Shown here one piece after another: positions 1 through 64,000 of a stretch of DNA of 64,000 nt (positions are counted from its first letter, which is position 1; every line of letters begins with the position of its first letter). The position numbers and the translations under genes are program-made. The notes below the pieces were generated by a model. It worked only from the letters and a program-made list of their open reading frames with translations, did no database searches and was not told the DNA's origin. Source of the DNA: Bacteroidia bacterium (lineage in GTDB: Bacteria > Bacteroidota > Bacteroidia > Bacteroidales > GWA2-32-17); the NCBI GenBank assembly GCA_016218155.1, contig JACREQ010000105.1, positions 1-64,000 of the forward strand. The letters are read 5' to 3'.

Positions 1-1
1 A

Positions 2-361
2 CCAAAAGAAACATATGATATTTGTAATGAAGAAGCTATTCTTGTTGATGTTCGTGAAGATTTTATGATTGGATGTAAAAAATTTGATGTAAAACAAACT
101 ATATATTGTCCGGCAAGTAAAATTGAAGAATTATATATAAATTTACCGAAAGACAAACCACTTGTAATAGCTGATGCCACTAGTATTCATAGCAAAGAAA
201 CTATTATTTTTTTAACAGAAAAAGGTTTCACAAACATTGCAAATCTTGCAGGTGGTTTAGTTGAATGGGAGCGCGATAACCTACCTTTACATTCTGACAT
301 TACCGAAATGCTTACCGGATCATGCATGTGTCAGCTTAGACAAAGACATAAGAAAACATAA
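2..361 (+). CDS. Rhodanese-like domain protein, 5' end outside window
   Basis: The reading frame is open from base 2, so the gene starts upstream of the window; the ATG at 65 is internal. The codons before it read as the typical rhodanese entry (VDVRED), and the end of the domain is also typical (GFTNIANLAGGLVEW). Where active rhodaneses carry the sulfur-accepting Cys, the sequence reads VIADATSIHSK, with no Cys in the loop, so sulfurtransferase activity of the usual kind is unlikely. After the domain comes a short Cys-containing tail (GSCMCQLRQRHKK) that could bind a metal or carry a thiol; this is inference. The family is secure and the function is unknown. Confidence 0.8.
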   Translation, partial: PKETYDICNEEAILVDVREDFMIGCKKFDVKQTIYCPASKIEELYINLPKDKPLVIADATSIHSKETIIFLTEKGFTNIANLAGGLVEWERDNLPLHSDITEMLTGSCMCQLRQRHKKT

Positions 362-447
362 CAACTAATACAAATAATCATTTTCTCGCCATTGCCATGC
401 TGTAAGGTTTTCTCTAACCCTTATTGGAGTTATATATTACAAGTTTT

Positions 448-3237
448 TTACTCTACAATCATTTTCCCTTTACCAATTTCTTTATCATAACTTAACACCT
501 TATACAAATAAATTCCACTTTCTAAATCATCACTTGAAAACTTAAATGTAGTAGAATTAATATTTTCTATTGCCCTAACCTTTTTTCCTAGCATATCAAA
601 CACCTCCAAATTATATGGCATTTTTGAGTTTTCAGATTTAATTTCAAACGTTGTTATATTTTTAAACGGATTTGGATATACCTCTACTTTAGCATTATTT
701 GCTATTTCATTAATCTGCAATGGAGATGCAATTGTATTTATTGTGGTATTTGTTACAATTGCAGAATTGAAATCAAAAAATATTGACGCTTTGTTTTCAA
801 TTACAGTACCAATTTGTAAATTTGGTTTTAAATGAACTGTATAATTAAAGTATCCATTACTTTCCGGTTCATTAATATTACTATCCGGGAGTAAAATATT
901 ATCGAATCTAAAAGTGAGTATTCCATGTTCTGTTAAACTAAAAGTATATGGATGACTTGACGCACCGGGAACAATTGTACCAGGATCAACAAATTGAGAT
1001 AAAGTGTCAACTACTACTACTGTAAATGCTGTATCGTTACCGGTATTCTGAAAATGTATTGTGTAAAATAACACTGAATCATTTACCGTAATATATCCAG
1101 GAGTTCCCTGTCCACGAGGAATTACATCTTTTGAATTTGGATCATAAGAGCCTGTAATTGGTTCACATATATTCAATGCATTATCATTAGGATTCAAATC
1201 ACCTGTAATAGGTATTATTTCAAAGTAGGAACACAAACTATCAGTAATTGAGATCGAGGCGGGAACTGTAAATAATACTTCCAGTTTATTTATCCAATAA
1301 GAATTAAAATGTTCAGGCAAGTTGTTATATGTCCATTCAATAGTATGATTAATTGCATCATGAACCCCACTCTGATTACAACTCTGAAAAATCAATGCTG
1401 GATCATAAATAAATCTTATTAGTGCACTTTGTGGAAGTAGGCTATTATTTCTATAAAGAATCCAATAACTCTTATTAAAACCTGGATGTCCTGTTGTCCA
1501 ACCTGGCTGTAAAGACAAATCAAAATAAGAAAGATCAACATAATACCCAAAATTATTACCAATAAGTGTATCACCCACATTTGTAAAATTCACAGACAAC
1601 GTTTCACTTAATGGACAAGTAGCAATGCCAAATAAATTTGAATTAGTTGGAATAACATTACAAATCATTTGCAATGTCGATATTGTATAATCTCCATTAA
1701 TGTCAGTGTACCCATAATCATTTCCAGGAAATGTTCTTACATGTATATTTGAAATTCCTGGCTCGCCGACATCCTGAGTACAATTCTGATTATAGTCATA
1801 ATAAAATCTACCTTTAATTATATTATTGCAATTATTATTGATAACAGCACTCACAATTATCATACAACCAACAGCATCTGTAATTGTTGCATAATAAGTT
1901 CCAGGTAATAAAGCTATAGCTGTAGCTGTTGTCTGATGAAGATTGTCACTCCACAAAAATGTAAAAGGTGGATTAACACCTGTAAGATTTATAATTGAAG
2001 CTGTACCGTTATCCAAACAATTTGCAGGAGTATTAATTACTGAAGCGTAAATATTTGCATTATATTCTAGATATACTTGTAGCGAATCAGTACAACCACC
2101 TGATTCTGTAACAAAAACAGTATAATAACCAAATGTTAAGTCTGAAATTGAAGGAATATTTTCTCCACCAGGTGACCATAAATAAGTATACCCTCCACTT
2201 CCACCAATAGCATGAACAGTAATACTTCCTAAAGAATTATTTGCACAATTTGAATTTATTGCAGTATCTAATACAACATTAAATCCACTTGAATTTAATA
2301 TTGTAAATGAAGCCGTATCAGTACAACCCATATTATCAGTTATGGTTAAAAAATAATTTCCTTCACACAATCCATTTGCTGTGGAAGTATTTAGTCCATT
2401 TGACCAGGTAAACATATATGGAGCAGTTCCACCAGAAATATTTGGATTTGCAATACCATTGCATTGGTTGCATGTTGTTGGAGTCGTTGCAATGTTTGAT
2501 ATTGTTACAACAGAAGTTGCAACTATATTATCACCAGAAGTAGATGTACACATATTCTGATCGGTTACCGTTAAAGTATAAGTTCCCGCACAGGAATTTA
2601 TTATATTAGGTGTTGTGTTTCCATTAGACCATTGATACGAATAAGGTGGTAATCCACCAAAAACAGACACCGAAGCACTTCCGTTACATACTCCGCATGT
2701 TGCATTTACTGTGGACATAATTATTATAGGTCCATTTGTTAAAATTACTGCAGTCATTGAGGTGCACCCAACAGCATCAGTAATTGTGCAGGTATAATCA
2801 TCAGGGCATAAATTACTTTCCCAAGTCAAAGTAATTCCATTATTCCAGTAATAAGAATATGGTGCAACACCACCTGATGCTGTAACATTTATTGAACCAT
2901 TACATTGGCCACATGTTGGTTGAACATGAGTTTCAGAAATCGTTAAAAGAGAAGGTTGAGAAATTGATACATTTGCAGTTGCTGTAGACATATCCCCTTG
3001 ATCAGTTACAGTTACAGTATAAGTACCTGGACAAAGATTATTTATTGTTGCAATACTTTGTGAATTAGACCACAAATAAGAATATGGACCTATTCCACCT
3101 GAAGTAGTTACAGTTGCTGATCCATTACATGCCCCAAAACACGACACATTTGTTGATGATGAAATTGTAGCTGTATGCGCATAAATATTATAAACACCTG
3201 CCAATACAAATAATAAAATAACAATTATCTTTTTCAT
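448..3237 (-). CDS. T9SS cargo protein with six SprB repeats and type A sorting domain
   Basis: A secreted surface protein of 929 residues. It begins with a signal peptide (MKKIIVILLFVLAGVYNIYA) and continues with six SprB-type repeats of about 75-85 residues (residues about 25-475). Each repeat has a CNGS-like start, a GG.xPYSYxWSNG core and a GTYTVTVTD end. Then come a carboxypeptidase/SdrD-B-like domain (about 480-540) and the conserved module beginning GSYDPNSKDVIPRGQGTPGY (DUF7619/DUF11-like). The C-terminus is a type A T9SS sorting domain (VEVYPNPFKN...GIYLYKV). Such proteins are exported by Sec, moved across the outer membrane by T9SS and anchored or released. The SprB repeats suggest adhesion. 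It is transcribed divergently from the next gene. No T9SS machinery gene lies in the window. Confidence 0.88.
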   Translation of the reverse strand: MKKIIVILLFVLAGVYNIYAHTATISSSTNVSCFGACNGSATVTTSGGIGPYSYLWSNSQSIATINNLCPGTYTVTVTDQGDMSTATANVSISQPSLLTISETHVQPTCGQCNGSINVTASGGVAPYSYYWNNGITLTWESNLCPDDYTCTITDAVGCTSMTAVILTNGPIIIMSTVNATCGVCNGSASVSVFGGLPPYSYQWSNGNTTPNIINSCAGTYTLTVTDQNMCTSTSGDNIVATSVVTISNIATTPTTCNQCNGIANPNISGGTAPYMFTWSNGLNTSTANGLCEGNYFLTITDNMGCTDTASFTILNSSGFNVVLDTAINSNCANNSLGSITVHAIGGSGGYTYLWSPGGENIPSISDLTFGYYTVFVTESGGCTDSLQVYLEYNANIYASVINTPANCLDNGTASIINLTGVNPPFTFLWSDNLHQTTATAIALLPGTYYATITDAVGCMIIVSAVINNNCNNIIKGRFYYDYNQNCTQDVGEPGISNIHVRTFPGNDYGYTDINGDYTISTLQMICNVIPTNSNLFGIATCPLSETLSVNFTNVGDTLIGNNFGYYVDLSYFDLSLQPGWTTGHPGFNKSYWILYRNNSLLPQSALIRFIYDPALIFQSCNQSGVHDAINHTIEWTYNNLPEHFNSYWINKLEVLFTVPASISITDSLCSYFEIIPITGDLNPNDNALNICEPITGSYDPNSKDVIPRGQGTPGYITVNDSVLFYTIHFQNTGNDTAFTVVVVDTLSQFVDPGTIVPGASSHPYTFSLTEHGILTFRFDNILLPDSNINEPESNGYFNYTVHLKPNLQIGTVIENKASIFFDFNSAIVTNTTINTIASPLQINEIANNAKVEVYPNPFKNITTFEIKSENSKMPYNLEVFDMLGKKVRAIENINSTTFKFSSDDLESGIYLYKVLSYDKEIGKGKMIVE

Positions 3238-3290
3238 AAATAGTTAGTTTAAAATTAAAGACGCTTAAGGTTATTTAAGGTTGCCCACAC

Positions 3291-3304
3291 CTGTTATTTA
3301 ACAG
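3291..3304. promoter_or_regulatory. Perfect 14-bp palindrome in divergent intergenic region
   Basis: CTGTTA-TT-TAACAG is an exact inverted repeat in the 121-bp region between two divergent T9SS cargo genes. Its place and symmetry fit an operator for a dimeric repressor or activator. No regulator is assigned, and one short palindrome in AT-rich DNA may be chance. Confidence 0.3.
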
Positions 3305-3358
3305 ATAATTCGTATTTTTATACCTGAATTTTAAAGATACATCTTAAATCAAAATTAA

Positions 3359-4435
3359 ATGAAAATCAGAATATTATTCACATTTATCGCATTTATACTT
3401 ATAAACTTTATTGGGTACTCTCAAATAGTGTTAACCGAAACCGACTTACCTGTTCCCGGCGACATCCAGACCAGCTCCAAAATTGACAGCATAGAAGGAA
3501 TTAACATTTTACCCGGTGATTCGGGTGCAAATAAAACCTGGTTTTTTGACACATATAATTTATGGGGTGGAACTCTCGAATCATCGGCCGATTCTGTAAG
3601 ATGGGTAGTTGCAGATTCATTATTAATATTTCCGTTATCAAATATTGCACTATTGTCTAATTGTTATTTATGGCACGACTGGGTTTCACATACACTTAAA
3701 GAAAAATGCTTTAGAGATTATTACATAAAAGATACTACCGGGTTAAATTACTATGCATCAAGTTATCCACATGCTAATTATTTGCCTGATTATAGAAATG
3801 TTTTTCCAATATTACAATACGGACAATCAAAAACAGATCATTCAAGAATACTAATTCAAAAATCTTCAGATTCTACTTTCGTAACAAATATTACTGATTC
3901 TGTTTTTGCAGATGCCTGGGGAGAAGTTATAACGTTAATGGGGAATTATAACACTATAAGAATACATACAAAAGAAACCGTATGGGATAGTTTGTATATT
4001 AACGGAGTTGGACAACTAGTAAATTACATGCCGAATAATTACTACTATAAATGGTATACTAAGGATCTGGGATTTCCTGTCCTGCAAATAAACAAAGGGA
4101 TTATGGAAAAAAGAAATAATTACCAGATTGTAAAATTTGCTGTAAGTAAAAGAAATGAGATAGGTATTAAAGATAATTTTATTACAAATAACAATGTTAA
4201 AATATTTCCAAACCCTTTTACAAATGAAGCCAGGATTTTTCTCAGCAATAAAAACTCAACTGATAACTTAACAATGTATATTTATGATTTAACAGGAAGA
4301 CAGGTTTCAATTATCAAAAATATTTCAAGCACCAATAATATAATTAATAAAAATAATCTTCCAGCCGGCATGTATTCATTTGCAATCAGAGGTGATAAAG
4401 AATATACAGGAACAGGTAAATTTATTATTTTATAA
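3359..4435 (+). CDS. Secreted protein with T9SS type A sorting domain, function unknown
   Basis: This 358-residue protein has a signal peptide (about residues 1-21, ending GYSQ) and a C-terminal T9SS type A sorting domain of about 80 residues (VKIFPNPFTN...LPAGMYSFAI...GKFIIL). The middle (about 22-270) is rich in Trp, Tyr and Asp and matches no domain I recognise. The layout is common among Bacteroidota secreted proteins whose only conserved part is the sorting tail. It is divergent from the SprB-repeat protein, and DUF4197 follows 56 bases downstream on the same strand. Confidence 0.8.
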   Translation: MKIRILFTFIAFILINFIGYSQIVLTETDLPVPGDIQTSSKIDSIEGINILPGDSGANKTWFFDTYNLWGGTLESSADSVRWVVADSLLIFPLSNIALLSNCYLWHDWVSHTLKEKCFRDYYIKDTTGLNYYASSYPHANYLPDYRNVFPILQYGQSKTDHSRILIQKSSDSTFVTNITDSVFADAWGEVITLMGNYNTIRIHTKETVWDSLYINGVGQLVNYMPNNYYYKWYTKDLGFPVLQINKGIMEKRNNYQIVKFAVSKRNEIGIKDNFITNNNVKIFPNPFTNEARIFLSNKNSTDNLTMYIYDLTGRQVSIIKNISSTNNIINKNNLPAGMYSFAIRGDKEYTGTGKFIIL

Positions 4436-4491
4436 TAAAAATTACGGCAGGATATTTGAAAAAGCATTAAATTCGATAAAAATTTATAACC

Positions 4492-5217
4492 ATGAAAAAA
4501 CTAACAGTTATATTAATTACAGTTTTAGTTTTTGCAAATATTATTCAAACTAAAGCTCAAATTTTAAATCAGGCACAAAACCTATTAAATCAGGCTACAG
4601 GCGGAAGTGGCTATACCGAAAAAGAAGCTGCCGATGGAATTAAAGAAGCCCTTACTAACGGAACATCAAATGCCGTAAAACTAGTTGCACTAAAAGATGG
4701 TTATTTTAAAAATCCAGAAATTAAGATTCCTTTTCCTCCGGATGTAAAAGTTATAGAATCAAAATTAAGAGCCGTTGGTTTAGGCAAAAAAGTTGATGAA
4801 GCTATATTATCAATAAACAGAGCTGCAGAAGATGCAGGTAAAGAAGCAAAACCAATTTTTATTACCGCTGTAAAAAACTTAAGTATTAAAGATGCTATTA
4901 ATATAGTAAAGGGACAAAATGATGCTGCTACTAAATATTTAAAAAACAGTTCTTCAACTGAGTTAAATACAAAGTTTAAACCTATTATTAAAGCATCTTT
5001 AGATAAAGTAGGTGCAACAAAGTACTGGACTGAAATAATTACAGCCTATAACAAAATCCCTACTGTTAAAAAATTAAATCCCGATTTAGCACAATATGTT
5101 ACAGGAAAAGCTATTGATGGGCTATTTGTTATGGTTGCAAAAGAAGAAGCTAAAATAAGAAAAGACCCAGCTGCACAAGTGTCTGATTTACTTAAAAAAA
5201 TATTCGGAAAACACTAG
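4492..5217 (+). CDS. DUF4197 domain-containing secreted protein
   Basis: This 241-residue protein has a signal peptide (about residues 1-22, ending TKAQ). The rest matches the DUF4197 family in length and in its opening motif (EKEAADGIKEALTNGTSNAV), followed by the conserved stretch on peptide level FKNPEIKIPFPPDVK. The family is mainly helical, periplasmic or outer-membrane associated, and of unknown function. The gene is co-directional with the T9SS cargo gene upstream and convergent with the DUF4249 gene, 2 bases away. Confidence 0.87.
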   Translation: MKKLTVILITVLVFANIIQTKAQILNQAQNLLNQATGGSGYTEKEAADGIKEALTNGTSNAVKLVALKDGYFKNPEIKIPFPPDVKVIESKLRAVGLGKKVDEAILSINRAAEDAGKEAKPIFITAVKNLSIKDAINIVKGQNDAATKYLKNSSSTELNTKFKPIIKASLDKVGATKYWTEIITAYNKIPTVKKLNPDLAQYVTGKAIDGLFVMVAKEEAKIRKDPAAQVSDLLKKIFGKH

Positions 5218-5219
5218 TA

Positions 5220-6062
5220 TTAATTAAATATTCTTGTTTTTCTTGTGACTGCAGAGGTTATAAAGTAACCCATTACAACTTTATCTTTATTTGTAATATT
5301 TTTAACATTGCCTTTAACATTTGAAGGTGGACCCGAAAAAGGATTTCCGGCACCAAACACTTCACTAAACAATGCATTTAAAAAATCATAGTACTCTTTG
5401 TTAACCGATAGCATTTCAAGCGTAACCGTATCTCCCTGACTCACTTTCTCCATTGAATATATTGGATATCCATTCATATAATTCCCATTTACCATATCAT
5501 CAGAAGCAAAAGCTACTTGTTTTATTGTATCAGACATTAAATTTCCGTTTATATAATATAACCACATATAATATTCGCCTAATGTTGCAGGTTCCTGTGC
5601 CCATAAATTAACCGTTTTATTATTTGGGTTAAAAAAGTCCTGACCAAATGATATAGAATCAATAGGAGCAACAGATTTAAGCAATGAACTTGCCGTATAA
5701 TCTTCATTCTTATATCTTATATTTAAAGTATAAGTTTTTCCTATCTCACCCTTATAAGTGCTATCAGTCTGATATATTCCTGCAGAAGTTTCTGTAAGGC
5801 TAACAACGTTTACACCATCACTAATGGTAACTACTGCACCAGTGACCTTAGGCTGTGCTTCATTTGAAAAATAATTACTTGTTTCAGAAATTTTTACAGT
5901 ATGCTTTTTTGCTTCGTCAGTTATAGTACCATCTACAACTAATCTAACGTAAGTATCTTTTAACTTTATGTCAATTTTTTCTTTACATGCTGTTGTGAAA
6001 AACACAAGAACTATAAAGAAGTAAAAAATCTGTTTCAGAATTTGAATATTGTTAATTTTCAT
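5220..6062 (-). CDS. DUF4249 lipoprotein, partner of the TonB receptor
   Basis: The 280-residue product starts with a lipoprotein signal ending in FFTTACKEK, where Cys would be lipidated. Family features are an N-terminal beta-rich stretch (VRLVVDGTITDEAKKHTVKI) and the later YTLNI and TASS.L segments, typical of DUF4249. This family is found almost always beside a TonB-dependent receptor with a carboxypeptidase-like N-terminal domain, as here (12-base gap, same strand). It is therefore likely a surface or periplasmic accessory of that receptor. The ligand is unknown. Confidence 0.85.
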   Translation of the reverse strand: MKINNIQILKQIFYFFIVLVFFTTACKEKIDIKLKDTYVRLVVDGTITDEAKKHTVKISETSNYFSNEAQPKVTGAVVTISDGVNVVSLTETSAGIYQTDSTYKGEIGKTYTLNIRYKNEDYTASSLLKSVAPIDSISFGQDFFNPNNKTVNLWAQEPATLGEYYMWLYYINGNLMSDTIKQVAFASDDMVNGNYMNGYPIYSMEKVSQGDTVTLEMLSVNKEYYDFLNALFSEVFGAGNPFSGPPSNVKGNVKNITNKDKVVMGYFITSAVTRKTRIFN

Positions 6063-6074
6063 TATTCTTAATTT

Positions 6075-8432
6075 TTAAAAGTGAAAATTATAAGTAATAG
6101 AAGGTAATATAGGGAACAAATAATATTTATATGCCTGAATTGAATTTGGATCGCTTTGCTCAGGTTCAAAACTAATCATCCATGCATTTTTTCTATTGTA
6201 GGCATTATAAACAGAAATATTTAATTCACTAAAAAATTTCTTCTCTGGATTATCTTTACCAAGTTTAATTGTTGCGCCAACATCAAGTCGGTGATACGCT
6301 GGCATCCTGTATGTGTTTCGCTCAGAATAAACCGGAACGATAACATTCCCATATTCAAATCTTCCGGTTGGAAAGGTTACAGCAGCACCTGATGCATATA
6401 TCCAGTTTGCAGAAATATTAATTCTCTTTGTTATATCGTAACTTAAAACAACAGACAGATTATGTGGCTTATCATAGCTTGCAGGATATTCAAAACCGTC
6501 ATTTATTTCTTTAATTTCCCTAAATGCACGAGCCCAGGTATAGCTTATCCATCCTGTAAACTTTCCTTCCTGTTTTCTAAGCATAAATTCAACACCATAT
6601 GATTTTGCCTTACCAAATCTAAGTTCTCCTTCAATTTTCTGATTTAACAAAAGCTGAGCATGATCTTTAAAATCTATTTCGTTATTTACTACTTTGTAAT
6701 ATGTTTCAACAGAAGCCTCAAGTGTATTATGTCTGAAATTCCTGAAATACCCAATAGCACCCATATCAGCCATTCTGGGTTTAATGTTCTTACCAGAGGG
6801 CAACCATATATCTAATGGCATTCCACCAGTTGAATTAGAAGCTAAATGAATGTATTGTTTGGTTCTTGAATAAGAAGCTTTTATTGAGGAATATTCATTT
6901 AAAGAATATTTAATTCCCAAGCGTGGCTCTAATCCTGAATAGGTATTATAAAAATCGCCTTTTCCATAAACGGTAGAATCAATAGATTCATGGTTATCAT
7001 CAAAATTATATACAGTTGACTTTCCCACACTTTGAAAAATAGAATATCTTAAACCATAATCCAAAGTAATTATTGCATTTATCTTTTGCTCGTTGCTTGC
7101 AAATATTGCACTTTCTAAAGCATTAGAACTAAACATTTTTAATTCGTTAAAAACAGATCCCTCACCTGTTCCTTTGGCATACCCAGGATTAAAATGATGA
7201 TATGTTGAAATAATTCCAAATTTGATTGTGTTATTTGGATTTAAATAATAAGTAAAATCCGGCTTAATACTGTAATCCTGCATATTTGCCTGCCATTTAA
7301 ACCCTTGCATCGACGTGTTTGATTCCAGAGCATAATCATAATTACTAAAAAGGAAAGTAACATTTGAAAACAATTTACTCGATATTATATGGTTCCATCG
7401 CACTGTTTCTGTATTGTTACCCCAGTTAATACCAAACTCCTTTCTGAGTTTTAAAACATCTCTTCCAAAATAACTTGAAAAATATAATCTGTTTTTATCA
7501 TTAATTGTATAATTAATTTTCATATTAAGATCATAAAAATATAATCTTGTTGACCTAAGATTAGTATCTTTTGCTAATTTCATAAACAAATCAGCATATG
7601 ATCTTCTTCCTGAAATCATAAACGAACATTTATCTTTAATTATAGGTCCTTCTACTGTCAACCTGCTCGATATTGTTCCAATACCTCCTGTTCCTGAAAA
7701 CTTTTTAATATTACCATCTTTCATTCGAATATCCAGTAACGAGGACAACCTTCCACCATATTCAGCAGGAATATCTCCTTTGTACAATTTCACATCTTTT
7801 ACTGCATCGTTGTTAAAAATTGAGAAAAACCCCATTAAATGCGAAGCATTGTAAACAGTAGCTTCATCAAGTAATATTAAATTTTGATCGGAACCACCAC
7901 CTCTAACATTAAACCCCGACATTCCTTCACCTGATGCTTGTACACCAGGTAACATCTGAATTGCTTTAATAACGTCAACTTCGCCCATTAATGCAGGAAT
8001 AGCTTTTATTGTTTTTGCATCAATTTTAACTACACTCATTTCTGCTTTTGAAATATTTTCATCTTTTTTTCTGCCTGCAATTACCACTTCATCTATTAAA
8101 ATCTGAGTTGTTTCAAGCTCTACATTATTTTTAATATCACTTTGTAAATCAACAACTTTTGTTATCGTATTATAGCCAATATAAGAATAACCGACAGTGT
8201 ATTTACCATCTGGCAGGCTTAATGAGTAATAACCATAAACATTTGTAATTGTTCCAGTATTTAATTCCTTTACAAAAACCGAAACACCAATAAGCATTTC
8301 CCCATTACTCTTATCTTTTATATGACCACTAATTGTATGCCTGTGCACATTATTAGCAAAAGAATAATGTGAAATGTTAGCAAATATTATGACAAATAAT
8401 ATAATTGCATATAATTTTATATTTTTTTCCAT
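6075..8432 (-). CDS. TonB-dependent receptor with carboxypeptidase-regulatory-like N-terminus
   Basis: An outer-membrane active transporter of 785 residues. It has a signal peptide (to about residue 27), a carboxypeptidase-regulatory-like domain (about 30-115: ISGHIKDKSNGEMLIGVSV), a plug domain (about 130-235) with MLPGVQASGEGMSGFNVRGG and PAEYGGRLSSLLDIR, and then a beta-barrel ending in an aromatic residue (ITYNFHF), as outer-membrane proteins do. It is neither SusC-like (no SusD neighbour) nor clearly a siderophore receptor; the pairing with DUF4249 is the better guide. The substrate cannot be read from the sequence. The region upstream carries repeated GTTAACTAAAA motifs. Confidence 0.9.
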   Translation of the reverse strand: MEKNIKLYAIILFVIIFANISHYSFANNVHRHTISGHIKDKSNGEMLIGVSVFVKELNTGTITNVYGYYSLSLPDGKYTVGYSYIGYNTITKVVDLQSDIKNNVELETTQILIDEVVIAGRKKDENISKAEMSVVKIDAKTIKAIPALMGEVDVIKAIQMLPGVQASGEGMSGFNVRGGGSDQNLILLDEATVYNASHLMGFFSIFNNDAVKDVKLYKGDIPAEYGGRLSSLLDIRMKDGNIKKFSGTGGIGTISSRLTVEGPIIKDKCSFMISGRRSYADLFMKLAKDTNLRSTRLYFYDLNMKINYTINDKNRLYFSSYFGRDVLKLRKEFGINWGNNTETVRWNHIISSKLFSNVTFLFSNYDYALESNTSMQGFKWQANMQDYSIKPDFTYYLNPNNTIKFGIISTYHHFNPGYAKGTGEGSVFNELKMFSSNALESAIFASNEQKINAIITLDYGLRYSIFQSVGKSTVYNFDDNHESIDSTVYGKGDFYNTYSGLEPRLGIKYSLNEYSSIKASYSRTKQYIHLASNSTGGMPLDIWLPSGKNIKPRMADMGAIGYFRNFRHNTLEASVETYYKVVNNEIDFKDHAQLLLNQKIEGELRFGKAKSYGVEFMLRKQEGKFTGWISYTWARAFREIKEINDGFEYPASYDKPHNLSVVLSYDITKRINISANWIYASGAAVTFPTGRFEYGNVIVPVYSERNTYRMPAYHRLDVGATIKLGKDNPEKKFFSELNISVYNAYNRKNAWMISFEPEQSDPNSIQAYKYYLFPILPSITYNFHF

Positions 8433-8512
8433 TATAATATTTTAAATTCACGATAAAGACAAAATCAATTTGCAAAAGTTGCATTTTGGACACAAATTTA
8501 ATTTTATGCTTC

Positions 8513-8569
8513 GTTAACTAAAACAAAAAATCGATTAACTATGTAAATTTTACGATAAGTTAACTAAAA
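8513..8569. repeat. Three direct copies of (G/A)TTAACTA upstream of the TonB receptor
   Basis: GTTAACTAAAA lies at 8513-8523 and again at 8559-8569; a variant (ATTAACTATG) starts at 8534. The copies are in the same orientation, spaced 21 and 25 bp, 80-135 bp upstream of the TonB receptor start and just past the ccoI stop. The layout suggests an operator for the receptor gene. The protein that would bind is unknown. Confidence 0.4.
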
Positions 8570-8588
8570 TGAACTTTAAAAAAGATTA

Positions 8589-11003
8589 TTAGTTGAATTT
8601 CTTAAGTGCTTTATTTGCAAACAATGAAGAAAACAAAGTAACAAAACCAACAACTGTAATTGAGCTCAATGGCATTAAGATAGCCGCTACAATTGGAGAT
8701 AACAAACCCATTACAGCAAAATATAAACCTACAGAATTGTAAGCAAATGAAAATACAAAACTGAATTTTATTATTGTTCTAGTTGTTTTGCTAAATGAAA
8801 TAAAGGTTGAAATACAATCAAAAGAATCTGCTCTAAGTATTGCATCACAAGCCGGGGAAAAATGGTATACATTATCAGCAATAGAAATACCAACGTTACT
8901 CTGCATTAAAGCTCCGGCATCATTTAAACCATCACCAACCATAAGTACCTTTTTTCCTTTTTGTTGCAAGTTTTTAATATAATTAAGTTTATCCTCAGGA
9001 CTCTGATTAAAAAAAAGATTTTTATCAAAATACTTCTTTAATAACTCGTTATCTTTTAATGTATCACCTGAAATCAAGTGTAAATCATAACCATTAGTTC
9101 TTAAATTTTCAAGTACAATCCCTAAATTATGCCTCAATTTACTGTTGAGAATAAATCTACCTATATATCTATCATCAATTGAAACATGAACATTTGATTC
9201 AAAATCGTTACACATTATTATTTTTCCAGTAACAAAAACATCAGAGCCAAATTTTATTTTCTTCCCATTTACTGTTCCCTCAATTCCTTTTCCAGAAATC
9301 TCATTAAAAAATAATGCCTCTTCAAAGTTTTCATAACAATATTCCTGTTTTAGATATAGAAAAACAGACTGACTTAACGGATGAGTTGAGTGGCGTGCCA
9401 ATGATGCTATTTCAAGCATTTCAATATTTGTTACTAAACTTTCGGTTAAAAAAGATATGTCATGAACATCAGCTTGTGTTATTGTGCCAGTTTTATCAAA
9501 AACAATATTATCTATATCGTACATTCTCTCTAAAACCTCATTATTTTTCAGATAGAATCCTTTATTACCAAATATTCTCATTACATTACCATAAGTAAAA
9601 GGGATAGAAAGTGCAAGAGCACATGGACATGCAACAATAAGCACAGAAGTAAAGGCTTTTATTATCATTGAACTATCTACAAAAAACCAAACAAGAGCTG
9701 TAATAAAACCTATAAATAAAACAACTAGTGTAAATCTTTTACTAATAACATCAATTAGCTTTGTTAAAGAAGTTGCTTCTTTATCGGATTTTTGCATCTG
9801 CTCCTGATTCCATAATTGAGTTAATCTGCTTTGTTGTGTTGAAGTTTTAACAAGCAACTCTATTGTACTTCCTACTTGTTTTCCACCTGCATAGATAAAC
9901 TCTCCTTTCACTTTGTTAACAGGAACAGATTCGCCGGTTACAAAACTATAATCAATATTAGCAGAAGCACTGATTAAAACAGAATCTGCAGGAATTAACT
10001 CCTGATTTCGTATTCTGATAATATCCCCTTCAATTAGATCGTGAAGCTGAACTGTAATTTCATTATCATCTTTTAACTTTGTTACTGCAACAGGAAAATA
10101 AGAACGATAATTTCTATCGAATGATAATGCCTGATATGTTTTAGCCTGATACCATTTTCCTATTAATAAAAAAAACACAAGTCCGCAAAGTGAATCCATA
10201 TAACCCGAACCGGCATTTGTAATAATCTCGAAAGTACTTTCTATAAATATTGCGATTAAACCTATTGCTATAGGGAAATCTATATTCAAAATACCTTTAC
10301 GGATATTTTTCCAAGCAGATATAAGGTAATCATTTCCACTGTAGAAAAACACGGGTATTGCTAATATTAAATTCAGTATTCCAAAAAATGATTTATAAGA
10401 AAAATCAATTGTTTCTGAACCCGGAATATATTCGGGAAAACTAAATAACATAGTATTACCAAATGCAAAACCTGCTACTCCAATTTTATATAAAAGCTGC
10501 TTATTTCCCTTTTGATTCTTAGTTTTCTCGACACTTTCAAGTGTTATGTTAGGAATGTAGTGTATTGAAACAAGTAACTCTACTAATAGCCTTAAACTAA
10601 TTTCATCAGAATTAAATGTTATTGTAACTTCCTTTTTTACAAAATGAACAAGTGAATGAGTTATACCTGAATGCAATTTATGTAAATTTTCTAACAACCA
10701 AATACAAGAACTACAATGTATTGAAGGAATAAATAAAGTAACTTTCTTAATATTTTTCTCCGAAAATTCGTATAATTTGTTTTTAACTTCTTCAAGATCC
10801 AGATACGAAAATTTATTCTGATAACTTTCTGATGTAACTTTAATACCGGGATGTGATTCAAAATTATAATAATCGTAAAGCTTATGTTTATTTATAATCT
10901 GATAAACAGTTTTGCATCCATCACAACAAAAGCTCTTTTCTTCCCAGATTATTGGATATTTACCACAATCGTCGCCACAATGTATGCAGGTTATCTTACT
11001 CAT
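8589..11003 (-). CDS. ccoI: Copper-translocating P-type ATPase of the CcoI/FixI type
   Basis: An inner-membrane P1B-type ATPase of 804 residues. In cbb3 oxidase assembly, CcoI moves copper needed for the CuB centre. Visible in order: an N-terminal Cys-rich zinc-ribbon-like module (CIHCGDDCG...FCCDGC, residues 5-32), a heavy-metal-associated domain with CSSC (about residue 97), membrane helices, the actuator motif TGES, the transmembrane CPC metal site (about residue 458), the phosphorylation motif DKTGT (about 502) and the hinge GDGLND. The Cys-rich start is characteristic of CcoI as opposed to CopA. It is the last gene of the cco operon, 7 bases after the DsbD_2-like gene. Confidence 0.93.
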   Translation of the reverse strand: MSKITCIHCGDDCGKYPIIWEEKSFCCDGCKTVYQIINKHKLYDYYNFESHPGIKVTSESYQNKFSYLDLEEVKNKLYEFSEKNIKKVTLFIPSIHCSSCIWLLENLHKLHSGITHSLVHFVKKEVTITFNSDEISLRLLVELLVSIHYIPNITLESVEKTKNQKGNKQLLYKIGVAGFAFGNTMLFSFPEYIPGSETIDFSYKSFFGILNLILAIPVFFYSGNDYLISAWKNIRKGILNIDFPIAIGLIAIFIESTFEIITNAGSGYMDSLCGLVFFLLIGKWYQAKTYQALSFDRNYRSYFPVAVTKLKDDNEITVQLHDLIEGDIIRIRNQELIPADSVLISASANIDYSFVTGESVPVNKVKGEFIYAGGKQVGSTIELLVKTSTQQSRLTQLWNQEQMQKSDKEATSLTKLIDVISKRFTLVVLFIGFITALVWFFVDSSMIIKAFTSVLIVACPCALALSIPFTYGNVMRIFGNKGFYLKNNEVLERMYDIDNIVFDKTGTITQADVHDISFLTESLVTNIEMLEIASLARHSTHPLSQSVFLYLKQEYCYENFEEALFFNEISGKGIEGTVNGKKIKFGSDVFVTGKIIMCNDFESNVHVSIDDRYIGRFILNSKLRHNLGIVLENLRTNGYDLHLISGDTLKDNELLKKYFDKNLFFNQSPEDKLNYIKNLQQKGKKVLMVGDGLNDAGALMQSNVGISIADNVYHFSPACDAILRADSFDCISTFISFSKTTRTIIKFSFVFSFAYNSVGLYFAVMGLLSPIVAAILMPLSSITVVGFVTLFSSLFANKALKKFN

Positions 11004-11010
11004 TTATATT

Positions 11011-11730
11011 TTAGTGACAGCAAGAATGTTTTTCGGAGCATACTTCAGTGTATGGTGTTAATACTTCATCAACAGGACTGATATACTTTATTCCTAAGTT
11101 AAGACCTCTGAGAATAAAAAGAATTCCTAAAATTATTATAACAAATGGAATTACTTTAGTAAAAAATCTTCTTGTGGCAATTCCTAATGAGCTTCCGACT
11201 ATTGAAATAGCAATTAACATTGGACTTGTTGCTAATCCAAATGCAATCATTGCAAGCATTCCACTTATACTATCATTTGTTGTAACAGCTAATGCAACTG
11301 CAGTATATACTAAACCACAAGGCAGAAGTCCGTTTAAAATACCAATTGAAAACAGCGACAAATAAGAGCTTACCGAGAATTTATTACTTAAACTATTCTT
11401 AATTAAATTGATAAAAGTAAAACTTTTATTTTTTATTTTATTTCTAAATATTAAAGGAAAAACCACAGATAAAATCATAGTTACACCGGTAATAATTGAG
11501 ACTATCTGTTGAAAGCCTGCCATCTGAAATCCTTTACCAATTAATCCGAATAATAATCCCAATAATGCATATGTAACAGTTCTTCCAAGATTGTATAACA
11601 AAGTACTTATTATTCTTGATAGCCAGTTATTGTTTTTTAAGGGCAGAGCAATTGCAATCGGACCGCACATTCCAGCACAATGAAAGCTTCCAAGAAAACC
11701 TAGTGTTATAGCTGAAATAATTAAAACCAT
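11011..11730 (-). CDS. Sulfite exporter TauE/SafE (DsbD_2) family membrane protein in cco operon
   Basis: The 239-residue protein is nearly all membrane helix (about six). Two conserved Cys-containing segments mark the DsbD_2-type family: GSFHCAGMCGPIAIALPL near the N-terminus and NGLLPCGLVYTAVA mid-protein. Relatives sit regularly in cbb3 clusters and are thought to help metal or redox handling during oxidase assembly. The C-terminus is short, soluble and rich in Cys and His (CSEKHSCCH), a plausible copper site. Its start overlaps the ccoH stop by one base, and ccoI follows after 7 bases. An actual sulfite-export role is not supported by context. Confidence 0.82.
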   Translation of the reverse strand: MVLIISAITLGFLGSFHCAGMCGPIAIALPLKNNNWLSRIISTLLYNLGRTVTYALLGLLFGLIGKGFQMAGFQQIVSIITGVTMILSVVFPLIFRNKIKNKSFTFINLIKNSLSNKFSVSSYLSLFSIGILNGLLPCGLVYTAVALAVTTNDSISGMLAMIAFGLATSPMLIAISIVGSSLGIATRRFFTKVIPFVIIILGILFILRGLNLGIKYISPVDEVLTPYTEVCSEKHSCCH

Positions 11731-12179
11731 TACATATTAAAATTAAATTCCTGATAATAACTTACACTATCTGAATACCAATCAATTTTAATCTTGTATC
11801 GCTTTTCTGTAAAGTTTGATTTACTAAATTTCTGAACATTGTTTGAATCAGGTTCAATTTTGTATAATAAATCTTTATCATTTTTTGAAGCACAGTAAAA
11901 CAATATGGTTCCCTTAATTGTATTATGTTTAAACTCATCTGGGAATTTTATTTCGATTAGATTATTTGATTGCAACAGTTGAATCTTACTGTTTAAAAGA
12001 TTTGTATTTTTCTTCTTCTGAATTTCTGTTTCATAATTAAGTTCTTTATGGTAATAATCTTTTGTAATAACATCATCACCTATTCCAATACTTAAAATAA
12101 GTCTTAAAATTATTGTACCAAAAAATAACATTATTACAATAAAAATTCCCCACCCCCAATTAAACTTTGATTTTGCCAT
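11730..12179 (-). CDS. ccoH: FixH/CcoH family protein
   Basis: At 149 residues with one N-terminal membrane helix (WGIFIVIMLFFGTIILRLIL), it has the FixH signature that follows the helix: DVITKDYYHKELNYETEIQ. FixH/CcoH is needed for stable assembly of the cbb3 oxidase, and the soluble beta-rich part faces the periplasm. It sits between ccoG (11 bases upstream) and the DsbD_2-like gene (one-base overlap), as expected for translationally coupled assembly genes. Confidence 0.88.
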   Translation of the reverse strand: MAKSKFNWGWGIFIVIMLFFGTIILRLILSIGIGDDVITKDYYHKELNYETEIQKKKNTNLLNSKIQLLQSNNLIEIKFPDEFKHNTIKGTILFYCASKNDKDLLYKIEPDSNNVQKFSKSNFTEKRYKIKIDWYSDSVSYYQEFNFNM

Positions 12180-12190
12180 TCTTAAAATTG

Positions 12191-13567
12191 TTAATTTGAG
12201 GAAATAAAAAGCACAGATTTATTTTCTACTAACTCATTATTAGAATATATTGCCAAATTTAGAGTCACCTGCTTTTCATGAATAACTTTCTTATCAAGCA
12301 CAATAAAAAACACACCTTCAGCATTACTTTGATCTTTAACAACAACATTCTGGCTTCCTGGAAATTGAACTTCTCCATTTGGCGATACCAGTTTTATTGA
12401 AATAACCTGACTGTTATGCGTTTTATTAATAATTTTAAAATTATAAAGATTACTTATTTTTCCATTTTCTAATTCCTGAAATAACGTTCCCGAAGTTCTT
12501 AAAATAGATGTTTGAACATCAGTTCGTACAGATAACAAATAAGATAAAAAGACTAATAATAAAACAAGTACAGAAGTATAGCCAATTATTCTTGCATTAA
12601 ACTTCACATTTTCTCCTTTTTCAATATTATTTAATGAAGCATACCTTATCAATCCCTTCGGTTTTCCGACTTTTAACATAACCGAATTACATGCATCAAT
12701 ACAAGCAGTGCAATTCGTACATTCAAGTTGACTTCCATTACGAATATCTATTCCTGATGGACAAACATGCAAACAATTTGCACAATCGATGCAATCACCT
12801 GTTTCTTTATCAGAAACTTTTCCTCTCGGCTCACCACGTTTATAATCATAAGAAACTGCTATAGAATTTTTATCCAAAAGCACACCCTGCAATCTACCGT
12901 ATGGACAAATTATTGTACAAACCAATTCTCTTATCTGAGAAAAAACGAAATAAATAACAGTAGAAAAAATAATTATACCTATAAATTTCCCACTATGTTC
13001 ACCTCCGAGAATAGAAAAAACACTTTCATAACCATTTAAATAAGTCAGAAGTGTTACTCCAAAACAAAATGAAACAATCCAGAATAAAATATGTTTAATT
13101 GTTTTTTTTAATATTTTTTCAAATGTTAGAATTTGTTGATTTAACTCTTTTTGCTTGGCAGTACTGCCTTCTACCAGCCACTCAATATTTCTGAACACCA
13201 ATTCCATAAAAACAGATTGCGGACAAGCCCACCCACAAAATATTCTACCATAAATAACAGTAAACAAAATAATAAATATTATTAATGATATCATTACCAA
13301 AAAGAACATAAAGAAATCCTGAGGCCAAAATACTTTTGTAAAAAGTATAAATTTTCTTTCTATTATATCAAGTAAAAATATAGGTCGTCCGTTTACTTTA
13401 AAATATGGACCAATAAAAAATAACAGAATTAGAAAATACCCTACAATGAGCCTTAAATTATATAATTTACCCTTTGGCTTTTTCGCATAAATCCACACAC
13501 GCTTACCTTCTTCACTAACAATGCTTAATCTGTCACGAAACGTACGTTCTGTTTGTTCTTTGCTCAT
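12191..13567 (-). CDS. ccoG: Cytochrome c oxidase accessory protein CcoG (polyferredoxin)
   Basis: A membrane-bound iron-sulfur protein of 458 residues involved in making the copper centre of cbb3 oxidase; CcoG can reduce Cu(II) in characterised bacteria. Visible features: membrane helices near residues 40-60, 85-105, 160-180 and 195-215; the motif GWACPQSVFMELVFR; two ferredoxin cysteine sets (CIDCANCLHVCP at about 256 and CTNCTACIDACN at about 282); and a C-terminal IgFN-like domain. Length and order match the family. It lies 25 bases after ccoP. Confidence 0.94.
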   Translation of the reverse strand: MSKEQTERTFRDRLSIVSEEGKRVWIYAKKPKGKLYNLRLIVGYFLILLFFIGPYFKVNGRPIFLLDIIERKFILFTKVFWPQDFFMFFLVMISLIIFIILFTVIYGRIFCGWACPQSVFMELVFRNIEWLVEGSTAKQKELNQQILTFEKILKKTIKHILFWIVSFCFGVTLLTYLNGYESVFSILGGEHSGKFIGIIIFSTVIYFVFSQIRELVCTIICPYGRLQGVLLDKNSIAVSYDYKRGEPRGKVSDKETGDCIDCANCLHVCPSGIDIRNGSQLECTNCTACIDACNSVMLKVGKPKGLIRYASLNNIEKGENVKFNARIIGYTSVLVLLLVFLSYLLSVRTDVQTSILRTSGTLFQELENGKISNLYNFKIINKTHNSQVISIKLVSPNGEVQFPGSQNVVVKDQSNAEGVFFIVLDKKVIHEKQVTLNLAIYSNNELVENKSVLFISSN

Positions 13568-13592
13568 TATTTATTTTTAATAAAGGCAAAAT

Positions 13593-14165
13593 TTATGGAT
13601 AAACTGTTCCCTGTGGTCCTTTTGCATTTGCAGGATTAGAACCTTTAAGTTTAACAAGTATATAACTTGTTAGCTCTAATATTTGCTTATCAGATAATTG
13701 ATCCTTATAAGGCAACATCCCCTTTGTTATATATCCATATTTTATTGTCTTAAAAACATCATTTGGGTTATTACCATGAAGCCATGCCTTATCTGTCAGG
13801 TTAGGGCCCACATTATTTCCTTCGCCATTATTTCCATGGCAGGTAAAACAGGTTTTAGATTTATATAATTCAGAACCTGCTAAAAAGTCCTTTTCATCTT
13901 TTAATAGTATAATGTTATTTTCATCTAACCCCTTAGTTAAAGAATCTGTTTTGGCAGAATCAGCTATTGCAATCTCTTTTGAATATTCCATATCCTGATT
14001 TGGACCACCGAAAAATACGTAATAACCAAAATAACCTGCCGACCATAACACAGTTAAATAAAAAACCCACATAATCCATGGTGGAGGATTATTGTCAAGT
14101 TCTTTTATCCCATCATAATCATGATCCTCGATCAATTTTTTCTTTTCATTATCTCTTATATCCAT
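13593..14165 (-). CDS. ccoP: cbb3 oxidase subunit III (CcoP), single-haem form
   Basis: The 190-residue protein has a FixP-type N-terminus (DHDYDGIKELDNNPPPWIMW), one membrane helix and a cytochrome c domain. There is only one CxxCH (C106, C109, H110), with a Met ligand in KGMLPYKDQLS; the classical CcoP has two haems c and about 300 residues. It delivers electrons to the CcoNO core. The shorter one-haem form occurs in Bacteroidota. It lies 15 bases after the ccoQ-like gene. Confidence 0.92.
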   Translation of the reverse strand: MDIRDNEKKKLIEDHDYDGIKELDNNPPPWIMWVFYLTVLWSAGYFGYYVFFGGPNQDMEYSKEIAIADSAKTDSLTKGLDENNIILLKDEKDFLAGSELYKSKTCFTCHGNNGEGNNVGPNLTDKAWLHGNNPNDVFKTIKYGYITKGMLPYKDQLSDKQILELTSYILVKLKGSNPANAKGPQGTVYP

Positions 14166-14180
14166 AAAACAATAATTTTA

Positions 14181-14357
14181 TTACTCAATATTTTCCTTCT
14201 CTAAAGGCAATTGACTCATCTCATTTGTATAACTTTTTTTCAGCATAAAAACCCATGCTAATATCCCCACAAATGTAACAACAGACATAACTGTTGAAAA
14301 AACAGTTAGAAACTGCGATCCCGGATCTAAATCAAGAAATTGATATATTATTTTCAT
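14181..14357 (-). CDS. ccoQ: CcoQ-like small membrane protein of cbb3 oxidase
   Basis: A 58-residue reading frame. Its ATG (14357-14355) overlaps the ccoNO stop codon (TGA at 14356-14354) in the form ATGA, a strong sign of translational coupling. The product starts MKIIYQFLDLDPGS, has one membrane helix (VMSVVTFVGILAWVFML) and a charged tail (KKSYTNEMSQLPLEKENIE). Position between ccoNO and ccoP, length and topology all match CcoQ/FixQ, a small subunit that stabilises the complex. Sequence conservation in this family is low, so the call rests largely on context. Confidence 0.82.
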   Translation of the reverse strand: MKIIYQFLDLDPGSQFLTVFSTVMSVVTFVGILAWVFMLKKSYTNEMSQLPLEKENIE

Positions 14358-16519
14358 TTCACCTTGGGTTTTTGAATAGTATCAACAACATTCTGACTTG
14401 ATATATCAGCACCAAGTTTATGAAGATAAGCAATTATTGCTATCATCTCTTTTGTTGGTGAAACATTTATATTTGCTGCTTTTAATTCATCAGAAATTAA
14501 TTGAGCCTGTTTTAATAAATCATCATTTGCTTTCATTTCATAACCCTCTGCATATGGAACACCAACAGTTCTCATTGCATTAATTTTTGAAACAGTACTT
14601 GCTAAATCAATCTCTTTTTCTGCTAACCATGGATATGCAGGCATATTGGTACCCTGACTTGTACTTTGAGGATTCATCATATGATTATAGTGCCACATAG
14701 CTGGCTTATACATTTTGCCACCAAGTACACCAGTTCTGGCTAAATCAGGACCAGTACGTTTTGAGCCAAACTGAAACGGATGATCATATACAAATTCACC
14801 TACTTTAGAATATTCTCCATACCTTTCGGTTTCAGATCTGAATGGACGAACCATTTGAGAATGGCAGTTATAACAACCTTCCTTAATATAAATATCTCTT
14901 CCTTGTAACTCTAAAGGAGTATATGGCTTTACAGATGCAATGGTTGGAATATTTGATTTTACAACAATGAGAGGAATAACTTCAATTGCACCACCAATTG
15001 CAACTGCAATAAAAATATAAATAGCAAAACGAACTGGCTTACGCTCTAACCAGCGATGAGCAGTTTCACTTAAAACAGAACGTTTCACCGATTTCTCTAA
15101 TGCTGGGGCACTTGCTTCTTCCTGAGCTACAAACTTTCCTGCTTTTACAGTTTTTATTATGTTATAAACCATAACTAAAAATCCTACCATGTATAATGCA
15201 CCACCAATTACCCTTGTTATATAAAATGGAAATATTTGTGTTACAGTTTCTAAGAAGTTTGAATAAACTAATGTCCCCTCTGCATTAAATTCTTTCCACA
15301 TTAATATCTGAATAAAAGAAGCCCAGTACATTGGAACAGCCCATAACAATGTACCTAAAGTTCCTATCCAGAAATGAAAATTTGCAAGTTTCTTAGAGAA
15401 TAATTCAGTATTAAAAAGTTTTGGTATTAACCAGTATAACATTGCAAAAGTCAAGAATCCATTCCATGCTAACGCTCCAACATGCGCATGCGCAACAGTC
15501 CAGTCAGTAAAATGGCTAATTGCATTAATTGATTTTATTGATAATAATGGACCTTCAAAAGTACTCATTCCATAAGCAGTAATTGCCACTACCATAAATT
15601 TCAATATAGGACTTTCCCTAACCTTATCCCATGCCCCACGCAATGTAAGTAAACCATTTATCATTCCACCCCATGACGGTGCAATTAACATTATAGAAAA
15701 CACAACACCTAATGATTGAATCCAATCTGGCATTGCCTGGTATAATAAATGATGCGGACCAGACCAGATATAAATAAATATTAATGACCAGAAATGTATA
15801 ATTGATAATCGATAAGAGTAAACCGGACGATTTGCCATTTTAGGTAGAAAATAATACATCAATCCTAAATAAGGTGTTGTTAAGAAAAATGCAACAGCAT
15901 TATGGCCATACCACCACTGAACTAAAGCATCCTGAACACCAGCATAAAAAGGATAACTTTTAAGAAAGCTTGCAGGCATTTCAATTGAATTTACAATATG
16001 AAGCATTGCCACTGCTAGAATTGAAGCTACATAAAACCAGATTGAAACATATAAATGCTTTACTCTTCTTTTTATAATTGTTCCAATAACATTTGCGCCA
16101 AATACAACCCAAACAAGAGCAATCATTATATCAACAGGCCACTCTAATTCAGCATATTCTTTACCTGTGGTAAAACCAGCAGCAAGTGTTAAAGCTGCAC
16201 AAACAATTATTAATTGCCAGCCCCAGAAATGAACTTTACTTAAAAAATCGCTGAACATTCTGGCTTTCAATAAACGCTGTGTAGAATAATAAACACCGGT
16301 AAAAATTCCATTTCCTACAAAGGCAAAAATTATTGCATTAGTGTGAATTGGTCTTATTCTTCCAAAAGAAGTGAATTCAATTCCAAAGTTTAAAATTGGA
16401 AAAGCCATTTGCAAAGCAGCTAAAATTCCGACCAAAAGCGCAACTGCTGCCCAAAGTATTGTTGCATATGCAAACAATTTTACAATTTTGTTGTCGTAAT
16501 AAAAAGTTTGTTGTTCCAT
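14354..16519 (-). CDS. ccoNO: Fused cbb3 cytochrome c oxidase subunits I and II (CcoNO)
   Basis: The catalytic core of the high-affinity cbb3 oxidase as one 721-residue chain. Residues about 1-470 are CcoN, with twelve or more membrane helices and the metal-ligand regions WWYGHNAVAFFL, GPHHLLYQAMPDW and TVAHAHVGALAWNG. After a linker (about 470-500) comes a CcoO part with one helix and the haem c motif CYNCH (about residue 548), followed by QMVRPFRSETERYGEYS. The fusion is usual in Bacteroidota, whereas in Proteobacteria the two are separate genes. It starts immediately after the ccoS stop and overlaps ccoQ at its end. Confidence 0.96.
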   Translation of the reverse strand: MEQQTFYYDNKIVKLFAYATILWAAVALLVGILAALQMAFPILNFGIEFTSFGRIRPIHTNAIIFAFVGNGIFTGVYYSTQRLLKARMFSDFLSKVHFWGWQLIIVCAALTLAAGFTTGKEYAELEWPVDIMIALVWVVFGANVIGTIIKRRVKHLYVSIWFYVASILAVAMLHIVNSIEMPASFLKSYPFYAGVQDALVQWWYGHNAVAFFLTTPYLGLMYYFLPKMANRPVYSYRLSIIHFWSLIFIYIWSGPHHLLYQAMPDWIQSLGVVFSIMLIAPSWGGMINGLLTLRGAWDKVRESPILKFMVVAITAYGMSTFEGPLLSIKSINAISHFTDWTVAHAHVGALAWNGFLTFAMLYWLIPKLFNTELFSKKLANFHFWIGTLGTLLWAVPMYWASFIQILMWKEFNAEGTLVYSNFLETVTQIFPFYITRVIGGALYMVGFLVMVYNIIKTVKAGKFVAQEEASAPALEKSVKRSVLSETAHRWLERKPVRFAIYIFIAVAIGGAIEVIPLIVVKSNIPTIASVKPYTPLELQGRDIYIKEGCYNCHSQMVRPFRSETERYGEYSKVGEFVYDHPFQFGSKRTGPDLARTGVLGGKMYKPAMWHYNHMMNPQSTSQGTNMPAYPWLAEKEIDLASTVSKINAMRTVGVPYAEGYEMKANDDLLKQAQLISDELKAANINVSPTKEMIAIIAYLHKLGADISSQNVVDTIQKPKVK

Positions 16520-16702
16520 CTATTTATTATTTTCTTCTTTATTCTTTTCTGTTAAATCATCTTTTTTATCATCAAATAATATTCTTACCGAAGGTGTATA
16601 ATCATCATCAAACTGCCCCGATTTAACAGCCCATACAAATGCGCCAAGAAATCCAGCTGCTACTATTAAACAAATTACAATCAGGATAAAAATAACCTCC
16701 AT
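16520..16702 (-). CDS. ccoS: cbb3 oxidase assembly protein CcoS
   Basis: A 60-residue, single-helix protein (IFILIVICLIVAAGFLGAFVWAV) followed by the family's acidic motif SGQFDDDYTPSVRILFDD. CcoS is required to insert haem and copper into the cbb3 core. It is the first gene of the operon; its stop is directly followed by the ccoNO start. The region upstream is shared with the divergent lytic transglycosylase gene. Confidence 0.93.
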   Translation of the reverse strand: MEVIFILIVICLIVAAGFLGAFVWAVKSGQFDDDYTPSVRILFDDKKDDLTEKNKEENNK

Positions 16703-16719
16703 ATTATTTTAATATTTTA

Positions 16720-16727
16720 CAAAAATA
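16720..16727 (-). promoter_or_regulatory. Possible -7 element (TATTTTTG) upstream of ccoS
   Basis: On the minus strand TATTTTTG fits the Bacteroidota -7 consensus TAnnTTTG, 18 bp from the ccoS start. No TTTG lies at the right distance for the -33 element. No clear FNR-type TTGAN6TCAA box was seen in the 209-bp divergent region, though oxygen control would be expected. Confidence 0.25.
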
Positions 16728-16911
16728 AATATTTATTTAAGTACATCATTATTTAAATACATTTTTTTCATTACTCAAATATAATAAATCTGGCAAACAG
16801 ATAGTTACTGAATATTTGTTTGAAAACATATTTTCTACCCTATAAAAAAAATATTTTTATTAATCTTTGAAAAAATATTACGAAATTCGGCAAATAATTA
16901 AAGCCCATTAA

Positions 16912-18390
16912 ATGCTGCAGTTTTTTAAAAAATATTATCCCATTATTTATCTGACAGTTTCAATCTTACTTTACAATAACACTACATCAGGTCAGCAACA
17001 AAAGGAAATTAATAACATCAACAATATTTCGCAAGCCAGCATTGACTCAAGCATAATAAACATGCAGTCGTTACTTAAACAAAAAAAAACAACAGATTAT
17101 TTATTACCTATTGACTCAGTTCCAATTTTTTCTGATTTAATTATTGAAAGCCGTATTACTGAGCTAAACCTAACAACTCCTATTTCTCTTGATTACAATC
17201 CCGTTGTAAAAAAATACATTGATTTTTACGCTATTAAGAAACGTGGTCTTGTATCAAAAATGCTTGGAATTAGTCAGTATTATTTTCCAATGTTTGAATC
17301 AAGCTTAGACAAATATCATCTTCCTCTTGAGCTAAAATATCTGGCAGTAGTTGAATCGGCATTAAATCCAACAGCAAGAAGCAAATCAGGTGCAGTAGGG
17401 CTTTGGCAATTTCTTTTACCAACCGGACAAATGCTCGATCTGAAAATAAGTTCTTTTATTGATGAACGTCAAGACCCTGTAAAATCAACAGAAGCTGCAT
17501 GCCGTTATCTTGAATACCTTTATAATACGTTCAATAACTGGCAATTGGCGTTAGCCGCCTATAATGGTGGACCTGGCACAGTTAGAAATGCGATTATCCG
17601 TTCAGGTGGAAAAACCGATTTCTGGGAGCTTAGACCATATTTACCTGCAGAAACTCAAGGATATGTACCTGCTTTTATTGCTACAACTTATATAATGAAT
17701 TACTCTGTGGAACATAATATAAGACCAGATGTTCCAAAATTATTCTACTATCAGGTTGATACAGTAATGATAAATCAACCGGTTTATTTTGCATCAATTG
17801 CAACAAGCTTAAAAATTCCTTTAGAAACAGTACGTTTTTTAAATCCTGCATACAAAACCAACTATATTCCCAAAAGCAGCGAATCGGTTCCTTTGGTTTT
17901 ACCTGCAAACAAAATTTCAACTTTTGTTCAAAATCAAACTAAAATATTCAGCTACTCATTTCCTTCTGATTCTGTAACAAAAATAAAAAGTAAACCTGAA
18001 GAAGAATCACGCACTTTAATTACGCACGTTGTTGGCAAAGGCGAATACCTAAATAAAATTGCATTAACTTATCGTTGTTCTGTTAATGAAATTATGGAAT
18101 GGAATCATTTAACTTCAATTAGTCTGGTGTCAGGTACATTACTTAAAATATGGACTCCTGATCAGGTTGCAGCATCTATTGCCGATATTAATAACAACGA
18201 CACAAAAACGCATAACCAAATAAGTCAGAAATTAGTTATATATACAATCCAGAAAGGTGATACATTATTTAGTATTTCTCAAAAATTCTCAGGTGCTACT
18301 GTTGCTGATATTATGCAATCAAATCAGCTAACAAAAGACAGTCATTTAGTGCCGGGCACACAAATAAAGATTAATACTTTTTCGAATTAA
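16912..18390 (+). CDS. LysM lytic transglycosylase (MltD-like)
   Basis: A periplasmic or outer-membrane enzyme of 492 residues that cleaves peptidoglycan glycan strands to 1,6-anhydro ends. An N-terminal hydrophobic signal (about 8-27) is followed by an SLT domain (about 110-250) with catalytic Glu148 in YLAVVESALNP, then SGAVGLWQF and AYNGGPGTVRNAI, all family hallmarks. Two LysM peptidoglycan-binding modules close the protein (about 373-420 and 443-490). It is divergent from the cco operon and convergent with the DUF4846 gene, 5 bases away. No lipobox Cys is visible. Confidence 0.92.
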   Translation: MLQFFKKYYPIIYLTVSILLYNNTTSGQQQKEINNINNISQASIDSSIINMQSLLKQKKTTDYLLPIDSVPIFSDLIIESRITELNLTTPISLDYNPVVKKYIDFYAIKKRGLVSKMLGISQYYFPMFESSLDKYHLPLELKYLAVVESALNPTARSKSGAVGLWQFLLPTGQMLDLKISSFIDERQDPVKSTEAACRYLEYLYNTFNNWQLALAAYNGGPGTVRNAIIRSGGKTDFWELRPYLPAETQGYVPAFIATTYIMNYSVEHNIRPDVPKLFYYQVDTVMINQPVYFASIATSLKIPLETVRFLNPAYKTNYIPKSSESVPLVLPANKISTFVQNQTKIFSYSFPSDSVTKIKSKPEEESRTLITHVVGKGEYLNKIALTYRCSVNEIMEWNHLTSISLVSGTLLKIWTPDQVAASIADINNNDTKTHNQISQKLVIYTIQKGDTLFSISQKFSGATVADIMQSNQLTKDSHLVPGTQIKINTFSN

Positions 18391-18395
18391 TTTAT

Positions 18396-19220
18396 TTAAG
18401 GAAACCTATACAAATCCTCCTTTCCAAAAGTCCATTCCGGAGTTTGTAACACATCACCAAAGTCAATATCATACCATGGGCTAATTTCGCTATTATCTGG
18501 ATTTTTAAGAACATGAATTTCCTGAGCTGGCATATAACTTTGAGCAATCATAAAAACTATTTTACCATCTTTATTTTTTGCAACATCAACAACTGTAACA
18601 GCATGTCCATATGGGTTACCGGAAACTATAAAAACATCACCTATTCTAATATTCTTAATATTTTCAACCCTTTTTAATTCTTTTTTTAATGATGCTGTAT
18701 TTGCAAACGAAAAAATATAATTCATATATGAACGATATTTTTTAAACGAATGATCGCCATTACAATAATCTTTGTAGTATCTGGGTTTGCCATCACTCAA
18801 AAAATTAAAATGTATTTCATTGTATTTTTTATTATTAAATAAATATTCTGCTCTTAGCCTCATTACAGCATCAGCACATTGCTGCAAGTCCTGACTACCA
18901 ACATCCATTTTAATTACTGCAAATTGTGCAGATTGGTTAAATTTTGGTGATTTGTTATATAAATAAACTACATTGTTATTTGTTTTTAAAGGCAAATTTT
19001 GCAGATAATATTCATAAGACATAGTATCGCATTTTTCTCTAACATAATTTAATGGTGTTGGTATTTGCAAAATTGTTTTATACCAGGCTTTATCCTGAGG
19101 TTGAATTTGTGCAAACAAATTACTGTTTTGATTATTGACACAGGAAATTAATATAAATGCAAATAAATGCGGAATATAAAACAAAGCACACCGTTTTGTT
19201 AATTCGCTGACTATATTCAT
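18396..19220 (-). CDS. DUF4846 lipoprotein, possible papain-like cysteine hydrolase
   Basis: The 274-residue protein has a lipoprotein signal (FILISC, Cys27) and matches DUF4846 along its length (EYYLQNLPLK, QDLQQCADAVMRLRAEYLF, YMPAQEIHVLKNP, SPWYDIDFG, TPEWTF). The family is of unknown function. Seen in the sequence is a Cys at a helix start (C115, QQCADAV), then GDVFIVSGNPYGHAVTVVDV with H206. This order resembles the Cys-His layout of CHAP and NlpC/P60 peptidoglycan hydrolases; the match is my inference. It faces a peptidoglycan lytic transglycosylase gene, which is compatible with cell-wall work. Confidence 0.85.
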   Translation of the reverse strand: MNIVSELTKRCALFYIPHLFAFILISCVNNQNSNLFAQIQPQDKAWYKTILQIPTPLNYVREKCDTMSYEYYLQNLPLKTNNNVVYLYNKSPKFNQSAQFAVIKMDVGSQDLQQCADAVMRLRAEYLFNNKKYNEIHFNFLSDGKPRYYKDYCNGDHSFKKYRSYMNYIFSFANTASLKKELKRVENIKNIRIGDVFIVSGNPYGHAVTVVDVAKNKDGKIVFMIAQSYMPAQEIHVLKNPDNSEISPWYDIDFGDVLQTPEWTFGKEDLYRFP

Positions 19221-19307
19221 ATTATCAGGTAATAAGTTGGTAAAAACTTTTACTTACATTTAATACTAACTATAAAATTCGTTAATTATTTTTGAAACAA
19301 AAAATTA

Positions 19308-20165
19308 ATGAACGAGAAAGTAAAAGTAGCAAGTTTATCCATTGCTTCAAATACCACTTTAATAATTATTAAATTATTAGTTGGAATATTTACCGGTTCG
19401 GTAAGTATTATATCTGAAGCAATACATTCAACCATGGATCTGGTTGCTGCTATTGTTGCATTTTTTTCTGTTAAAGTTTCAGATACACCTCCGGATAAAC
19501 GCCATCCTTACGGTCACGGTAAAATTGAAAACATATCCGGAGTAATTGAAGCTATATTAATATTTATTGCGTCAATCTGGATAATTTATGAAGCTATTTA
19601 CAAGATAAGATCTAATGAAAAAATTGAATCTATTGGATTAGGCTCATTAGTTATGCTAGTCTCTGCCGCTGTAAATATTATTGTATCACGAATATTATAT
19701 AAAGTTGCCAAGAAAACTAATTCTATTGCTTTAGAAGCAGATGCTCTTCATCTTAAAGCTGATGTTTACACCTCACTAGGAGTAGCTTTAGGACTTGGTC
19801 TTATATGGCTAACAGGCTATCAAATTCTTGACCCAATAGTTGCCATATTAGTTGCAATTTTCATTTTATATGAATCTTTCCAATTATTAAAAAAAGCATT
19901 TAGTCCATTACTTGATTCTGCAATGGAGGAAAAAGACTTAAAAACAATTAACGAATATTTTGAAAAAAGAAATATTAAAATTCACGACTTGCGAACAAGG
20001 ATTTCCGGTAAATACAAATTTGCTGAAATACATATGGTAATGTTGGGTAATAAATCTTTAGATGAAGTTCATAATGTATGCGATGAAGTTGAAAAAGAAC
20101 TTCAAAATATAATACCGGATTTCCAACTTACAATTCATCCTGAACCAGAATCAAACAAAAATTAA
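19308..20165 (+). CDS. Cation diffusion facilitator family transporter
   Basis: A 285-residue inner-membrane proton-coupled exporter of divalent metals (Zn, Fe, Mn or Co). It has about six membrane helices, metal-site motifs typical of the family (HSTMDLVAAI in helix 2, DALHLKADVYTS in helix 5) and PDKRHPYGHGKIEN between helices 2 and 3. The C-terminal cytoplasmic domain carries HDLRTRISGKYKFAEIHMVM. Length is as usual for FieF-like members. The exact metal cannot be told. TATTTTTG at 19287-19294 fits the -7 promoter consensus but lacks a matching -33. Confidence 0.92.
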   Translation: MNEKVKVASLSIASNTTLIIIKLLVGIFTGSVSIISEAIHSTMDLVAAIVAFFSVKVSDTPPDKRHPYGHGKIENISGVIEAILIFIASIWIIYEAIYKIRSNEKIESIGLGSLVMLVSAAVNIIVSRILYKVAKKTNSIALEADALHLKADVYTSLGVALGLGLIWLTGYQILDPIVAILVAIFILYESFQLLKKAFSPLLDSAMEEKDLKTINEYFEKRNIKIHDLRTRISGKYKFAEIHMVMLGNKSLDEVHNVCDEVEKELQNIIPDFQLTIHPEPESNKN

Positions 20166-20248
20166 TTGAAGGTATAATTATTGTTTACAAACTTTACAAT
20201 TTTGCGGATTTGATTTTTTTTTCTAATTTTCCAAAAAAACTTATTATT

Positions 20249-21412
20249 ATGCGACTAATATTATTCATATTATCAGCTATTATTTTAACAAGCTGTGCCT
20301 CATCAAAAAAATTATATCAAAAGGGCAGATACGATCAGGCTATTTACAAATCTGTAAAAAAACTTCGTGGCAATCCAGAAAACAGCAAAGAAATAAACAT
20401 TCTTGAAAAATCTTATATTGCAGCTAATAATGCTAATAACAGTAGAATAAAATTTTTAAAAACAGATGGTAAGCCTGAAACTTGGAATGAAGTATTTACA
20501 AATTATTCGACATTAAAAAACAGACAGGAATTAGTTAAAACTGTTTTGCCTTTAAAAGACGGTAATAAAGTTGTTGACTTTCCATTTATTGATTATGATC
20601 GCGAAATTGTAGAAGCAAAAAAAAATGCAGCCGAATATTTTTATGTTCATGCAAAAAAACTTTTATCTGCAAATGACAGATTTAAAGCTAGAGATGCTTA
20701 TTTCGAGCTAAAAAAAGTAAAAGAGTATTATGAAAATTATCAGGATGTAGATAAATATATTGAAGAAGCAAGAAATGCAGGAATTACATCGGTTTTAATT
20801 CAATTTGACAATAATACGATTATTAAATTACCACAGGAATTTGGTTATCAATTATTGGATATTAATACAGGTCAGCTTAACAGCGAATGGGTTAATTATT
20901 CAAATACAAAATCCAACAATTACAAATATCATAATCAGGTAAAAGTTAATTTAAAAATCATTGACATTTCTCCTGAAAAATTAAAAGAAAAAGAAAGCAT
21001 TCAAACCAAAACCATACAGGATGGCACAGAAGTTAAGTTGGATCAGAATAACAATGTAGTTAAAGATTCATTGGGAAATCCTATCAGAGTTCCAAGAATG
21101 GTTAATGTAAGCTGTAAAGTCTTTGAAGTGTTACAACAAAAGGCAGCACATTTGGAAGGGGCAATAGAATATTACGATTTACCTAGCAATAATCTAATAA
21201 CAAATAAACCACTAGCGTCTGATTTCTTTTTTGAGAATCGTGCAATAACTGCAAATGGAGATTTACGTGCTCTGGATGCAGAAACTGCTAAATTAGTTGG
21301 CAAAATGCCTGTTCCTTTTCCAAACGATATTCAAATGATTATGGGTGCTACAGAGATATTTAAAAAAGTAATGACTGATCTTTTACGTGAAAATAAGCAC
21401 ATTATTAAATAA
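20249..21412 (+). CDS. Lipoprotein of unknown function upstream of hflX
   Basis: I place the start at the ATG at 20249, because the resulting N-terminus is a clean lipoprotein signal (MRLILFILSAIILTSCASSK, Cys16); an ATG at 20210 would put 13 unlikely residues before it. About 387 residues follow from this start. After the lipid anchor comes a TPR-like opening (KKLYQKGRYDQAIYKSVKKL) and a mixed charged domain with no family I can name. It ends in one-base overlap with hflX (TAATG), so the two are translationally coupled. A periplasmic or outer-membrane location is predicted. Confidence 0.75.
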   Translation: MRLILFILSAIILTSCASSKKLYQKGRYDQAIYKSVKKLRGNPENSKEINILEKSYIAANNANNSRIKFLKTDGKPETWNEVFTNYSTLKNRQELVKTVLPLKDGNKVVDFPFIDYDREIVEAKKNAAEYFYVHAKKLLSANDRFKARDAYFELKKVKEYYENYQDVDKYIEEARNAGITSVLIQFDNNTIIKLPQEFGYQLLDINTGQLNSEWVNYSNTKSNNYKYHNQVKVNLKIIDISPEKLKEKESIQTKTIQDGTEVKLDQNNNVVKDSLGNPIRVPRMVNVSCKVFEVLQQKAAHLEGAIEYYDLPSNNLITNKPLASDFFFENRAITANGDLRALDAETAKLVGKMPVPFPNDIQMIMGATEIFKKVMTDLLRENKHIIK

Positions 21413-22602
21413 TGCTTGAAATTAATAAATCGGTTCCGTTAAAAACTGAACAAGCTGTACTTATAAGTGCAATACATCAAAATCAGGAAGACAATCAGGT
21501 AAATGAATATTTGGACGAACTTGAATTTTTAGCTTTAACAGCAGGGGCAAATACAATAAAAAGATTTACCCAAAGAATTTCGGAACCAGATTCGCGTACT
21601 TATATCGGAAAAGGAAAACTTGACCAGATTGCTGAATATATTAAAGAAAAAAATGCCACTATGGCAATTTTCGACGACGAATTAAGTGGTTCGCAATTAA
21701 GAAATATTGAAAAAGTTTTAGGTTGTAAAGTACTAGATAGAACCAATCTTATTCTTGACATTTTTGCAGCCAGAGCACAAACTGCATATGCAAAAGTACA
21801 GGTTGAACTAGCACAATATCAATATATTTTACCACGACTTACTAAGATGTGGACTCACCTTGAAAGACAAAAAGGTGGTATCGGGCTTCGTGGTCCTGGT
21901 GAGACAGAACTTGAAACCGACAGAAGAGTTATTAAATGGCGAATTTCATTATTAAAAGAGCAGCTAAAGAAAATTGACAGACAAATGTCCACACAACGCC
22001 AAAGAAGAAACGAATTAGTAAGAATTGCACTTGTTGGATACACTAATGTTGGGAAGTCTACAATAATGAATTTGCTTAGTAAATCGAATATTTTTGCTGA
22101 AAATAAATTATTTGCAACATTAGACACAACAGTAAGAAAAGTTGTTATTGGCAATTTACCTTTTTTAATTTCAGACACAGTAGGTTTCATAAGAAAATTA
22201 CCTCATAGCCTTATAGAAGCATTTAATTCTACTCTTAACGAAATACGGGAAGCTGACATACTTCTGCACGTTGTAGATATTAGTCACCCTAACTTTGAAG
22301 AACAAATTAATGTTGTAAATCAAACTTTGCACGAAATTAAGGCATCTGACAAACAATCAATTCTTGTTTTCAATAAAATAGATAATTATTTACCACCAGA
22401 TGAAGACGACTTACTTTATCAGGGACCGCATAACCTTACCGAATTAAAAAACAGTTGGATGGCAAAAAATAATTTTCCTTGTATTTTTATTTCAGCAACA
22501 AAAAAGGAAAATATCGAAGATTTTAGAAATATTATTTACCAAAAGATTAAAGATCTTCATATAACACGCTACCCAAACGAAAATTTTTATTTTTTTAATT
22601 GA
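21412..22602 (+). CDS. hflX: Ribosome-associated GTPase HflX
   Basis: HflX splits or rescues stalled ribosomes under stress. The 396-residue protein has the HflX N-terminal domain (about 25-200, with TYIGKGKLDQIAEYI and DDELSGSQLRNIE), the linker GGIGLRGPGETELETDRR, and a G domain with GYTNVGKST (about 208-216), DTVGFIRKLPHSLIEAF and NKID. Length and motifs are normal. The start overlaps the stop of the lipoprotein gene by one base. A LytTR regulator gene follows 42 bases downstream. Confidence 0.96.
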   Translation: MLEINKSVPLKTEQAVLISAIHQNQEDNQVNEYLDELEFLALTAGANTIKRFTQRISEPDSRTYIGKGKLDQIAEYIKEKNATMAIFDDELSGSQLRNIEKVLGCKVLDRTNLILDIFAARAQTAYAKVQVELAQYQYILPRLTKMWTHLERQKGGIGLRGPGETELETDRRVIKWRISLLKEQLKKIDRQMSTQRQRRNELVRIALVGYTNVGKSTIMNLLSKSNIFAENKLFATLDTTVRKVVIGNLPFLISDTVGFIRKLPHSLIEAFNSTLNEIREADILLHVVDISHPNFEEQINVVNQTLHEIKASDKQSILVFNKIDNYLPPDEDDLLYQGPHNLTELKNSWMAKNNFPCIFISATKKENIEDFRNIIYQKIKDLHITRYPNENFYFFN

Positions 22603-22644
22603 AATATAATTTGTTATTTTGGTAAAAAAAAGAATTAACAAATC

Positions 22645-23397
22645 ATGCTTAGAACTATTATTATTGATGATGAAATTGATGCCATCAATTCTATCGTTCT
22701 CATAATCAAAGAATATTGCCCTAACCTCGAAATTGTTGGAACCGCAACAACAATGAATGAGGCATTAAAAGAAATTCCATTAAAAAAGCCTGATTTGCTT
22801 ATACTTGATATTGAAATGCCATTTGGCTCTGGTTTTGATTTACTAGAAAAACTTCAGGATAGAAAATTTGAAATAATTTTTGTCACTGCATATAACAATC
22901 ACGCTATAAAAGCTTTTAAATATAGCGCAATAGACTACTTGCTTAAACCAATTGATATTGACGAATTTATTTTAGCAATTAAAAGGGTACACAACAGAAT
23001 ATCAAAGCAAATTCCAACACATGATGAATACTCCGTACTGCTTGAAAATATAAAAACAATTAATCCTACAAAACTTGCTATAAATACTAACGACGGCACT
23101 ATTTATATTGCATTTAGTGACATAGTAAGAATGGAAGGCGATGGAAGTTATTCAAATATTTTCATAAAAAATAATCAGAAGATACTGGTTTCAAAAACAT
23201 TAAAAGATTTTCAGGAAATACTTTTTGATAAAAACTTATTCAGACCCCACCACTCCCACTTAATTAATATAGATCACGTTATCTGTTTCCACAATAAGGA
23301 TGGTGGCACAATTGAGATGTCTGATGGCGCACTTGTTCCATTAGCCCGAAGAAAAAAAGAAGAGTTTTTAGAAATTATGTCTCATTATGCACGTTAA
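22645..23397 (+). CDS. LytTR-family response regulator
   Basis: A 250-residue DNA-binding regulator. A receiver domain (residues 1-120) has acidic residues D8-D9, phospho-acceptor D55 (LLILDIEMP) and the conserved Lys in YLLKPID. A LytTR domain (about 145-245) contains HHSHLINIDHVICF and MSDGALVPLARRKKEEFLEIM. No cognate LytS-type histidine kinase is in the window, so it is an orphan here. A run of direct repeats begins right after its stop codon, and the small TPR gene follows. Confidence 0.93.
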   Translation: MLRTIIIDDEIDAINSIVLIIKEYCPNLEIVGTATTMNEALKEIPLKKPDLLILDIEMPFGSGFDLLEKLQDRKFEIIFVTAYNNHAIKAFKYSAIDYLLKPIDIDEFILAIKRVHNRISKQIPTHDEYSVLLENIKTINPTKLAINTNDGTIYIAFSDIVRMEGDGSYSNIFIKNNQKILVSKTLKDFQEILFDKNLFRPHHSHLINIDHVICFHNKDGGTIEMSDGALVPLARRKKEEFLEIMSHYAR

Positions 23398-23457
23398 CAA
23401 ATTGCCACTTACAAATTAACAACGACCACTTACAAACTTAACAACGCCACTTACAAA
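23395..23457. repeat. Three direct repeats with exact 21-bp period after the LytTR gene
   Basis: CCACTTACAAA occurs at 23405-23415, 23426-23436 and 23447-23457, each start exactly 21 bp after the last. Between them TAACAA(C) recurs at 23395, 23417 and 23439. The array lies between the LytTR regulator and the TPR gene. Known LytTR proteins bind direct repeats of 21-22 bp period, and the minus strand reads CGTTG at 23420-23424 and 23442-23446, close to the core of that motif. A regulatory site for the TPR gene or for autoregulation is therefore likely, by inference. Confidence 0.6.
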
Positions 23458-23486
23458 CTCGCTGTTACTTTTTGCCGTTTTTTTAA

Positions 23487-23494
23487 TATATTTG
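23487..23494 (+). promoter_or_regulatory. -7 promoter element (TATATTTG) for TPR gene
   Basis: TATATTTG matches the Bacteroidota TAnnTTTG element, 20 bp before the TPR gene start. A TTTG at the right -33 spacing is missing, as is common at activator-dependent promoters. The direct repeats end 30 bp upstream. Confidence 0.4.
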
Positions 23495-23513
23495 TATTCA
23501 ACTATTTGAATAA

Positions 23514-23822
23514 ATGAAAAACTGGCTCAAAGAAGGCAATAAAAAATACCTAAGTGGTGATTATTCCGGGGCTATAAAATGCTATAATAAAGCTATTGAA
23601 GAAAACCCAGAATTAATTGAAGCTTATTTAAACAGAGGTATTGCCAAACACGACTCAGGGCATTATGAAAAGGCAATAGAGGATTATAACAAAGTTATTT
23701 TTTACGATAAAACCAATGCTGAAGCTTTCAAAAACAGAGCTCTTGCTTATTACAGTTTAAATAATAGTATTGCTGCACTTGCCGATTACAATGAAGCAAC
23801 AAGACTATTCTCAGAGAAATAA
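23514..23822 (+). CDS. Small TPR-repeat protein
   Basis: A 102-residue protein made almost wholly of about three tetratricopeptide repeats: GNKKYLSGDYSGAIKCYNKA, then AYLNRGIAKHDSGHYEKAIE, then AFKNRALAYYSLNNSIAALA. TPRs mediate protein-protein contacts. No signal peptide is seen, so it is likely cytoplasmic. Its 3' end overlaps the convergent kdsB by 12 bases. The upstream repeats suggest that the LytTR protein may control it. Confidence 0.82.
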   Translation: MKNWLKEGNKKYLSGDYSGAIKCYNKAIEENPELIEAYLNRGIAKHDSGHYEKAIEDYNKVIFYDKTNAEAFKNRALAYYSLNNSIAALADYNEATRLFSEK

Positions 23823-24554
23823 ACTAATATTTTTTAAGTCTTCCGGAGTATCTACTGACAATGTTTCAATTTCAGTAATTTTTGTATTTATTTTATACCC
23901 GTTCTCAATCCATCTTAGCTGTTCAAGTGATTCAGCTTTTTCTAGTTTTGAAACTGGCAATTTTATTATTTCATGAAGAATATTTGCCCTATATGCATAT
24001 AATCCAATATGTTTATAAAACTCATTTTTAGTAACCCAATCATTTTGGCTAACATTTCTCAGATATGGAATTGGCGAACGGCTAAAATAAATTGCCTTAC
24101 CTTTTTTATCTAAAATAACTTTAGGTTTATTTGAATCAAATACTTCATTATTATTTGTTATAACTTTTACCAAAGTTGCAATCTGAGCCTTATCATCTTC
24201 AAAGCAAGAAACAAGTAATTCTAATTGTAAAGGATTTATAAATGGCTCGTCACCCTGAATATTGACAACAATATCAAATGAGCAGTTTAATTGTTCAGAT
24301 ATTAAATCTAATGCCTCGGCACAGCGATCTGTTCCACTTTGGTGTGAAGACAAAGTCATAACAGCTTTACCACCACAATTAATAACATGATCATAAATTC
24401 TGCTATCATCAGTAGCAATGTACACAAATTCAAAAATTTTTGCAGATTGTTCGTAAACCCGCATAATCATAGTTTTACCATTTATATCAACTAATGGTTT
24501 ACCCGGAAACCTTGTTGATGCATATCTTGCAGGTATAAGTCCAAGAATTTTCAC
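23811..24554 (-). CDS. kdsB: 3-deoxy-manno-octulosonate cytidylyltransferase (KdsB)
   Basis: KdsB activates KDO with CTP to give CMP-KDO for the lipopolysaccharide core; the enzyme is cytoplasmic. The 247-residue protein has the nucleotide-binding start LIPARYASTRFPGKPL, then TDDSRIYDHV, SGTDRCAEAL, VNIQGDEPFI and YFSRSPIPY, all family hallmarks at their usual positions. Its presence implies a KDO-containing outer membrane. The SpmAB-like gene lies 15 bases upstream on the same strand. Confidence 0.96.
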   Translation of the reverse strand: MKILGLIPARYASTRFPGKPLVDINGKTMIMRVYEQSAKIFEFVYIATDDSRIYDHVINCGGKAVMTLSSHQSGTDRCAEALDLISEQLNCSFDIVVNIQGDEPFINPLQLELLVSCFEDDKAQIATLVKVITNNNEVFDSNKPKVILDKKGKAIYFSRSPIPYLRNVSQNDWVTKNEFYKHIGLYAYRANILHEIIKLPVSKLEKAESLEQLRWIENGYKINTKITEIETLSVDTPEDLKNISLFL

Positions 24555-24569
24555 TTTGTTACTTATTAA

Positions 24570-25802
24570 TTAATGAAAAAATAAATATGCTACAAAAATT
24601 GCAGCTAAAACTCCAGCTAAATCTGCAATTAATGCACATGAAATAGCGTGACGTGTATTTTTGACACCAATTGAGCCGAAATAAACAGCAATAATATAAA
24701 ATGTTGTATCACTTGCACCTTGTAATATACATGATAATCGTCCTACAAATGAATCGACCCCATAAACTTTCATTGAATCAAGCATTAATCCCCTGGCTCC
24801 GCTTCCACTAAGTGGTTTCATTAATGCAGTTGGAAGTGAAGGAACAAAATCAGTATTTAAACCAAGCATAGCAAAAAAGTAACCCAATCCACTTATTATA
24901 TAATCCATTGCTCCAGACGCTCTAAATACTGCAACACCCACTAAAATTGCTACCAAATATGGAATTATTTTTATTGCAATAGAAAAACCCTCTTTCGCAC
25001 CATCAATAAAAGAATCGTAAACATTTACTTTTTTAAATACCGCTAAAAGAATAAAGCTTATAATAATACCAAAAATTATTAGATTGGCAGAAACTGTAGA
25101 AATCTCATTAACTTTTTCGGATGAAATAGTTGAAAAGTACCAAATAAGAGTAGAAATTAACACCGTGAAAATTCCTAAATAACCAAATACAACTTTATTA
25201 AAAAGATTAATTTTCTGAACAAGACTAACTGCTATAATTCCGGCTAGAGTAGAACAAAATGTAGCTATTAGAATAGGAATAAAAACATCTGAAGGATTTA
25301 CTGCTCCAAGTTGTGTACGATAAACCATAATGCTAATAGGGATTATTGTTAAACCTGATGCATTAAGTACCATAAACATTATTTGAGAATTTGAAGCTAT
25401 GTTTTTATTTGGATTTAAATCATGAAGTTCTTTCATAGCTTTTAAACCCAAAGGAGTTGCAGCATTATCTAGACCTAACATATTAGCTGAAATATTCATA
25501 ATTATTGAACCATGAACCGGATGGTTTTTTGGAATTTCGGGAAACAATTTTCCAAACAATGGTCTAACAAGTCTTGCCAATATATTTACCATACCTCCGT
25601 TTTCAGCAACTTTCATTAAACCCAGCCAAAGTGTCATTACACCAGTTAATCCTAAAGAAAGTTCAAAAGCAGTTTTAGCACTATCAAAAGCTCCATTCAT
25701 CATACTGCTAAAAACAGTAACGTCACCAAAGAAGATTAATTTTATAAGCCCAACAACAAAGGCAATAATGAAAAACGCTATCCAGATATAATTTAAAACC
25801 AT
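24570..25802 (-). CDS. Nucleoside-recognition (Gate) domain protein, SpmA-SpmB-like fusion
   Basis: A polytopic membrane protein of 410 residues. The N-terminal half resembles SpmA (GGMVNILARLVRPLFGKLFP, NISANMLGLDNAATPLGLKA) and the C-terminal half resembles SpmB (SLPTALMKPLSGSGARGLML, LQGASDTTFYIIAVYFGS). In Firmicutes these are separate spore-maturation proteins, but the fused form is widespread in non-sporulating Bacteroidota, where its role is unknown; relatives of the Gate fold are transporters. kdsB follows 15 bases downstream, so the pair may be cotranscribed. Confidence 0.9.
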   Translation of the reverse strand: MVLNYIWIAFFIIAFVVGLIKLIFFGDVTVFSSMMNGAFDSAKTAFELSLGLTGVMTLWLGLMKVAENGGMVNILARLVRPLFGKLFPEIPKNHPVHGSIIMNISANMLGLDNAATPLGLKAMKELHDLNPNKNIASNSQIMFMVLNASGLTIIPISIMVYRTQLGAVNPSDVFIPILIATFCSTLAGIIAVSLVQKINLFNKVVFGYLGIFTVLISTLIWYFSTISSEKVNEISTVSANLIIFGIIISFILLAVFKKVNVYDSFIDGAKEGFSIAIKIIPYLVAILVGVAVFRASGAMDYIISGLGYFFAMLGLNTDFVPSLPTALMKPLSGSGARGLMLDSMKVYGVDSFVGRLSCILQGASDTTFYIIAVYFGSIGVKNTRHAISCALIADLAGVLAAIFVAYLFFH

Positions 25803-25895
25803 AACATATTTTTAACTCAATGTTTAAATTAAGTTTAAAAATAAAACATAAATATTATTATAAAACAGCTTTGAATTTATAATTTCAAAAAAGTT

Positions 25896-27821
25896 CTAAA
25901 CATTTTCGTTAAGTGTATGAGACCACTTCAATCTATTATGTTTATTATATGAAATTTTCCCATGATCTAACAACCATTGAATAACTTTAACTGTTTTTTC
26001 TTTTGGGTAATCAGACTTCTCGACAAGATCGTTAAGCTCGAATGATTCAGCAGATAATGCTTGCTTTATTTTCTCCAGAATGTTATCAAATTCAAAATTA
26101 CTCAAACCTAATTCGTTTCTCTGCCTACAAACATCGCAAACTCCACAACGAAAAGGATTTTTCTCACCAAAATATAATAAAAGTAGTTGATTTCTACATT
26201 TATTATTTGTGAATGCATAATTTAAAACGTGTTCAATTCTTTTTATCAAACGGCTTTTTCTATCTCTGTAATTTGCCGGTGAAAATATTACAGATTTATC
26301 TTCCAGCCTGTTTTCTGTATACATTAAAAACGGACTTTTTTTCCTAGGCAAATACTCAATAACATCATACTTATTTAAATCTAAAAATATTTTTACAAGT
26401 TCGTCTTTACTAATACCTGCTCGTTTTGCTAAAAATTCTTCGTCTATTCTTACATAATCATTAAAAAGGCCAGAATATGACCGCAATAAAAATTTAATAA
26501 CAGCATCATACTTTTCATACCTTAATTGAAAATTATATAATTCATCTCTATTTGGTAAAAAATGAAGTCTCGAAGGAGTTTCAATTTCATCGGTTAAAGT
26601 AATGTAGCCTTCTTGTTCCAGAAGCTTTAAACTACTAAAAGCTACAAGAATCTCAAATTTATATTGACTTACAAAGCCTGTAAGGCTAAATTCAAATTCT
26701 CGTCCTTTTCCGGAACCGATAGGTACCTGCAAATAATTTCCTAAAGCATTATAAACCTGCCTGATTTTATCTATTGGAGGAAATGAAATTTCAACCTGCT
26801 CTGCAAGCTTCATTCTATCAACCTCATTAACAAGTAAAACCGCAAACGACCTTTTTTCATCTCTACCCCCTCTACCTGCTTCCTGAAAATACGCTTCTAT
26901 TGAATCAGGTAAATCCATATGAACAACAAAACGTACATCAGGTTTATCTATACCCATTCCAAAAGCATTTGTAGAAACCATTATTCTACATTTACCTGAT
27001 TTCCAATCTTCTTGTTTTTTATTTCGGGTTTGCATATCAAGACCCGCATGATAAAAATCTGCTGAAATCTTTTGTTTTCTTAAAAAATTTGCAATCTCAA
27101 CAGTTTTTTTTCTGTTTCGGACATAAACTATACCTGTACCTGGACTATGATTTGATATTTTAAGTAAATCAGCAAATTTATCTTCGGTATGTTTTACAAA
27201 ATATGTAAGATTTTTTCTTTCAAAGCTTTTCTGAATTGCATTTTTACATTTAAAAAGTAATTTATTCTGAATATCTTCAACAACTTCAGGAGTTGCAGTT
27301 GCAGTTAATGCAAGAATCGGAGTTTTAGGAATTAATTCGCGAATTTCTGCAATTTTTAAATATGATGGTCGAAAATCATAACCCCATTGTGAAATACAAT
27401 GAGCCTCATCAACAACAAGAAAATTAACTTTCATCCCCTTAATTTTCTCTCTAAATAAATCGGTTCCTAATCTTTCCGGAGATAAGTACAAAAATTTAAG
27501 TTCTGGGTCAAAACAGGCATTTTCAAGAGCCAGATCAATTTCTCTTTGAGACATTCCCGAAAAAACCATATTTGCTTTAATATTCTTCTTTCTTAAATTT
27601 TCTACCTGATCTTTCATTAAAGCAATTAAAGGTGTTACAACTAAGCATACACCTGGCTTAGCTAGAGCAGGAACCTGAAATGTAATTGACTTACCTCCAC
27701 CAGTTGGAAGCAATCCTAGAGTATCATTTCCTTTAAATACAGAAATAATAATTTCTTCTTGTAACTCTCGAAATTTTGTATAACCCCAGTACTTTGCTAA
27801 TATTTCCTTAAACTCATTCAA
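25896..27821 (-). CDS. recQ: RecQ-family ATP-dependent DNA helicase
   Basis: A 3'-5' helicase of 641 residues for recombination and replication-fork repair. Visible: LLPTGGGKSITFQVPAL (Walker A, about residue 37), DEAHCISQWGYDFRPSY (DEAH), TGIVYVRNRKK, MVSTNAFGMGIDKPDVR, and the RecQ zinc-binding Cys set with CRNQLLLLYFGE and CGVCDVC (about 550-570). A winged-helix region is present; an HRDC domain is not evident, and the short C-terminal end (about 70 residues) looks like another small helical domain. It is divergent from guaB. Confidence 0.94.
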   Translation of the reverse strand: MNEFKEILAKYWGYTKFRELQEEIIISVFKGNDTLGLLPTGGGKSITFQVPALAKPGVCLVVTPLIALMKDQVENLRKKNIKANMVFSGMSQREIDLALENACFDPELKFLYLSPERLGTDLFREKIKGMKVNFLVVDEAHCISQWGYDFRPSYLKIAEIRELIPKTPILALTATATPEVVEDIQNKLLFKCKNAIQKSFERKNLTYFVKHTEDKFADLLKISNHSPGTGIVYVRNRKKTVEIANFLRKQKISADFYHAGLDMQTRNKKQEDWKSGKCRIMVSTNAFGMGIDKPDVRFVVHMDLPDSIEAYFQEAGRGGRDEKRSFAVLLVNEVDRMKLAEQVEISFPPIDKIRQVYNALGNYLQVPIGSGKGREFEFSLTGFVSQYKFEILVAFSSLKLLEQEGYITLTDEIETPSRLHFLPNRDELYNFQLRYEKYDAVIKFLLRSYSGLFNDYVRIDEEFLAKRAGISKDELVKIFLDLNKYDVIEYLPRKKSPFLMYTENRLEDKSVIFSPANYRDRKSRLIKRIEHVLNYAFTNNKCRNQLLLLYFGEKNPFRCGVCDVCRQRNELGLSNFEFDNILEKIKQALSAESFELNDLVEKSDYPKEKTVKVIQWLLDHGKISYNKHNRLKWSHTLNENV

Positions 27822-27945
27822 TTGATTTACTTACAATTACAATTTACAAAAATCTTGTTAAAAAATACAAAAAAATAGCACAGGAAACATCATGTCAGCA
27901 TTTTTTTAGTAATTTCACGCAATTTTAATCTAAATCAGCTTACAA

Positions 27946-29418
27946 ATGTCATTTTTAGCAGATAAAATTTTAGACGAAGGCTTAACCTTTGATGATGTAT
28001 TACTTGTTCCATCATATAGTGAAGTGATGCCCAGACAGGTTTCATTATGCTCACAATTTACCAGAAATATTAGTATAAATATTCCGGTTGTTTCTGCAGC
28101 AATGGATACTGTTACAGATTCTACTCTTGCAATAGCAATGGCACGTGAAGGAGGTATTGGGGTCATTCATAAAAATATGACCATAGAGCAGCAGGCAAAG
28201 GAAGTTATGAGGGTAAAGCGTGCCGAAAATGGAATGATACTGGATCCAATCACAATAAGTAAAGATGGAACAGTTGGAGATGCACTAAATTTAATGAAAG
28301 AATATAAAATTGGAGGAATTCCAGTTGTTGACAAAAATAAAATCTTAGTGGGCATTGTTACAAACCGCGACTTACGTTTTCAGCAAAATGCAAAACGTCC
28401 TATTAAAGAAGTAATGACATCAAAAAACATTATTACAACATCTCAATCTACCGATTTACATAAAGCCTCTGAGATTTTACAACATCACAAAATTGAAAAA
28501 CTTCCTGTTGTTGACAGTAAAAACAGATTAATAGGTTTATTAACCTATAAAGATATAACAAAAGCCAAAGATCGTCCTAATTCATGTAAAGATGAAAAAG
28601 GAAGATTAAGAGTTGCCGCAGCAGTTGGTGTAACATCAGATACAATAGACAGAATTGACGAACTTGTAAATGCACAAGTTGATGCTATTACAATTGATAC
28701 TGCCCATGGTCATTCGAAAGGTGTTATTGAAATGCTCAAAAGAGCCAAGAAAAAATATCCTTCAATGGAATTTATTGTTGGCAACATTGCAACCTCTGAA
28801 GCTGCAAAAATACTTGTAAAAGCAGGTGCAGATGCAGTAAAAGTGGGCATTGGTCCTGGTTCAATTTGCACAACCAGAATTATTGCTGGTGTTGGAGTTC
28901 CTCAGCTTTCTGCAATTTATGAAGTTGCAAAAAGTATAAAGGGCAGCGGAGTTCCTGTAATTGCAGACGGTGGAATACGTTATTCAGGTGACATTGTTAA
29001 AGCACTGGCAGCCGGCGCAAGCTCAATAATGGCAGGAAGTCTATTTGCAGGAGTAGAAGAATCACCAGGCGAAACAATTATTTTTCAAGGCAGAAAATTT
29101 AAATCATACAGAGGAATGGGTTCTATTGAAGCAATGCAAAAAGGCTCAAAGGATCGTTATTTTCAGGACATGGAAGATGATATTAAAAAACTTGTTCCAG
29201 AAGGTATATCAGCAAGAGTTCCATACAAAGGAACTTTATATGAAGTTTTATACCAAATGGTTGGTGGTCTAAGAGCAGGAATGGGATATTGCGGGTCGCA
29301 AAATATTACAGCATTACAAAACGCAAAATTTGTTCGATTAACCAGTGCAGGTGTTACAGAAAGTCACCCACACGGTGTAACAATCACAAGTGAAGCACCA
29401 AATTACAGTAGAGAATAA
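27946..29418 (+). CDS. guaB: IMP dehydrogenase
   Basis: GuaB oxidises IMP to XMP with NAD, the committed step of GMP synthesis. The 490-residue protein has the start motif [18 protein letters not shown], two CBS domains inserted at about residues 95-210, the catalytic loop GPGSICTTR with Cys308, [20 protein letters not shown], and the flap ([13 protein letters not shown]). It is full length. The parvulin gene starts 9 bases downstream, so the two may share a transcript. Confidence 0.97.
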
Positions 29419-29427
29419 CAATTAACA

Positions 29428-31434
29428 ATGAATAATAAAATTATGACACGTTTCATTAATTTAACAGGTTTATTTGTGCTGCTATCAGTGGCAACAGTTT
29501 TCGGACAAGCAAATGATGATGATGCAACATTGCTAACCATTGACAACTCTAAAATTTCAAAGGGAGAATTTGTCCGTATTTACAAAAAGAATAATACTAA
29601 GGACACTCAAATTGATAACAAATCACTAAATGATTATTTAGAGTTATTTATTAATTTTAAATTAAAAGTTCTTGAAGCTCAAAAATTAGGATTAGATACA
29701 GTTGAAACCTTTAAAAAAGAATTGGCAGGTTACAGAAAACAATTATCTATTCCTTATCTTGTAGATAAAGATGTTGATGAAAAATTACTAAAAGAAGCCT
29801 ATGAAAGAAAAAAGATTGCATTACGTGCAAGTCATATTTTAATAAAGTTATCTGACAATCCTACACCACAAGACACATTAGTTGCTTATAACAAAGCATT
29901 TGATTTATACAAGCGAGCTATAGCCGGTGAAGATTTTGGAAAGCTAGCCAAAGAAAACTCTGAAGATGAAACTACAAAAAACACGGACGGAGATATCAGT
30001 TACTTCTCAGTTCTTTCAACAGTTTATCCGTTTGAAAATGCTGCTTACAATATGAAAGTTGGTGATATTTCAACACCAGTAAGAACTGCATTTGGTTATC
30101 ATGTAATTAAACTTACCGAAAAAACAACTAACCCTGGAGAAGTAAAAGTTGCACATATTATGGTTATTGTTCCAAGAGATGCAAAACCAGAAGATGTAAA
30201 GAAAGCCGAGGATAAAATAAACGATGTATATGCTAAATTACAAGCTGGTGACGACTTTGGAAAAACTGCATTAGAGTTTTCTGATGATAAATCATCTGCA
30301 AAAAAAGGTGGAGAGCTTCCTTGGTTTGGAACCGGAAGGATGGTACCTGAATTTGAAGCAGCAGCTTTTGCTTTAAAAAATAAAGGCGACTATTCAAAAC
30401 CAGTAAGAACAGCTTTTGGATGGCATATACTTAAAAAGGTTGACAGCAAACCTGTTGGAACATATGAAGAAGTTAAATCAGATTTGCAAACAAAGCTCAC
30501 AAAAGATAGTCGTGCTCAACAAAGCAGAATATCTTTAATTGGAAAATTAAAGAAAGAATATAATTATAAATTAAACGACAAACAACTTGCAGAATTTTAT
30601 AAAGTTGCCGACACTTCATTATTCACATGTAACTGGAAAGCTGTAAAAGCTGCTGCTTTAACAAAACCATTGTTTACAATTGGTGATTCAACTTATAATC
30701 AGAAACAGTTTGCAAATTATTTAGAAAATAACAAGAAAAAAACAAAAACTGAAAACGTTGCTCCGGTAATGCTAACAATGTTCATTAACGAACAATTTAA
30801 CAAATTTTCAGAAGATAAAATAATTGCATACGAAGAAGCAAGATTAGACAGTAAATTTCCACAATTCAGATATTTAATGAATGAATACCATGATGGTATT
30901 TTACTTTTTGATTTAACCGATAAAATGGTATGGTCTAAAGCTGTTAAGGACACTGTTGGGTTAAAAGAATTTTATGAAAAAAATAAGAATAATTACATGT
31001 GGGAAAAACGTGCAGATGTAACAACCTTTCAATATGCTGATGATAAAGCAAAAGATGAGACTTTAAAACTTATCGAGAAAAAAATTGCTAAAGGTTATAC
31101 AAATGAAGACATTGTAAAAATGGAAACTAAAAAAGATACTTTAGCTTTAAAAATTGTTGAAAACAAACTTTATCAGAAAGGTGATAATACAACTATTGAC
31201 AATATCGCTTTTAACGAACAGTCAGCTAACAACAAAGCATTTGGATTAAACACAGAAAAGCATTATATATATTATGTTAACAAAATGATAGAACCTCAGG
31301 TAAAAACATTGCCTGAAGCTAAGGGTCTAGCTACAGCAGACTATCAGGCTTTTCTTGAGAAAAACTGGATTACTGAGTTAAGGGCTAAGCATACAATAAC
31401 AGTTAACAAAGAAATTTTATCTACTATAAAATAA
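29428..31434 (+). CDS. Periplasmic peptidyl-prolyl isomerase with two parvulin domains
   Basis: This 668-residue chaperone has a signal peptide (cleavage after VFGQ; the ATG at 29443 is an equally good start), a helical SurA-like N-domain, and two PpiC-type parvulin domains at about 130-235 and 240-340. Each has the features RASHILIKL or VAHIMVIV, DFGKLA and VRTAFGYHVIKL or VRTAFGWHILKK. The C-terminal half (about 345-668) is helical with no known domain. It is predicted to help outer-membrane proteins fold. It opens a run with two more chaperone genes; a strong terminator-like hairpin lies right after the stop. Confidence 0.9.
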   Translation: MNNKIMTRFINLTGLFVLLSVATVFGQANDDDATLLTIDNSKISKGEFVRIYKKNNTKDTQIDNKSLNDYLELFINFKLKVLEAQKLGLDTVETFKKELAGYRKQLSIPYLVDKDVDEKLLKEAYERKKIALRASHILIKLSDNPTPQDTLVAYNKAFDLYKRAIAGEDFGKLAKENSEDETTKNTDGDISYFSVLSTVYPFENAAYNMKVGDISTPVRTAFGYHVIKLTEKTTNPGEVKVAHIMVIVPRDAKPEDVKKAEDKINDVYAKLQAGDDFGKTALEFSDDKSSAKKGGELPWFGTGRMVPEFEAAAFALKNKGDYSKPVRTAFGWHILKKVDSKPVGTYEEVKSDLQTKLTKDSRAQQSRISLIGKLKKEYNYKLNDKQLAEFYKVADTSLFTCNWKAVKAAALTKPLFTIGDSTYNQKQFANYLENNKKKTKTENVAPVMLTMFINEQFNKFSEDKIIAYEEARLDSKFPQFRYLMNEYHDGILLFDLTDKMVWSKAVKDTVGLKEFYEKNKNNYMWEKRADVTTFQYADDKAKDETLKLIEKKIAKGYTNEDIVKMETKKDTLALKIVENKLYQKGDNTTIDNIAFNEQSANNKAFGLNTEKHYIYYVNKMIEPQVKTLPEAKGLATADYQAFLEKNWITELRAKHTITVNKEILSTIK

Positions 31435-31440
31435 ATATTT

Positions 31441-31470
31441 ACGGGAAGATTTTTTCTTCCCGTTTTTTTC
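31441..31470 (+). terminator. Intrinsic terminator after the first PPIase gene
   Basis: ACGGGAAGA (31441-31449) pairs with TCTTCCCGT (31455-31463) across a short T loop and is followed by a T run. It lies directly between the first and second chaperone genes, so it may only partly stop transcription; the next ATG starts at 31476. Confidence 0.75.
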
Positions 31471-31475
31471 ATAAA

Positions 31476-32318
31476 ATGAAAATTTCATCTTTTATAATCA
31501 TTTTATTGGCTTTTAATATTGCCTGTTCGTCGGATAAAGTTTCTGACGAAAAACCGATTGCCAGAGTGTATAACGAATATCTATACCCATCAGATTTAAA
31601 AGATATTTTAAGTGGGGTATCATCTAAAGAAGATAGCATAGAGCTTGTAAAAAGCTTTACAGAGAAATGGGCAAAAAAACAAGTTCTTCTTCATCTGGCT
31701 GAAGTAAACCTAAACGACGAGCAAATGGATGTAAGCCGTGAATTAGAAAATTATAAAACCTCACTATTAATATATAAATATCAACAAAGTTTTATTGCTC
31801 AAAAATTAGATACAATTATTTCAGATCAGGAAATAACAGAATACTATAATGCACATCCGAATGAGTTTTATTTAGAAGAAAATATAGTAAAAGCAATATT
31901 TATAGAACTTCCAAAATCAGCACCAAATCCCGAAAAAGCAAAAGCATTATATTCGAGCACAAAAGAAAAGGACTTAAAAAAACTTGACGATTATTGTAAC
32001 AAATACGCATTTAAGTTTGATAATTTTAATGATAATTGGGTATCATTTAATACAATTTTAGAGATGACACCTACAACTATTACTGATCAGGAATCATTTC
32101 TAAAAACAAATAAGCAGATTGAAGTAAGCGATACAAATTATTTTTATTTTGTTAGCATCAGAGAATTTCAACTTGCAGGAAGTTCTGCCCCATTAGAATC
32201 TGCAAGAAAATTAATTACACCGATTATACTTACTAAACGCAAAATTGATTTATTAAATAAATTAGAAAATAATGCGTTAAAAGATGAATCAAATAAAAAG
32301 AATTTTGAAACCTATTAA
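31476..32318 (+). CDS. SurA-like lipoprotein lacking a clear PPIase domain
   Basis: This 280-residue protein has a lipoprotein signal (ILLAFNIACSSD, Cys17) and a helical SurA/PpiC-type N-domain (VYNEYLYPSDLKDIL and LVKSFTEKWAKKQVLL; EITEYYNAHPNEFYLEE). The parvulin region expected after that (about 140-250) is only weakly recognisable (IVKAIFIELPKS), so it is probably a chaperone without isomerase activity. It lies between two parvulin genes and ends 2 bases before the next. A link to outer-membrane protein assembly is inferred from that context. Confidence 0.75.
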   Translation: MKISSFIIILLAFNIACSSDKVSDEKPIARVYNEYLYPSDLKDILSGVSSKEDSIELVKSFTEKWAKKQVLLHLAEVNLNDEQMDVSRELENYKTSLLIYKYQQSFIAQKLDTIISDQEITEYYNAHPNEFYLEENIVKAIFIELPKSAPNPEKAKALYSSTKEKDLKKLDDYCNKYAFKFDNFNDNWVSFNTILEMTPTTITDQESFLKTNKQIEVSDTNYFYFVSIREFQLAGSSAPLESARKLITPIILTKRKIDLLNKLENNALKDESNKKNFETY

Positions 32319-32320
32319 AC

Positions 32321-33664
32321 ATGAATAAAAAAGCCATTTTCCTTTTTTCTTTTTTTACAATATTTAGTTATTCAAACTGGATATTCTCACAAGATAAAGT
32401 AATTGATCAAATTATTGCGATAGTTGGTAACAACTACATTTTAAAAAGTGATATTGAAGGTCAGTTTGTACAATTAGAAAAAAACAGCAATGAAGTAGAT
32501 TTAAAATGTACAATTTTTGAAGGACTTTTATACCAAAGCTTATTACTTCACAGAGCCGATTTAGACAGTATTACAATTACTGATAAAGAAGTAGATTCTC
32601 AAATTGACAGAAAAATAAGAATGTTTATTTCTCAGGCAGGTTCAGAAAAAAGACTTGAAGAATCAATAGGAAAAACAATTCAGGAAATAAAAGTTTTATT
32701 ACGTGAGTCATTAAAAAAACAGATGTTAGCTGAAAAAATGATGGATAAACTTACAGGTAGTTTAAAGGCAACACCATCAGAAATTCGCCAGTTTTTTAAA
32801 GATCTTCCTGTTGACTCAATTCCTATGATTAATGAGGAAATTGAATATGAGCAGATTGTTCTTTATCCAACAATTACCGACAAGGAAAAACTTGCTGTAA
32901 AAGCCAAGTTAAATGAATTACGAGAAAGAATCTTAAAAGGCGATAAATTCAGTACTCTCGCTGTTTTATATAGTGAAGATACACAAAGTGCTACAAAAGG
33001 TGGCGAACTTGGCTTTCTAGGACGAGGTGACCTTGTTCCTGAATTTGCTGCTGTTGCTTTTAAGTTAAAAGATGGTGAAGTATCAAAAATTGTTGAAACA
33101 GACTTTGGATTTCATATTATTCAACTTATTGAAAGACGTGGTGAACAAATAAATGTAAGACATATTTTAATCTCCCCTAAAGTTGACCCTGTATCTGCAG
33201 TAACCTGCAGAAGTAGATTAGACAGTCTTTCAAAGGCAGTAAAAACAGATTCAATTAAATTTAACAAAGCTGCAGAAAAATATAGTCAGGATGTTGAAAC
33301 ACGCTTAAACGGCGGATTAGCAATTAATCCTTACACTAATAACAGTAGATTTGATACAGAACAAATAGATGGTTCGATTTCTTACTGGACAAAAAAATTA
33401 AAGGTTGGAGAAATAAGTTCTCCATTTGAGTTTACTGACGAAAAAGCTAAAAAATGTTACAAAATAATCAGATTAAAAGCAAGATATCCGTCACATAAAG
33501 CAAATTTAACCGATGACTATCAGAAAATTCAGGAAGTTGCAATTGCTAAAAAGAAACAGGAAATAATGAATGAATGGATTGAGAAAGAACAAAAAACAAC
33601 TTACATTCACATTGACAATTCCTATAAAAACTGCAACTTTATGTACAAAGGCTGGATTAAATAA
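32321..33664 (+). CDS. surA: SurA-like periplasmic chaperone / peptidyl-prolyl isomerase
   Basis: The 447-residue protein has a signal peptide (about 1-23) and a SurA N-domain beginning DKVIDQIIAIVGNNYILKSD, close to the E. coli SurA start. Two parvulin domains follow: a canonical one at about 170-275 (EYEQIVLYP, GGELGFLGRGDLVPEF, TDFGFHIIQLI) and a second, degraded at its end (NVRHILISPKVDP). SurA escorts unfolded outer-membrane proteins to the BAM complex. It is the third chaperone of the run, and moxR follows 23 bases downstream. The symbol is given by architecture. Confidence 0.85.
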   Translation: MNKKAIFLFSFFTIFSYSNWIFSQDKVIDQIIAIVGNNYILKSDIEGQFVQLEKNSNEVDLKCTIFEGLLYQSLLLHRADLDSITITDKEVDSQIDRKIRMFISQAGSEKRLEESIGKTIQEIKVLLRESLKKQMLAEKMMDKLTGSLKATPSEIRQFFKDLPVDSIPMINEEIEYEQIVLYPTITDKEKLAVKAKLNELRERILKGDKFSTLAVLYSEDTQSATKGGELGFLGRGDLVPEFAAVAFKLKDGEVSKIVETDFGFHIIQLIERRGEQINVRHILISPKVDPVSAVTCRSRLDSLSKAVKTDSIKFNKAAEKYSQDVETRLNGGLAINPYTNNSRFDTEQIDGSISYWTKKLKVGEISSPFEFTDEKAKKCYKIIRLKARYPSHKANLTDDYQKIQEVAIAKKKQEIMNEWIEKEQKTTYIHIDNSYKNCNFMYKGWIK

Positions 33665-33687
33665 ATTACTTTTTAACAAATAATACG

Positions 33688-34665
33688 ATGAATTCTTCTA
33701 ACGATGTTGAAGCAATTAAAAACCTCAGACAAGCTCACGAAAGGCTCTCAAATGAAATAAAAAAGGTAATTATTGGGCAGGACGAAGTTGTAAAGGAAGT
33801 ATTGATAACAATATTCAGTCGCGGTCACTGTTTATTAATTGGAGTACCTGGACTTGCAAAAACCCTTTTGGTTACTACAATTGCAAATTCACTCGGCTTA
33901 AAATATAAAAGAATACAGTTTACTCCCGATTTAATGCCATCTGACATTATTGGGACTGAAGTATTGGATGAAAATCGTCAATTTCGCTTTGTTAAGGGAC
34001 CAATATTTGCAAACTTTATTCTTGCAGATGAAATTAACAGAACACCCCCAAAAACTCAGGCTGCTTTACTTGAAGCCATGCAGGAAAGATCTGTTACAGC
34101 AGCCGGTCAGCATTTTAATTTAGATAACCCATTTTTTGTTCTCGCAACACAAAATCCTATTGAACAGGAAGGAACATATCCCTTACCAGAAGCTCAGCTT
34201 GACCGTTTTATGTTTAACACAACACTTGATTATCCCAAATTTGATGATGAAATAAACATTGTTAGATCTACAACATCAGAAATAAAAACTAATGTTGAGA
34301 AAGTTCTAACTGCAGAAGATATAATTTTTTATCAGGATTTAATTCGTAAAGTTCCGGTTAACGACAATGTTTTAAGATATGCTGTTAATCTTACTTCTTC
34401 TACCCGCCCTGGAACTGAAAAAGCAAATGATTTTGCTTCAAAATATATTAACTGGGGTGCAGGTCCAAGAGCATCACAATTTTTAATAATAGGAGCAAAA
34501 ACATTATCTGTATTAAATGGTAAATTCTCTCCAGATATTGAAGATGTAAAAGCCATTGCACACCCTATTTTAAGACACAGATTAGTTAAAAATTACAAAG
34601 CAGAAGCAGAAGGAATTTCAGTTGATAACATTATAACTGAATTATTAAAAGCAAACAAAGTATAA
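33688..34665 (+). CDS. MoxR-family AAA+ ATPase
   Basis: A 325-residue cytoplasmic AAA+ protein with Walker A GVPGLAKT (about residue 52), Walker B ILADEINRTPPKTQAALLEA, the sensor segment VLATQNPIEQEGTYPLPEAQ and a C-terminal lid domain. MoxR ATPases usually act with a DUF58 or VWA protein in metal insertion or stress response; no such partner lies nearby, where SurA-like and OstA-like genes flank it instead. Its target here is unknown. Confidence 0.92.
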   Translation: MNSSNDVEAIKNLRQAHERLSNEIKKVIIGQDEVVKEVLITIFSRGHCLLIGVPGLAKTLLVTTIANSLGLKYKRIQFTPDLMPSDIIGTEVLDENRQFRFVKGPIFANFILADEINRTPPKTQAALLEAMQERSVTAAGQHFNLDNPFFVLATQNPIEQEGTYPLPEAQLDRFMFNTTLDYPKFDDEINIVRSTTSEIKTNVEKVLTAEDIIFYQDLIRKVPVNDNVLRYAVNLTSSTRPGTEKANDFASKYINWGAGPRASQFLIIGAKTLSVLNGKFSPDIEDVKAIAHPILRHRLVKNYKAEAEGISVDNIITELLKANKV

Positions 34666-34703
34666 TTAAATACATTTGCTATTTGTTAATTTTCGAAAAA
34701 TAA

Positions 34704-36230
34704 ATGAGAAGACTAGTCTTAATATTATTACAGTTTACAATAATAATTTTTACTTTAAGTGCACAACAAGTAAAAAAGATTGAGCTAATTAATGCCGACG
34801 CAATTGATTATGATGAAAATCTATTAGGAAAAGAAATTAAAAGGCTCTCTGGTAATGTAGCTTTTAAACATGATAGCGCTTTGTTATTTTGTGATAGCGC
34901 TTATTTTAATTCGGTAAGAAATAATGTTGTAATGTATGGACATGTGCATATAAATATTGGAGATACAATTCATTTATGGGGCGACTCAATCAGATATTAT
35001 GGAAACACCAAGATAGCACAGGTTAGGAATAATGTTAAACTTACAAATAAAACTGCAATTTTAACAACAGATTCGATGAACTATGATCGAAATCTAAATA
35101 CTGGATATTATTTTAACTGGGGAAAAATAAAAGATGGTGAAAATTCATTGGTAAGCGAATGGGGGTATTATTTCTCGTTGTTAAAAGATTTTGTTGCTGT
35201 AAAAAGTGTTATTTTAACAAATCCGCAATATCACATGTATTCTGACTCATTAAGGTATAATACAGAATCAGAAATTGCATCATTTTACGGACCTTCAAGA
35301 ATTGTCGGTGATTCTAACTTAATTTATTGTGAAAATGGTTGGTATAATACTAAAACTGAAATAAGCCAATTTAACAAAAATGCTTTTTTAAAAAGTAAAG
35401 CACAAACAATTAAAGGTGATAGTTTATATTATGATAGAAATAAAAAATTTGGTAAAGCATATAAGAATGTTGAAATAATTGACACAACATCAAATATCTT
35501 GTTACTCGGAAACTATGGATATTATTATGAATCACCTGAGCAGGCCATGTTAACTGACAGTGCTGTATTTATTAATTATGGAAAAACCGACACACTATTT
35601 TTACATGCAGATACTTTAAGGTCAACAACTTTAAATGACAGTATTGGATTATTTAAGTTAATAAGGGCATACAATAAAGTAAGGCTTTTTAAACCAGACT
35701 TACAGGGAAGTTGCGATTCTTTAACATATTCTCTGAGAGACTCAGTTATCCGACTTTTTAATGTACCAATATTATGGTCAGATGTACATCAGCTAACAGC
35801 TGAATTTATTGAAATTCACACTAAAAACAACAAGGCAGATTACGTTGTGTTGCAAAATCTGGCATTTGTTATTTCGCAGGAAGATAGTATTCGCTTTAAT
35901 CAGGTAAAAGGCAAAAACATGATTGGTTATATAATTAATAATGAACTTAACAGAATTGAAGTTGATGGAAACGGACAATCTATATATTTCCCAAAAGACA
36001 ATAATGAATTAATTGGTGCAAATACTGCAGAAAGCAGTAAAATGACAATTTATTTAGATAGTGGTCAGGTTGCCAGAATATTATTCCTTACTAAACCTAC
36101 AGCAGTTCTTCACCCAATAGATGAGTTACCGGCAACGGAATTGCTTTTACCTAACTTTCGCTGGTATAAAAATTTAAGACCAATAAAAAAGGAGGATATT
36201 TTTAATAAATTAGAAAGTCCGAATCCTTAA
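34704..36230 (+). CDS. OstA-like (LptA/LptD N-domain-like) protein
   Basis: A secreted protein of 508 residues with a signal peptide (about 1-20) and a long beta-jellyroll of OstA/LptA type. Repeated strands such as LSGNVAFKHDSALLFCDSAY, NVVMYGHVHINIGDTIHLWG and NNVKLTNKTAILTTDS are typical. Related proteins bridge lipopolysaccharide through the periplasm. In Bacteroidota this longer OstA-like form is common and likely has a role in LPS or envelope transport. It ends 30 bases before the convergent DUF2795 gene, with an inverted repeat between the two. Confidence 0.88.
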   Translation: MRRLVLILLQFTIIIFTLSAQQVKKIELINADAIDYDENLLGKEIKRLSGNVAFKHDSALLFCDSAYFNSVRNNVVMYGHVHINIGDTIHLWGDSIRYYGNTKIAQVRNNVKLTNKTAILTTDSMNYDRNLNTGYYFNWGKIKDGENSLVSEWGYYFSLLKDFVAVKSVILTNPQYHMYSDSLRYNTESEIASFYGPSRIVGDSNLIYCENGWYNTKTEISQFNKNAFLKSKAQTIKGDSLYYDRNKKFGKAYKNVEIIDTTSNILLLGNYGYYYESPEQAMLTDSAVFINYGKTDTLFLHADTLRSTTLNDSIGLFKLIRAYNKVRLFKPDLQGSCDSLTYSLRDSVIRLFNVPILWSDVHQLTAEFIEIHTKNNKADYVVLQNLAFVISQEDSIRFNQVKGKNMIGYIINNELNRIEVDGNGQSIYFPKDNNELIGANTAESSKMTIYLDSGQVARILFLTKPTAVLHPIDELPATELLLPNFRWYKNLRPIKKEDIFNKLESPNP

Positions 36231-36254
36231 ATATCAAAACCAATTTGATATTTA
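36228..36254. terminator. Bidirectional terminator-like inverted repeat
   Basis: TAAATATCAAA (36228-36238) is exactly complementary to TTTGATATTTA (36244-36254) around a 5-base loop, in the 30-bp gap between two convergent genes. It is AT-rich, so a weak hairpin, but symmetric and flanked by A/T runs on both sides. Confidence 0.55.
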
Positions 36255-36260
36255 AAAATT

Positions 36261-36482
36261 TTAGTATTCGTCTTCGTTAAATAAAAAATCTTCTTTAGTA
36301 GGATAATCAGGCCAGATATCTTCTATATTGTCATAAACCTCACCTTCGTCTTCAAGTTCCTGTAAGTTTTCAATTACCTCCATTGGCGCACCAGAACGAA
36401 TAGCAAAATCGATAAGTTCATCTTTGGTAGCTGGCCAAGGGGCATCCTCTAATTTCGAGGCTAATTCAAGAGTCCAATACAT
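36261..36482 (-). CDS. DUF2795 domain-containing protein
   Basis: A 73-residue acidic protein that is a DUF2795 domain plus tail: MYWTLELASKLEDAPWPATK, DELIDFAIRSGAP, VIENLQELEDEGEVYDNIED. The family is small, soluble, mostly helical and of unknown function; this length and start are standard in Bacteroidota. The gene stands alone, convergent with the OstA-like gene. A 12-bp perfect palindrome (ATTTCGCGAAAT, 36522-36533) lies 40 bp upstream of its start. Confidence 0.9.
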   Translation of the reverse strand: MYWTLELASKLEDAPWPATKDELIDFAIRSGAPMEVIENLQELEDEGEVYDNIEDIWPDYPTKEDFLFNEDEY

Positions 36483-36812
36483 ATGTTAGTCAGTTTTGAT
36501 AGCTATTCTAAGTTTTCAAATATTTCGCGAAATTATACTTTTTTTTTATACCATCAACATTTTTCTTCTAATAATAAAAAATAGTTATAGAAATGCATTT
36601 TTTATTCTGATAATATAGAAGTTATGATTATACAATATTTTAAAATGTTTTCAACAATTATTTTTTAAATTCAATACCATCAAATATTTTTAGATTCGTG
36701 TTTAATTCATTTTTAACACTTTAATATTTGGAGTTTTGAAAAAATATTTTACATTTGTCAGGTTAACCAGATAACTAAAATTAAATTTGTTCATTAAACC
36801 TAATTTAAACTT
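36483..36812. other. 330-bp intergenic region, very AT-rich
   Basis: I see no gene in this region. It holds the palindrome ATTTCGCGAAAT (36522-36533), the start region of the DUF2795 gene (minus strand) and, at its right end, the promoter of the large surface protein. The middle, about 36540-36720, is nearly pure A/T with no recognisable element. Confidence 0.7.
36727..36757 (+). promoter_or_regulatory. Bacteroidota-type promoter of the surface protein gene
   Basis: TTTG (36727-36730), a 19-base spacer and TACATTTG (36750-36757) match the housekeeping consensus TTTG-N19-TAnnTTTG exactly. Transcription would start near 36763, giving a leader of about 50 bases before the ATG at 36813. Confidence 0.75.
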
Positions 36813-39800
36813 ATGAAACTATTATTTTATTTAGTATTATTTTGCTTAGTTTCTTTTGGTTTCTTTGAAACTAGTAATGCTCAGGTTACAATTTCAACTA
36901 TGAATAATCCTGCAAGTTTTTTTGTAGATCAATTAGTTGGATCTGGAGTAACATATTCTAATGCAACTTTCAGTAATACCGGAGCTGCATATGCAAGCAC
37001 TTCATCATCAAATTATGGACTATTTAACAATGCATCCTCTGTTATTGGAATTAGTAATGGTATAATTTTATCAACAGGAAATGTTTTAGGTGCACCTGGT
37101 CCAAACTCCTTAGCTGATATGTCTACTGTAAATGTAAGAGGCGGAGATGGTACTTTAAATTCTATTATATCTCCTACATACGATGCAATGGGTCTTGAAT
37201 TTGATTTTGTTCCTGAATCTAACGTAATCACATTCAGATATGTTTTTGCTTCTGAAGAATATAATGAATTTGTTGGCGATATTTATAATGATGTTTTTGG
37301 TTTCTTTGTTACTGGGGGTCCAGAAGCTTATTCAAATAAAAATATTGCAATTGTTCCAGGTACTGGAACTACACCGGTTGCAATTAATTCTGTAAATAAT
37401 GGATATGGCGCAGCCGGATCAACTGGTGGTGGATGTACAAACTGCTCTTACTACAGGGATAATGGTGTCAGTGCATATAATCTACAATATGATGGCTTTA
37501 CAACTGTATTAACTGCAACTTGTAGTGTAACACCATGTGCAGTATATCACATGAAAATAATTATTGCAGATGTTTCAGACTATGTTTATGACTCCGGAGT
37601 TTTTCTAGAGTCAGGAAGCTTTACAAGCCCTTCAATAAATCAAATAGATGTTGCATACTCAAATCCCCTTGCCGGTGGAAATGCTGCAATGGTTGAAGGT
37701 TGCAGCAATGGACAAATAACATTTGGATTAACAAGTCCAACTCCTTTTAACAGAAATATTCCATTTGCAATAGCAGGATCAGCTACTTTTGGAACAGATT
37801 ATTATACCATTCCTGATATTTCTGGAACATGGTCGGCACCAAACAATTATTTTGTAACAATCCCTGCTGGTCAATCAACAACAACTCTAACAATAGTCCC
37901 AATAAACGAGGGAACTGTTGAATCTTCTGAAAACATTGACTTTACAATACAAACAAATTTATGCGGAACACCAGTAGTTCAGAATGGTTCTTTAAATATT
38001 CTGGATAATTCAACTCCATTTTCAAGTACAATAACAGCAGATCAGACAATATGTCTGGGGAATAATGCAACTATTGGACTAAATATTAATGGAGGACAAA
38101 ATCCTATTTCATATACCTGGAATCCTACCGGATATACCACTGGCACAATAACAGTAAACCCACCGGCTAACCAAACATATACTGTAACTGCTACTGACGC
38201 ATGCGGTTCAACAACTACCGGAACAACAACAGTGAATGTTAACAATATACCAACTGTTGTTCCATTTCCAACATCTGAAACTTTTTGTAGTGGCTCAACT
38301 ACAAACATTGCTCTTTCTTCTGCTGTTACCGGAGCTACATTCAACTGGACTGTTAATGCCGGTGCAAATATTTCAGGCGCGTCATCTGGTTCTGATATTA
38401 CAATTTCACAAACTTTGATAAATTCAGGAACAACTCAGGAAAGTGTTACATATACTGTTACCCCTTCTGCAAACGGATGTAGCGGTCCTCCAACAGACAT
38501 AACGATTTATGTAAATCCGAGTCCAACAGCAACTGCAACTACAACTCCGGTAACCACTTGTTCTGGCACCCCTGACGGTTCTATAACAATTAATGCAACA
38601 GGTGGAACAGCTCCTTTAAATTATTCTCTTGATGGCGGTGCAACAGGAACAAATAATATTTTCTCCAATTTAGGCATTGGTGGTCATACTGCTATTATTA
38701 CCGATGCTGCTGGTTGTCAGTTTACATTAAGTAATATTGATATTGCAGGAAATACAGGAATATCTATCACAAGCATTACACCTATAGATGTAAATTGTTA
38801 TGGAGAAAACTCAGGAAGCTTAACTATTACAGCCCCAGGTGCAACTCAGTATAGCATAAATAACGGAACCGACTGGTTCCCAACAAATACTTTTAACAGC
38901 TTAACCGCAGGCACATATAATGTAGTGGTAAGTGATGCCGGCAACTGTCAGGATGCACAAAGTATTACTATCTCATCACCTTCAATTATAGTTATTGACT
39001 CTACGGTTACCAACATGCTCTGCACAGTATTAGGAGATGCTACATTATCAGTAAATGGTGGCGTTACTCCATATTCATATACATGGTTTGACAGTACAAC
39101 TTTACCATCTCACAATAATTTAACAAATGGCACTTATTTAGTTACTGTTTCAGACTCACATTCATGTACCGTAATAACATCTGTTATTGTTGGCTATGAT
39201 GATGGCAATTTAAGTTTACAAAATAACATTTCAAACATATCCTGTCATGGTGACTCTACCGGGAATATTTCACTGATAGTGCAAAACGGAACATCACCAT
39301 TTGTTGCAACATGGTCAGGAATTACAAATACCAGCTTAACCTTATCAGGATTAGGTGCAGGCACATATGACGTTACTGTTACTGACATAAACGGATGTAC
39401 AGTAAACTCTTCCATAAATATTGTTGAACCTTCACAAATTTCTTTAGACTCTTCAGTGATTAATCATACTTGCGGAACACTAGGAAGCATAACAATCACT
39501 CCTTCAGGCGGAACCCCAGGATATTTATATTATTGGAATACTCCCGGTTCAACTGCAATGTTAAATAATTTACCTGCTGGTATTTATACTGTAACGGTTA
39601 CAGATGCATTAAACTGTTCTGCTACAACAAATGCAGAGGTTGGACTTATCACAACTTCTGGTATTGGGCAATCAACAATAACTAACGTTCAATGCAATGG
39701 AGAATCAAACGGAGCTGCAACTATAACTATTACAAATGGTATAGCACCATTTTCATGCATATGGCAGCATGATGTTACAAATACAACCAATACGGCATCA

Positions 39801-40631
39801 AATCTTTCAGCAGGAAATTACCTCGTTACAGTAACTGATACTTATGGTGCCTGTGTGGTACCATTATCAATAGAAATAACACAACCATCTACTTTAACAA
39901 TTAGTCCAATTATTACACATATTACTTGCAACAACTTAAATAATGGAGTAATTGTAGCAAATGCATCTGGAGGAACAATTCCATATCAGTATAACTGGTC
40001 TAACAATTTAACAACAGCAAGTTTAACAAATCTTCCTGAAGGAGATTATGATTTAACAATAACAGATGGCAATAATTGTATTGATTCTGTTTTAAATATT
40101 AATATTACAAACCCAACTGCTCTTACTATTTCAACATCATTCATTAATCCTACTTTTTTCAACTCTACTGACGGAGCAGCCACTGTTTATACTAATGGAG
40201 GAACCTTACCATACTCATATAGCTGGTCAACAGGACAAACTACACAAATAATTACAAGTATCGGAAATGGTTTATATATTGTTACGGTAACCGATTTTAA
40301 CAATTGTAATGAAATTGACACAATTTTAATAGACGTTCCTGAATTACCTGTTGAAATTCCAACAGTAATAACTCCTAACGGTGATGGGAAAAATGATGAT
40401 TTTGAAATCACAAATATTCTTGGTTACAGTGATATTTCAGTAGAAATATTTAACAGATGGGGAGATAAAATATTTTCATTTACAGGTTCTGGTCTTGAAT
40501 ATACAACTAGTTCAAACAGGTGGAACGGAACAAGAAAAGGAAAAGATTTACCCATGGGATCATACATTTTTATTATAAAACTAAACAACGGAAGAGAACC
40601 TGTAACAGGAGTTGTCTCAATAATCCGCTAA
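36813..40631 (+). CDS. Choice-of-anchor L / SprB-repeat surface protein with CHU_C (type B) sorting domain
   Basis: A large surface protein of 1272 residues. It begins with a signal peptide (about 1-24, ending SNAQ). The choice-of-anchor L domain spans about 30-260, with GISNGIILSTGNVLGAPGPN and ITFRYVFASEEYNEF. A Calx-beta-like and PKD-like stretch follows (about 270-580). About eight SprB repeats of some 75 residues (about 590-1160) share the .NC.GE..G core, PYSY.W and GTY.VTVTD motifs. The C-terminus is the gliding-motility type (CHU_C) domain, with VITPNGDGKNDDFEI and IFNRWGDKIF. This tail is the type B T9SS signal. It is likely an adhesin or filament subunit. It has its own consensus promoter and a terminator. 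Confidence 0.92.
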   Translation: MKLLFYLVLFCLVSFGFFETSNAQVTISTMNNPASFFVDQLVGSGVTYSNATFSNTGAAYASTSSSNYGLFNNASSVIGISNGIILSTGNVLGAPGPNSLADMSTVNVRGGDGTLNSIISPTYDAMGLEFDFVPESNVITFRYVFASEEYNEFVGDIYNDVFGFFVTGGPEAYSNKNIAIVPGTGTTPVAINSVNNGYGAAGSTGGGCTNCSYYRDNGVSAYNLQYDGFTTVLTATCSVTPCAVYHMKIIIADVSDYVYDSGVFLESGSFTSPSINQIDVAYSNPLAGGNAAMVEGCSNGQITFGLTSPTPFNRNIPFAIAGSATFGTDYYTIPDISGTWSAPNNYFVTIPAGQSTTTLTIVPINEGTVESSENIDFTIQTNLCGTPVVQNGSLNILDNSTPFSSTITADQTICLGNNATIGLNINGGQNPISYTWNPTGYTTGTITVNPPANQTYTVTATDACGSTTTGTTTVNVNNIPTVVPFPTSETFCSGSTTNIALSSAVTGATFNWTVNAGANISGASSGSDITISQTLINSGTTQESVTYTVTPSANGCSGPPTDITIYVNPSPTATATTTPVTTCSGTPDGSITINATGGTAPLNYSLDGGATGTNNIFSNLGIGGHTAIITDAAGCQFTLSNIDIAGNTGISITSITPIDVNCYGENSGSLTITAPGATQYSINNGTDWFPTNTFNSLTAGTYNVVVSDAGNCQDAQSITISSPSIIVIDSTVTNMLCTVLGDATLSVNGGVTPYSYTWFDSTTLPSHNNLTNGTYLVTVSDSHSCTVITSVIVGYDDGNLSLQNNISNISCHGDSTGNISLIVQNGTSPFVATWSGITNTSLTLSGLGAGTYDVTVTDINGCTVNSSINIVEPSQISLDSSVINHTCGTLGSITITPSGGTPGYLYYWNTPGSTAMLNNLPAGIYTVTVTDALNCSATTNAEVGLITTSGIGQSTITNVQCNGESNGAATITITNGIAPFSCIWQHDVTNTTNTASNLSAGNYLVTVTDTYGACVVPLSIEITQPSTLTISPIITHITCNNLNNGVIVANASGGTIPYQYNWSNNLTTASLTNLPEGDYDLTITDGNNCIDSVLNINITNPTALTISTSFINPTFFNSTDGAATVYTNGGTLPYSYSWSTGQTTQIITSIGNGLYIVTVTDFNNCNEIDTILIDVPELPVEIPTVITPNGDGKNDDFEITNILGYSDISVEIFNRWGDKIFSFTGSGLEYTTSSNRWNGTRKGKDLPMGSYIFIIKLNNGREPVTGVVSIIR

Positions 40632-40650
40632 AATATTCTCACAATAAAAA

Positions 40651-40687
40651 AAAGACTGTTAATATAAATTAGCAGTCTTTTTTTATT
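40651..40687 (+). terminator. Intrinsic terminator after the surface protein gene
   Basis: AAAGACTGTTAAT (40651-40663) pairs with ATTAGCAGTCTTT (40668-40680) with one G-U pair and a 4-base loop, followed by a T run. It is 20 bases past the stop codon. Confidence 0.88.
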
Positions 40688-40706
40688 CAACAAATAATAA
40701 TATTTA

Positions 40707-40714
40707 TAGCTTTG
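40707..40714 (+). promoter_or_regulatory. -7 element (TAGCTTTG) upstream of murI
   Basis: TAGCTTTG fits TAnnTTTG, 20 bp before the murI ATG, and comes just after the terminator of the preceding gene. No TTTG sits at the -33 position. The same octamer precedes the MFS transporter gene (47768-47775). Confidence 0.45.
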
Positions 40715-40733
40715 CTCAATATTTTATTAAAAT

Positions 40734-41564
40734 ATGCTTAAAAATTCTCCCGGTCCTATTGGTGTATTTGATTCTGGTTTTGGTGGATTAACAATTTTAA
40801 AAGAATTCGAGAAAAAATTACCACAATACGATTACATTTATTTAGGCGATAATGCCCGCTCACCATACGGAGGAAGATCATTCTATGTAGTTTATCAATA
40901 TACCCTACAGGCAGTAAATCATTTATTTTCTCAGGGATGTCATTTGGTAATTCTGGCTTGTAATACGGCATCAGCAAAAGCATTAAGAACAATACAGCAA
41001 AACGATCTACCAAAAATAGATTCTAATCGTCGTGTACTTGGAGTAATAAGACCAAGTGCCGAAGCTGTTGGAAATTTAACAAAGACAAGAGAAGTAGGTA
41101 TTTTAGGTACAGCAGGAACAGTACTTTCAGAATCATATCCGATAGAAATAGAAAAACTTTTTCCTGAAATTAAAACGTTCCAACAAGCTTGCCCATTATG
41201 GGTTCCATTAGTAGAAAACGGAGAACACAAAAATTCCGGTGCGGATTATTTCTTTGAAAAAGACATTAATGCTTTACTGTCTAAAAGTAAAAATATAGAT
41301 ACTATAATTTTAGGCTGTACACATTACCCATTAATTGCTGAAACAATTAGAAAATTTGTACCTCCGCATATAAAATTAATTTCTCAGGATACCATAATTG
41401 CGGATAGTCTTATTGATTATTTAAATCGCCATTCAGAAATTAAAAATAAATGCACAAAAAACGGAACAATAAAATTTGAAACAACAGATATTGCTGACGT
41501 TTTTTCCGCCAGAGGTGAAATTTTTTACGGCAAAGAAATAAAATCAGAACAAATTACACTCTGA
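40734..41564 (+). CDS. murI: Glutamate racemase
   Basis: MurI supplies D-glutamate for peptidoglycan. The 276-residue enzyme has GVFDSGFGGLTIL at the start, GDNARSPYG, the two catalytic cysteines Cys76 (ACNTASAKALR) and Cys195 (GCTHYPL), and the usual substrate segments between. It is full length. Its 3' end overlaps the convergent SpoIIE-type gene by 11 bases. Upstream lies a -7 promoter element. Confidence 0.96.
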   Translation: MLKNSPGPIGVFDSGFGGLTILKEFEKKLPQYDYIYLGDNARSPYGGRSFYVVYQYTLQAVNHLFSQGCHLVILACNTASAKALRTIQQNDLPKIDSNRRVLGVIRPSAEAVGNLTKTREVGILGTAGTVLSESYPIEIEKLFPEIKTFQQACPLWVPLVENGEHKNSGADYFFEKDINALLSKSKNIDTIILGCTHYPLIAETIRKFVPPHIKLISQDTIIADSLIDYLNRHSEIKNKCTKNGTIKFETTDIADVFSARGEIFYGKEIKSEQITL

Positions 41565-42741
41565 TTCCGATTACTAAAATATCATCAACCTGCTCTTCGT
41601 TTCCTTTCCAGTCAAGAAATCTCTTTTTAAGATATTGTTTTTGATTTTCAACAGGCTCTTCGCAAACCTGTACTAAAATCTCTTCAAGTTGTTTATATTT
41701 TAATTTCTTTCCTTTCGGTCCGCCAAACTGATCGGCATACCCATCAGAAAAAAGATAAACCATGTCGCCTTTAGAAACAGGCAAACCATTATTCGTATAT
41801 ACATCACCTACTCCATCTTCGTTTACACCAATAGGAAATTTATCAGCCTTAACCTCTATTAATTCTTTATTATGAATGTAATAAATAGAATTATATGCAC
41901 CTGCGTATTCAAAGGTTCGCATCTGATTATCAATACTTATTAACGATAAATCCATACCATCTTTTACTCCGCTTTCGTTATGAGCCTGCCTTAAAATTTC
42001 AGTAACACCAACATCAAGAAATCCAAGAATATCTGAAGGTCTGGTTATTCTATTAATTTTTACTGCCTGGTTTAATAAATTATAACCAATAACAGACATC
42101 ATTGCACCAGGAACACCATGTCCGGTACAATCTACAGCAGCAACAATAGTATAACCATTTGTTTGTTCAACAAAAAAGAAGTCACCACTAACAACATCCT
42201 TAGGCATATATAAAATAAAACTATTAGGTAAACATTGATTAACATAACTTTCAGGTGGTAACAAAGCACACTGAATTTTATAGGCATACTGAATACTATC
42301 TGTTAATTCTTTCTTTTGATGTGTAATAGTTGACATTTGAGAAACTACCAAATCACGTTGAGCTTCAATTTCATCACGTTGTGCAGTAATTTCATCTCTT
42401 TGCGAAGTAATTTCCTCTTTATGTTGCTCAAGATGTTGGTTCCTTAACTCAATAACACTTTTTTGGTTTTCAATTATTCTTTTTTGTGCTTTAATAAAAC
42501 GATCCCAATAAAAGATACCTTCAATAACTATCCATATTAGAAAAAACAAAAAAGTAAGTATTGCATAATCTGAAAACAGTTTCCTAAAAATAGAATCTGT
42601 TTCTGCAGATTTATCAACCGGGAAGAAAAACAAATAAACTATAGCAGCTACAAATGTTAAAAAGAAAAAAGTATAACCATACACAAACTGCTTGCGGGTA
42701 ACAGGTAATATACCGTATATTTTAATTTTAAATTCTTCCAT
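41554..42741 (-). CDS. Membrane-bound SpoIIE-type (PPM) protein phosphatase
   Basis: The 395-residue protein has two membrane helices (about 20-42 and 60-82), a coiled coil of heptad-like QRDEI repeats (about 85-140), the segment DSIQYAYKIQCALLPPESY, and a PP2C-like SpoIIE domain (about 165-395). Metal-site motifs are present: AAVDCTGHGVPGAMMSVIGY, KDGMDLSLISID and YLFSDGYADQFGGPKGKK. These phosphatases normally reset anti-anti-sigma (STAS) partners, but none is nearby. The lack of an extracellular sensor suggests membrane or coiled-coil sensing. The C-terminal half closely resembles the end of the 1120-residue propeller protein at 59067-62429. Confidence 0.9.
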   Translation of the reverse strand: MEEFKIKIYGILPVTRKQFVYGYTFFFLTFVAAIVYLFFFPVDKSAETDSIFRKLFSDYAILTFLFFLIWIVIEGIFYWDRFIKAQKRIIENQKSVIELRNQHLEQHKEEITSQRDEITAQRDEIEAQRDLVVSQMSTITHQKKELTDSIQYAYKIQCALLPPESYVNQCLPNSFILYMPKDVVSGDFFFVEQTNGYTIVAAVDCTGHGVPGAMMSVIGYNLLNQAVKINRITRPSDILGFLDVGVTEILRQAHNESGVKDGMDLSLISIDNQMRTFEYAGAYNSIYYIHNKELIEVKADKFPIGVNEDGVGDVYTNNGLPVSKGDMVYLFSDGYADQFGGPKGKKLKYKQLEEILVQVCEEPVENQKQYLKKRFLDWKGNEEQVDDILVIGIRV

Positions 42742-42847
42742 ATTTAATTTAACTATGATTTTATGTTTATTTAATTATCAACAAAAATATGAAATGATTT
42801 TATTTGAATGCATTATTTTCGATTAAGTTTTAAAACAAACCGATCTT

Positions 42848-42878
42848 TTTGTTCATTTCAGATAAATATTTAAATTTG
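42848..42878 (+). promoter_or_regulatory. Bacteroidota-type promoter of the M28-like gene
   Basis: TTTG (42848-42851), a 19-base spacer and TAAATTTG (42871-42878) match the consensus TTTG-N19-TAnnTTTG exactly. The ATG at 42904 lies 26 bases beyond. Confidence 0.75.
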
Positions 42879-42903
42879 AGAAAACAATTAAGTAATCATA
42901 TAT

Positions 42904-45801
42904 ATGATAAACAATAATATTGGATGGCATGCTCTAATGACTGATTTCACGTTGTTACACAGCGAAGGAAATTTTCCCCTGCAGGCTTATTCAGAATTTA
43001 TGCCTCCGCCAAGAGTGGGTATTTCGCCATATGGAGAAATTGATTACAACATTTTTTCAAAAAACGATGAATATGGATGGCATATTTCTGAACTTGAGGA
43101 AGAAAGCGAGCTAAAGCCTGGCATAGTGCATATTGGGGAACAAATAATGCATCAAATTATAAAACTTGGGAAAGGTGAAACCGTAAATCATATTGCTGGG
43201 CATCAACATCATAACCTTACGAACAATGTGTACTGGCCTGATGAATTATCAAAAAATGCAGGAAAGTTTGTAAATGAGAAATTTGTAGTTTTTTTACCCC
43301 TTGTATTTTCTAAAACACAAGATGATAAAGGAAGAGTAAGATGGACTTTTTTTGGTGGAAGCGAACAGGGGCCTGAAAAAGCATTCTGGAAAAGCTTTTA
43401 TAATTCGCCAGACAACGAAAAAGATGAAACAGATTCTTTAAATTATATTCAAAATATTATTAAAGATGCATTTGGTGAAAATTTTATTGATAATATTAAT
43501 TTAAACGACTGTGGCTTTAAAGTTTTACCAACTTCTTCATGCACTTCCCTTCCATCATGGACTAAACAATATATAATAAAAGAAACTGATTCATTTGAAA
43601 ACGTAAAATATCTATTAACTTTTAAACCATTTTCTGAGCTACCACAACAATTAAAAGAACAATATTTACAAGGTAAAACTGCACTTTTACCATTTCCGGG
43701 AAGCTTAGTTTTCTGGGGAATGCCAACGTATAATAAATTAAAACATGAACTACCCACTGCCCAGCAAATTTCATTATTAAAACTTGTTGCCAGACACAGT
43801 GGTAACGGAGGAGTACGTGTACCTCAATCTGGATGGTTACATGAACCTCATCCAGATATAAAAGAAAAAGATATTCATCTGAACCTTGTTAATAACACAT
43901 ATCACCGTACACATCGTTGGCAAAGAATCCATAAACATGAAGATGAATTATTACAAACACCAAGAGCTGATAAACTTATTAAAATTCTTTTTAGCACAGA
44001 CTTAGACACTATAGGACTTTACGATAAGCCACTTGCCAGAAATTGCCAATTATGGACTAATGACTACAAACTAATAATTGACGGACCAAAAGCAAAACGA
44101 ATTAATATTTTGCACGCAGAAACACATTTAGCAAAAGGAGGTTTATTTGGTTATCGGTTTCTTTTTCCACCAATGCAAGTTGGATTATATGAAGTGTACT
44201 GGCACAGACCATTAGTTGCTTATCTGTCGTCGAAAACAAATGAAATAACTATACAGTCTGAAAGTTTAAATGGATATTTTACTGCGTATAATATTCAAGA
44301 TAAAAACATTAATAATGTTATTGAACTCTGGCCAAGATTATTAAAAAGGAAATCTCATTTAACAGCAATATATTCTCTTGACCGAAAACATGATCATTAC
44401 CACCACCAGACAGCTCATAACATTATAACATTAATTGACAAGTTTCATGAATTAGGAGAAAAAAAGTTAAGCAGAGAATTTGCAAGACATTTGTTACAAA
44501 TAAGCAAACATGAATCTTTAGATCAATGGTTAAGGGAGATTGCCGTAAAAGCAACAAATAAAGCAGATGGAGAATTTTTGTTAAAAGAAGTTGAAAAAGT
44601 TATTGAAAGCAAAGAAGCAGTCAACACATTACCAGAATCTATAACATTTAACAAAACAGCAAATAGAAAATTTGAAGAATCGTGGTGGAATGACATTAAT
44701 TTTTTAGCTCATGGTGCATTTATAAATAAAGACAACGCAGATTGTGTTCAAGACGATCCTACTTTAACAAATATTACACATAAGAAAAGAGATTTGGAAC
44801 CGTTAGGTGATTACCTTTTAGACAGACACAAGAAAGCAATTTCAGAAGCTAAGATGGAAGGCATTGCACTTTGTGGCGAAACACCTTTTAAATGGGACAC
44901 CGATTTTTCATTTGATGCATTTGGTGGCTGGAGAATGAATCAGGAAGGAAAAACATATGAAAGAAATATTCTTGTAATAATTCCGGGCAAAAACAGAAAT
45001 GAAGCAGTTATTATGGGGGATCATTACGATACTGCTTATATGGAAGATGTTTATGATAAAGATAACGGAGGCACAGGTGCACGGCTTTCTGCAAAAGGAG
45101 CTGATGATAATTACTCCGCATCCTCTACTTTGTTACAGGCAGCACCAATTTTTCTTGAGATGTCTAAAAAAGGGCTTTTAGAAAGAGATGTTTGGCTTAT
45201 GCACATTACAGGAGAAGAATTTCCTTCTGATTGTTTGGGTGCCAGATTTTTCTGTCGTTCAATAATTGAAAAGACTTTAAAATTACATTTAGGAAACGAA
45301 AAATATATTGACCTTTCATCAACAAAAATAGTAGGTGCATTTATTATGGATATGATTGGTCATAATAAAGATACAGATCGTGACATTTTTCAGATATCTC
45401 CGGGAAAAAGTGTTGAATCAACAAAAATTGCTTATCAGGCACATATTGCAAATCTAATGTGGAATCAGTTAGCGTATAAGTTAAACTGTAATTCTGCAAG
45501 AAGTAATTTAAACCGAGGTAAAAGAAGTACTGATGGTATTACAATTCCTGAGGTTGCAAAGCATTTACCATTAATGGGTGAGGTTAGAACAAAATTACAC
45601 ACTCATAGTTCATTGTACAATACTGATTGTCAGATTTTATCGGACGTAGGCATACCTGTAGTTTTATTTATGGAAAACTATGACTTACATCGCACAGGTT
45701 ACCATGATACTCACGATACAATGGAGAACATTGACCTTGACTACGGTGCTGCTTTTGCTGCTATTTGCATTGAAACAGTAGCAAGGGTTGCTACGCAATA
45801 A
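42904..45801 (+). CDS. Large protein with C-terminal M28-family zinc peptidase-like domain
   Basis: A protein of 965 residues. Its C-terminal part (about 640-965) carries the full M28 aminopeptidase ligand set: H707 and D709 (GDHYDTAY), D734/D735 (KGADDNYSAS), E771/E772 (TGEEFPSDCLG), D816 (IMDMIGHNKD) and H937 (THDTMENID). It should be an active two-zinc exopeptidase. About 600 residues before it match no family I know; they are rich in aromatic residues and His, with an acidic, soluble profile. There is no signal peptide, so a cytoplasmic location is likely. The gene has its own promoter, is divergent from the SpoIIE gene and stands alone. Confidence 0.8.
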   Translation: MINNNIGWHALMTDFTLLHSEGNFPLQAYSEFMPPPRVGISPYGEIDYNIFSKNDEYGWHISELEEESELKPGIVHIGEQIMHQIIKLGKGETVNHIAGHQHHNLTNNVYWPDELSKNAGKFVNEKFVVFLPLVFSKTQDDKGRVRWTFFGGSEQGPEKAFWKSFYNSPDNEKDETDSLNYIQNIIKDAFGENFIDNINLNDCGFKVLPTSSCTSLPSWTKQYIIKETDSFENVKYLLTFKPFSELPQQLKEQYLQGKTALLPFPGSLVFWGMPTYNKLKHELPTAQQISLLKLVARHSGNGGVRVPQSGWLHEPHPDIKEKDIHLNLVNNTYHRTHRWQRIHKHEDELLQTPRADKLIKILFSTDLDTIGLYDKPLARNCQLWTNDYKLIIDGPKAKRINILHAETHLAKGGLFGYRFLFPPMQVGLYEVYWHRPLVAYLSSKTNEITIQSESLNGYFTAYNIQDKNINNVIELWPRLLKRKSHLTAIYSLDRKHDHYHHQTAHNIITLIDKFHELGEKKLSREFARHLLQISKHESLDQWLREIAVKATNKADGEFLLKEVEKVIESKEAVNTLPESITFNKTANRKFEESWWNDINFLAHGAFINKDNADCVQDDPTLTNITHKKRDLEPLGDYLLDRHKKAISEAKMEGIALCGETPFKWDTDFSFDAFGGWRMNQEGKTYERNILVIIPGKNRNEAVIMGDHYDTAYMEDVYDKDNGGTGARLSAKGADDNYSASSTLLQAAPIFLEMSKKGLLERDVWLMHITGEEFPSDCLGARFFCRSIIEKTLKLHLGNEKYIDLSSTKIVGAFIMDMIGHNKDTDRDIFQISPGKSVESTKIAYQAHIANLMWNQLAYKLNCNSARSNLNRGKRSTDGITIPEVAKHLPLMGEVRTKLHTHSSLYNTDCQILSDVGIPVVLFMENYDLHRTGYHDTHDTMENIDLDYGAAFAAICIETVARVATQ

Positions 45802-46119
45802 TTATTATAGTAACAATGTTCAATTGTCAGGTCAAAAGTCCTGAAAATATAAAAAAAATGTCATTCAGAGCCCTTCCTTCGTCAGGATGAACTCCGCGAA
45901 GAACTTTTTCACCGAAGGTAATCTAGTTAAGTATACATAGATCCTTCGTTACGTTTCACTTCACTCTGGATGACAAAACGAATCAAAAACACTCTCGTGT
46001 CTTAAGAATTTAGCAATAATTGAAAGTTGCACAACATAAAATTATTATTGATTGTTTGAATAATAAAATAAAAAAATACTTACTTTTAAATTCTTAATTG
46101 AAACTAAAATACAAATAAC
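45802..46119. other. 318-bp intergenic region containing an inverted-repeat element
   Basis: No gene was found. The left half holds a 115-bp element with inverted ends (45860-45974). The right half (about 45980-46119) is AT-rich and leads to pepD. A TTTG at 46055 is followed by AT-rich DNA without a good -7 element. Confidence 0.7.
45860..45974. repeat. Degenerate interspersed inverted-repeat element
   Basis: The ends GTCATTCAGAG (45860-45870) and CTCTGGATGAC (45964-45974) are inverted copies, 10 of 11 bases matching. Inside lie further related words (CCTTCGTCAGGATGA, GCGAAGAAC, ATCCTTCGTTACG), also partly in inverted order. It closely resembles the GTCATTC...GAATGAC interspersed repeats often scattered between genes in Bacteroidota genomes. 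It is markedly richer in G and C than its surroundings. The copy looks worn. Confidence 0.65.
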
Positions 46120-47577
46120 ATGGGCAAGTTAAATCATTTGAATCCTACGCAAGTATGGGAAAATTTTGAAGCGTTGTGTAATATTCCTCATCCTTCAAAA
46201 AAAGAAGAAAAGATAATTCAGTACATGAAAGAGTTTGGCGAAAAACTCGGTTTAAAAACTATTGTTGATGAAGTTGGAAACGTAATAATTAAAAAACCTG
46301 CAACTCCTGGTATGGAAAACAGAAGAGGAATTATTATGCAGGGACACCTTGATATGGTTCCACAAAAAAACAGCGATAAAGTTCACGATTTCGAAAAAGA
46401 TCCTATTGTACCTTGGATTGATGGTGAATGGGTAAAAGCTACAGGCACTACTTTGGGTGCAGATAATGGATTAGGTGTTGCAGCAGCAATGGCAGTAATG
46501 CAGGCAAAAGATTTTGCTCATGGTCCTGTTGAATGTTTATTTACTGTTGATGAAGAAACCGGAATGACAGGTGCCTTTGAATTAAAACCAGGTCTGCTTG
46601 ATGGCGATATTCTTTTAAATCTTGACTCTGAAGATGAAGGTGAACTATATGTTGGTTGTGCAGGCGGTATTGATGCCAGTATCAAATTTCATTATACAGA
46701 AGAAGCAGTTCCTTCAAATCATGTAGCTTATAAACTTTCTATAACTGGTTTAAAAGGTGGTCACTCTGGTTTGGAAATTATTCTTTACAGAGGAAACTCA
46801 AACAAGTTAATGAACAGATTCTTTAAATATGCTCAGAAAGAATTTAGCTTAAGAATTGCTACAATTGATGGCGGAAGTTTAAGAAATGCTATTCCTCGCG
46901 AATCATTTGCAACAGTTGTTATACCTGTTGAAAAAGAAGCAGCATTTGCAAAAGGTATTTCTTCTTTTGAATCAATTGTTAAGAAAGAATTTTCAGATGC
47001 AGATCCTGATTTTAAATTTGCCGCTGAGAAAACAGCAATGCCTGCAAACATAATTGATTTGAAAACACAAACAGAATTAATTAATGCTGTTTATGCTTGT
47101 CCAAATGGAGTTATTCGTATGAGTGATTCAATGCCAGGACTAGTTGAAACTTCAACAAATTTAGCAATAGTAAAATCTGCAAATGGTGTAATTTCTATTG
47201 CATGTTTACTTCGCAGTTCAGTTGATTCTGCTAAAGAAGATTTGGTAGAGGCTATTCACAGTACTTTTGCAATGACAAGTGCAAAAATAGAATTTGAAGG
47301 CGGTTACCCTGGATGGAAACCAAATATGAATTCAGCAATCTTAAAAACTGCTGGTGAAGTTTATCAGAAAAAATTTGGCAAAGTACCAGATATTAAAGCA
47401 ATTCATGCAGGACTAGAATGCGGTTTACTTGGTGGAGTTTATCCTAACTGGGATATGATTTCTTTCGGACCAACTATTCGATACCCACATTCTCCAGATG
47501 AAAAAGCAAACATTCCTTCTGTACAAAAATTCTGGGATTTCTTAGTTGAAGTTCTTAAAAATGCACCATTGAAATAA
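46120..47577 (+). CDS. pepD: Aminoacyl-histidine dipeptidase (M20/PepD)
   Basis: A cytoplasmic zinc peptidase of 485 residues that cleaves Xaa-His dipeptides such as carnosine analogues. M20 ligands and motifs are present: GHLDMVPQKN, TTLGADNGLGVAAAMAV, TVDEETGMTGAFEL, NLDSEDEGELYVGCAGG and HAGLECGLLGGVYP. Length and order match PepD. It ends with two terminator-like hairpins before the MFS gene. Start chosen at MGKLNHLNPTQVWENF. Confidence 0.94.
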   Translation: MGKLNHLNPTQVWENFEALCNIPHPSKKEEKIIQYMKEFGEKLGLKTIVDEVGNVIIKKPATPGMENRRGIIMQGHLDMVPQKNSDKVHDFEKDPIVPWIDGEWVKATGTTLGADNGLGVAAAMAVMQAKDFAHGPVECLFTVDEETGMTGAFELKPGLLDGDILLNLDSEDEGELYVGCAGGIDASIKFHYTEEAVPSNHVAYKLSITGLKGGHSGLEIILYRGNSNKLMNRFFKYAQKEFSLRIATIDGGSLRNAIPRESFATVVIPVEKEAAFAKGISSFESIVKKEFSDADPDFKFAAEKTAMPANIIDLKTQTELINAVYACPNGVIRMSDSMPGLVETSTNLAIVKSANGVISIACLLRSSVDSAKEDLVEAIHSTFAMTSAKIEFEGGYPGWKPNMNSAILKTAGEVYQKKFGKVPDIKAIHAGLECGLLGGVYPNWDMISFGPTIRYPHSPDEKANIPSVQKFWDFLVEVLKNAPLK

Positions 47578-47596
47578 TTTTTTCAAAAAATAATTT

Positions 47597-47640
47597 AAGC
47601 CGTATCTCATTTAAGTAATGAAATACGGCTTTTTTATTTT
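47597..47640 (+). terminator. Intrinsic terminator after pepD
   Basis: AAGCCGTAT (47597-47605) pairs with ATACGGCTT (47623-47631), with an inner pair of TCATT and AATGA, and a T-rich tail follows. It is strong, 19 bases past the pepD stop. Confidence 0.9.
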
Positions 47641-47659
47641 ACTGTATTATTGAATGTTA

Positions 47660-47688
47660 AAAAAGTCGAATAAAACACGACTTTTTAT
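47660..47688 (+). terminator. Second terminator-like hairpin after pepD
   Basis: AAAAAGTCG (47660-47668) pairs with CGACTTTTT (47678-47686) around a 9-base A-rich loop. It stands 20 bases beyond the first terminator. It is symmetric, so it could act for either strand, or serve as a backup. Confidence 0.6.
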
Positions 47689-47767
47689 TCCTTTCATTTT
47701 TTGATACAATTATGATTTTTGTGGACTAAAAATAATCCTCTAAATGTTTAGTAGACGATATTTTTTA

Positions 47768-47775
47768 TAGCTTTG
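47768..47775 (+). promoter_or_regulatory. -7 element (TAGCTTTG) upstream of the MFS gene
   Basis: TAGCTTTG fits the TAnnTTTG consensus and lies 74 bp before the ATG, downstream of both terminators. No proper -33 TTTG is found. Confidence 0.4.
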
Positions 47776-47848
47776 CCCTGTTAAAAAAAACGTTCATATC
47801 ATCATAAAGAAATTAGGTTTAATTTAAAATCTCAACATTAATAATATC

Positions 47849-49246
47849 ATGGTTGAAAAAATTCAAAAGACCTTAAGAGACAGTAAAGCTGCTCGTTGGA
47901 CAGCTTTAGCAGTTGTAGCATTTACAATGCTTTGCGGTTATTACTTAGCAGATGTTATGGCTCCCTTAAGTGGACTTTTAGAGCAACAATTACATTGGAA
48001 TAGTGAAGAATATGGTTTTTTCACAAGTGCATATGGTTGGTTTAATGTATTTTTATTTTTCTTAATTATCGGAGGTATTATACTCGATAAAATGGGGGTT
48101 CGTTTTACAGGTTTAATGGCCACCATAATAATGGTTGTCGGAATTGGATTAAAATATTGGGCTGTATCAACAACATCACTTGACGGAGTTGTTATTTTTG
48201 GATGGAAAGGTCAGGTAATGCTTGCCGCACTTGGTTTTGCAATTTTTGGTGTTGGTATTGAGGTTGCCGGAATTACAGTATCTAAAATTATAGTAAAATG
48301 GTTTAAAGGAAAAGAAATGGCTCTTGCAATGGGTCTGGAAATGGCAACTGCAAGAATCGGTACTGGTCTGGCAATTGGTACATCACTTCCTATAGCAAAA
48401 TACTTTGGTACAGTTTCAATGCCTCTGCTTTTTGGATTAGTAATGGCTTGTATTGGATTAATCGCTTTTATTTTATATACATTCCAAGACAGAAAACTTG
48501 ATATTTCTCAAGCAGCTTTTGACAAACAAAATGCTGTTGAAAATACAGAAGAAGCATTTAGTGTTAAAGACATATTAAAAATAGTTACAAATAAAGGCTG
48601 GTGGTATATTGCATTACTTTGTGTTTTGTTTTACTCTGCAGTATTCCCATTCCTTAAATATGCCACTGATTTAATGATTCAAAAATTTCATGTTCCAGAA
48701 GATTGGGCAGGACTTATTCCAGCCTTACTCCCATTTGGAACAATTGTCTTAACTCCATTCTTTGGAAACTTATATGACCGTAAAGGTAAAGGAGCAACAA
48801 TCATGATTATTGGTTCCCTTTTATTAATATTTGTTCATACAATGTTCTCCATTCCATTTTTAAGTCATTGGTTAGTTGCAATAATATTAACAATTATTCT
48901 AGGAATAGGGTTCTCTTTAGTACCTTCTGCAATGTGGCCTTCAGTACCTAAAATTATACCTGAAAACCAATTGGGAACAGCATACTCTTTAATCTTCTGG
49001 GTACAAAACTGGGGATTAATGGGTGTACCTTATTTAATTGGATGGGTGTTAGAAAATTATTGTGTAACTCATCGTGTTGGCGAAACTGTAGATGGAGTTG
49101 TACTAACTGCTACTCAGTTTAACTATACAATCCCAATGATGATTTTTACTACCTTAAGTGTACTTGCTTTATTAGTTTCTTTGTTACTAAAAGCCGAAGA
49201 CAAGAAAAAAGGATATGGTCTTCAACTACCAAACATCAAGAAATAA
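47849..49246 (+). CDS. Major facilitator superfamily transporter
   Basis: A 465-residue inner-membrane protein with about twelve helices and an MFS loop signature of the LDKMGVRFTG type between helices 2 and 3; a second-half copy reads NLYDRKGKGATIM. The transport direction and substrate cannot be read. Loops of note: WFKGKEMALAMGLEMATARI (substrate-path helix) and SAMWPSVPKIIPENQLGTAY. It sits after pepD, perhaps related to peptide or amino-acid metabolism, but it is separated from it by terminators and so is an independent unit. A strong terminator follows. Confidence 0.9.
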   Translation: MVEKIQKTLRDSKAARWTALAVVAFTMLCGYYLADVMAPLSGLLEQQLHWNSEEYGFFTSAYGWFNVFLFFLIIGGIILDKMGVRFTGLMATIIMVVGIGLKYWAVSTTSLDGVVIFGWKGQVMLAALGFAIFGVGIEVAGITVSKIIVKWFKGKEMALAMGLEMATARIGTGLAIGTSLPIAKYFGTVSMPLLFGLVMACIGLIAFILYTFQDRKLDISQAAFDKQNAVENTEEAFSVKDILKIVTNKGWWYIALLCVLFYSAVFPFLKYATDLMIQKFHVPEDWAGLIPALLPFGTIVLTPFFGNLYDRKGKGATIMIIGSLLLIFVHTMFSIPFLSHWLVAIILTIILGIGFSLVPSAMWPSVPKIIPENQLGTAYSLIFWVQNWGLMGVPYLIGWVLENYCVTHRVGETVDGVVLTATQFNYTIPMMIFTTLSVLALLVSLLLKAEDKKKGYGLQLPNIKK

Positions 49247-49266
49247 CAAAATTTAGAATATTTTTT

Positions 49267-49297
49267 AAAGGTGTCTTAAATGGACACCTTTTTTATT
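49267..49297 (+). terminator. Intrinsic terminator after the MFS gene
   Basis: AAAGGTGTC (49267-49275) pairs with GACACCTTT (49283-49291) around a 7-base loop, and a T run follows. It is 21 bases after the stop. Confidence 0.9.
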
Positions 49298-49318
49298 TAT
49301 TTAAATCGGAAATTAAGA

Positions 49319-49837
49319 TTATTTTAAATTAATTTCCTTTCTTAAAAAAACATACAGATATATACTATAAATAACAGTTGTAATAAGTTGAATAGAAATT
49401 GGCGTAGAAATTAATTCTGTATTTAGAAATGTTAATTTTATTAGACCAAATTTAATAATGTAATAAATTACCTTACTTAGTATTATACTTATAAGAATAG
49501 CAGGAAAGTAATATTTTAATTTATTAGCAAGTAAAAAAAATAAAAAAACATTTAAAGATAATTCAAATGCAATTAGCATCATCTTTGGTAACTCGGGATG
49601 ACTTGAAATTAGAAATGAAAATAAAGGTAATGTTACGGCAAGTATATATGCATTTCTTTTTGTAGTATGAACAAGGGCAATTATTAACATTAAGCGCATA
49701 GGTTCTATTAAATATACCGGCAGACTAATTAAATGTGATATTGTTGGAACCAAATAAATAAATGCTAGTGCACTAATATCAATTAAAACAGCAGTATATG
49801 AAATTCTTTGAAATAAGGTGGCTGAGAATGCTTTCAT
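49319..49837 (-). CDS. Small polytopic membrane protein, ECF-S-like, unassigned
   Basis: A 172-residue protein with about five or six membrane helices and few charged residues. The size, helix number and patches such as EPMRLMLIIALVHTTKRNAY resemble S-components of ECF vitamin transporters, but I cannot make a firm family call. It follows the DUF362/T9SS gene by 7 bases on the same strand, so the two likely form one operon and may share a function at the membrane. No ECF ATPase or T gene is seen in the window. Confidence 0.6.
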   Translation of the reverse strand: MKAFSATLFQRISYTAVLIDISALAFIYLVPTISHLISLPVYLIEPMRLMLIIALVHTTKRNAYILAVTLPLFSFLISSHPELPKMMLIAFELSLNVFLFFLLANKLKYYFPAILISIILSKVIYYIIKFGLIKLTFLNTELISTPISIQLITTVIYSIYLYVFLRKEINLK

Positions 49838-49844
49838 AAATATT

Positions 49845-51830
49845 TTATTTTTTAATAATTTTTAATCTCAATTTTTTATTTGACTCATTAACAGTCAGTA
49901 AATAAATTCCATTTTCAAAATTTGTTAAATCAAATTGTTTATCAGTTTCCTTATTAATTGTACCAGTAAATAATACTTTACCTGTAAGAGTTAAAAATGA
50001 AAACGTTATTTTTTTATTCTCAGAATTTGAAATCGTTATGAAATCATTAGTTGGATTAGGAAATACACTTACATTTACCTGATTAATTTCAACTATTTCT
50101 AAACCACCTTCATGCACTTTATACAACTCAATACCAATACCTGTTCCAAGATTTCGTGTATATTGTTTTAACAATGAATCATTCCAATGCTCATGAACTC
50201 CCAAAGAAGGAATTAAAACACCATCATTATCTGGGTCATATGTTATATTATCAGGCCACAAAGAAGAATCCGATGCCTGATGTAAATAATCATCAACTCC
50301 AAACCAGTTGGGCCTACTTTCAGCTATAGTGGGTCCATTATATTCAGTTCTTAAAAAATCGTGACAAACCGACTCAATTGCAACAGGATCTAAAGACATA
50401 AATATAGACGAACACCAATCATTTTGAAAAGGCAGTGAAAACCATTTTGATGGTACTCCCTGAGCATCATTACTTGGATATAAAGCATCAATAACAATTA
50501 ACAAATTTTTTCCACTTAAAAGATTATGCATCATTATATCAGTCTGTACCCTATATAAGCCATAACCTAATCTTGTTGGACCATCGTAACCACCCATAAG
50601 ACCATCATGAAGATGTAATGCCCATTGCCTTGTAAACGAACCAAAGTGATTTTTAGCGGCTAAAGTAATCCCTCCAGATGAATGCGCTTTCATTGTTGGA
50701 ATATTTATAAGGTAATCTATGTCTTCATAAATTGTAAATAATTTATCTGTTACAGCTTGTGTCATTACCGAACCGTGATCGGAGAAAAACACTTTGTCAT
50801 TTGTTGTAACAACTACAGGAGTTCTTCCATTTCCTGCAATATCAATTTCTGAATGAATTAAATTATTACCTAAATAATTTACATTTGGAAATTCGCTATG
50901 CCATAAATCATATAATTCTTTATAAATATTACGTGCAGGATCACCTATGTATATCATATTCTGAGGAACCTGCGCAACATTTACTAATTGTCGTAACATT
51001 GAAAGTACAATGTAGGGATTTGTTTCAGCTGCAAACGGATTAATGCTAAGATTATCATTACGACTTAAATCTGAATAAAACCTTAAATCTGCCAGTCCAC
51101 CATATGCAGAAGTACAATTAATTTTCAATAAAATTTTTTGCCCAGAAGTATAACCAATATTTCCGTGTCCGTTTTTAACATTAAAGTAATTAAAAATTTT
51201 ATTCCATGCCTGAACATTAGAAGTATCACCAGCAATTGCTTTTATTGATTTAATTACCATACTATCAATAACCAGCTCGTTATTGTTAGAATTCATATAC
51301 CATCCATTATCACCGGCATCTATAACACCATTATTATTTGATGTATTGGTACAATTTTCATTCGTAGCATCCGGATCCCACATCCATGTTACCCTACCCG
51401 GAAATATCCCTTGCGCTACGCCAATAGGTGTATTGGGAGTAAAAGAATTAATATTTTTATAATCTTTATTTGCAAATATGTTTGTTTGCAAAAACAAATT
51501 TGAAGAAAGTAAAAGAAATGTTGCAAAAATTAAGAAAAGAAAAGAAAAGGCAAATTTTGATTTATAAAAATACTCTCTAAACCTTTTTAATGCAATAACT
51601 GCTCCTCCTAAGCTTAATAAATAAACTATAAAACCTGACATAAATGGTGCAGTAGCTTGCATACAAGGATAATTTGCCCTGCTTGGTTTTGGAATAACCC
51701 TAATTAAAAACCATATGGTTGCTAATAATCCCAGCACCAGAAAAACAAGCTTAGAATTTGTTTTTTTCTCTTTTAAAAAAGAAATCAATTTTTGAAATCT
51801 ATTTGGTAAATATGGTAGAGGATTATACAT
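49845..51830 (-). CDS. DUF362 protein with multi-helix N-terminus and T9SS sorting domain
   Basis: A 661-residue protein in three parts. Residues about 1-120 hold three hydrophobic helices (about 29-48, 63-83, 96-115), with RANYPCMQATAPFMSG between the first two. Residues about 130-565 are a DUF362 domain with IGDPARNIYKELYDLW, INIPTMKAHSSGGITLAAKN, GSFTRQWALHLHDGLMGGYD and SLDPVAIESVCHDFLRTEY. About 590-661 form a type A T9SS sorting domain (VSVFPNPTNDFITI, FENGIYLLTV). DUF362 relatives without ferredoxin Cys sets are of unknown function. A T9SS tail after several membrane helices is odd, because cargo normally has one cleaved signal. Confidence 0.82.
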   Translation of the reverse strand: MYNPLPYLPNRFQKLISFLKEKKTNSKLVFLVLGLLATIWFLIRVIPKPSRANYPCMQATAPFMSGFIVYLLSLGGAVIALKRFREYFYKSKFAFSFLFLIFATFLLLSSNLFLQTNIFANKDYKNINSFTPNTPIGVAQGIFPGRVTWMWDPDATNENCTNTSNNNGVIDAGDNGWYMNSNNNELVIDSMVIKSIKAIAGDTSNVQAWNKIFNYFNVKNGHGNIGYTSGQKILLKINCTSAYGGLADLRFYSDLSRNDNLSINPFAAETNPYIVLSMLRQLVNVAQVPQNMIYIGDPARNIYKELYDLWHSEFPNVNYLGNNLIHSEIDIAGNGRTPVVVTTNDKVFFSDHGSVMTQAVTDKLFTIYEDIDYLINIPTMKAHSSGGITLAAKNHFGSFTRQWALHLHDGLMGGYDGPTRLGYGLYRVQTDIMMHNLLSGKNLLIVIDALYPSNDAQGVPSKWFSLPFQNDWCSSIFMSLDPVAIESVCHDFLRTEYNGPTIAESRPNWFGVDDYLHQASDSSLWPDNITYDPDNDGVLIPSLGVHEHWNDSLLKQYTRNLGTGIGIELYKVHEGGLEIVEINQVNVSVFPNPTNDFITISNSENKKITFSFLTLTGKVLFTGTINKETDKQFDLTNFENGIYLLTVNESNKKLRLKIIKK

Positions 51831-51916
51831 GTTGTTTTAAGATTTATAATAAACAATTCAAATCCTATGAATAAGGCTAATCAAAATTAAACATTAACAA
51901 TTTTAAAAACAAACTA

Positions 51917-52690
51917 TTATTCAGCAATATTTAATAAATCGGGATATTTAAACTTATAGTTTAACTCCACTTTTAACTTTTGGCTTGAAATGATTTTATT
52001 TTCACCTGATTTGCTTTCATCAAACAATGGTATTTGCAAACCAATATCTAAGGCAGCTTTTGTGTAAAACTCTCTTTTGGTTGGATGGCTGTCTGCACAA
52101 CCATTAAATATTTCGTTCCATATTTCTTTTTCAATAATTGCATTTATTATTCCAATGCAATCAACGCGATGTATCATATTTACTGCCGAGTCGGGATTTT
52201 CTATAACTCTTCCTTTCGGGTAAAACAAACCAGGTTTTCGATTATATCCTAATAGTCCCCCAAATCTTATAATTGTAGTTTTAAAACTTGTATTTGTGAT
52301 GAAAACATTTTCAATTTCAGCTAAGGCAGAACTTAAAACAGGATTTTCTTCGGTAATTAATTCATTTGAATTTGCATAAACAGAGGTTGAACTAACAAAT
52401 AACACATATTTAATCGTTGATTTTTCAATATAATTTCTTAATACTTTAAAACCTTCTATATCTTTTGATGGAATAGCAATTATTAAAATTTCTGAGCTTA
52501 AGAATTCTGAAATACCAGATGATATTGAATTAAGTTTTAATAAGTATGGTTCTATATTTAGTTCATATAATTTCTGCAATTTGTTTTCAGATGTTGTTGA
52601 ACCTTTTACAGAACATCCTTTACCAATTAGATGAACAGCTAATGGCTCTCCAAGCCAGCCACATCCTAATATGCTGATTGAGTTTTTCAA
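51917..52690 (-). CDS. NAD(P)-binding epimerase/SDR-like protein (YeeZ type)
   Basis: A 257-residue cytoplasmic protein with a nucleotide-binding GCGWLGEPLAVHLIGKGCSV start (Rossmann), a later SSTSVY segment in which Ser/Tyr occupy SDR catalytic positions, and RFGGLLGYNRKPG. This matches the YeeZ-like group of extended SDRs, related to nucleotide-sugar epimerases but shorter. The substrate is unknown. It stands alone between the DUF362 gene and the thioredoxin gene; a REP-like hairpin lies upstream of its start. Confidence 0.82.
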   Translation of the reverse strand: MKNSISILGCGWLGEPLAVHLIGKGCSVKGSTTSENKLQKLYELNIEPYLLKLNSISSGISEFLSSEILIIAIPSKDIEGFKVLRNYIEKSTIKYVLFVSSTSVYANSNELITEENPVLSSALAEIENVFITNTSFKTTIIRFGGLLGYNRKPGLFYPKGRVIENPDSAVNMIHRVDCIGIINAIIEKEIWNEIFNGCADSHPTKREFYTKAALDIGLQIPLFDESKSGENKIISSQKLKVELNYKFKYPDLLNIAE

Positions 52691-52756
52691 AATTTAATTT
52701 TTATTAATCCCAAAGATAATATTTTAGATATGGAATAAAAATCCATAGTTTATTTA

Positions 52757-52779
52757 CTGTTGGATTGCAAATCCGACAG
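52757..52779. repeat. REP-like hairpin
   Basis: CTGTTGGATT (52757-52766) and AATCCGACAG (52770-52779) are inverted copies, 9 of 10 paired plus one G-U pair, with a 3-base loop. The word GGATTGCAAATCC is typical of short repeats scattered in Bacteroidota genomes. It lies in the 183-bp gap between two minus-strand genes, where it may end the transcript coming from the right or mark an old insertion. Confidence 0.5.
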
Positions 52780-52873
52780 AGTGATGGGAAATACCTACCA
52801 AAAATAAGGAGAAAAACCTTAAAGCAATATCAAAACATCAATTATAGTAATAAAAAACCTGAAAAATCTTATA

Positions 52874-53872
52874 TTACTTAATATCTCCAACAAAACCTTT
52901 AACATACTCTTCCCACTTTTTTGTAAGAAATGCATCTTCTTTAAAAAAGTGCATAACAGGTTCTATATTTTTAGCAAGAAAATATCCAGGCACTAATGTT
53001 ATAAGCTGGTTTTGTCCGTTAATAAAAACCATTTGTGGTACATTCATTTTTCCCCCTAAAAGCGAAACTGCAAACTGGTGATAGGGATGTTCTTTTTGTT
53101 CGTTAACGAATACAGCCGAATTAAAATTCACAGTATCTTTTGTTGTAATATCAAACTTTACCGGATAATAATTTTCATTTAAATATTTTGCAATAACATC
53201 CTGGTTAAATGTTGTGCTAATCATCATTTTACAGTCGATGCACCACTCATGATAAAGAAACACCAAAATTTTCTTTGGATTTTTCAGATTTAATTTTTCT
53301 GCTTTTTCAAGTGATACCCATTTTACTTTCTCAACAAATGGAACAGTATCTTTAAATGTTTTGTTAAAATTATCTTTAAATTCATTAAAAGGAGATACCT
53401 TATAAATATCGCGCGAGAAAAAAATAAGCACCGGTTCAATATCAGTTGGTGTCATATACCCGGGAACAGCACTTAGAGGATTCAGGTTTTCGTCTAAATA
53501 AACAACAGTTGGATACGACATTTTACCACCTAAAAGCTCAATAGCAAGCTCGTGCGGGGGTCTGTTTCCGGTACTTTTATTTACATATTGTTTTTCTTTA
53601 AAAACAATAGTATCGCGAGTTTCGGCATCAAATTTTACAAGATAAAAATTTTCGGTGAGGTACTTGGCAATTGCAGGATTATTGAATGTTTCGGCGTCCA
53701 TTTTTTTACACCAACCACACCAATCGGTGTACATATCGATAAATAATTTCTTAGGATTCTTTTTTGTTAACTCCATGGCTTCTTTTAAAGAATACCATTT
53801 TAATTCTGTTTGCTGAGCAAATATTGATAAAGAAAATAAGGTTATTACTAATGTCAGTATAATTGTTCTCAT
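52874..53872 (-). CDS. Periplasmic protein with two thioredoxin domains
   Basis: A 332-residue secreted protein (signal peptide about 1-19, ending FAQ) made of two similar thioredoxin-fold domains of about 150 residues. Each has a CxxC: C52-C55 (WCGWCKKMDAETFNNPAIA) and C211-C214 (WCIDCKMMISTTFNQDVIA). The halves align along their length (AKYLTENFYLVKFDAET with AKYLNENYYPVKFDITT; LLGGKMSYPTVVYL with LLGGKMNVPQMVFI). They arose by tandem duplication. It likely acts in thiol-disulfide exchange in the periplasm. It ends the run of minus-strand genes that begins with hisS, one base after the hisS stop. Confidence 0.88.
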   Translation of the reverse strand: MRTIILTLVITLFSLSIFAQQTELKWYSLKEAMELTKKNPKKLFIDMYTDWCGWCKKMDAETFNNPAIAKYLTENFYLVKFDAETRDTIVFKEKQYVNKSTGNRPPHELAIELLGGKMSYPTVVYLDENLNPLSAVPGYMTPTDIEPVLIFFSRDIYKVSPFNEFKDNFNKTFKDTVPFVEKVKWVSLEKAEKLNLKNPKKILVFLYHEWCIDCKMMISTTFNQDVIAKYLNENYYPVKFDITTKDTVNFNSAVFVNEQKEHPYHQFAVSLLGGKMNVPQMVFINGQNQLITLVPGYFLAKNIEPVMHFFKEDAFLTKKWEEYVKGFVGDIK

Positions 53873-53873
53873 T

Positions 53874-55253
53874 TTATTTAAGTTGAAAATCGTAAGTTAA
53901 AAGTTCTTCTACAGTTAATTCACATTGTTCGCCCGTATTCATATTTTTGAGGCTAAGCTTCCCCGATTTCATTTCATTTTCGCCAATAATAACAACGTAC
54001 GGAATTTTCTTTGCATCAGCATATCCCATTTGTTTTTTCATTTTAGCCCCTGTATCAGGAAATATTTCAGATGAAATTCCTTTTGCATGAAGCTTTCGAA
54101 GAATCTGCAAGCAATACTTCTCTTCATTTAGTCCAAAATTAACAAATAACACTTTGGTAGAAGAACTTACCCCTGCTGGGAATTTTCCTAGACTTTCCAA
54201 TACATCATAAATACGATCGGCACCAAATGACATTCCAACACCTGAAACCCCGGGCATTCCAAAAATTCCAGTTAAATTATCATATCTACCACCACCGCAA
54301 ATGCTTCCCATTTCAACATTATTTGCTTTAACTTCGAGTATAGTTCCGGTATAATAGCTTAAACCACGGGCTAAAGATAAATCAAATTTTATTTTTGATG
54401 AGACTCCAGCTTCTTTTGCATAATTTAAAACAAAATCCATTTCCTCTATTCCCTTTTTTCCTATTTCATCGGTCAGTATTGTCCTGGTGAAATCAAGGAC
54501 TGCCTCATTCGAGTTCAGTTTAGAAGAAAACTCTAAAATCGGGACAAGTTTATTTATTGTTTCAGCAGAAAAACCTTTTTCGTTTAATTCTTTCAGAACT
54601 CCATCCTGTCCTATCTTATCTAGTTTATCAATAGCAACTGTTATATCTGTAAGTTTATCTGCACAATCCAAATATGTAGCAATTCCGTGTAGTATTTTTC
54701 TATTGTTAAGAATAATTGTTACATCAAGATTTAATCGTATAAAAACAGCTTCAATAATCTGTAAAAGTTCTAATTCATTAAGCAATGAATCGCTGCCAAT
54801 CACATCAACATCGCATTGATAAAACTCACGATAACGACCTTTCTGCGGACGATCGGCACGCCAAACAGGCTGTATCTGATATCTCTTAAATGGAAAAGTT
54901 AATTCATTACGATGCATCACAACAAATCGCGCAAAAGGAACTGTTAAATCATAACGTAACCCTTTCTCACAAATTAAAGAAGCTAATTTATTTAAGTTTT
55001 TTAATTTAAATTCTTCCTCAGAAACTTTTCCAAGGAAATCACCTGAATTTAAAATTCTGAATAAAAGCTTATCGCCCTCTTCACCATATTTCCCTAACAA
55101 TGTAGATAATTCTTCCATTGCAGGAGTCTCTATAGGCTGATATCCATGCAAACAAAACACTTCGCGTAATGTTGAGAAAATATAATTCCGCCTTTGCATA
55201 ACAACGGGCAAGAAATCGCGGGTTCCTTTAGGAATTGAAATATTTACTGCCAT
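53874..55253 (-). CDS. hisS: Histidyl-tRNA synthetase
   Basis: HisRS attaches histidine to its tRNA. The 459-residue protein has class II motif 1 ([17 protein letters not shown]), motif 2 ([20 protein letters not shown] with [11 protein letters not shown]), the HisA signature [14 protein letters not shown], motif 3 around [13 protein letters not shown], and an anticodon-binding domain at the C-terminus. Length is normal. It sits directly between the thioredoxin gene (one base apart) and the ankyrin gene (2 bases apart), within a long same-strand run. Confidence 0.97.
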
Positions 55254-55255
55254 AA

Positions 55256-55816
55256 TTATTCTTTCATCAGCTCTGCGCTTGTTTTTCCCCCTTTTGATTT
55301 TAAATAATCCTTTACGTCAGCAACCATTGCCATTTCAATAACAGAACGCCCGTTAGAGTTTACTGCATTTACTTTAGCACCATGCTCAACAAGATATGTC
55401 ACAATTTTTAAATTTCCATCTTTAACAGCCCACATTAATGGCGACATTCCCATCATATCAGGTTTATTAATATCTGCTTTATGCTGAATTAAATAATCGG
55501 CAATACCAAAATTACCTGCAAGCAAAGCCACAGCAAGAGGTGTAGAGCCAGTATTAACTGTTTCATTAACATTTGCTCCATTCTCAACAAGATATTTTGC
55601 AATATCTTCATGATTATATTTACAAGCATATGCCAAGGCAGTCCAGCGAGCCTGATTTTTACCATCAATTGCAACACCTTTCTTAACAAATGACACAACT
55701 TTCGAGTACTCCCCTTTTGCTGCAGCTGTAACGTACTTATCAACTAGTTCGTCGGCAAATGTGCAGATTGCAAATGCGGTAAGTATTATTGTGAGAAATA
55801 AGCTTCTTTTTATCAT
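55256..55816 (-). CDS. Ankyrin-repeat protein, secreted
   Basis: A 186-residue protein with a signal peptide (about 1-21, ending TFA) followed by about four ankyrin repeats: [20 protein letters not shown], then [20 protein letters not shown], then [20 protein letters not shown], then [20 protein letters not shown]. It is probably periplasmic. Such repeats bind proteins; the partner is unknown. It starts 11 bases after the ettA stop and runs into hisS with a 2-base gap. Confidence 0.88.
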
Positions 55817-55827
55817 AACATTATTCT

Positions 55828-57507
55828 TTAATTTGCAATTAATTTTCTGTATTTTATACGCTGTGGACCAACGTCGCCCAAGCGTTTCTTTCTGTTTTCC
55901 ATATAATCAGAATATGAGCCTTCGAAGAAAATCACTTGCGAATCACCCTCAAAAGCAAGTATATGAGTTGCTACTCTATCCAAAAACCAGCGATCATGAG
56001 AGATAACAACTGCACATCCTGCAAAACTTTCAAGACCTTCTTCAAGTGCACGCAAGGTATTAACATCAATATCATTGGTTGGCTCATCGAGTAAAAGAAC
56101 ATTAGCCTCAGACTTTAAAGTTAAAGATAAGTGCAGTCTGTTACGTTCACCACCCGAAAGTATTCCACATTTCTTTTCCTGATCGGCACCACCAAAATTA
56201 AAACGAGCAACATACGCACGAGCATTCATTTGTTTTCCGCCAAGGCTAATAAGTTCACTATCGCCGGAGATTACCTGATAAACTGTTTTCTCAGGATCTA
56301 TTGCTTCATGAGCCTGATCAACATAACCGGTTCTTACAGTATCACCAATGTTTATTGTTCCGGAATCGGCAGTTTCTTTGCCCATTATCATACGGAAAAG
56401 TGTTGTTTTACCTGCACCATTTGGACCAATAATACCAACTATTCCAGCTGGTGGAAGATTAAAGCTAAGTTTTTCAAAAAGAAGTTTATCCCCAAAAGCT
56501 TTTGTTACTTCATTAAACTCAATAACATTTGAACCAAGACGCGGTCCGTTTGGTATATAAATTTCCAAACGTTCTTCTTTTTGTTTTACATCTTCGTTCA
56601 TCATTTTCTCATACGCAGCAAGACGGGCTTTGGGTCTCGCCTGACGTGCTTTTTGCGACATTCTAACCCATTCTAATTCGCGCTCAAGGGTTTTCATGCG
56701 TTTAGAAGCAGTTTTTTCTTCCTGCGCAAGACGTTTAGTTTTTTGATCTAACCATGAAGAGTAATTTCCTTTCCAGGGAATTCCCTCTCCACGATCTAAT
56801 TCAAGTATCCAGCCTGCAACATTATCAAGAAAATATCTATCATGAGTTACAGCAATAACAGTACCCTTATATTGTTGCAAGTGTATTTCCAACCATTGCA
56901 CCGATTCAGCATCAAGGTGGTTAGTCGGCTCATCAAGTAATAACACATCAGGTTGTTTTAACAATAGTCTGCATAATGCTACGCGACGAGCTTCTCCACC
57001 TGAAAGGTTTAATATTGGTGTACTTCCTTCAGGACAACGAAGAGCATCCATTGCGCGTTCCAATGTACTATCCAACTCCCAACCATTATGGTGTTCTATC
57101 AACTCTGTAAGTTCACCCTGACGTAAAATAAGTTTATTCATTTCGTCATCGCTCATTGGTTCGGCAAACTTATTATTTACCTCTTCATATTCTTTAAGTA
57201 AATCAACAACTTCCTGAACTCCTTCCTCAACAATTTGCCTAACAGTTTTGGTTTTATCCAATTGTGGATCCTGTTCTAAATAACCAACTGTATAACCTGG
57301 AGAAAAAACTACTTCACCCTGAAATGATTTTTCTAATCCGGCAATAATCTTCATCAATGATGATTTACCAGAACCGTTTAATCCAATAATTCCGATTTTT
57401 GCACCATAATAAAATGAAAGATAAATATTTTTTAAGACCTGTTTTTGTGGAGGATAAATCTTATTAACTCCAACCATCGAGAAAATTATTTTTTTATCGT
57501 CAGCCAT
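55828..57507 (-). CDS. ettA: Energy-dependent translational throttle protein EttA (ABC-F)
   Basis: A cytoplasmic ABC-F ATPase of 559 residues that binds the ribosomal E site and couples translation to ATP levels. It has two ABC domains with Walker A GLNGSGKSS (about 43) and GPNGAGKTT (about 362), ABC signatures NLSGGEARRVALCRLLL and LSGGERNRLHLSLTL, Walker B LLLDEPTNHLDAESVQWLE and LLLDEPTNDID, the arm region, and a linker (about 240-330) rich in Lys/Arg. Length matches EttA rather than Uup or YheS. It belongs to the long minus-strand run. Confidence 0.95.
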   Translation of the reverse strand: MADDKKIIFSMVGVNKIYPPQKQVLKNIYLSFYYGAKIGIIGLNGSGKSSLMKIIAGLEKSFQGEVVFSPGYTVGYLEQDPQLDKTKTVRQIVEEGVQEVVDLLKEYEEVNNKFAEPMSDDEMNKLILRQGELTELIEHHNGWELDSTLERAMDALRCPEGSTPILNLSGGEARRVALCRLLLKQPDVLLLDEPTNHLDAESVQWLEIHLQQYKGTVIAVTHDRYFLDNVAGWILELDRGEGIPWKGNYSSWLDQKTKRLAQEEKTASKRMKTLERELEWVRMSQKARQARPKARLAAYEKMMNEDVKQKEERLEIYIPNGPRLGSNVIEFNEVTKAFGDKLLFEKLSFNLPPAGIVGIIGPNGAGKTTLFRMIMGKETADSGTINIGDTVRTGYVDQAHEAIDPEKTVYQVISGDSELISLGGKQMNARAYVARFNFGGADQEKKCGILSGGERNRLHLSLTLKSEANVLLLDEPTNDIDVNTLRALEEGLESFAGCAVVISHDRWFLDRVATHILAFEGDSQVIFFEGSYSDYMENRKKRLGDVGPQRIKYRKLIAN

Positions 57508-57519
57508 ACCTTAATTTGA

Positions 57520-58371
57520 TTATTTAATATTTGATATTTTTTTAAGTTCAGATTCTAAAAGTGCATCCGGATGATTTTCATCTATCTTATGATAACCAAA
57601 GAAATACAATTTAGCATCAGCAGCTCCAATTAAAATAATCCAGCATCTGGCTTTTAGATTATTTTTTTCGGGTCCAACTTTATGTAAAAATACAACATCC
57701 GGGTTATTATTGTCAATAGCTTCCTCAATTTCGTCGCGAGTAACTATTTTAAATTTAAATGGGTATTGCTTTTTAAACTTTTCCTCAGTATTTATTAGAT
57801 TTTCTAACTCATCTTTTGCAACATAAAAAGTTTTATTTTTTAATTCTGCTAAATTTTTCTCGTAGTAATCTATAATATTTGAACTTTTTAATTCCTGATT
57901 TTTCGATGTCAGAATCAAATGATTTTGCATAAAGTTTAACATTGTAGCAATTTTATAGCTATATGTTTCCTGTTCGGCATCAGCGTAGGAAAGTGGAACA
58001 GTGCACAACTGAGGCATTTCGCTTTCATTTTTATAGTTTCCACCTAATGCAATACATAAAAAATTATATTTTGACGCTGATTTATCACCTTCATAAAAAA
58101 CTTTATCTATTGTTATAAATGAAAAAGACGGATCTTTAATTTTCTTTTCATAATCATCAACATTAATAAATTCGAATTCTGTTAGTTTCCAGTTCTTTTG
58201 CACAGCTGCCTTAAGTTGAATATTTGATTCGTTAAATGGGTCTTCATCCAGAACAACCATTGTTTTTGTTTTAAAAAACTGCTTTAACTGTTCAGGTGTT
58301 CCAACAGTATTTTGTGCTTCTGAGTAAGAATAAAAAAAGACAAAAATTGCTAATATGCTTATATATTTCAT
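57520..58371 (-). CDS. Secreted protein of unknown function with possible internal repeat
   Basis: I place the start at 58371 (MKYISILAIFVFFYSYSEAQ), because this gives a clean signal peptide and a 4-base gap to the previous gene; the upstream ATG at 58410 would overlap that gene. About 283 residues remain. I recognise no domain. Two stretches look alike: KTMVVLDEDPFNESNIQLKA with LTEFEFINVDDYEKKIKD, and KTFYVAKDELENLINTEEKF with FKFKIVTRDEIEEAIDNN. This suggests a duplication. It follows the propeller/SpoIIE gene and another secreted protein and ends 12 bases before ettA. Confidence 0.6.
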   Translation of the reverse strand: MKYISILAIFVFFYSYSEAQNTVGTPEQLKQFFKTKTMVVLDEDPFNESNIQLKAAVQKNWKLTEFEFINVDDYEKKIKDPSFSFITIDKVFYEGDKSASKYNFLCIALGGNYKNESEMPQLCTVPLSYADAEQETYSYKIATMLNFMQNHLILTSKNQELKSSNIIDYYEKNLAELKNKTFYVAKDELENLINTEEKFKKQYPFKFKIVTRDEIEEAIDNNNPDVVFLHKVGPEKNNLKARCWIILIGAADAKLYFFGYHKIDENHPDALLESELKKISNIK

Positions 58372-58375
58372 AACG

Positions 58376-59056
58376 TTATTGCATTGGTAAATATAATGGA
58401 TTTCGTTCATTATAACGACGTATGTATAAAAACATCATTTGCTTTTTTTTATTTTTCTTTAATAAGTTAAATTCATTAAAAAGTTCAGGATCTTTTGAAA
58501 TAAATGCCTGAACAGTCTCGAGAGTAAAGGGAAATGATTTGCCATTTTCGAAATCAATCAAATTTTGAACTAAATGGCTTGTTTCATATGAAGGCATATA
58601 TGTATTAGAATAATTATAATATGGATCGAAACCATTATCTACTCTTATGGTTTGTGTTGCTACATAATGTGAGATTTTACCAATATACGGCACTCTGTAA
58701 AAATCGTTATTATAATATACATAAATAGCACCATTTCTACAATATCCCCATAATTGTTTGGTTTCAACAGTTTGCTGAACTCCGTAATCGTCAAGAAAAA
58801 CTATTTTCTGGTTTTTAAATATATTGCTATACCAGTTATCATCATTTTTATCACCTGAAATAACTCTTTCAAAAGAAAGTGGCTTATTTAAAAGTAACTG
58901 ATCAAAGGAGATAAAAATCCCTTCTTTAATTTTATACGATAAAGTATATCGTTCTTTTCCGGTTGTATCTGTTTGAGCAGACACAGCAAAAACATTAAAC
59001 AATAGAATAACTTTAAAAACGATAAGAAATATTATTATCGGAAAATTAATTTTCAT
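58376..59056 (-). CDS. Secreted protein of unknown function beside the propeller/SpoIIE gene
   Basis: A 226-residue protein with an N-terminal signal (about 1-28, ending VSAQ). The following region reads YTLSYKIKEGIFISFDQLLLNKPLSF and IYVYYNNDFYRVPYIGKISH, with a KEGxFxSFxxLxxNxP pattern that I have seen in Bacteroidota secreted proteins but cannot name. It begins 10 bases after the propeller/SpoIIE gene and is followed by the other unknown protein. The three are likely cotranscribed. Confidence 0.6.
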   Translation of the reverse strand: MKINFPIIIFLIVFKVILLFNVFAVSAQTDTTGKERYTLSYKIKEGIFISFDQLLLNKPLSFERVISGDKNDDNWYSNIFKNQKIVFLDDYGVQQTVETKQLWGYCRNGAIYVYYNNDFYRVPYIGKISHYVATQTIRVDNGFDPYYNYSNTYMPSYETSHLVQNLIDFENGKSFPFTLETVQAFISKDPELFNEFNLLKKNKKKQMMFLYIRRYNERNPLYLPMQ

Positions 59057-59066
59057 AACAAATAAC

Positions 59067-62000
59067 CTATAATTTTATTCCGATTACAAGAATATCATCA
59101 ACTTGTTCGAGCTGACCTTTCCAACTTTCAAAATTCTCCTCAAGAAATGCTTTTTGTTTTAGCAATGGAAGTCCATTTATAGTTAATAAAAGGTGACGGA
59201 AACGACGGAATTTGAATTTCTTACCAAGTGGACCACCAAACTGATCGGCATAACCATCAGAGAATATATAAAGCATATCATTTTCGCGGTAAGACACAAT
59301 GTGGTTATCAAATTTAAGATCTTCATTTCCTTCCATTTTACCCACTGCAAAACGATTTCCTTTAACTTCTATAATTTTATTTTCACGTGCAATGTAAAGT
59401 GGATTAAAAGCTCCGGCATATTCTAGCACTTTGTTATTACGATCGATAACAAGAAGCGAAACATCCATACCATCCTTTATAGCACTCTCATTTGCATGCT
59501 TACTAAAAGTTTCACTAATTCCAAGATTTAATAAATTAAGAATTTGTGCAGGATTTTCTACCCCTTGTTCTTTTGTAATATTTCTTAATAAATCAAATCC
59601 AATAATACTCATAAAAGCCCCAGGCACACCATGTCCGGTACAATCAACAGCTGCAATAAAAATCTTACTTTCCTTCTCGGTAACCCAGTAAAAGTCACCG
59701 CTAACAATATCCTTAGGGTTATAAAATATGAATGAATCCGGCAATAATTTTCTGAATAAATATTCAGATGGCAACATAGCTTCCTGAATACGTTTAGCAT
59801 AGTTAATACTATCGGTAATACTCTTATTTTTAACGGCCAGTTCTTCTCTTTGTTTTGCAATTTCCAATGCTGCTAATTGCTTTATCCTAAGTGCATCATT
59901 AGCTTTCTGAAGCTTCTTGGTTCTGCTTCTGACATATAAATATATTGCTGTAAATATTAATAAAATATAGGTTATATAAGCATATATAGATTTAAAAATA
60001 GGGGGATTAACAATAATCCTTATTGATATTTCTTTATCGTTCCAAACCAAGTCATTATTGCTACCTTTTACTCTAAGAACATATTCTCCTGGTGCCAATG
60101 TTCCAAAATCCTGAAAGTTTCTATTACCAATTTGAATCCATGAATTATTAAGCCCTTCCATCATATACATATAACTGTTCTTTGGGGACTTTGTGAATTC
60201 TAAAGCTGCAAAGTTAAATGTAAGCGAATGATCAGTATAAGCCAATTCTAACTCACGTACTTTCTCAATGTTTAATATTATTTTATTTCCGTTTGAAATT
60301 TTTTCGAAAGTAGTAAAAACAACAGTTGGTATAAAAGGGTTATCATTCATTTCTGAAGGGTTAAAACTATTAAAGCCATTAGTTCCCCCAAAAAATATTT
60401 CTCCACTTTTTGAAATAAAAGAAGCTCCGTTATTAAACTCCAAACCCTGCAATCCATCAGCCCTATCGTACGAACGAATTTTAAAAGTTTTGCGATCGAG
60501 CATTGCAATACCATGATTTGTACTCATCCAGATATTTCCATTTTTATCTTGCTCAAGTTCGTATATGGTTTCGTTTGGCAAACCATCTTTATCGGTAAAA
60601 TACTGAAATGTTGCATTTCTTTTATCATATCGATTTAGACCACTTGCAGTACCAATCCAGATAGAGCCATCAATAGAATCCTCAAGTATTTCTTCAATAT
60701 AAGAGTTACTTATCTGGTAATACTTGTTTTTACCTGCATAAGTACGACCATCTTTTACAGAGCCAATTCTAAAAAACTTATTTGTTTTATAATCAAATCT
60801 GTTTAATCCTGCTTTTGTACCTATCCAGATATATCCATCCCTATCTCCCATAATATAAATAATCTGGTTATCAAATAAACTTAATGTGTCGGCATAGGTA
60901 CTCCAATAAGTGTTAACTGTTAAGTCAGAAATATTAAATCTATTTAAACCATTAGTGGTTCCTACCCAAACATTTCCCTTATAATCCTCAAGAATAGAGT
61001 AAATTCTTGATCCATCAAGATTTGGAAAATTTTTAAACTTATAATATTTATTTAAATCAGTAAATTTCTTTGTTTTTTTATCGTAAATGCTTATACCTTT
61101 TTTTGTTCCCAGCCAGATTAATCCTTTACTATCAGGCATAATAACGTGAACGTTATCACCAATAATTCTTTCACCCGGAGGTGAGTTTGTTGAATAATTT
61201 TTTACTACCCCCGTTTTTCTGTTTACTATATCTAGACCATAATCCCATGTTCCAACCCATAAATCGCCATTATCTGCTTCATAAATTGATGCAATAATAT
61301 TCTCTGAAAGTTTTAGTGAATTACTCCCTTTAGAATCACGGTATAAAAGAAACTTTTTTGGTTTAAGATCATATTTATCCAACCCCTGATCGTCAGTTCC
61401 AATCCATAAATTATATGATTTATCTTCTAAAACAAAATTTAAATATTGTGAGCTTATACTAAATTTATTATTTGGTTGATTTTGAAACACCTGTACATCA
61501 CCCGTTTTCGGATTTAATTTATTTAATCCACCACCATAAGTAGCAACCCAGATGTAACCATCGTGCCCGTAACAAATAGAATTTATTTGATTGGCAGAAA
61601 GACCTTTCTCTTCAGTAAAGTCATGAAAAAAGTGTTCGAATTTTTTAGTTTTCTTATTAAACTTATTTATTCCATAACGGGTAGCAACCCATAATGTTTT
61701 ATCACCATCAAATACTAATCCTGTAATAAAATTATCACTGATAGAATTTACATCTCCGGGATTATGTGTATAAGATTTAAACTGTTCAAGTTTCCTATTA
61801 AAAAAATGTAGTCCTGTTGCTGAGCCTACCCAAATACCCTCTTCATCCTCAAGTAACGGGAACCCTTTGTCGCTCTTATTTGAACCGAAATAATCAATTT
61901 CATGTTCAAATCTTGTAAATTTTCCGGTAGCTGTATCTAGCTTATTTAAAGCCTTTTCTGTTTTAGCCCAAACCGTACCAAATCTATCAACCAAAACACC

Positions 62001-62429
62001 AAACACTTCATTTTCGCTAATTGATGAAGGTTTCTTTGGGTTATGAATATATCTTACTATTTTATCCGATCTCTGATATAATTTATTTAATCCATATTGA
62101 GTTCCTATCCAAATAATTCCGGAAGTATCATCATCAATTGCATAGATCCAGTTACTTGAGATAGAATTAGTATCAAGCGGACTATGTTGATAATGTTTAA
62201 ATTTATATCCGTCGTATTTATTTAGCCCATCTTGTGTTCCAAGCCATAAAAATCCAACCTTACCCTGAACTATGCAATTAACCGAACTTTGCGATAAACC
62301 CTCATCAACAGTAAAATGTTCGAAAAAGGCTTCGGATACTTGAGCATTACTTAAACCGCTGATTAAAACCAACAACAACCCCGCAACAATATGTATAAAT
62401 TTCTTTGATTTCATTAAAATAGTTCTCAT
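59067..62429 (-). CDS. Two-component-like beta-propeller sensor fused to SpoIIE-type phosphatase
   Basis: A membrane signalling protein of 1120 residues. After a signal peptide (residues about 1-29; the ATG at 62414 is an alternative start) come Reg_prop beta-propeller repeats forming the periplasmic sensor (about 40-690; repeated forms such as GFLWLGTQDGLNKYDGYKFK and IIWIGTQYGLNKL). Then a Y_Y_Y domain (about 740-805), one membrane helix (about 812-832), a coiled coil, and a SpoIIE PP2C domain (about 890-1120) with IAAVDCTGHGVPGAFMSIIG and FSDGYADQFGGPLGKKFKF. In the common hybrid two-component form this sensor drives a histidine kinase; here it drives a phosphatase. No target STAS or anti-sigma gene lies nearby. 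Confidence 0.93.
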   Translation of the reverse strand: MRTILMKSKKFIHIVAGLLLVLISGLSNAQVSEAFFEHFTVDEGLSQSSVNCIVQGKVGFLWLGTQDGLNKYDGYKFKHYQHSPLDTNSISSNWIYAIDDDTSGIIWIGTQYGLNKLYQRSDKIVRYIHNPKKPSSISENEVFGVLVDRFGTVWAKTEKALNKLDTATGKFTRFEHEIDYFGSNKSDKGFPLLEDEEGIWVGSATGLHFFNRKLEQFKSYTHNPGDVNSISDNFITGLVFDGDKTLWVATRYGINKFNKKTKKFEHFFHDFTEEKGLSANQINSICYGHDGYIWVATYGGGLNKLNPKTGDVQVFQNQPNNKFSISSQYLNFVLEDKSYNLWIGTDDQGLDKYDLKPKKFLLYRDSKGSNSLKLSENIIASIYEADNGDLWVGTWDYGLDIVNRKTGVVKNYSTNSPPGERIIGDNVHVIMPDSKGLIWLGTKKGISIYDKKTKKFTDLNKYYKFKNFPNLDGSRIYSILEDYKGNVWVGTTNGLNRFNISDLTVNTYWSTYADTLSLFDNQIIYIMGDRDGYIWIGTKAGLNRFDYKTNKFFRIGSVKDGRTYAGKNKYYQISNSYIEEILEDSIDGSIWIGTASGLNRYDKRNATFQYFTDKDGLPNETIYELEQDKNGNIWMSTNHGIAMLDRKTFKIRSYDRADGLQGLEFNNGASFISKSGEIFFGGTNGFNSFNPSEMNDNPFIPTVVFTTFEKISNGNKIILNIEKVRELELAYTDHSLTFNFAALEFTKSPKNSYMYMMEGLNNSWIQIGNRNFQDFGTLAPGEYVLRVKGSNNDLVWNDKEISIRIIVNPPIFKSIYAYITYILLIFTAIYLYVRSRTKKLQKANDALRIKQLAALEIAKQREELAVKNKSITDSINYAKRIQEAMLPSEYLFRKLLPDSFIFYNPKDIVSGDFYWVTEKESKIFIAAVDCTGHGVPGAFMSIIGFDLLRNITKEQGVENPAQILNLLNLGISETFSKHANESAIKDGMDVSLLVIDRNNKVLEYAGAFNPLYIARENKIIEVKGNRFAVGKMEGNEDLKFDNHIVSYRENDMLYIFSDGYADQFGGPLGKKFKFRRFRHLLLTINGLPLLKQKAFLEENFESWKGQLEQVDDILVIGIKL

Positions 62430-62498
62430 GCTAAATTAATATTTCTTTATAATTAAGCATACAGAAATTTAAAATATTACAAACTATTTTAAATTAAA

Positions 62499-64000
62499 TC
62501 ATGATTTCTTTTCAAAACCTTCGTTTGTAATCAGATTATGAATTATTTGTGATGGCGATTTCTCAAACTCAGAAAAACCATATTTTATCCATTTGGAATC
62601 AACAACAGAAATTGTTTCCTTGTCAGAATAAACCGGATTTGGCCACGGACTTTTAATATGTGGTTTTGAAGTACAATCGATAATAACGATAGGTTTTAAA
62701 TCAAATTGTTTTATTTTAATATCTCTGGTTGGGTCAATGTTAGCAAGACAATGCCACAAAATAAGTTCTTTAGTATCTGGTAATCCTTTATCACAAATTA
62801 TTAAACTTGTTGGAGAAATATTATTTTCAATAATTTCCTTTAAAAACAATTCTGAATTAAAAACTTCAGAATTTTCAATCTGAACCAATAATATTCGGTA
62901 TTTCAACAAAAATGAATTTACATTAATAATTTCCCTTTTTTCATTACAAAAATTTATTATAATCTTTTGTTGATCCTGGTTCCATCCTTCAATTAATTCG
63001 TAATTTGAATAAGTATTATCTATTGCCAATTTTCCACCAAATGCAAACTGATTTCCTGCATGTTCAAGTGCATCCATTGGTCCTGAAGAGAAAAACATGT
63101 TTTTTACAAAATCTGCATTTTCTAGAATTGACTTATAAATATCATCTTCGTTCTTAGGACTTTTATCAGTAATAATTAAAACTTTGTTTAGCATCATTTG
63201 TCCCATTCCCCAAAGCGAATGTGCTACTTTTTGAGCCTGTCCTCTATATTCATTTTTTATTTGAACAATAACCAAATTATGAGCTACACCGTAATCGGGC
63301 ATGCTCATATCAATAACTTCAGGCAAACCTGCCTTTTGCATTAATGGTAAAAAAACACGTTCGGATGCTTTAATTAACCAATAATCTTCTTGTGGTGGAA
63401 CACCAACAATTGTTGCAGGATAAACTGCATTTTTTCGGCTTGTTATACAGGTAACATGAAATTTCGGGTAGTTATCAGGTAACGAATAAAAACCTGTATG
63501 ATCACCAAAAGGACCTTCGTTTACAAGTGATTCCATCGGATCAACATAACCTTCAATAACAATATCTGCATCTGAAGGAACTTCAATATCCTGAGTTAAA
63601 CATTTAACAAGCTGCACCGATTTTTTTCTTAAAAATCCTGCAAGCATGTATTCGTCAATACCATCAGGCAATGGAGCTGATGCACAATATGCATAAACAG
63701 GATCCCCACCTAAAATTACAGCTATTGGAATTTTCTTTTTCTGCTTTAAATATTCTGCAAAATGTCTTGCACCTGTTTTGTGTAGATGCCAGTGCATACC
63801 AGTTTCCTTTGTTCCAAACACCTGCATTCTGTACATACCTGCATTTCTTATACCTGTTATAGGATCTTTTGTATTAACAACAGGTAAAGTAATAAATTTT
63901 CCACCATCAAAAGGCCAGCATTTTAATATTGGCAAAATAGATAAGTCAGGATTTGCATAAACAACTTCCTGACAAGGAGCTTTTCTTTTAGATTTTTTAG
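62499..64000 (-). CDS. UbiD-family decarboxylase, 5' end outside window
   Basis: The frame stays open to the edge of the window on the minus strand, so the true start is further right. Residues near the edge read APCQEVVYANPDLSILPILK then CWPFDGGKFITLP, the normal UbiD sequence; a TTG at 63935 is internal and not a start. UbiD enzymes use prenylated FMN to decarboxylate aromatic or unsaturated acids, often in menaquinone or ubiquinone synthesis. Visible also: AGMYRMQVFGTKETGMHWH, AVILGGDPVYAYCASAPLPD and EGPFGDHTGFYS. About 500 residues are present, the C-terminal part included. A menaquinone role would fit a Bacteroidota respiratory chain but cannot be proved here. Confidence 0.92.
   Translation of the reverse strand, partial: KKSKRKAPCQEVVYANPDLSILPILKCWPFDGGKFITLPVVNTKDPITGIRNAGMYRMQVFGTKETGMHWHLHKTGARHFAEYLKQKKKIPIAVILGGDPVYAYCASAPLPDGIDEYMLAGFLRKKSVQLVKCLTQDIEVPSDADIVIEGYVDPMESLVNEGPFGDHTGFYSLPDNYPKFHVTCITSRKNAVYPATIVGVPPQEDYWLIKASERVFLPLMQKAGLPEVIDMSMPDYGVAHNLVIVQIKNEYRGQAQKVAHSLWGMGQMMLNKVLIITDKSPKNEDDIYKSILENADFVKNMFFSSGPMDALEHAGNQFAFGGKLAIDNTYSNYELIEGWNQDQQKIIINFCNEKREIINVNSFLLKYRILLVQIENSEVFNSELFLKEIIENNISPTSLIICDKGLPDTKELILWHCLANIDPTRDIKIKQFDLKPIVIIDCTSKPHIKSPWPNPVYSDKETISVVDSKWIKYGFSEFEKSPSQIIHNLITNEGFEKKS

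Follow-up and report, generated by a model that had tools for sequence, protein, structure and literature searches.

The gene at positions 42904..45801 (+ strand) of the window, a stretch of 64,000 nucleotides from a genome of the Bacteroidales, encodes a protein of 965 amino acids in which a C-terminal metallopeptidase domain of family M28 is preceded by a 572-residue N-terminal domain of predicted glutathione synthetase (GSS)-like structure. A link between this protein and a pathway encoded by a KamA-type aminomutase, two Ddl-like ligases and a GNAT acetyltransferase is well supported by the gene content and gene order of other genomes. In our preferred reading, to which we assign a probability of about 0.5, it is a cytosolic di-zinc amide hydrolase with an ATP-grasp-like N-terminal domain that works together with the KamA-Ddl1-Ddl2-GNAT pathway and cleaves its product or an intermediate.

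A conserved two-domain gene

The reading frame starts with ATG and has colinear, full-length relatives in three phyla, sharing 48-85% identity. Comparison with a relative that is 84-85% identical revealed purifying selection on both halves of the gene, with differences at codon positions 1, 2 and 3 of 0.15, 0.09 and 0.42 for the N-terminal part and 0.10, 0.03 and 0.40 for the C-terminal part. Together with the match to PF04389 described below, this establishes that the 965-residue M28-like frame first noted in a sequence-only reading is a genuine and conserved gene. Hydropathy analysis yielded no signal peptide or transmembrane helix, the maximum Kyte-Doolittle mean over 19 residues being 1.23, near the C-terminus, and the same measure revealed neither feature in the full-length relatives. 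With no sign of export, the cytoplasmic location suggested earlier for the protein is upheld. Searches of the whole protein against NCBIfam gave a single sub-threshold match and those against PDB sequences nothing useful.

A Bacteroidota-type promoter-like element, TTTG-N19-TAAATTTG, is located upstream of the gene at 42848..42878 (+) and fits the Bacteroidota -33/-7 consensus. The pattern occurs at chance frequency across the window (4 found and 5.0 expected), and the TAAATTTG box, at -33 from the start codon, is kept in two relatives of the same genus (L006 and L007). A sigma-70-type promoter is not present directly upstream of the gene, and the consensus promoter that had been attributed to it is therefore plausible in its Bacteroidota form only. 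At several other loci (L012, L014, L016, L027, L029, L031 and L034) a conserved GATTGAACAAGTATACTTAACTTCACGTTT-like stretch occurs about 50-20 bases before the M28 start codon and this differs from the TAAATTTG box of the window's genus. Apart from a tRNA, no riboswitch or other Rfam RNA of relevance was found near the M28 gene or the KamA operons.

The M28 domain and its predicted zinc site

The C-terminal domain comprises residues 573-965 (44620..45798, +). The only Pfam match of the protein, to PF04389 (Peptidase_M28), extends over residues 688-842 (E 3.1e-17, 63.4 bits against a cut-off of 21.3), and the same profile matches 26 of 26 relatives. In a Foldseek search with the full model, in which some active-site loops are of low confidence, M28 aminopeptidases ranked at the top (best E 3.9e-9) and glutaminyl cyclases were among the closest folds.

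Alignment with other M28 proteins places the predicted zinc ligands, all on the + strand, at H707 within the HxD motif H707-Y-D709 (45022..45024), at D734 within GADDN, the bridging ligand (45103..45105), at E772, which follows the predicted general base E771 (45214..45219), at D816 within MDMIGH (45349..45351) and at H934 within GYHD (45703..45705). All six residues are invariant in the 26 aligned sequences. The earlier assignment of H707, D734, E771/E772 and D816 thus stands, while its C-terminal ligand, H937, gives way to H934; H937 is replaced by Lys in most relatives and it is H934 that holds the position of the C-terminal His, in alignment with the 'YH' that five ordinary M28 proteins of other genomes have there. 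No loss of the true ligands, a finding that would have told against the assignment, occurs in any of these homologues. On profile, on ligand set and general base, and on predicted fold the protein is a member of family M28.

The proximity of the glutaminyl cyclase fold raises the question of whether the domain might be a cyclase or transferase that finishes the synthesis of a compound, and a place beside a synthetic GNAT gene, described below, would suit such a biosynthetic step. Glutaminyl cyclases use a single zinc, however, whereas this protein, like the di-zinc aminopeptidases, retains every co-catalytic ligand, H707 and D816 among them, and we consider this role very unlikely.

The N-terminal domain

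Residues 1-572 (42904..44619, +) constitute the N-terminal domain. No Pfam family matches residues 1-687, and residues 1-572 showed no match to any sequence family, to the sequence of any solved structure or to any PDB profile, which bears out, at the sequence level and for every family searched, the earlier statement that the long front part matches no known family. An AlphaFold2 model of the domain, based on a 24-sequence alignment, had a pTM of 0.79 and a mean pLDDT of 76 and is weak in its middle. When it was compared with the PDB using Foldseek, ranks 1-20 were all occupied by one superfamily (best E 3.4e-5, probability 1.00, with TM-scores of only about 0.3-0.4), the members being glutathione synthetase, the glutathionylspermidine synthase-like structure 3n6x, YjfC, YgiC and Cp1B, with nothing else near. 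A viral structure library produced no match at E <0.001, and an hhalign comparison with E. coli YgiC, YjfC and Gss was not significant (E 0.2). The domain thus has a probable GSS-type ATP-grasp fold, as judged from the model, to which the profiles were silent. The new recognition domain envisaged in the sequence-only reading is then probably not wholly new in structure, although it does remain one whose fold no sequence profile detects and that shows no visible counterpart of the usual catalytic residues.

Whether such a domain could be active is relevant to a second reading, in which the protein is a bifunctional ligase-hydrolase resembling glutathionylspermidine synthetase/amidase, with the N-terminal domain an active ATP-grasp ligase and the M28 domain breaking the same or a related amide bond. 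The model matches exclusively ligases of the glutathione synthetase, glutathionylspermidine synthase, YgiC-YjfC and Cp1B types, and Cp1B itself is catalytically active as an ATP-grasp ligase even though no sequence identity can be detected between it and the other characterised enzymes of the ATP-grasp fold (PMC12568646). Moreover, K375-P376...N380 is invariant in the N-terminal domain and loosely resembles the KP...N of YgiC, YjfC and Gss. Cp1B activity, however, requires R139, D141, E163 and N165 (PMC12568646), and an alignment of 24 N-terminal domains reveals neither an RxD nor an ExN pair among its conserved positions; the hairpin at residues 129-150, the counterpart of the RxD/ExN region of Cp1B, reads LPL..S.TQDDKGR..W..FG.S. 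The lack of any match to ATP-grasp ligases at the sequence level also argues against a bifunctional enzyme, and we hold this reading to be possible but not probable. The same tentative standing applies to its fuller version, in which a very divergent, active GSS-type ligase and an M28 hydrolase on one chain would both form and cleave amide bonds in an acetylated beta-lysine peptide, so far undescribed, that is made with KamA-Ddl-Ddl-GNAT. Catalysis by the N-terminal domain appears doubtful and, because the RxD and ExN pairs are not visible, the domain may be a module that binds but does not catalyse.

GSP_synth (PF03738) was not detected in 60 relatives, and stand-alone versions of the N-terminal domain were absent from 295 genomes of the window's class and from 149 genomes of an acidobacterial class.

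The KamA-Ddl-Ddl-GNAT partner genes

The window's own genome carries a KamA-Ddl1-Ddl2-GNAT operon (L042:8742-12527; G000:C69), on a different contig from that of the M28 gene. Directly beside the M28 gene lie genes for a dipeptidase and an MFS transporter and, because of this and of the separate contigs, the link between the protein and the pathway rests on other genomes. Among 31 M28-bearing genomes, a relative of Ddl2 is present in 28 (missing from G362, G366 and G376) and a GNAT in 29, one of them as a fragment. In 14 genomes the gene immediately downstream of M28 is the GNAT gene, and in a further 14 the GNAT gene immediately follows the Ddl pair; of the remaining three, G366 and G377 yielded no GNAT and G370 the fragment only, and the M28 gene reaches the end of its contig in both G370 and G377. 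The GNAT downstream of the M28 gene is a Pfam-identified acetyltransferase of roughly 160 amino acids, to which the GNAT of the operon on C69 is related. KamA adjoins the Ddl pair directly in the examined regions that are uncut by a contig end. In an acidobacterium (G397) there is a 4-bp overlap between the GNAT and M28 genes, and a full KamA-Ddl-Ddl-GNAT set is also present. The conserved neighbour of the M28 gene is therefore a GNAT in 14 genomes, and the partner genes lend weight to the earlier proposal that the protein acts on small modified amino acids or peptides.

Against TIGR03820, the AblA equivalog model, KamA scored 467.6 bits in the window's genome and 504.2 bits in L048, with a cut-off of 525.4; it thus falls below the lysine-2,3-aminomutase cut-off, yet lysine is the best-scoring aminomutase type. 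The GNATs matched RimI-like and similar NCBIfam models only, all below cut-off, and no AblB model. A search of one literature collection for an operon combining KamA, ATP-grasp and GNAT genes found nothing, and the set apparently represents an undescribed small-molecule pathway. From family knowledge we presume that KamA converts lysine to beta-lysine, that Ddl proteins carry out peptide ligation and that the GNAT performs N-acetylation. The substrate of KamA, what the pathway makes, hydrolysis by the M28 protein and the role of its N-terminal domain are inferred. Lysine would probably be converted to beta-lysine by KamA, the two Ddl-like ATP-grasp ligases would couple the beta-lysine to at least one amino acid, and the role of the GNAT would be to acetylate an amine; the M28 protein would most likely cut an amide bond of the product or of an intermediate, in turnover or trimming, with the N-terminal domain recognising the substrate.

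The KamA-Ddl-Ddl-GNAT operon also occurs in many acidobacterial and Bacteroidales genomes that lack the M28 gene. Its surroundings vary. In both acidobacteria examined a DUF4388 protein is encoded after the operon's GNAT (L044:5547-6752 and L046:9372-10553), and at L043:9256-9765 an Lrp/AsnC-type regulator follows the set. In a dehalococcoidial genome (L045:4467-12104) the order is MFS, KamA, Ddl, Ddl, GNAT, MarC, a second GNAT and an M20 peptidase, and the M20 and MFS families are common to this set and to the genes downstream of M28 in the window.

Neighbouring genes in the window

Downstream of the M28 gene are an M20 aminoacyl-histidine (beta-Ala-His) dipeptidase-like gene (46120..47577, +; TIGR01893, E 1.5e-182) and an MFS transporter gene (47849..49246, +; PF07690, E 1.3e-30), and their order is kept in the two genomes of the same genus (L006 and L007). 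They would fit the use of beta-lysine peptides, without proving it. They also provide a plain peptide-use context, with a PepD-like dipeptidase next in line, for a further reading in which the protein is an aminopeptidase or dipeptidase of general function in the cytosol, with no connection to KamA-Ddl-Ddl-GNAT, the co-occurrence reflecting shared ecology and gene transfer among environmental anaerobes. General aminopeptidases, however, do not carry this N-terminal domain, and the pairing of the GNAT gene with either the M28 gene or the Ddl pair across two phyla, once with a 4-bp overlap, argues against independence; we regard the reading as unlikely, and evidence bearing on it from co-occurrence and gene movement is given below.

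Elsewhere in the window, at 36813-40631, a secreted-looking repeat protein of 1272 amino acids is encoded, with a C-terminal region that by eye is of the gliding/T9SS type.

Distribution, co-occurrence and gene movement

Full-length colinear relatives were found in three of the four other genomes of the window's genus and in none of the remaining relatives searched, and no other carrier of the two-domain gene was present among 295 genomes of the window's class. A pattern scan, taking one genome per species, yielded 30 loci scattered among environmental Bacteroidales and other Bacteroidota, Acidobacteriota and Dehalococcoidia. All 30 derive from metagenome bins with names suggestive of fens, lakes and similar sites; most of the genomes used are of this kind and could lack sequence or contain that of more than one organism. 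The gene is carried by 8 of 149 genomes of an acidobacterial class and by 1 of 294 of the Dehalococcoidia class, and the tree of the M28 protein follows the phyla. At one dehalococcoidial locus (L021:2-5896) the gene lies between a gene resembling an ABC-type oligopeptide ATPase and a LarA-like gene of the lactate racemase family.

Ddl2 is also rare in the window's class. At E <1e-20 matches came from 2 of the 295 genomes, namely the window's own and one in which the match has 27% identity and lies within a 669-aa frame, so that at the ortholog level it is confined to the window's own genome (1/295). Among 60 relatives, 12 carry a clear Ddl2, including 4/4 of the M28-bearing genomes and 8/56 of the others (Fisher p 0.001, ignoring relatedness), a count that omits the window's own genome and sets the window's genus at four M28-bearing genomes. 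Strong Ddl2 matches occurred in 7/8 M28-bearing and 19/141 other genomes of the acidobacterial class sample (Fisher p 1.7e-5, again ignoring relatedness). That these tests take no account of phylogeny leaves some room for a general peptidase. Possession of the Ddl set without the M28 gene is common (8 of the 12 among the relatives) and the M28 protein would therefore be accessory to the pathway and not a required step.

In a tree of the GNATs, the M28-adjacent members form one Bacteroidales group plus the acidobacterial G397 case, and the adjacency of M28 and GNAT consequently arose at least two times, not 15; when the adjacency is mapped on the tree of the M28 proteins, a minimum of three changes is required. 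One genome assigned to the window's genus, G002, has KamA and Ddl proteins that are 80-83% identical to those of the window's genome and an M28 protein that is 57% identical. Both the M28 protein and the GNAT of G002 group with another Bacteroidales clade, with moderate supports of 90/89 and 82/87 and a long branch for L010, which suggests that the two genes moved together, an apparent joint transfer that also speaks against a general peptidase unconnected with the pathway. The GNAT gene located at the M28 gene of G002 is intact, and a second GNAT beside Ddl2 (L062:6299-6703) carries one frame change in a T-run. The idea that this second copy is a dead relic is weakened by its having a single frame change and being otherwise well conserved; a recent loss and a sequence error cannot be told apart.

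Relation to known systems

The M28 domain resembles the aminopeptidases of Aeromonas/Vibrio and Streptomyces griseus, LapA/LapB and the glutaminyl cyclases in its profile, fold, metal ligands and general base. The 965-aa protein differs from these in being much longer and lacking a signal peptide, in its extra 572-residue N-terminal domain, in insertions such as FPSD after the EE pair and in its conserved KamA-Ddl-Ddl-GNAT partner genes. Residues 1-572 share their predicted fold with E. coli Gss, YgiC and YjfC, human GSS and Cp1B and, as in Gss, domains that would be ligase-like and amide-hydrolysing occur on one chain. Nevertheless, sequence similarity to the Gss/GSS-type ligases is not detectable, their usual ATP/Mg residues were not found, and relative to Gss the domain order is reversed, with the hydrolase last and M28 in place of the cysteine amidase domain.

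For the pathway, the closest parallel is with AblA-AblB, which forms the compatible solute N-epsilon-acetyl-beta-lysine and likewise combines a lysine 2,3-aminomutase-like enzyme with an acetyltransferase. Here, however, two Ddl-like ATP-grasp ligases are added, KamA is below the AblA equivalog cut-off and the GNAT has no AblB match; we know of no counterpart of the M28 protein in the AblA-AblB pathway. The osmoprotectant N-acetylglutaminylglutamine amide (NAGGN) is a small acetylated peptide, and its system includes an ATP-grasp enzyme, a GNAT and an M42 peptidase. The enzymes and the peptidase family are different, however, and the NAGGN system is not known to include a KamA.

The results define an M28 lineage that carries a 572-residue domain and is tied to an apparently undescribed small-peptide pathway of environmental Bacteroidota, Acidobacteriota and Chloroflexota. 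A domain without a family and an orphan operon thereby become one testable system. Moreover, should the N-terminal domain prove to have an ATP-grasp fold in degenerate or altered form, it would add another ligase fold in which the usual catalytic residues are unrecognisable from sequence.
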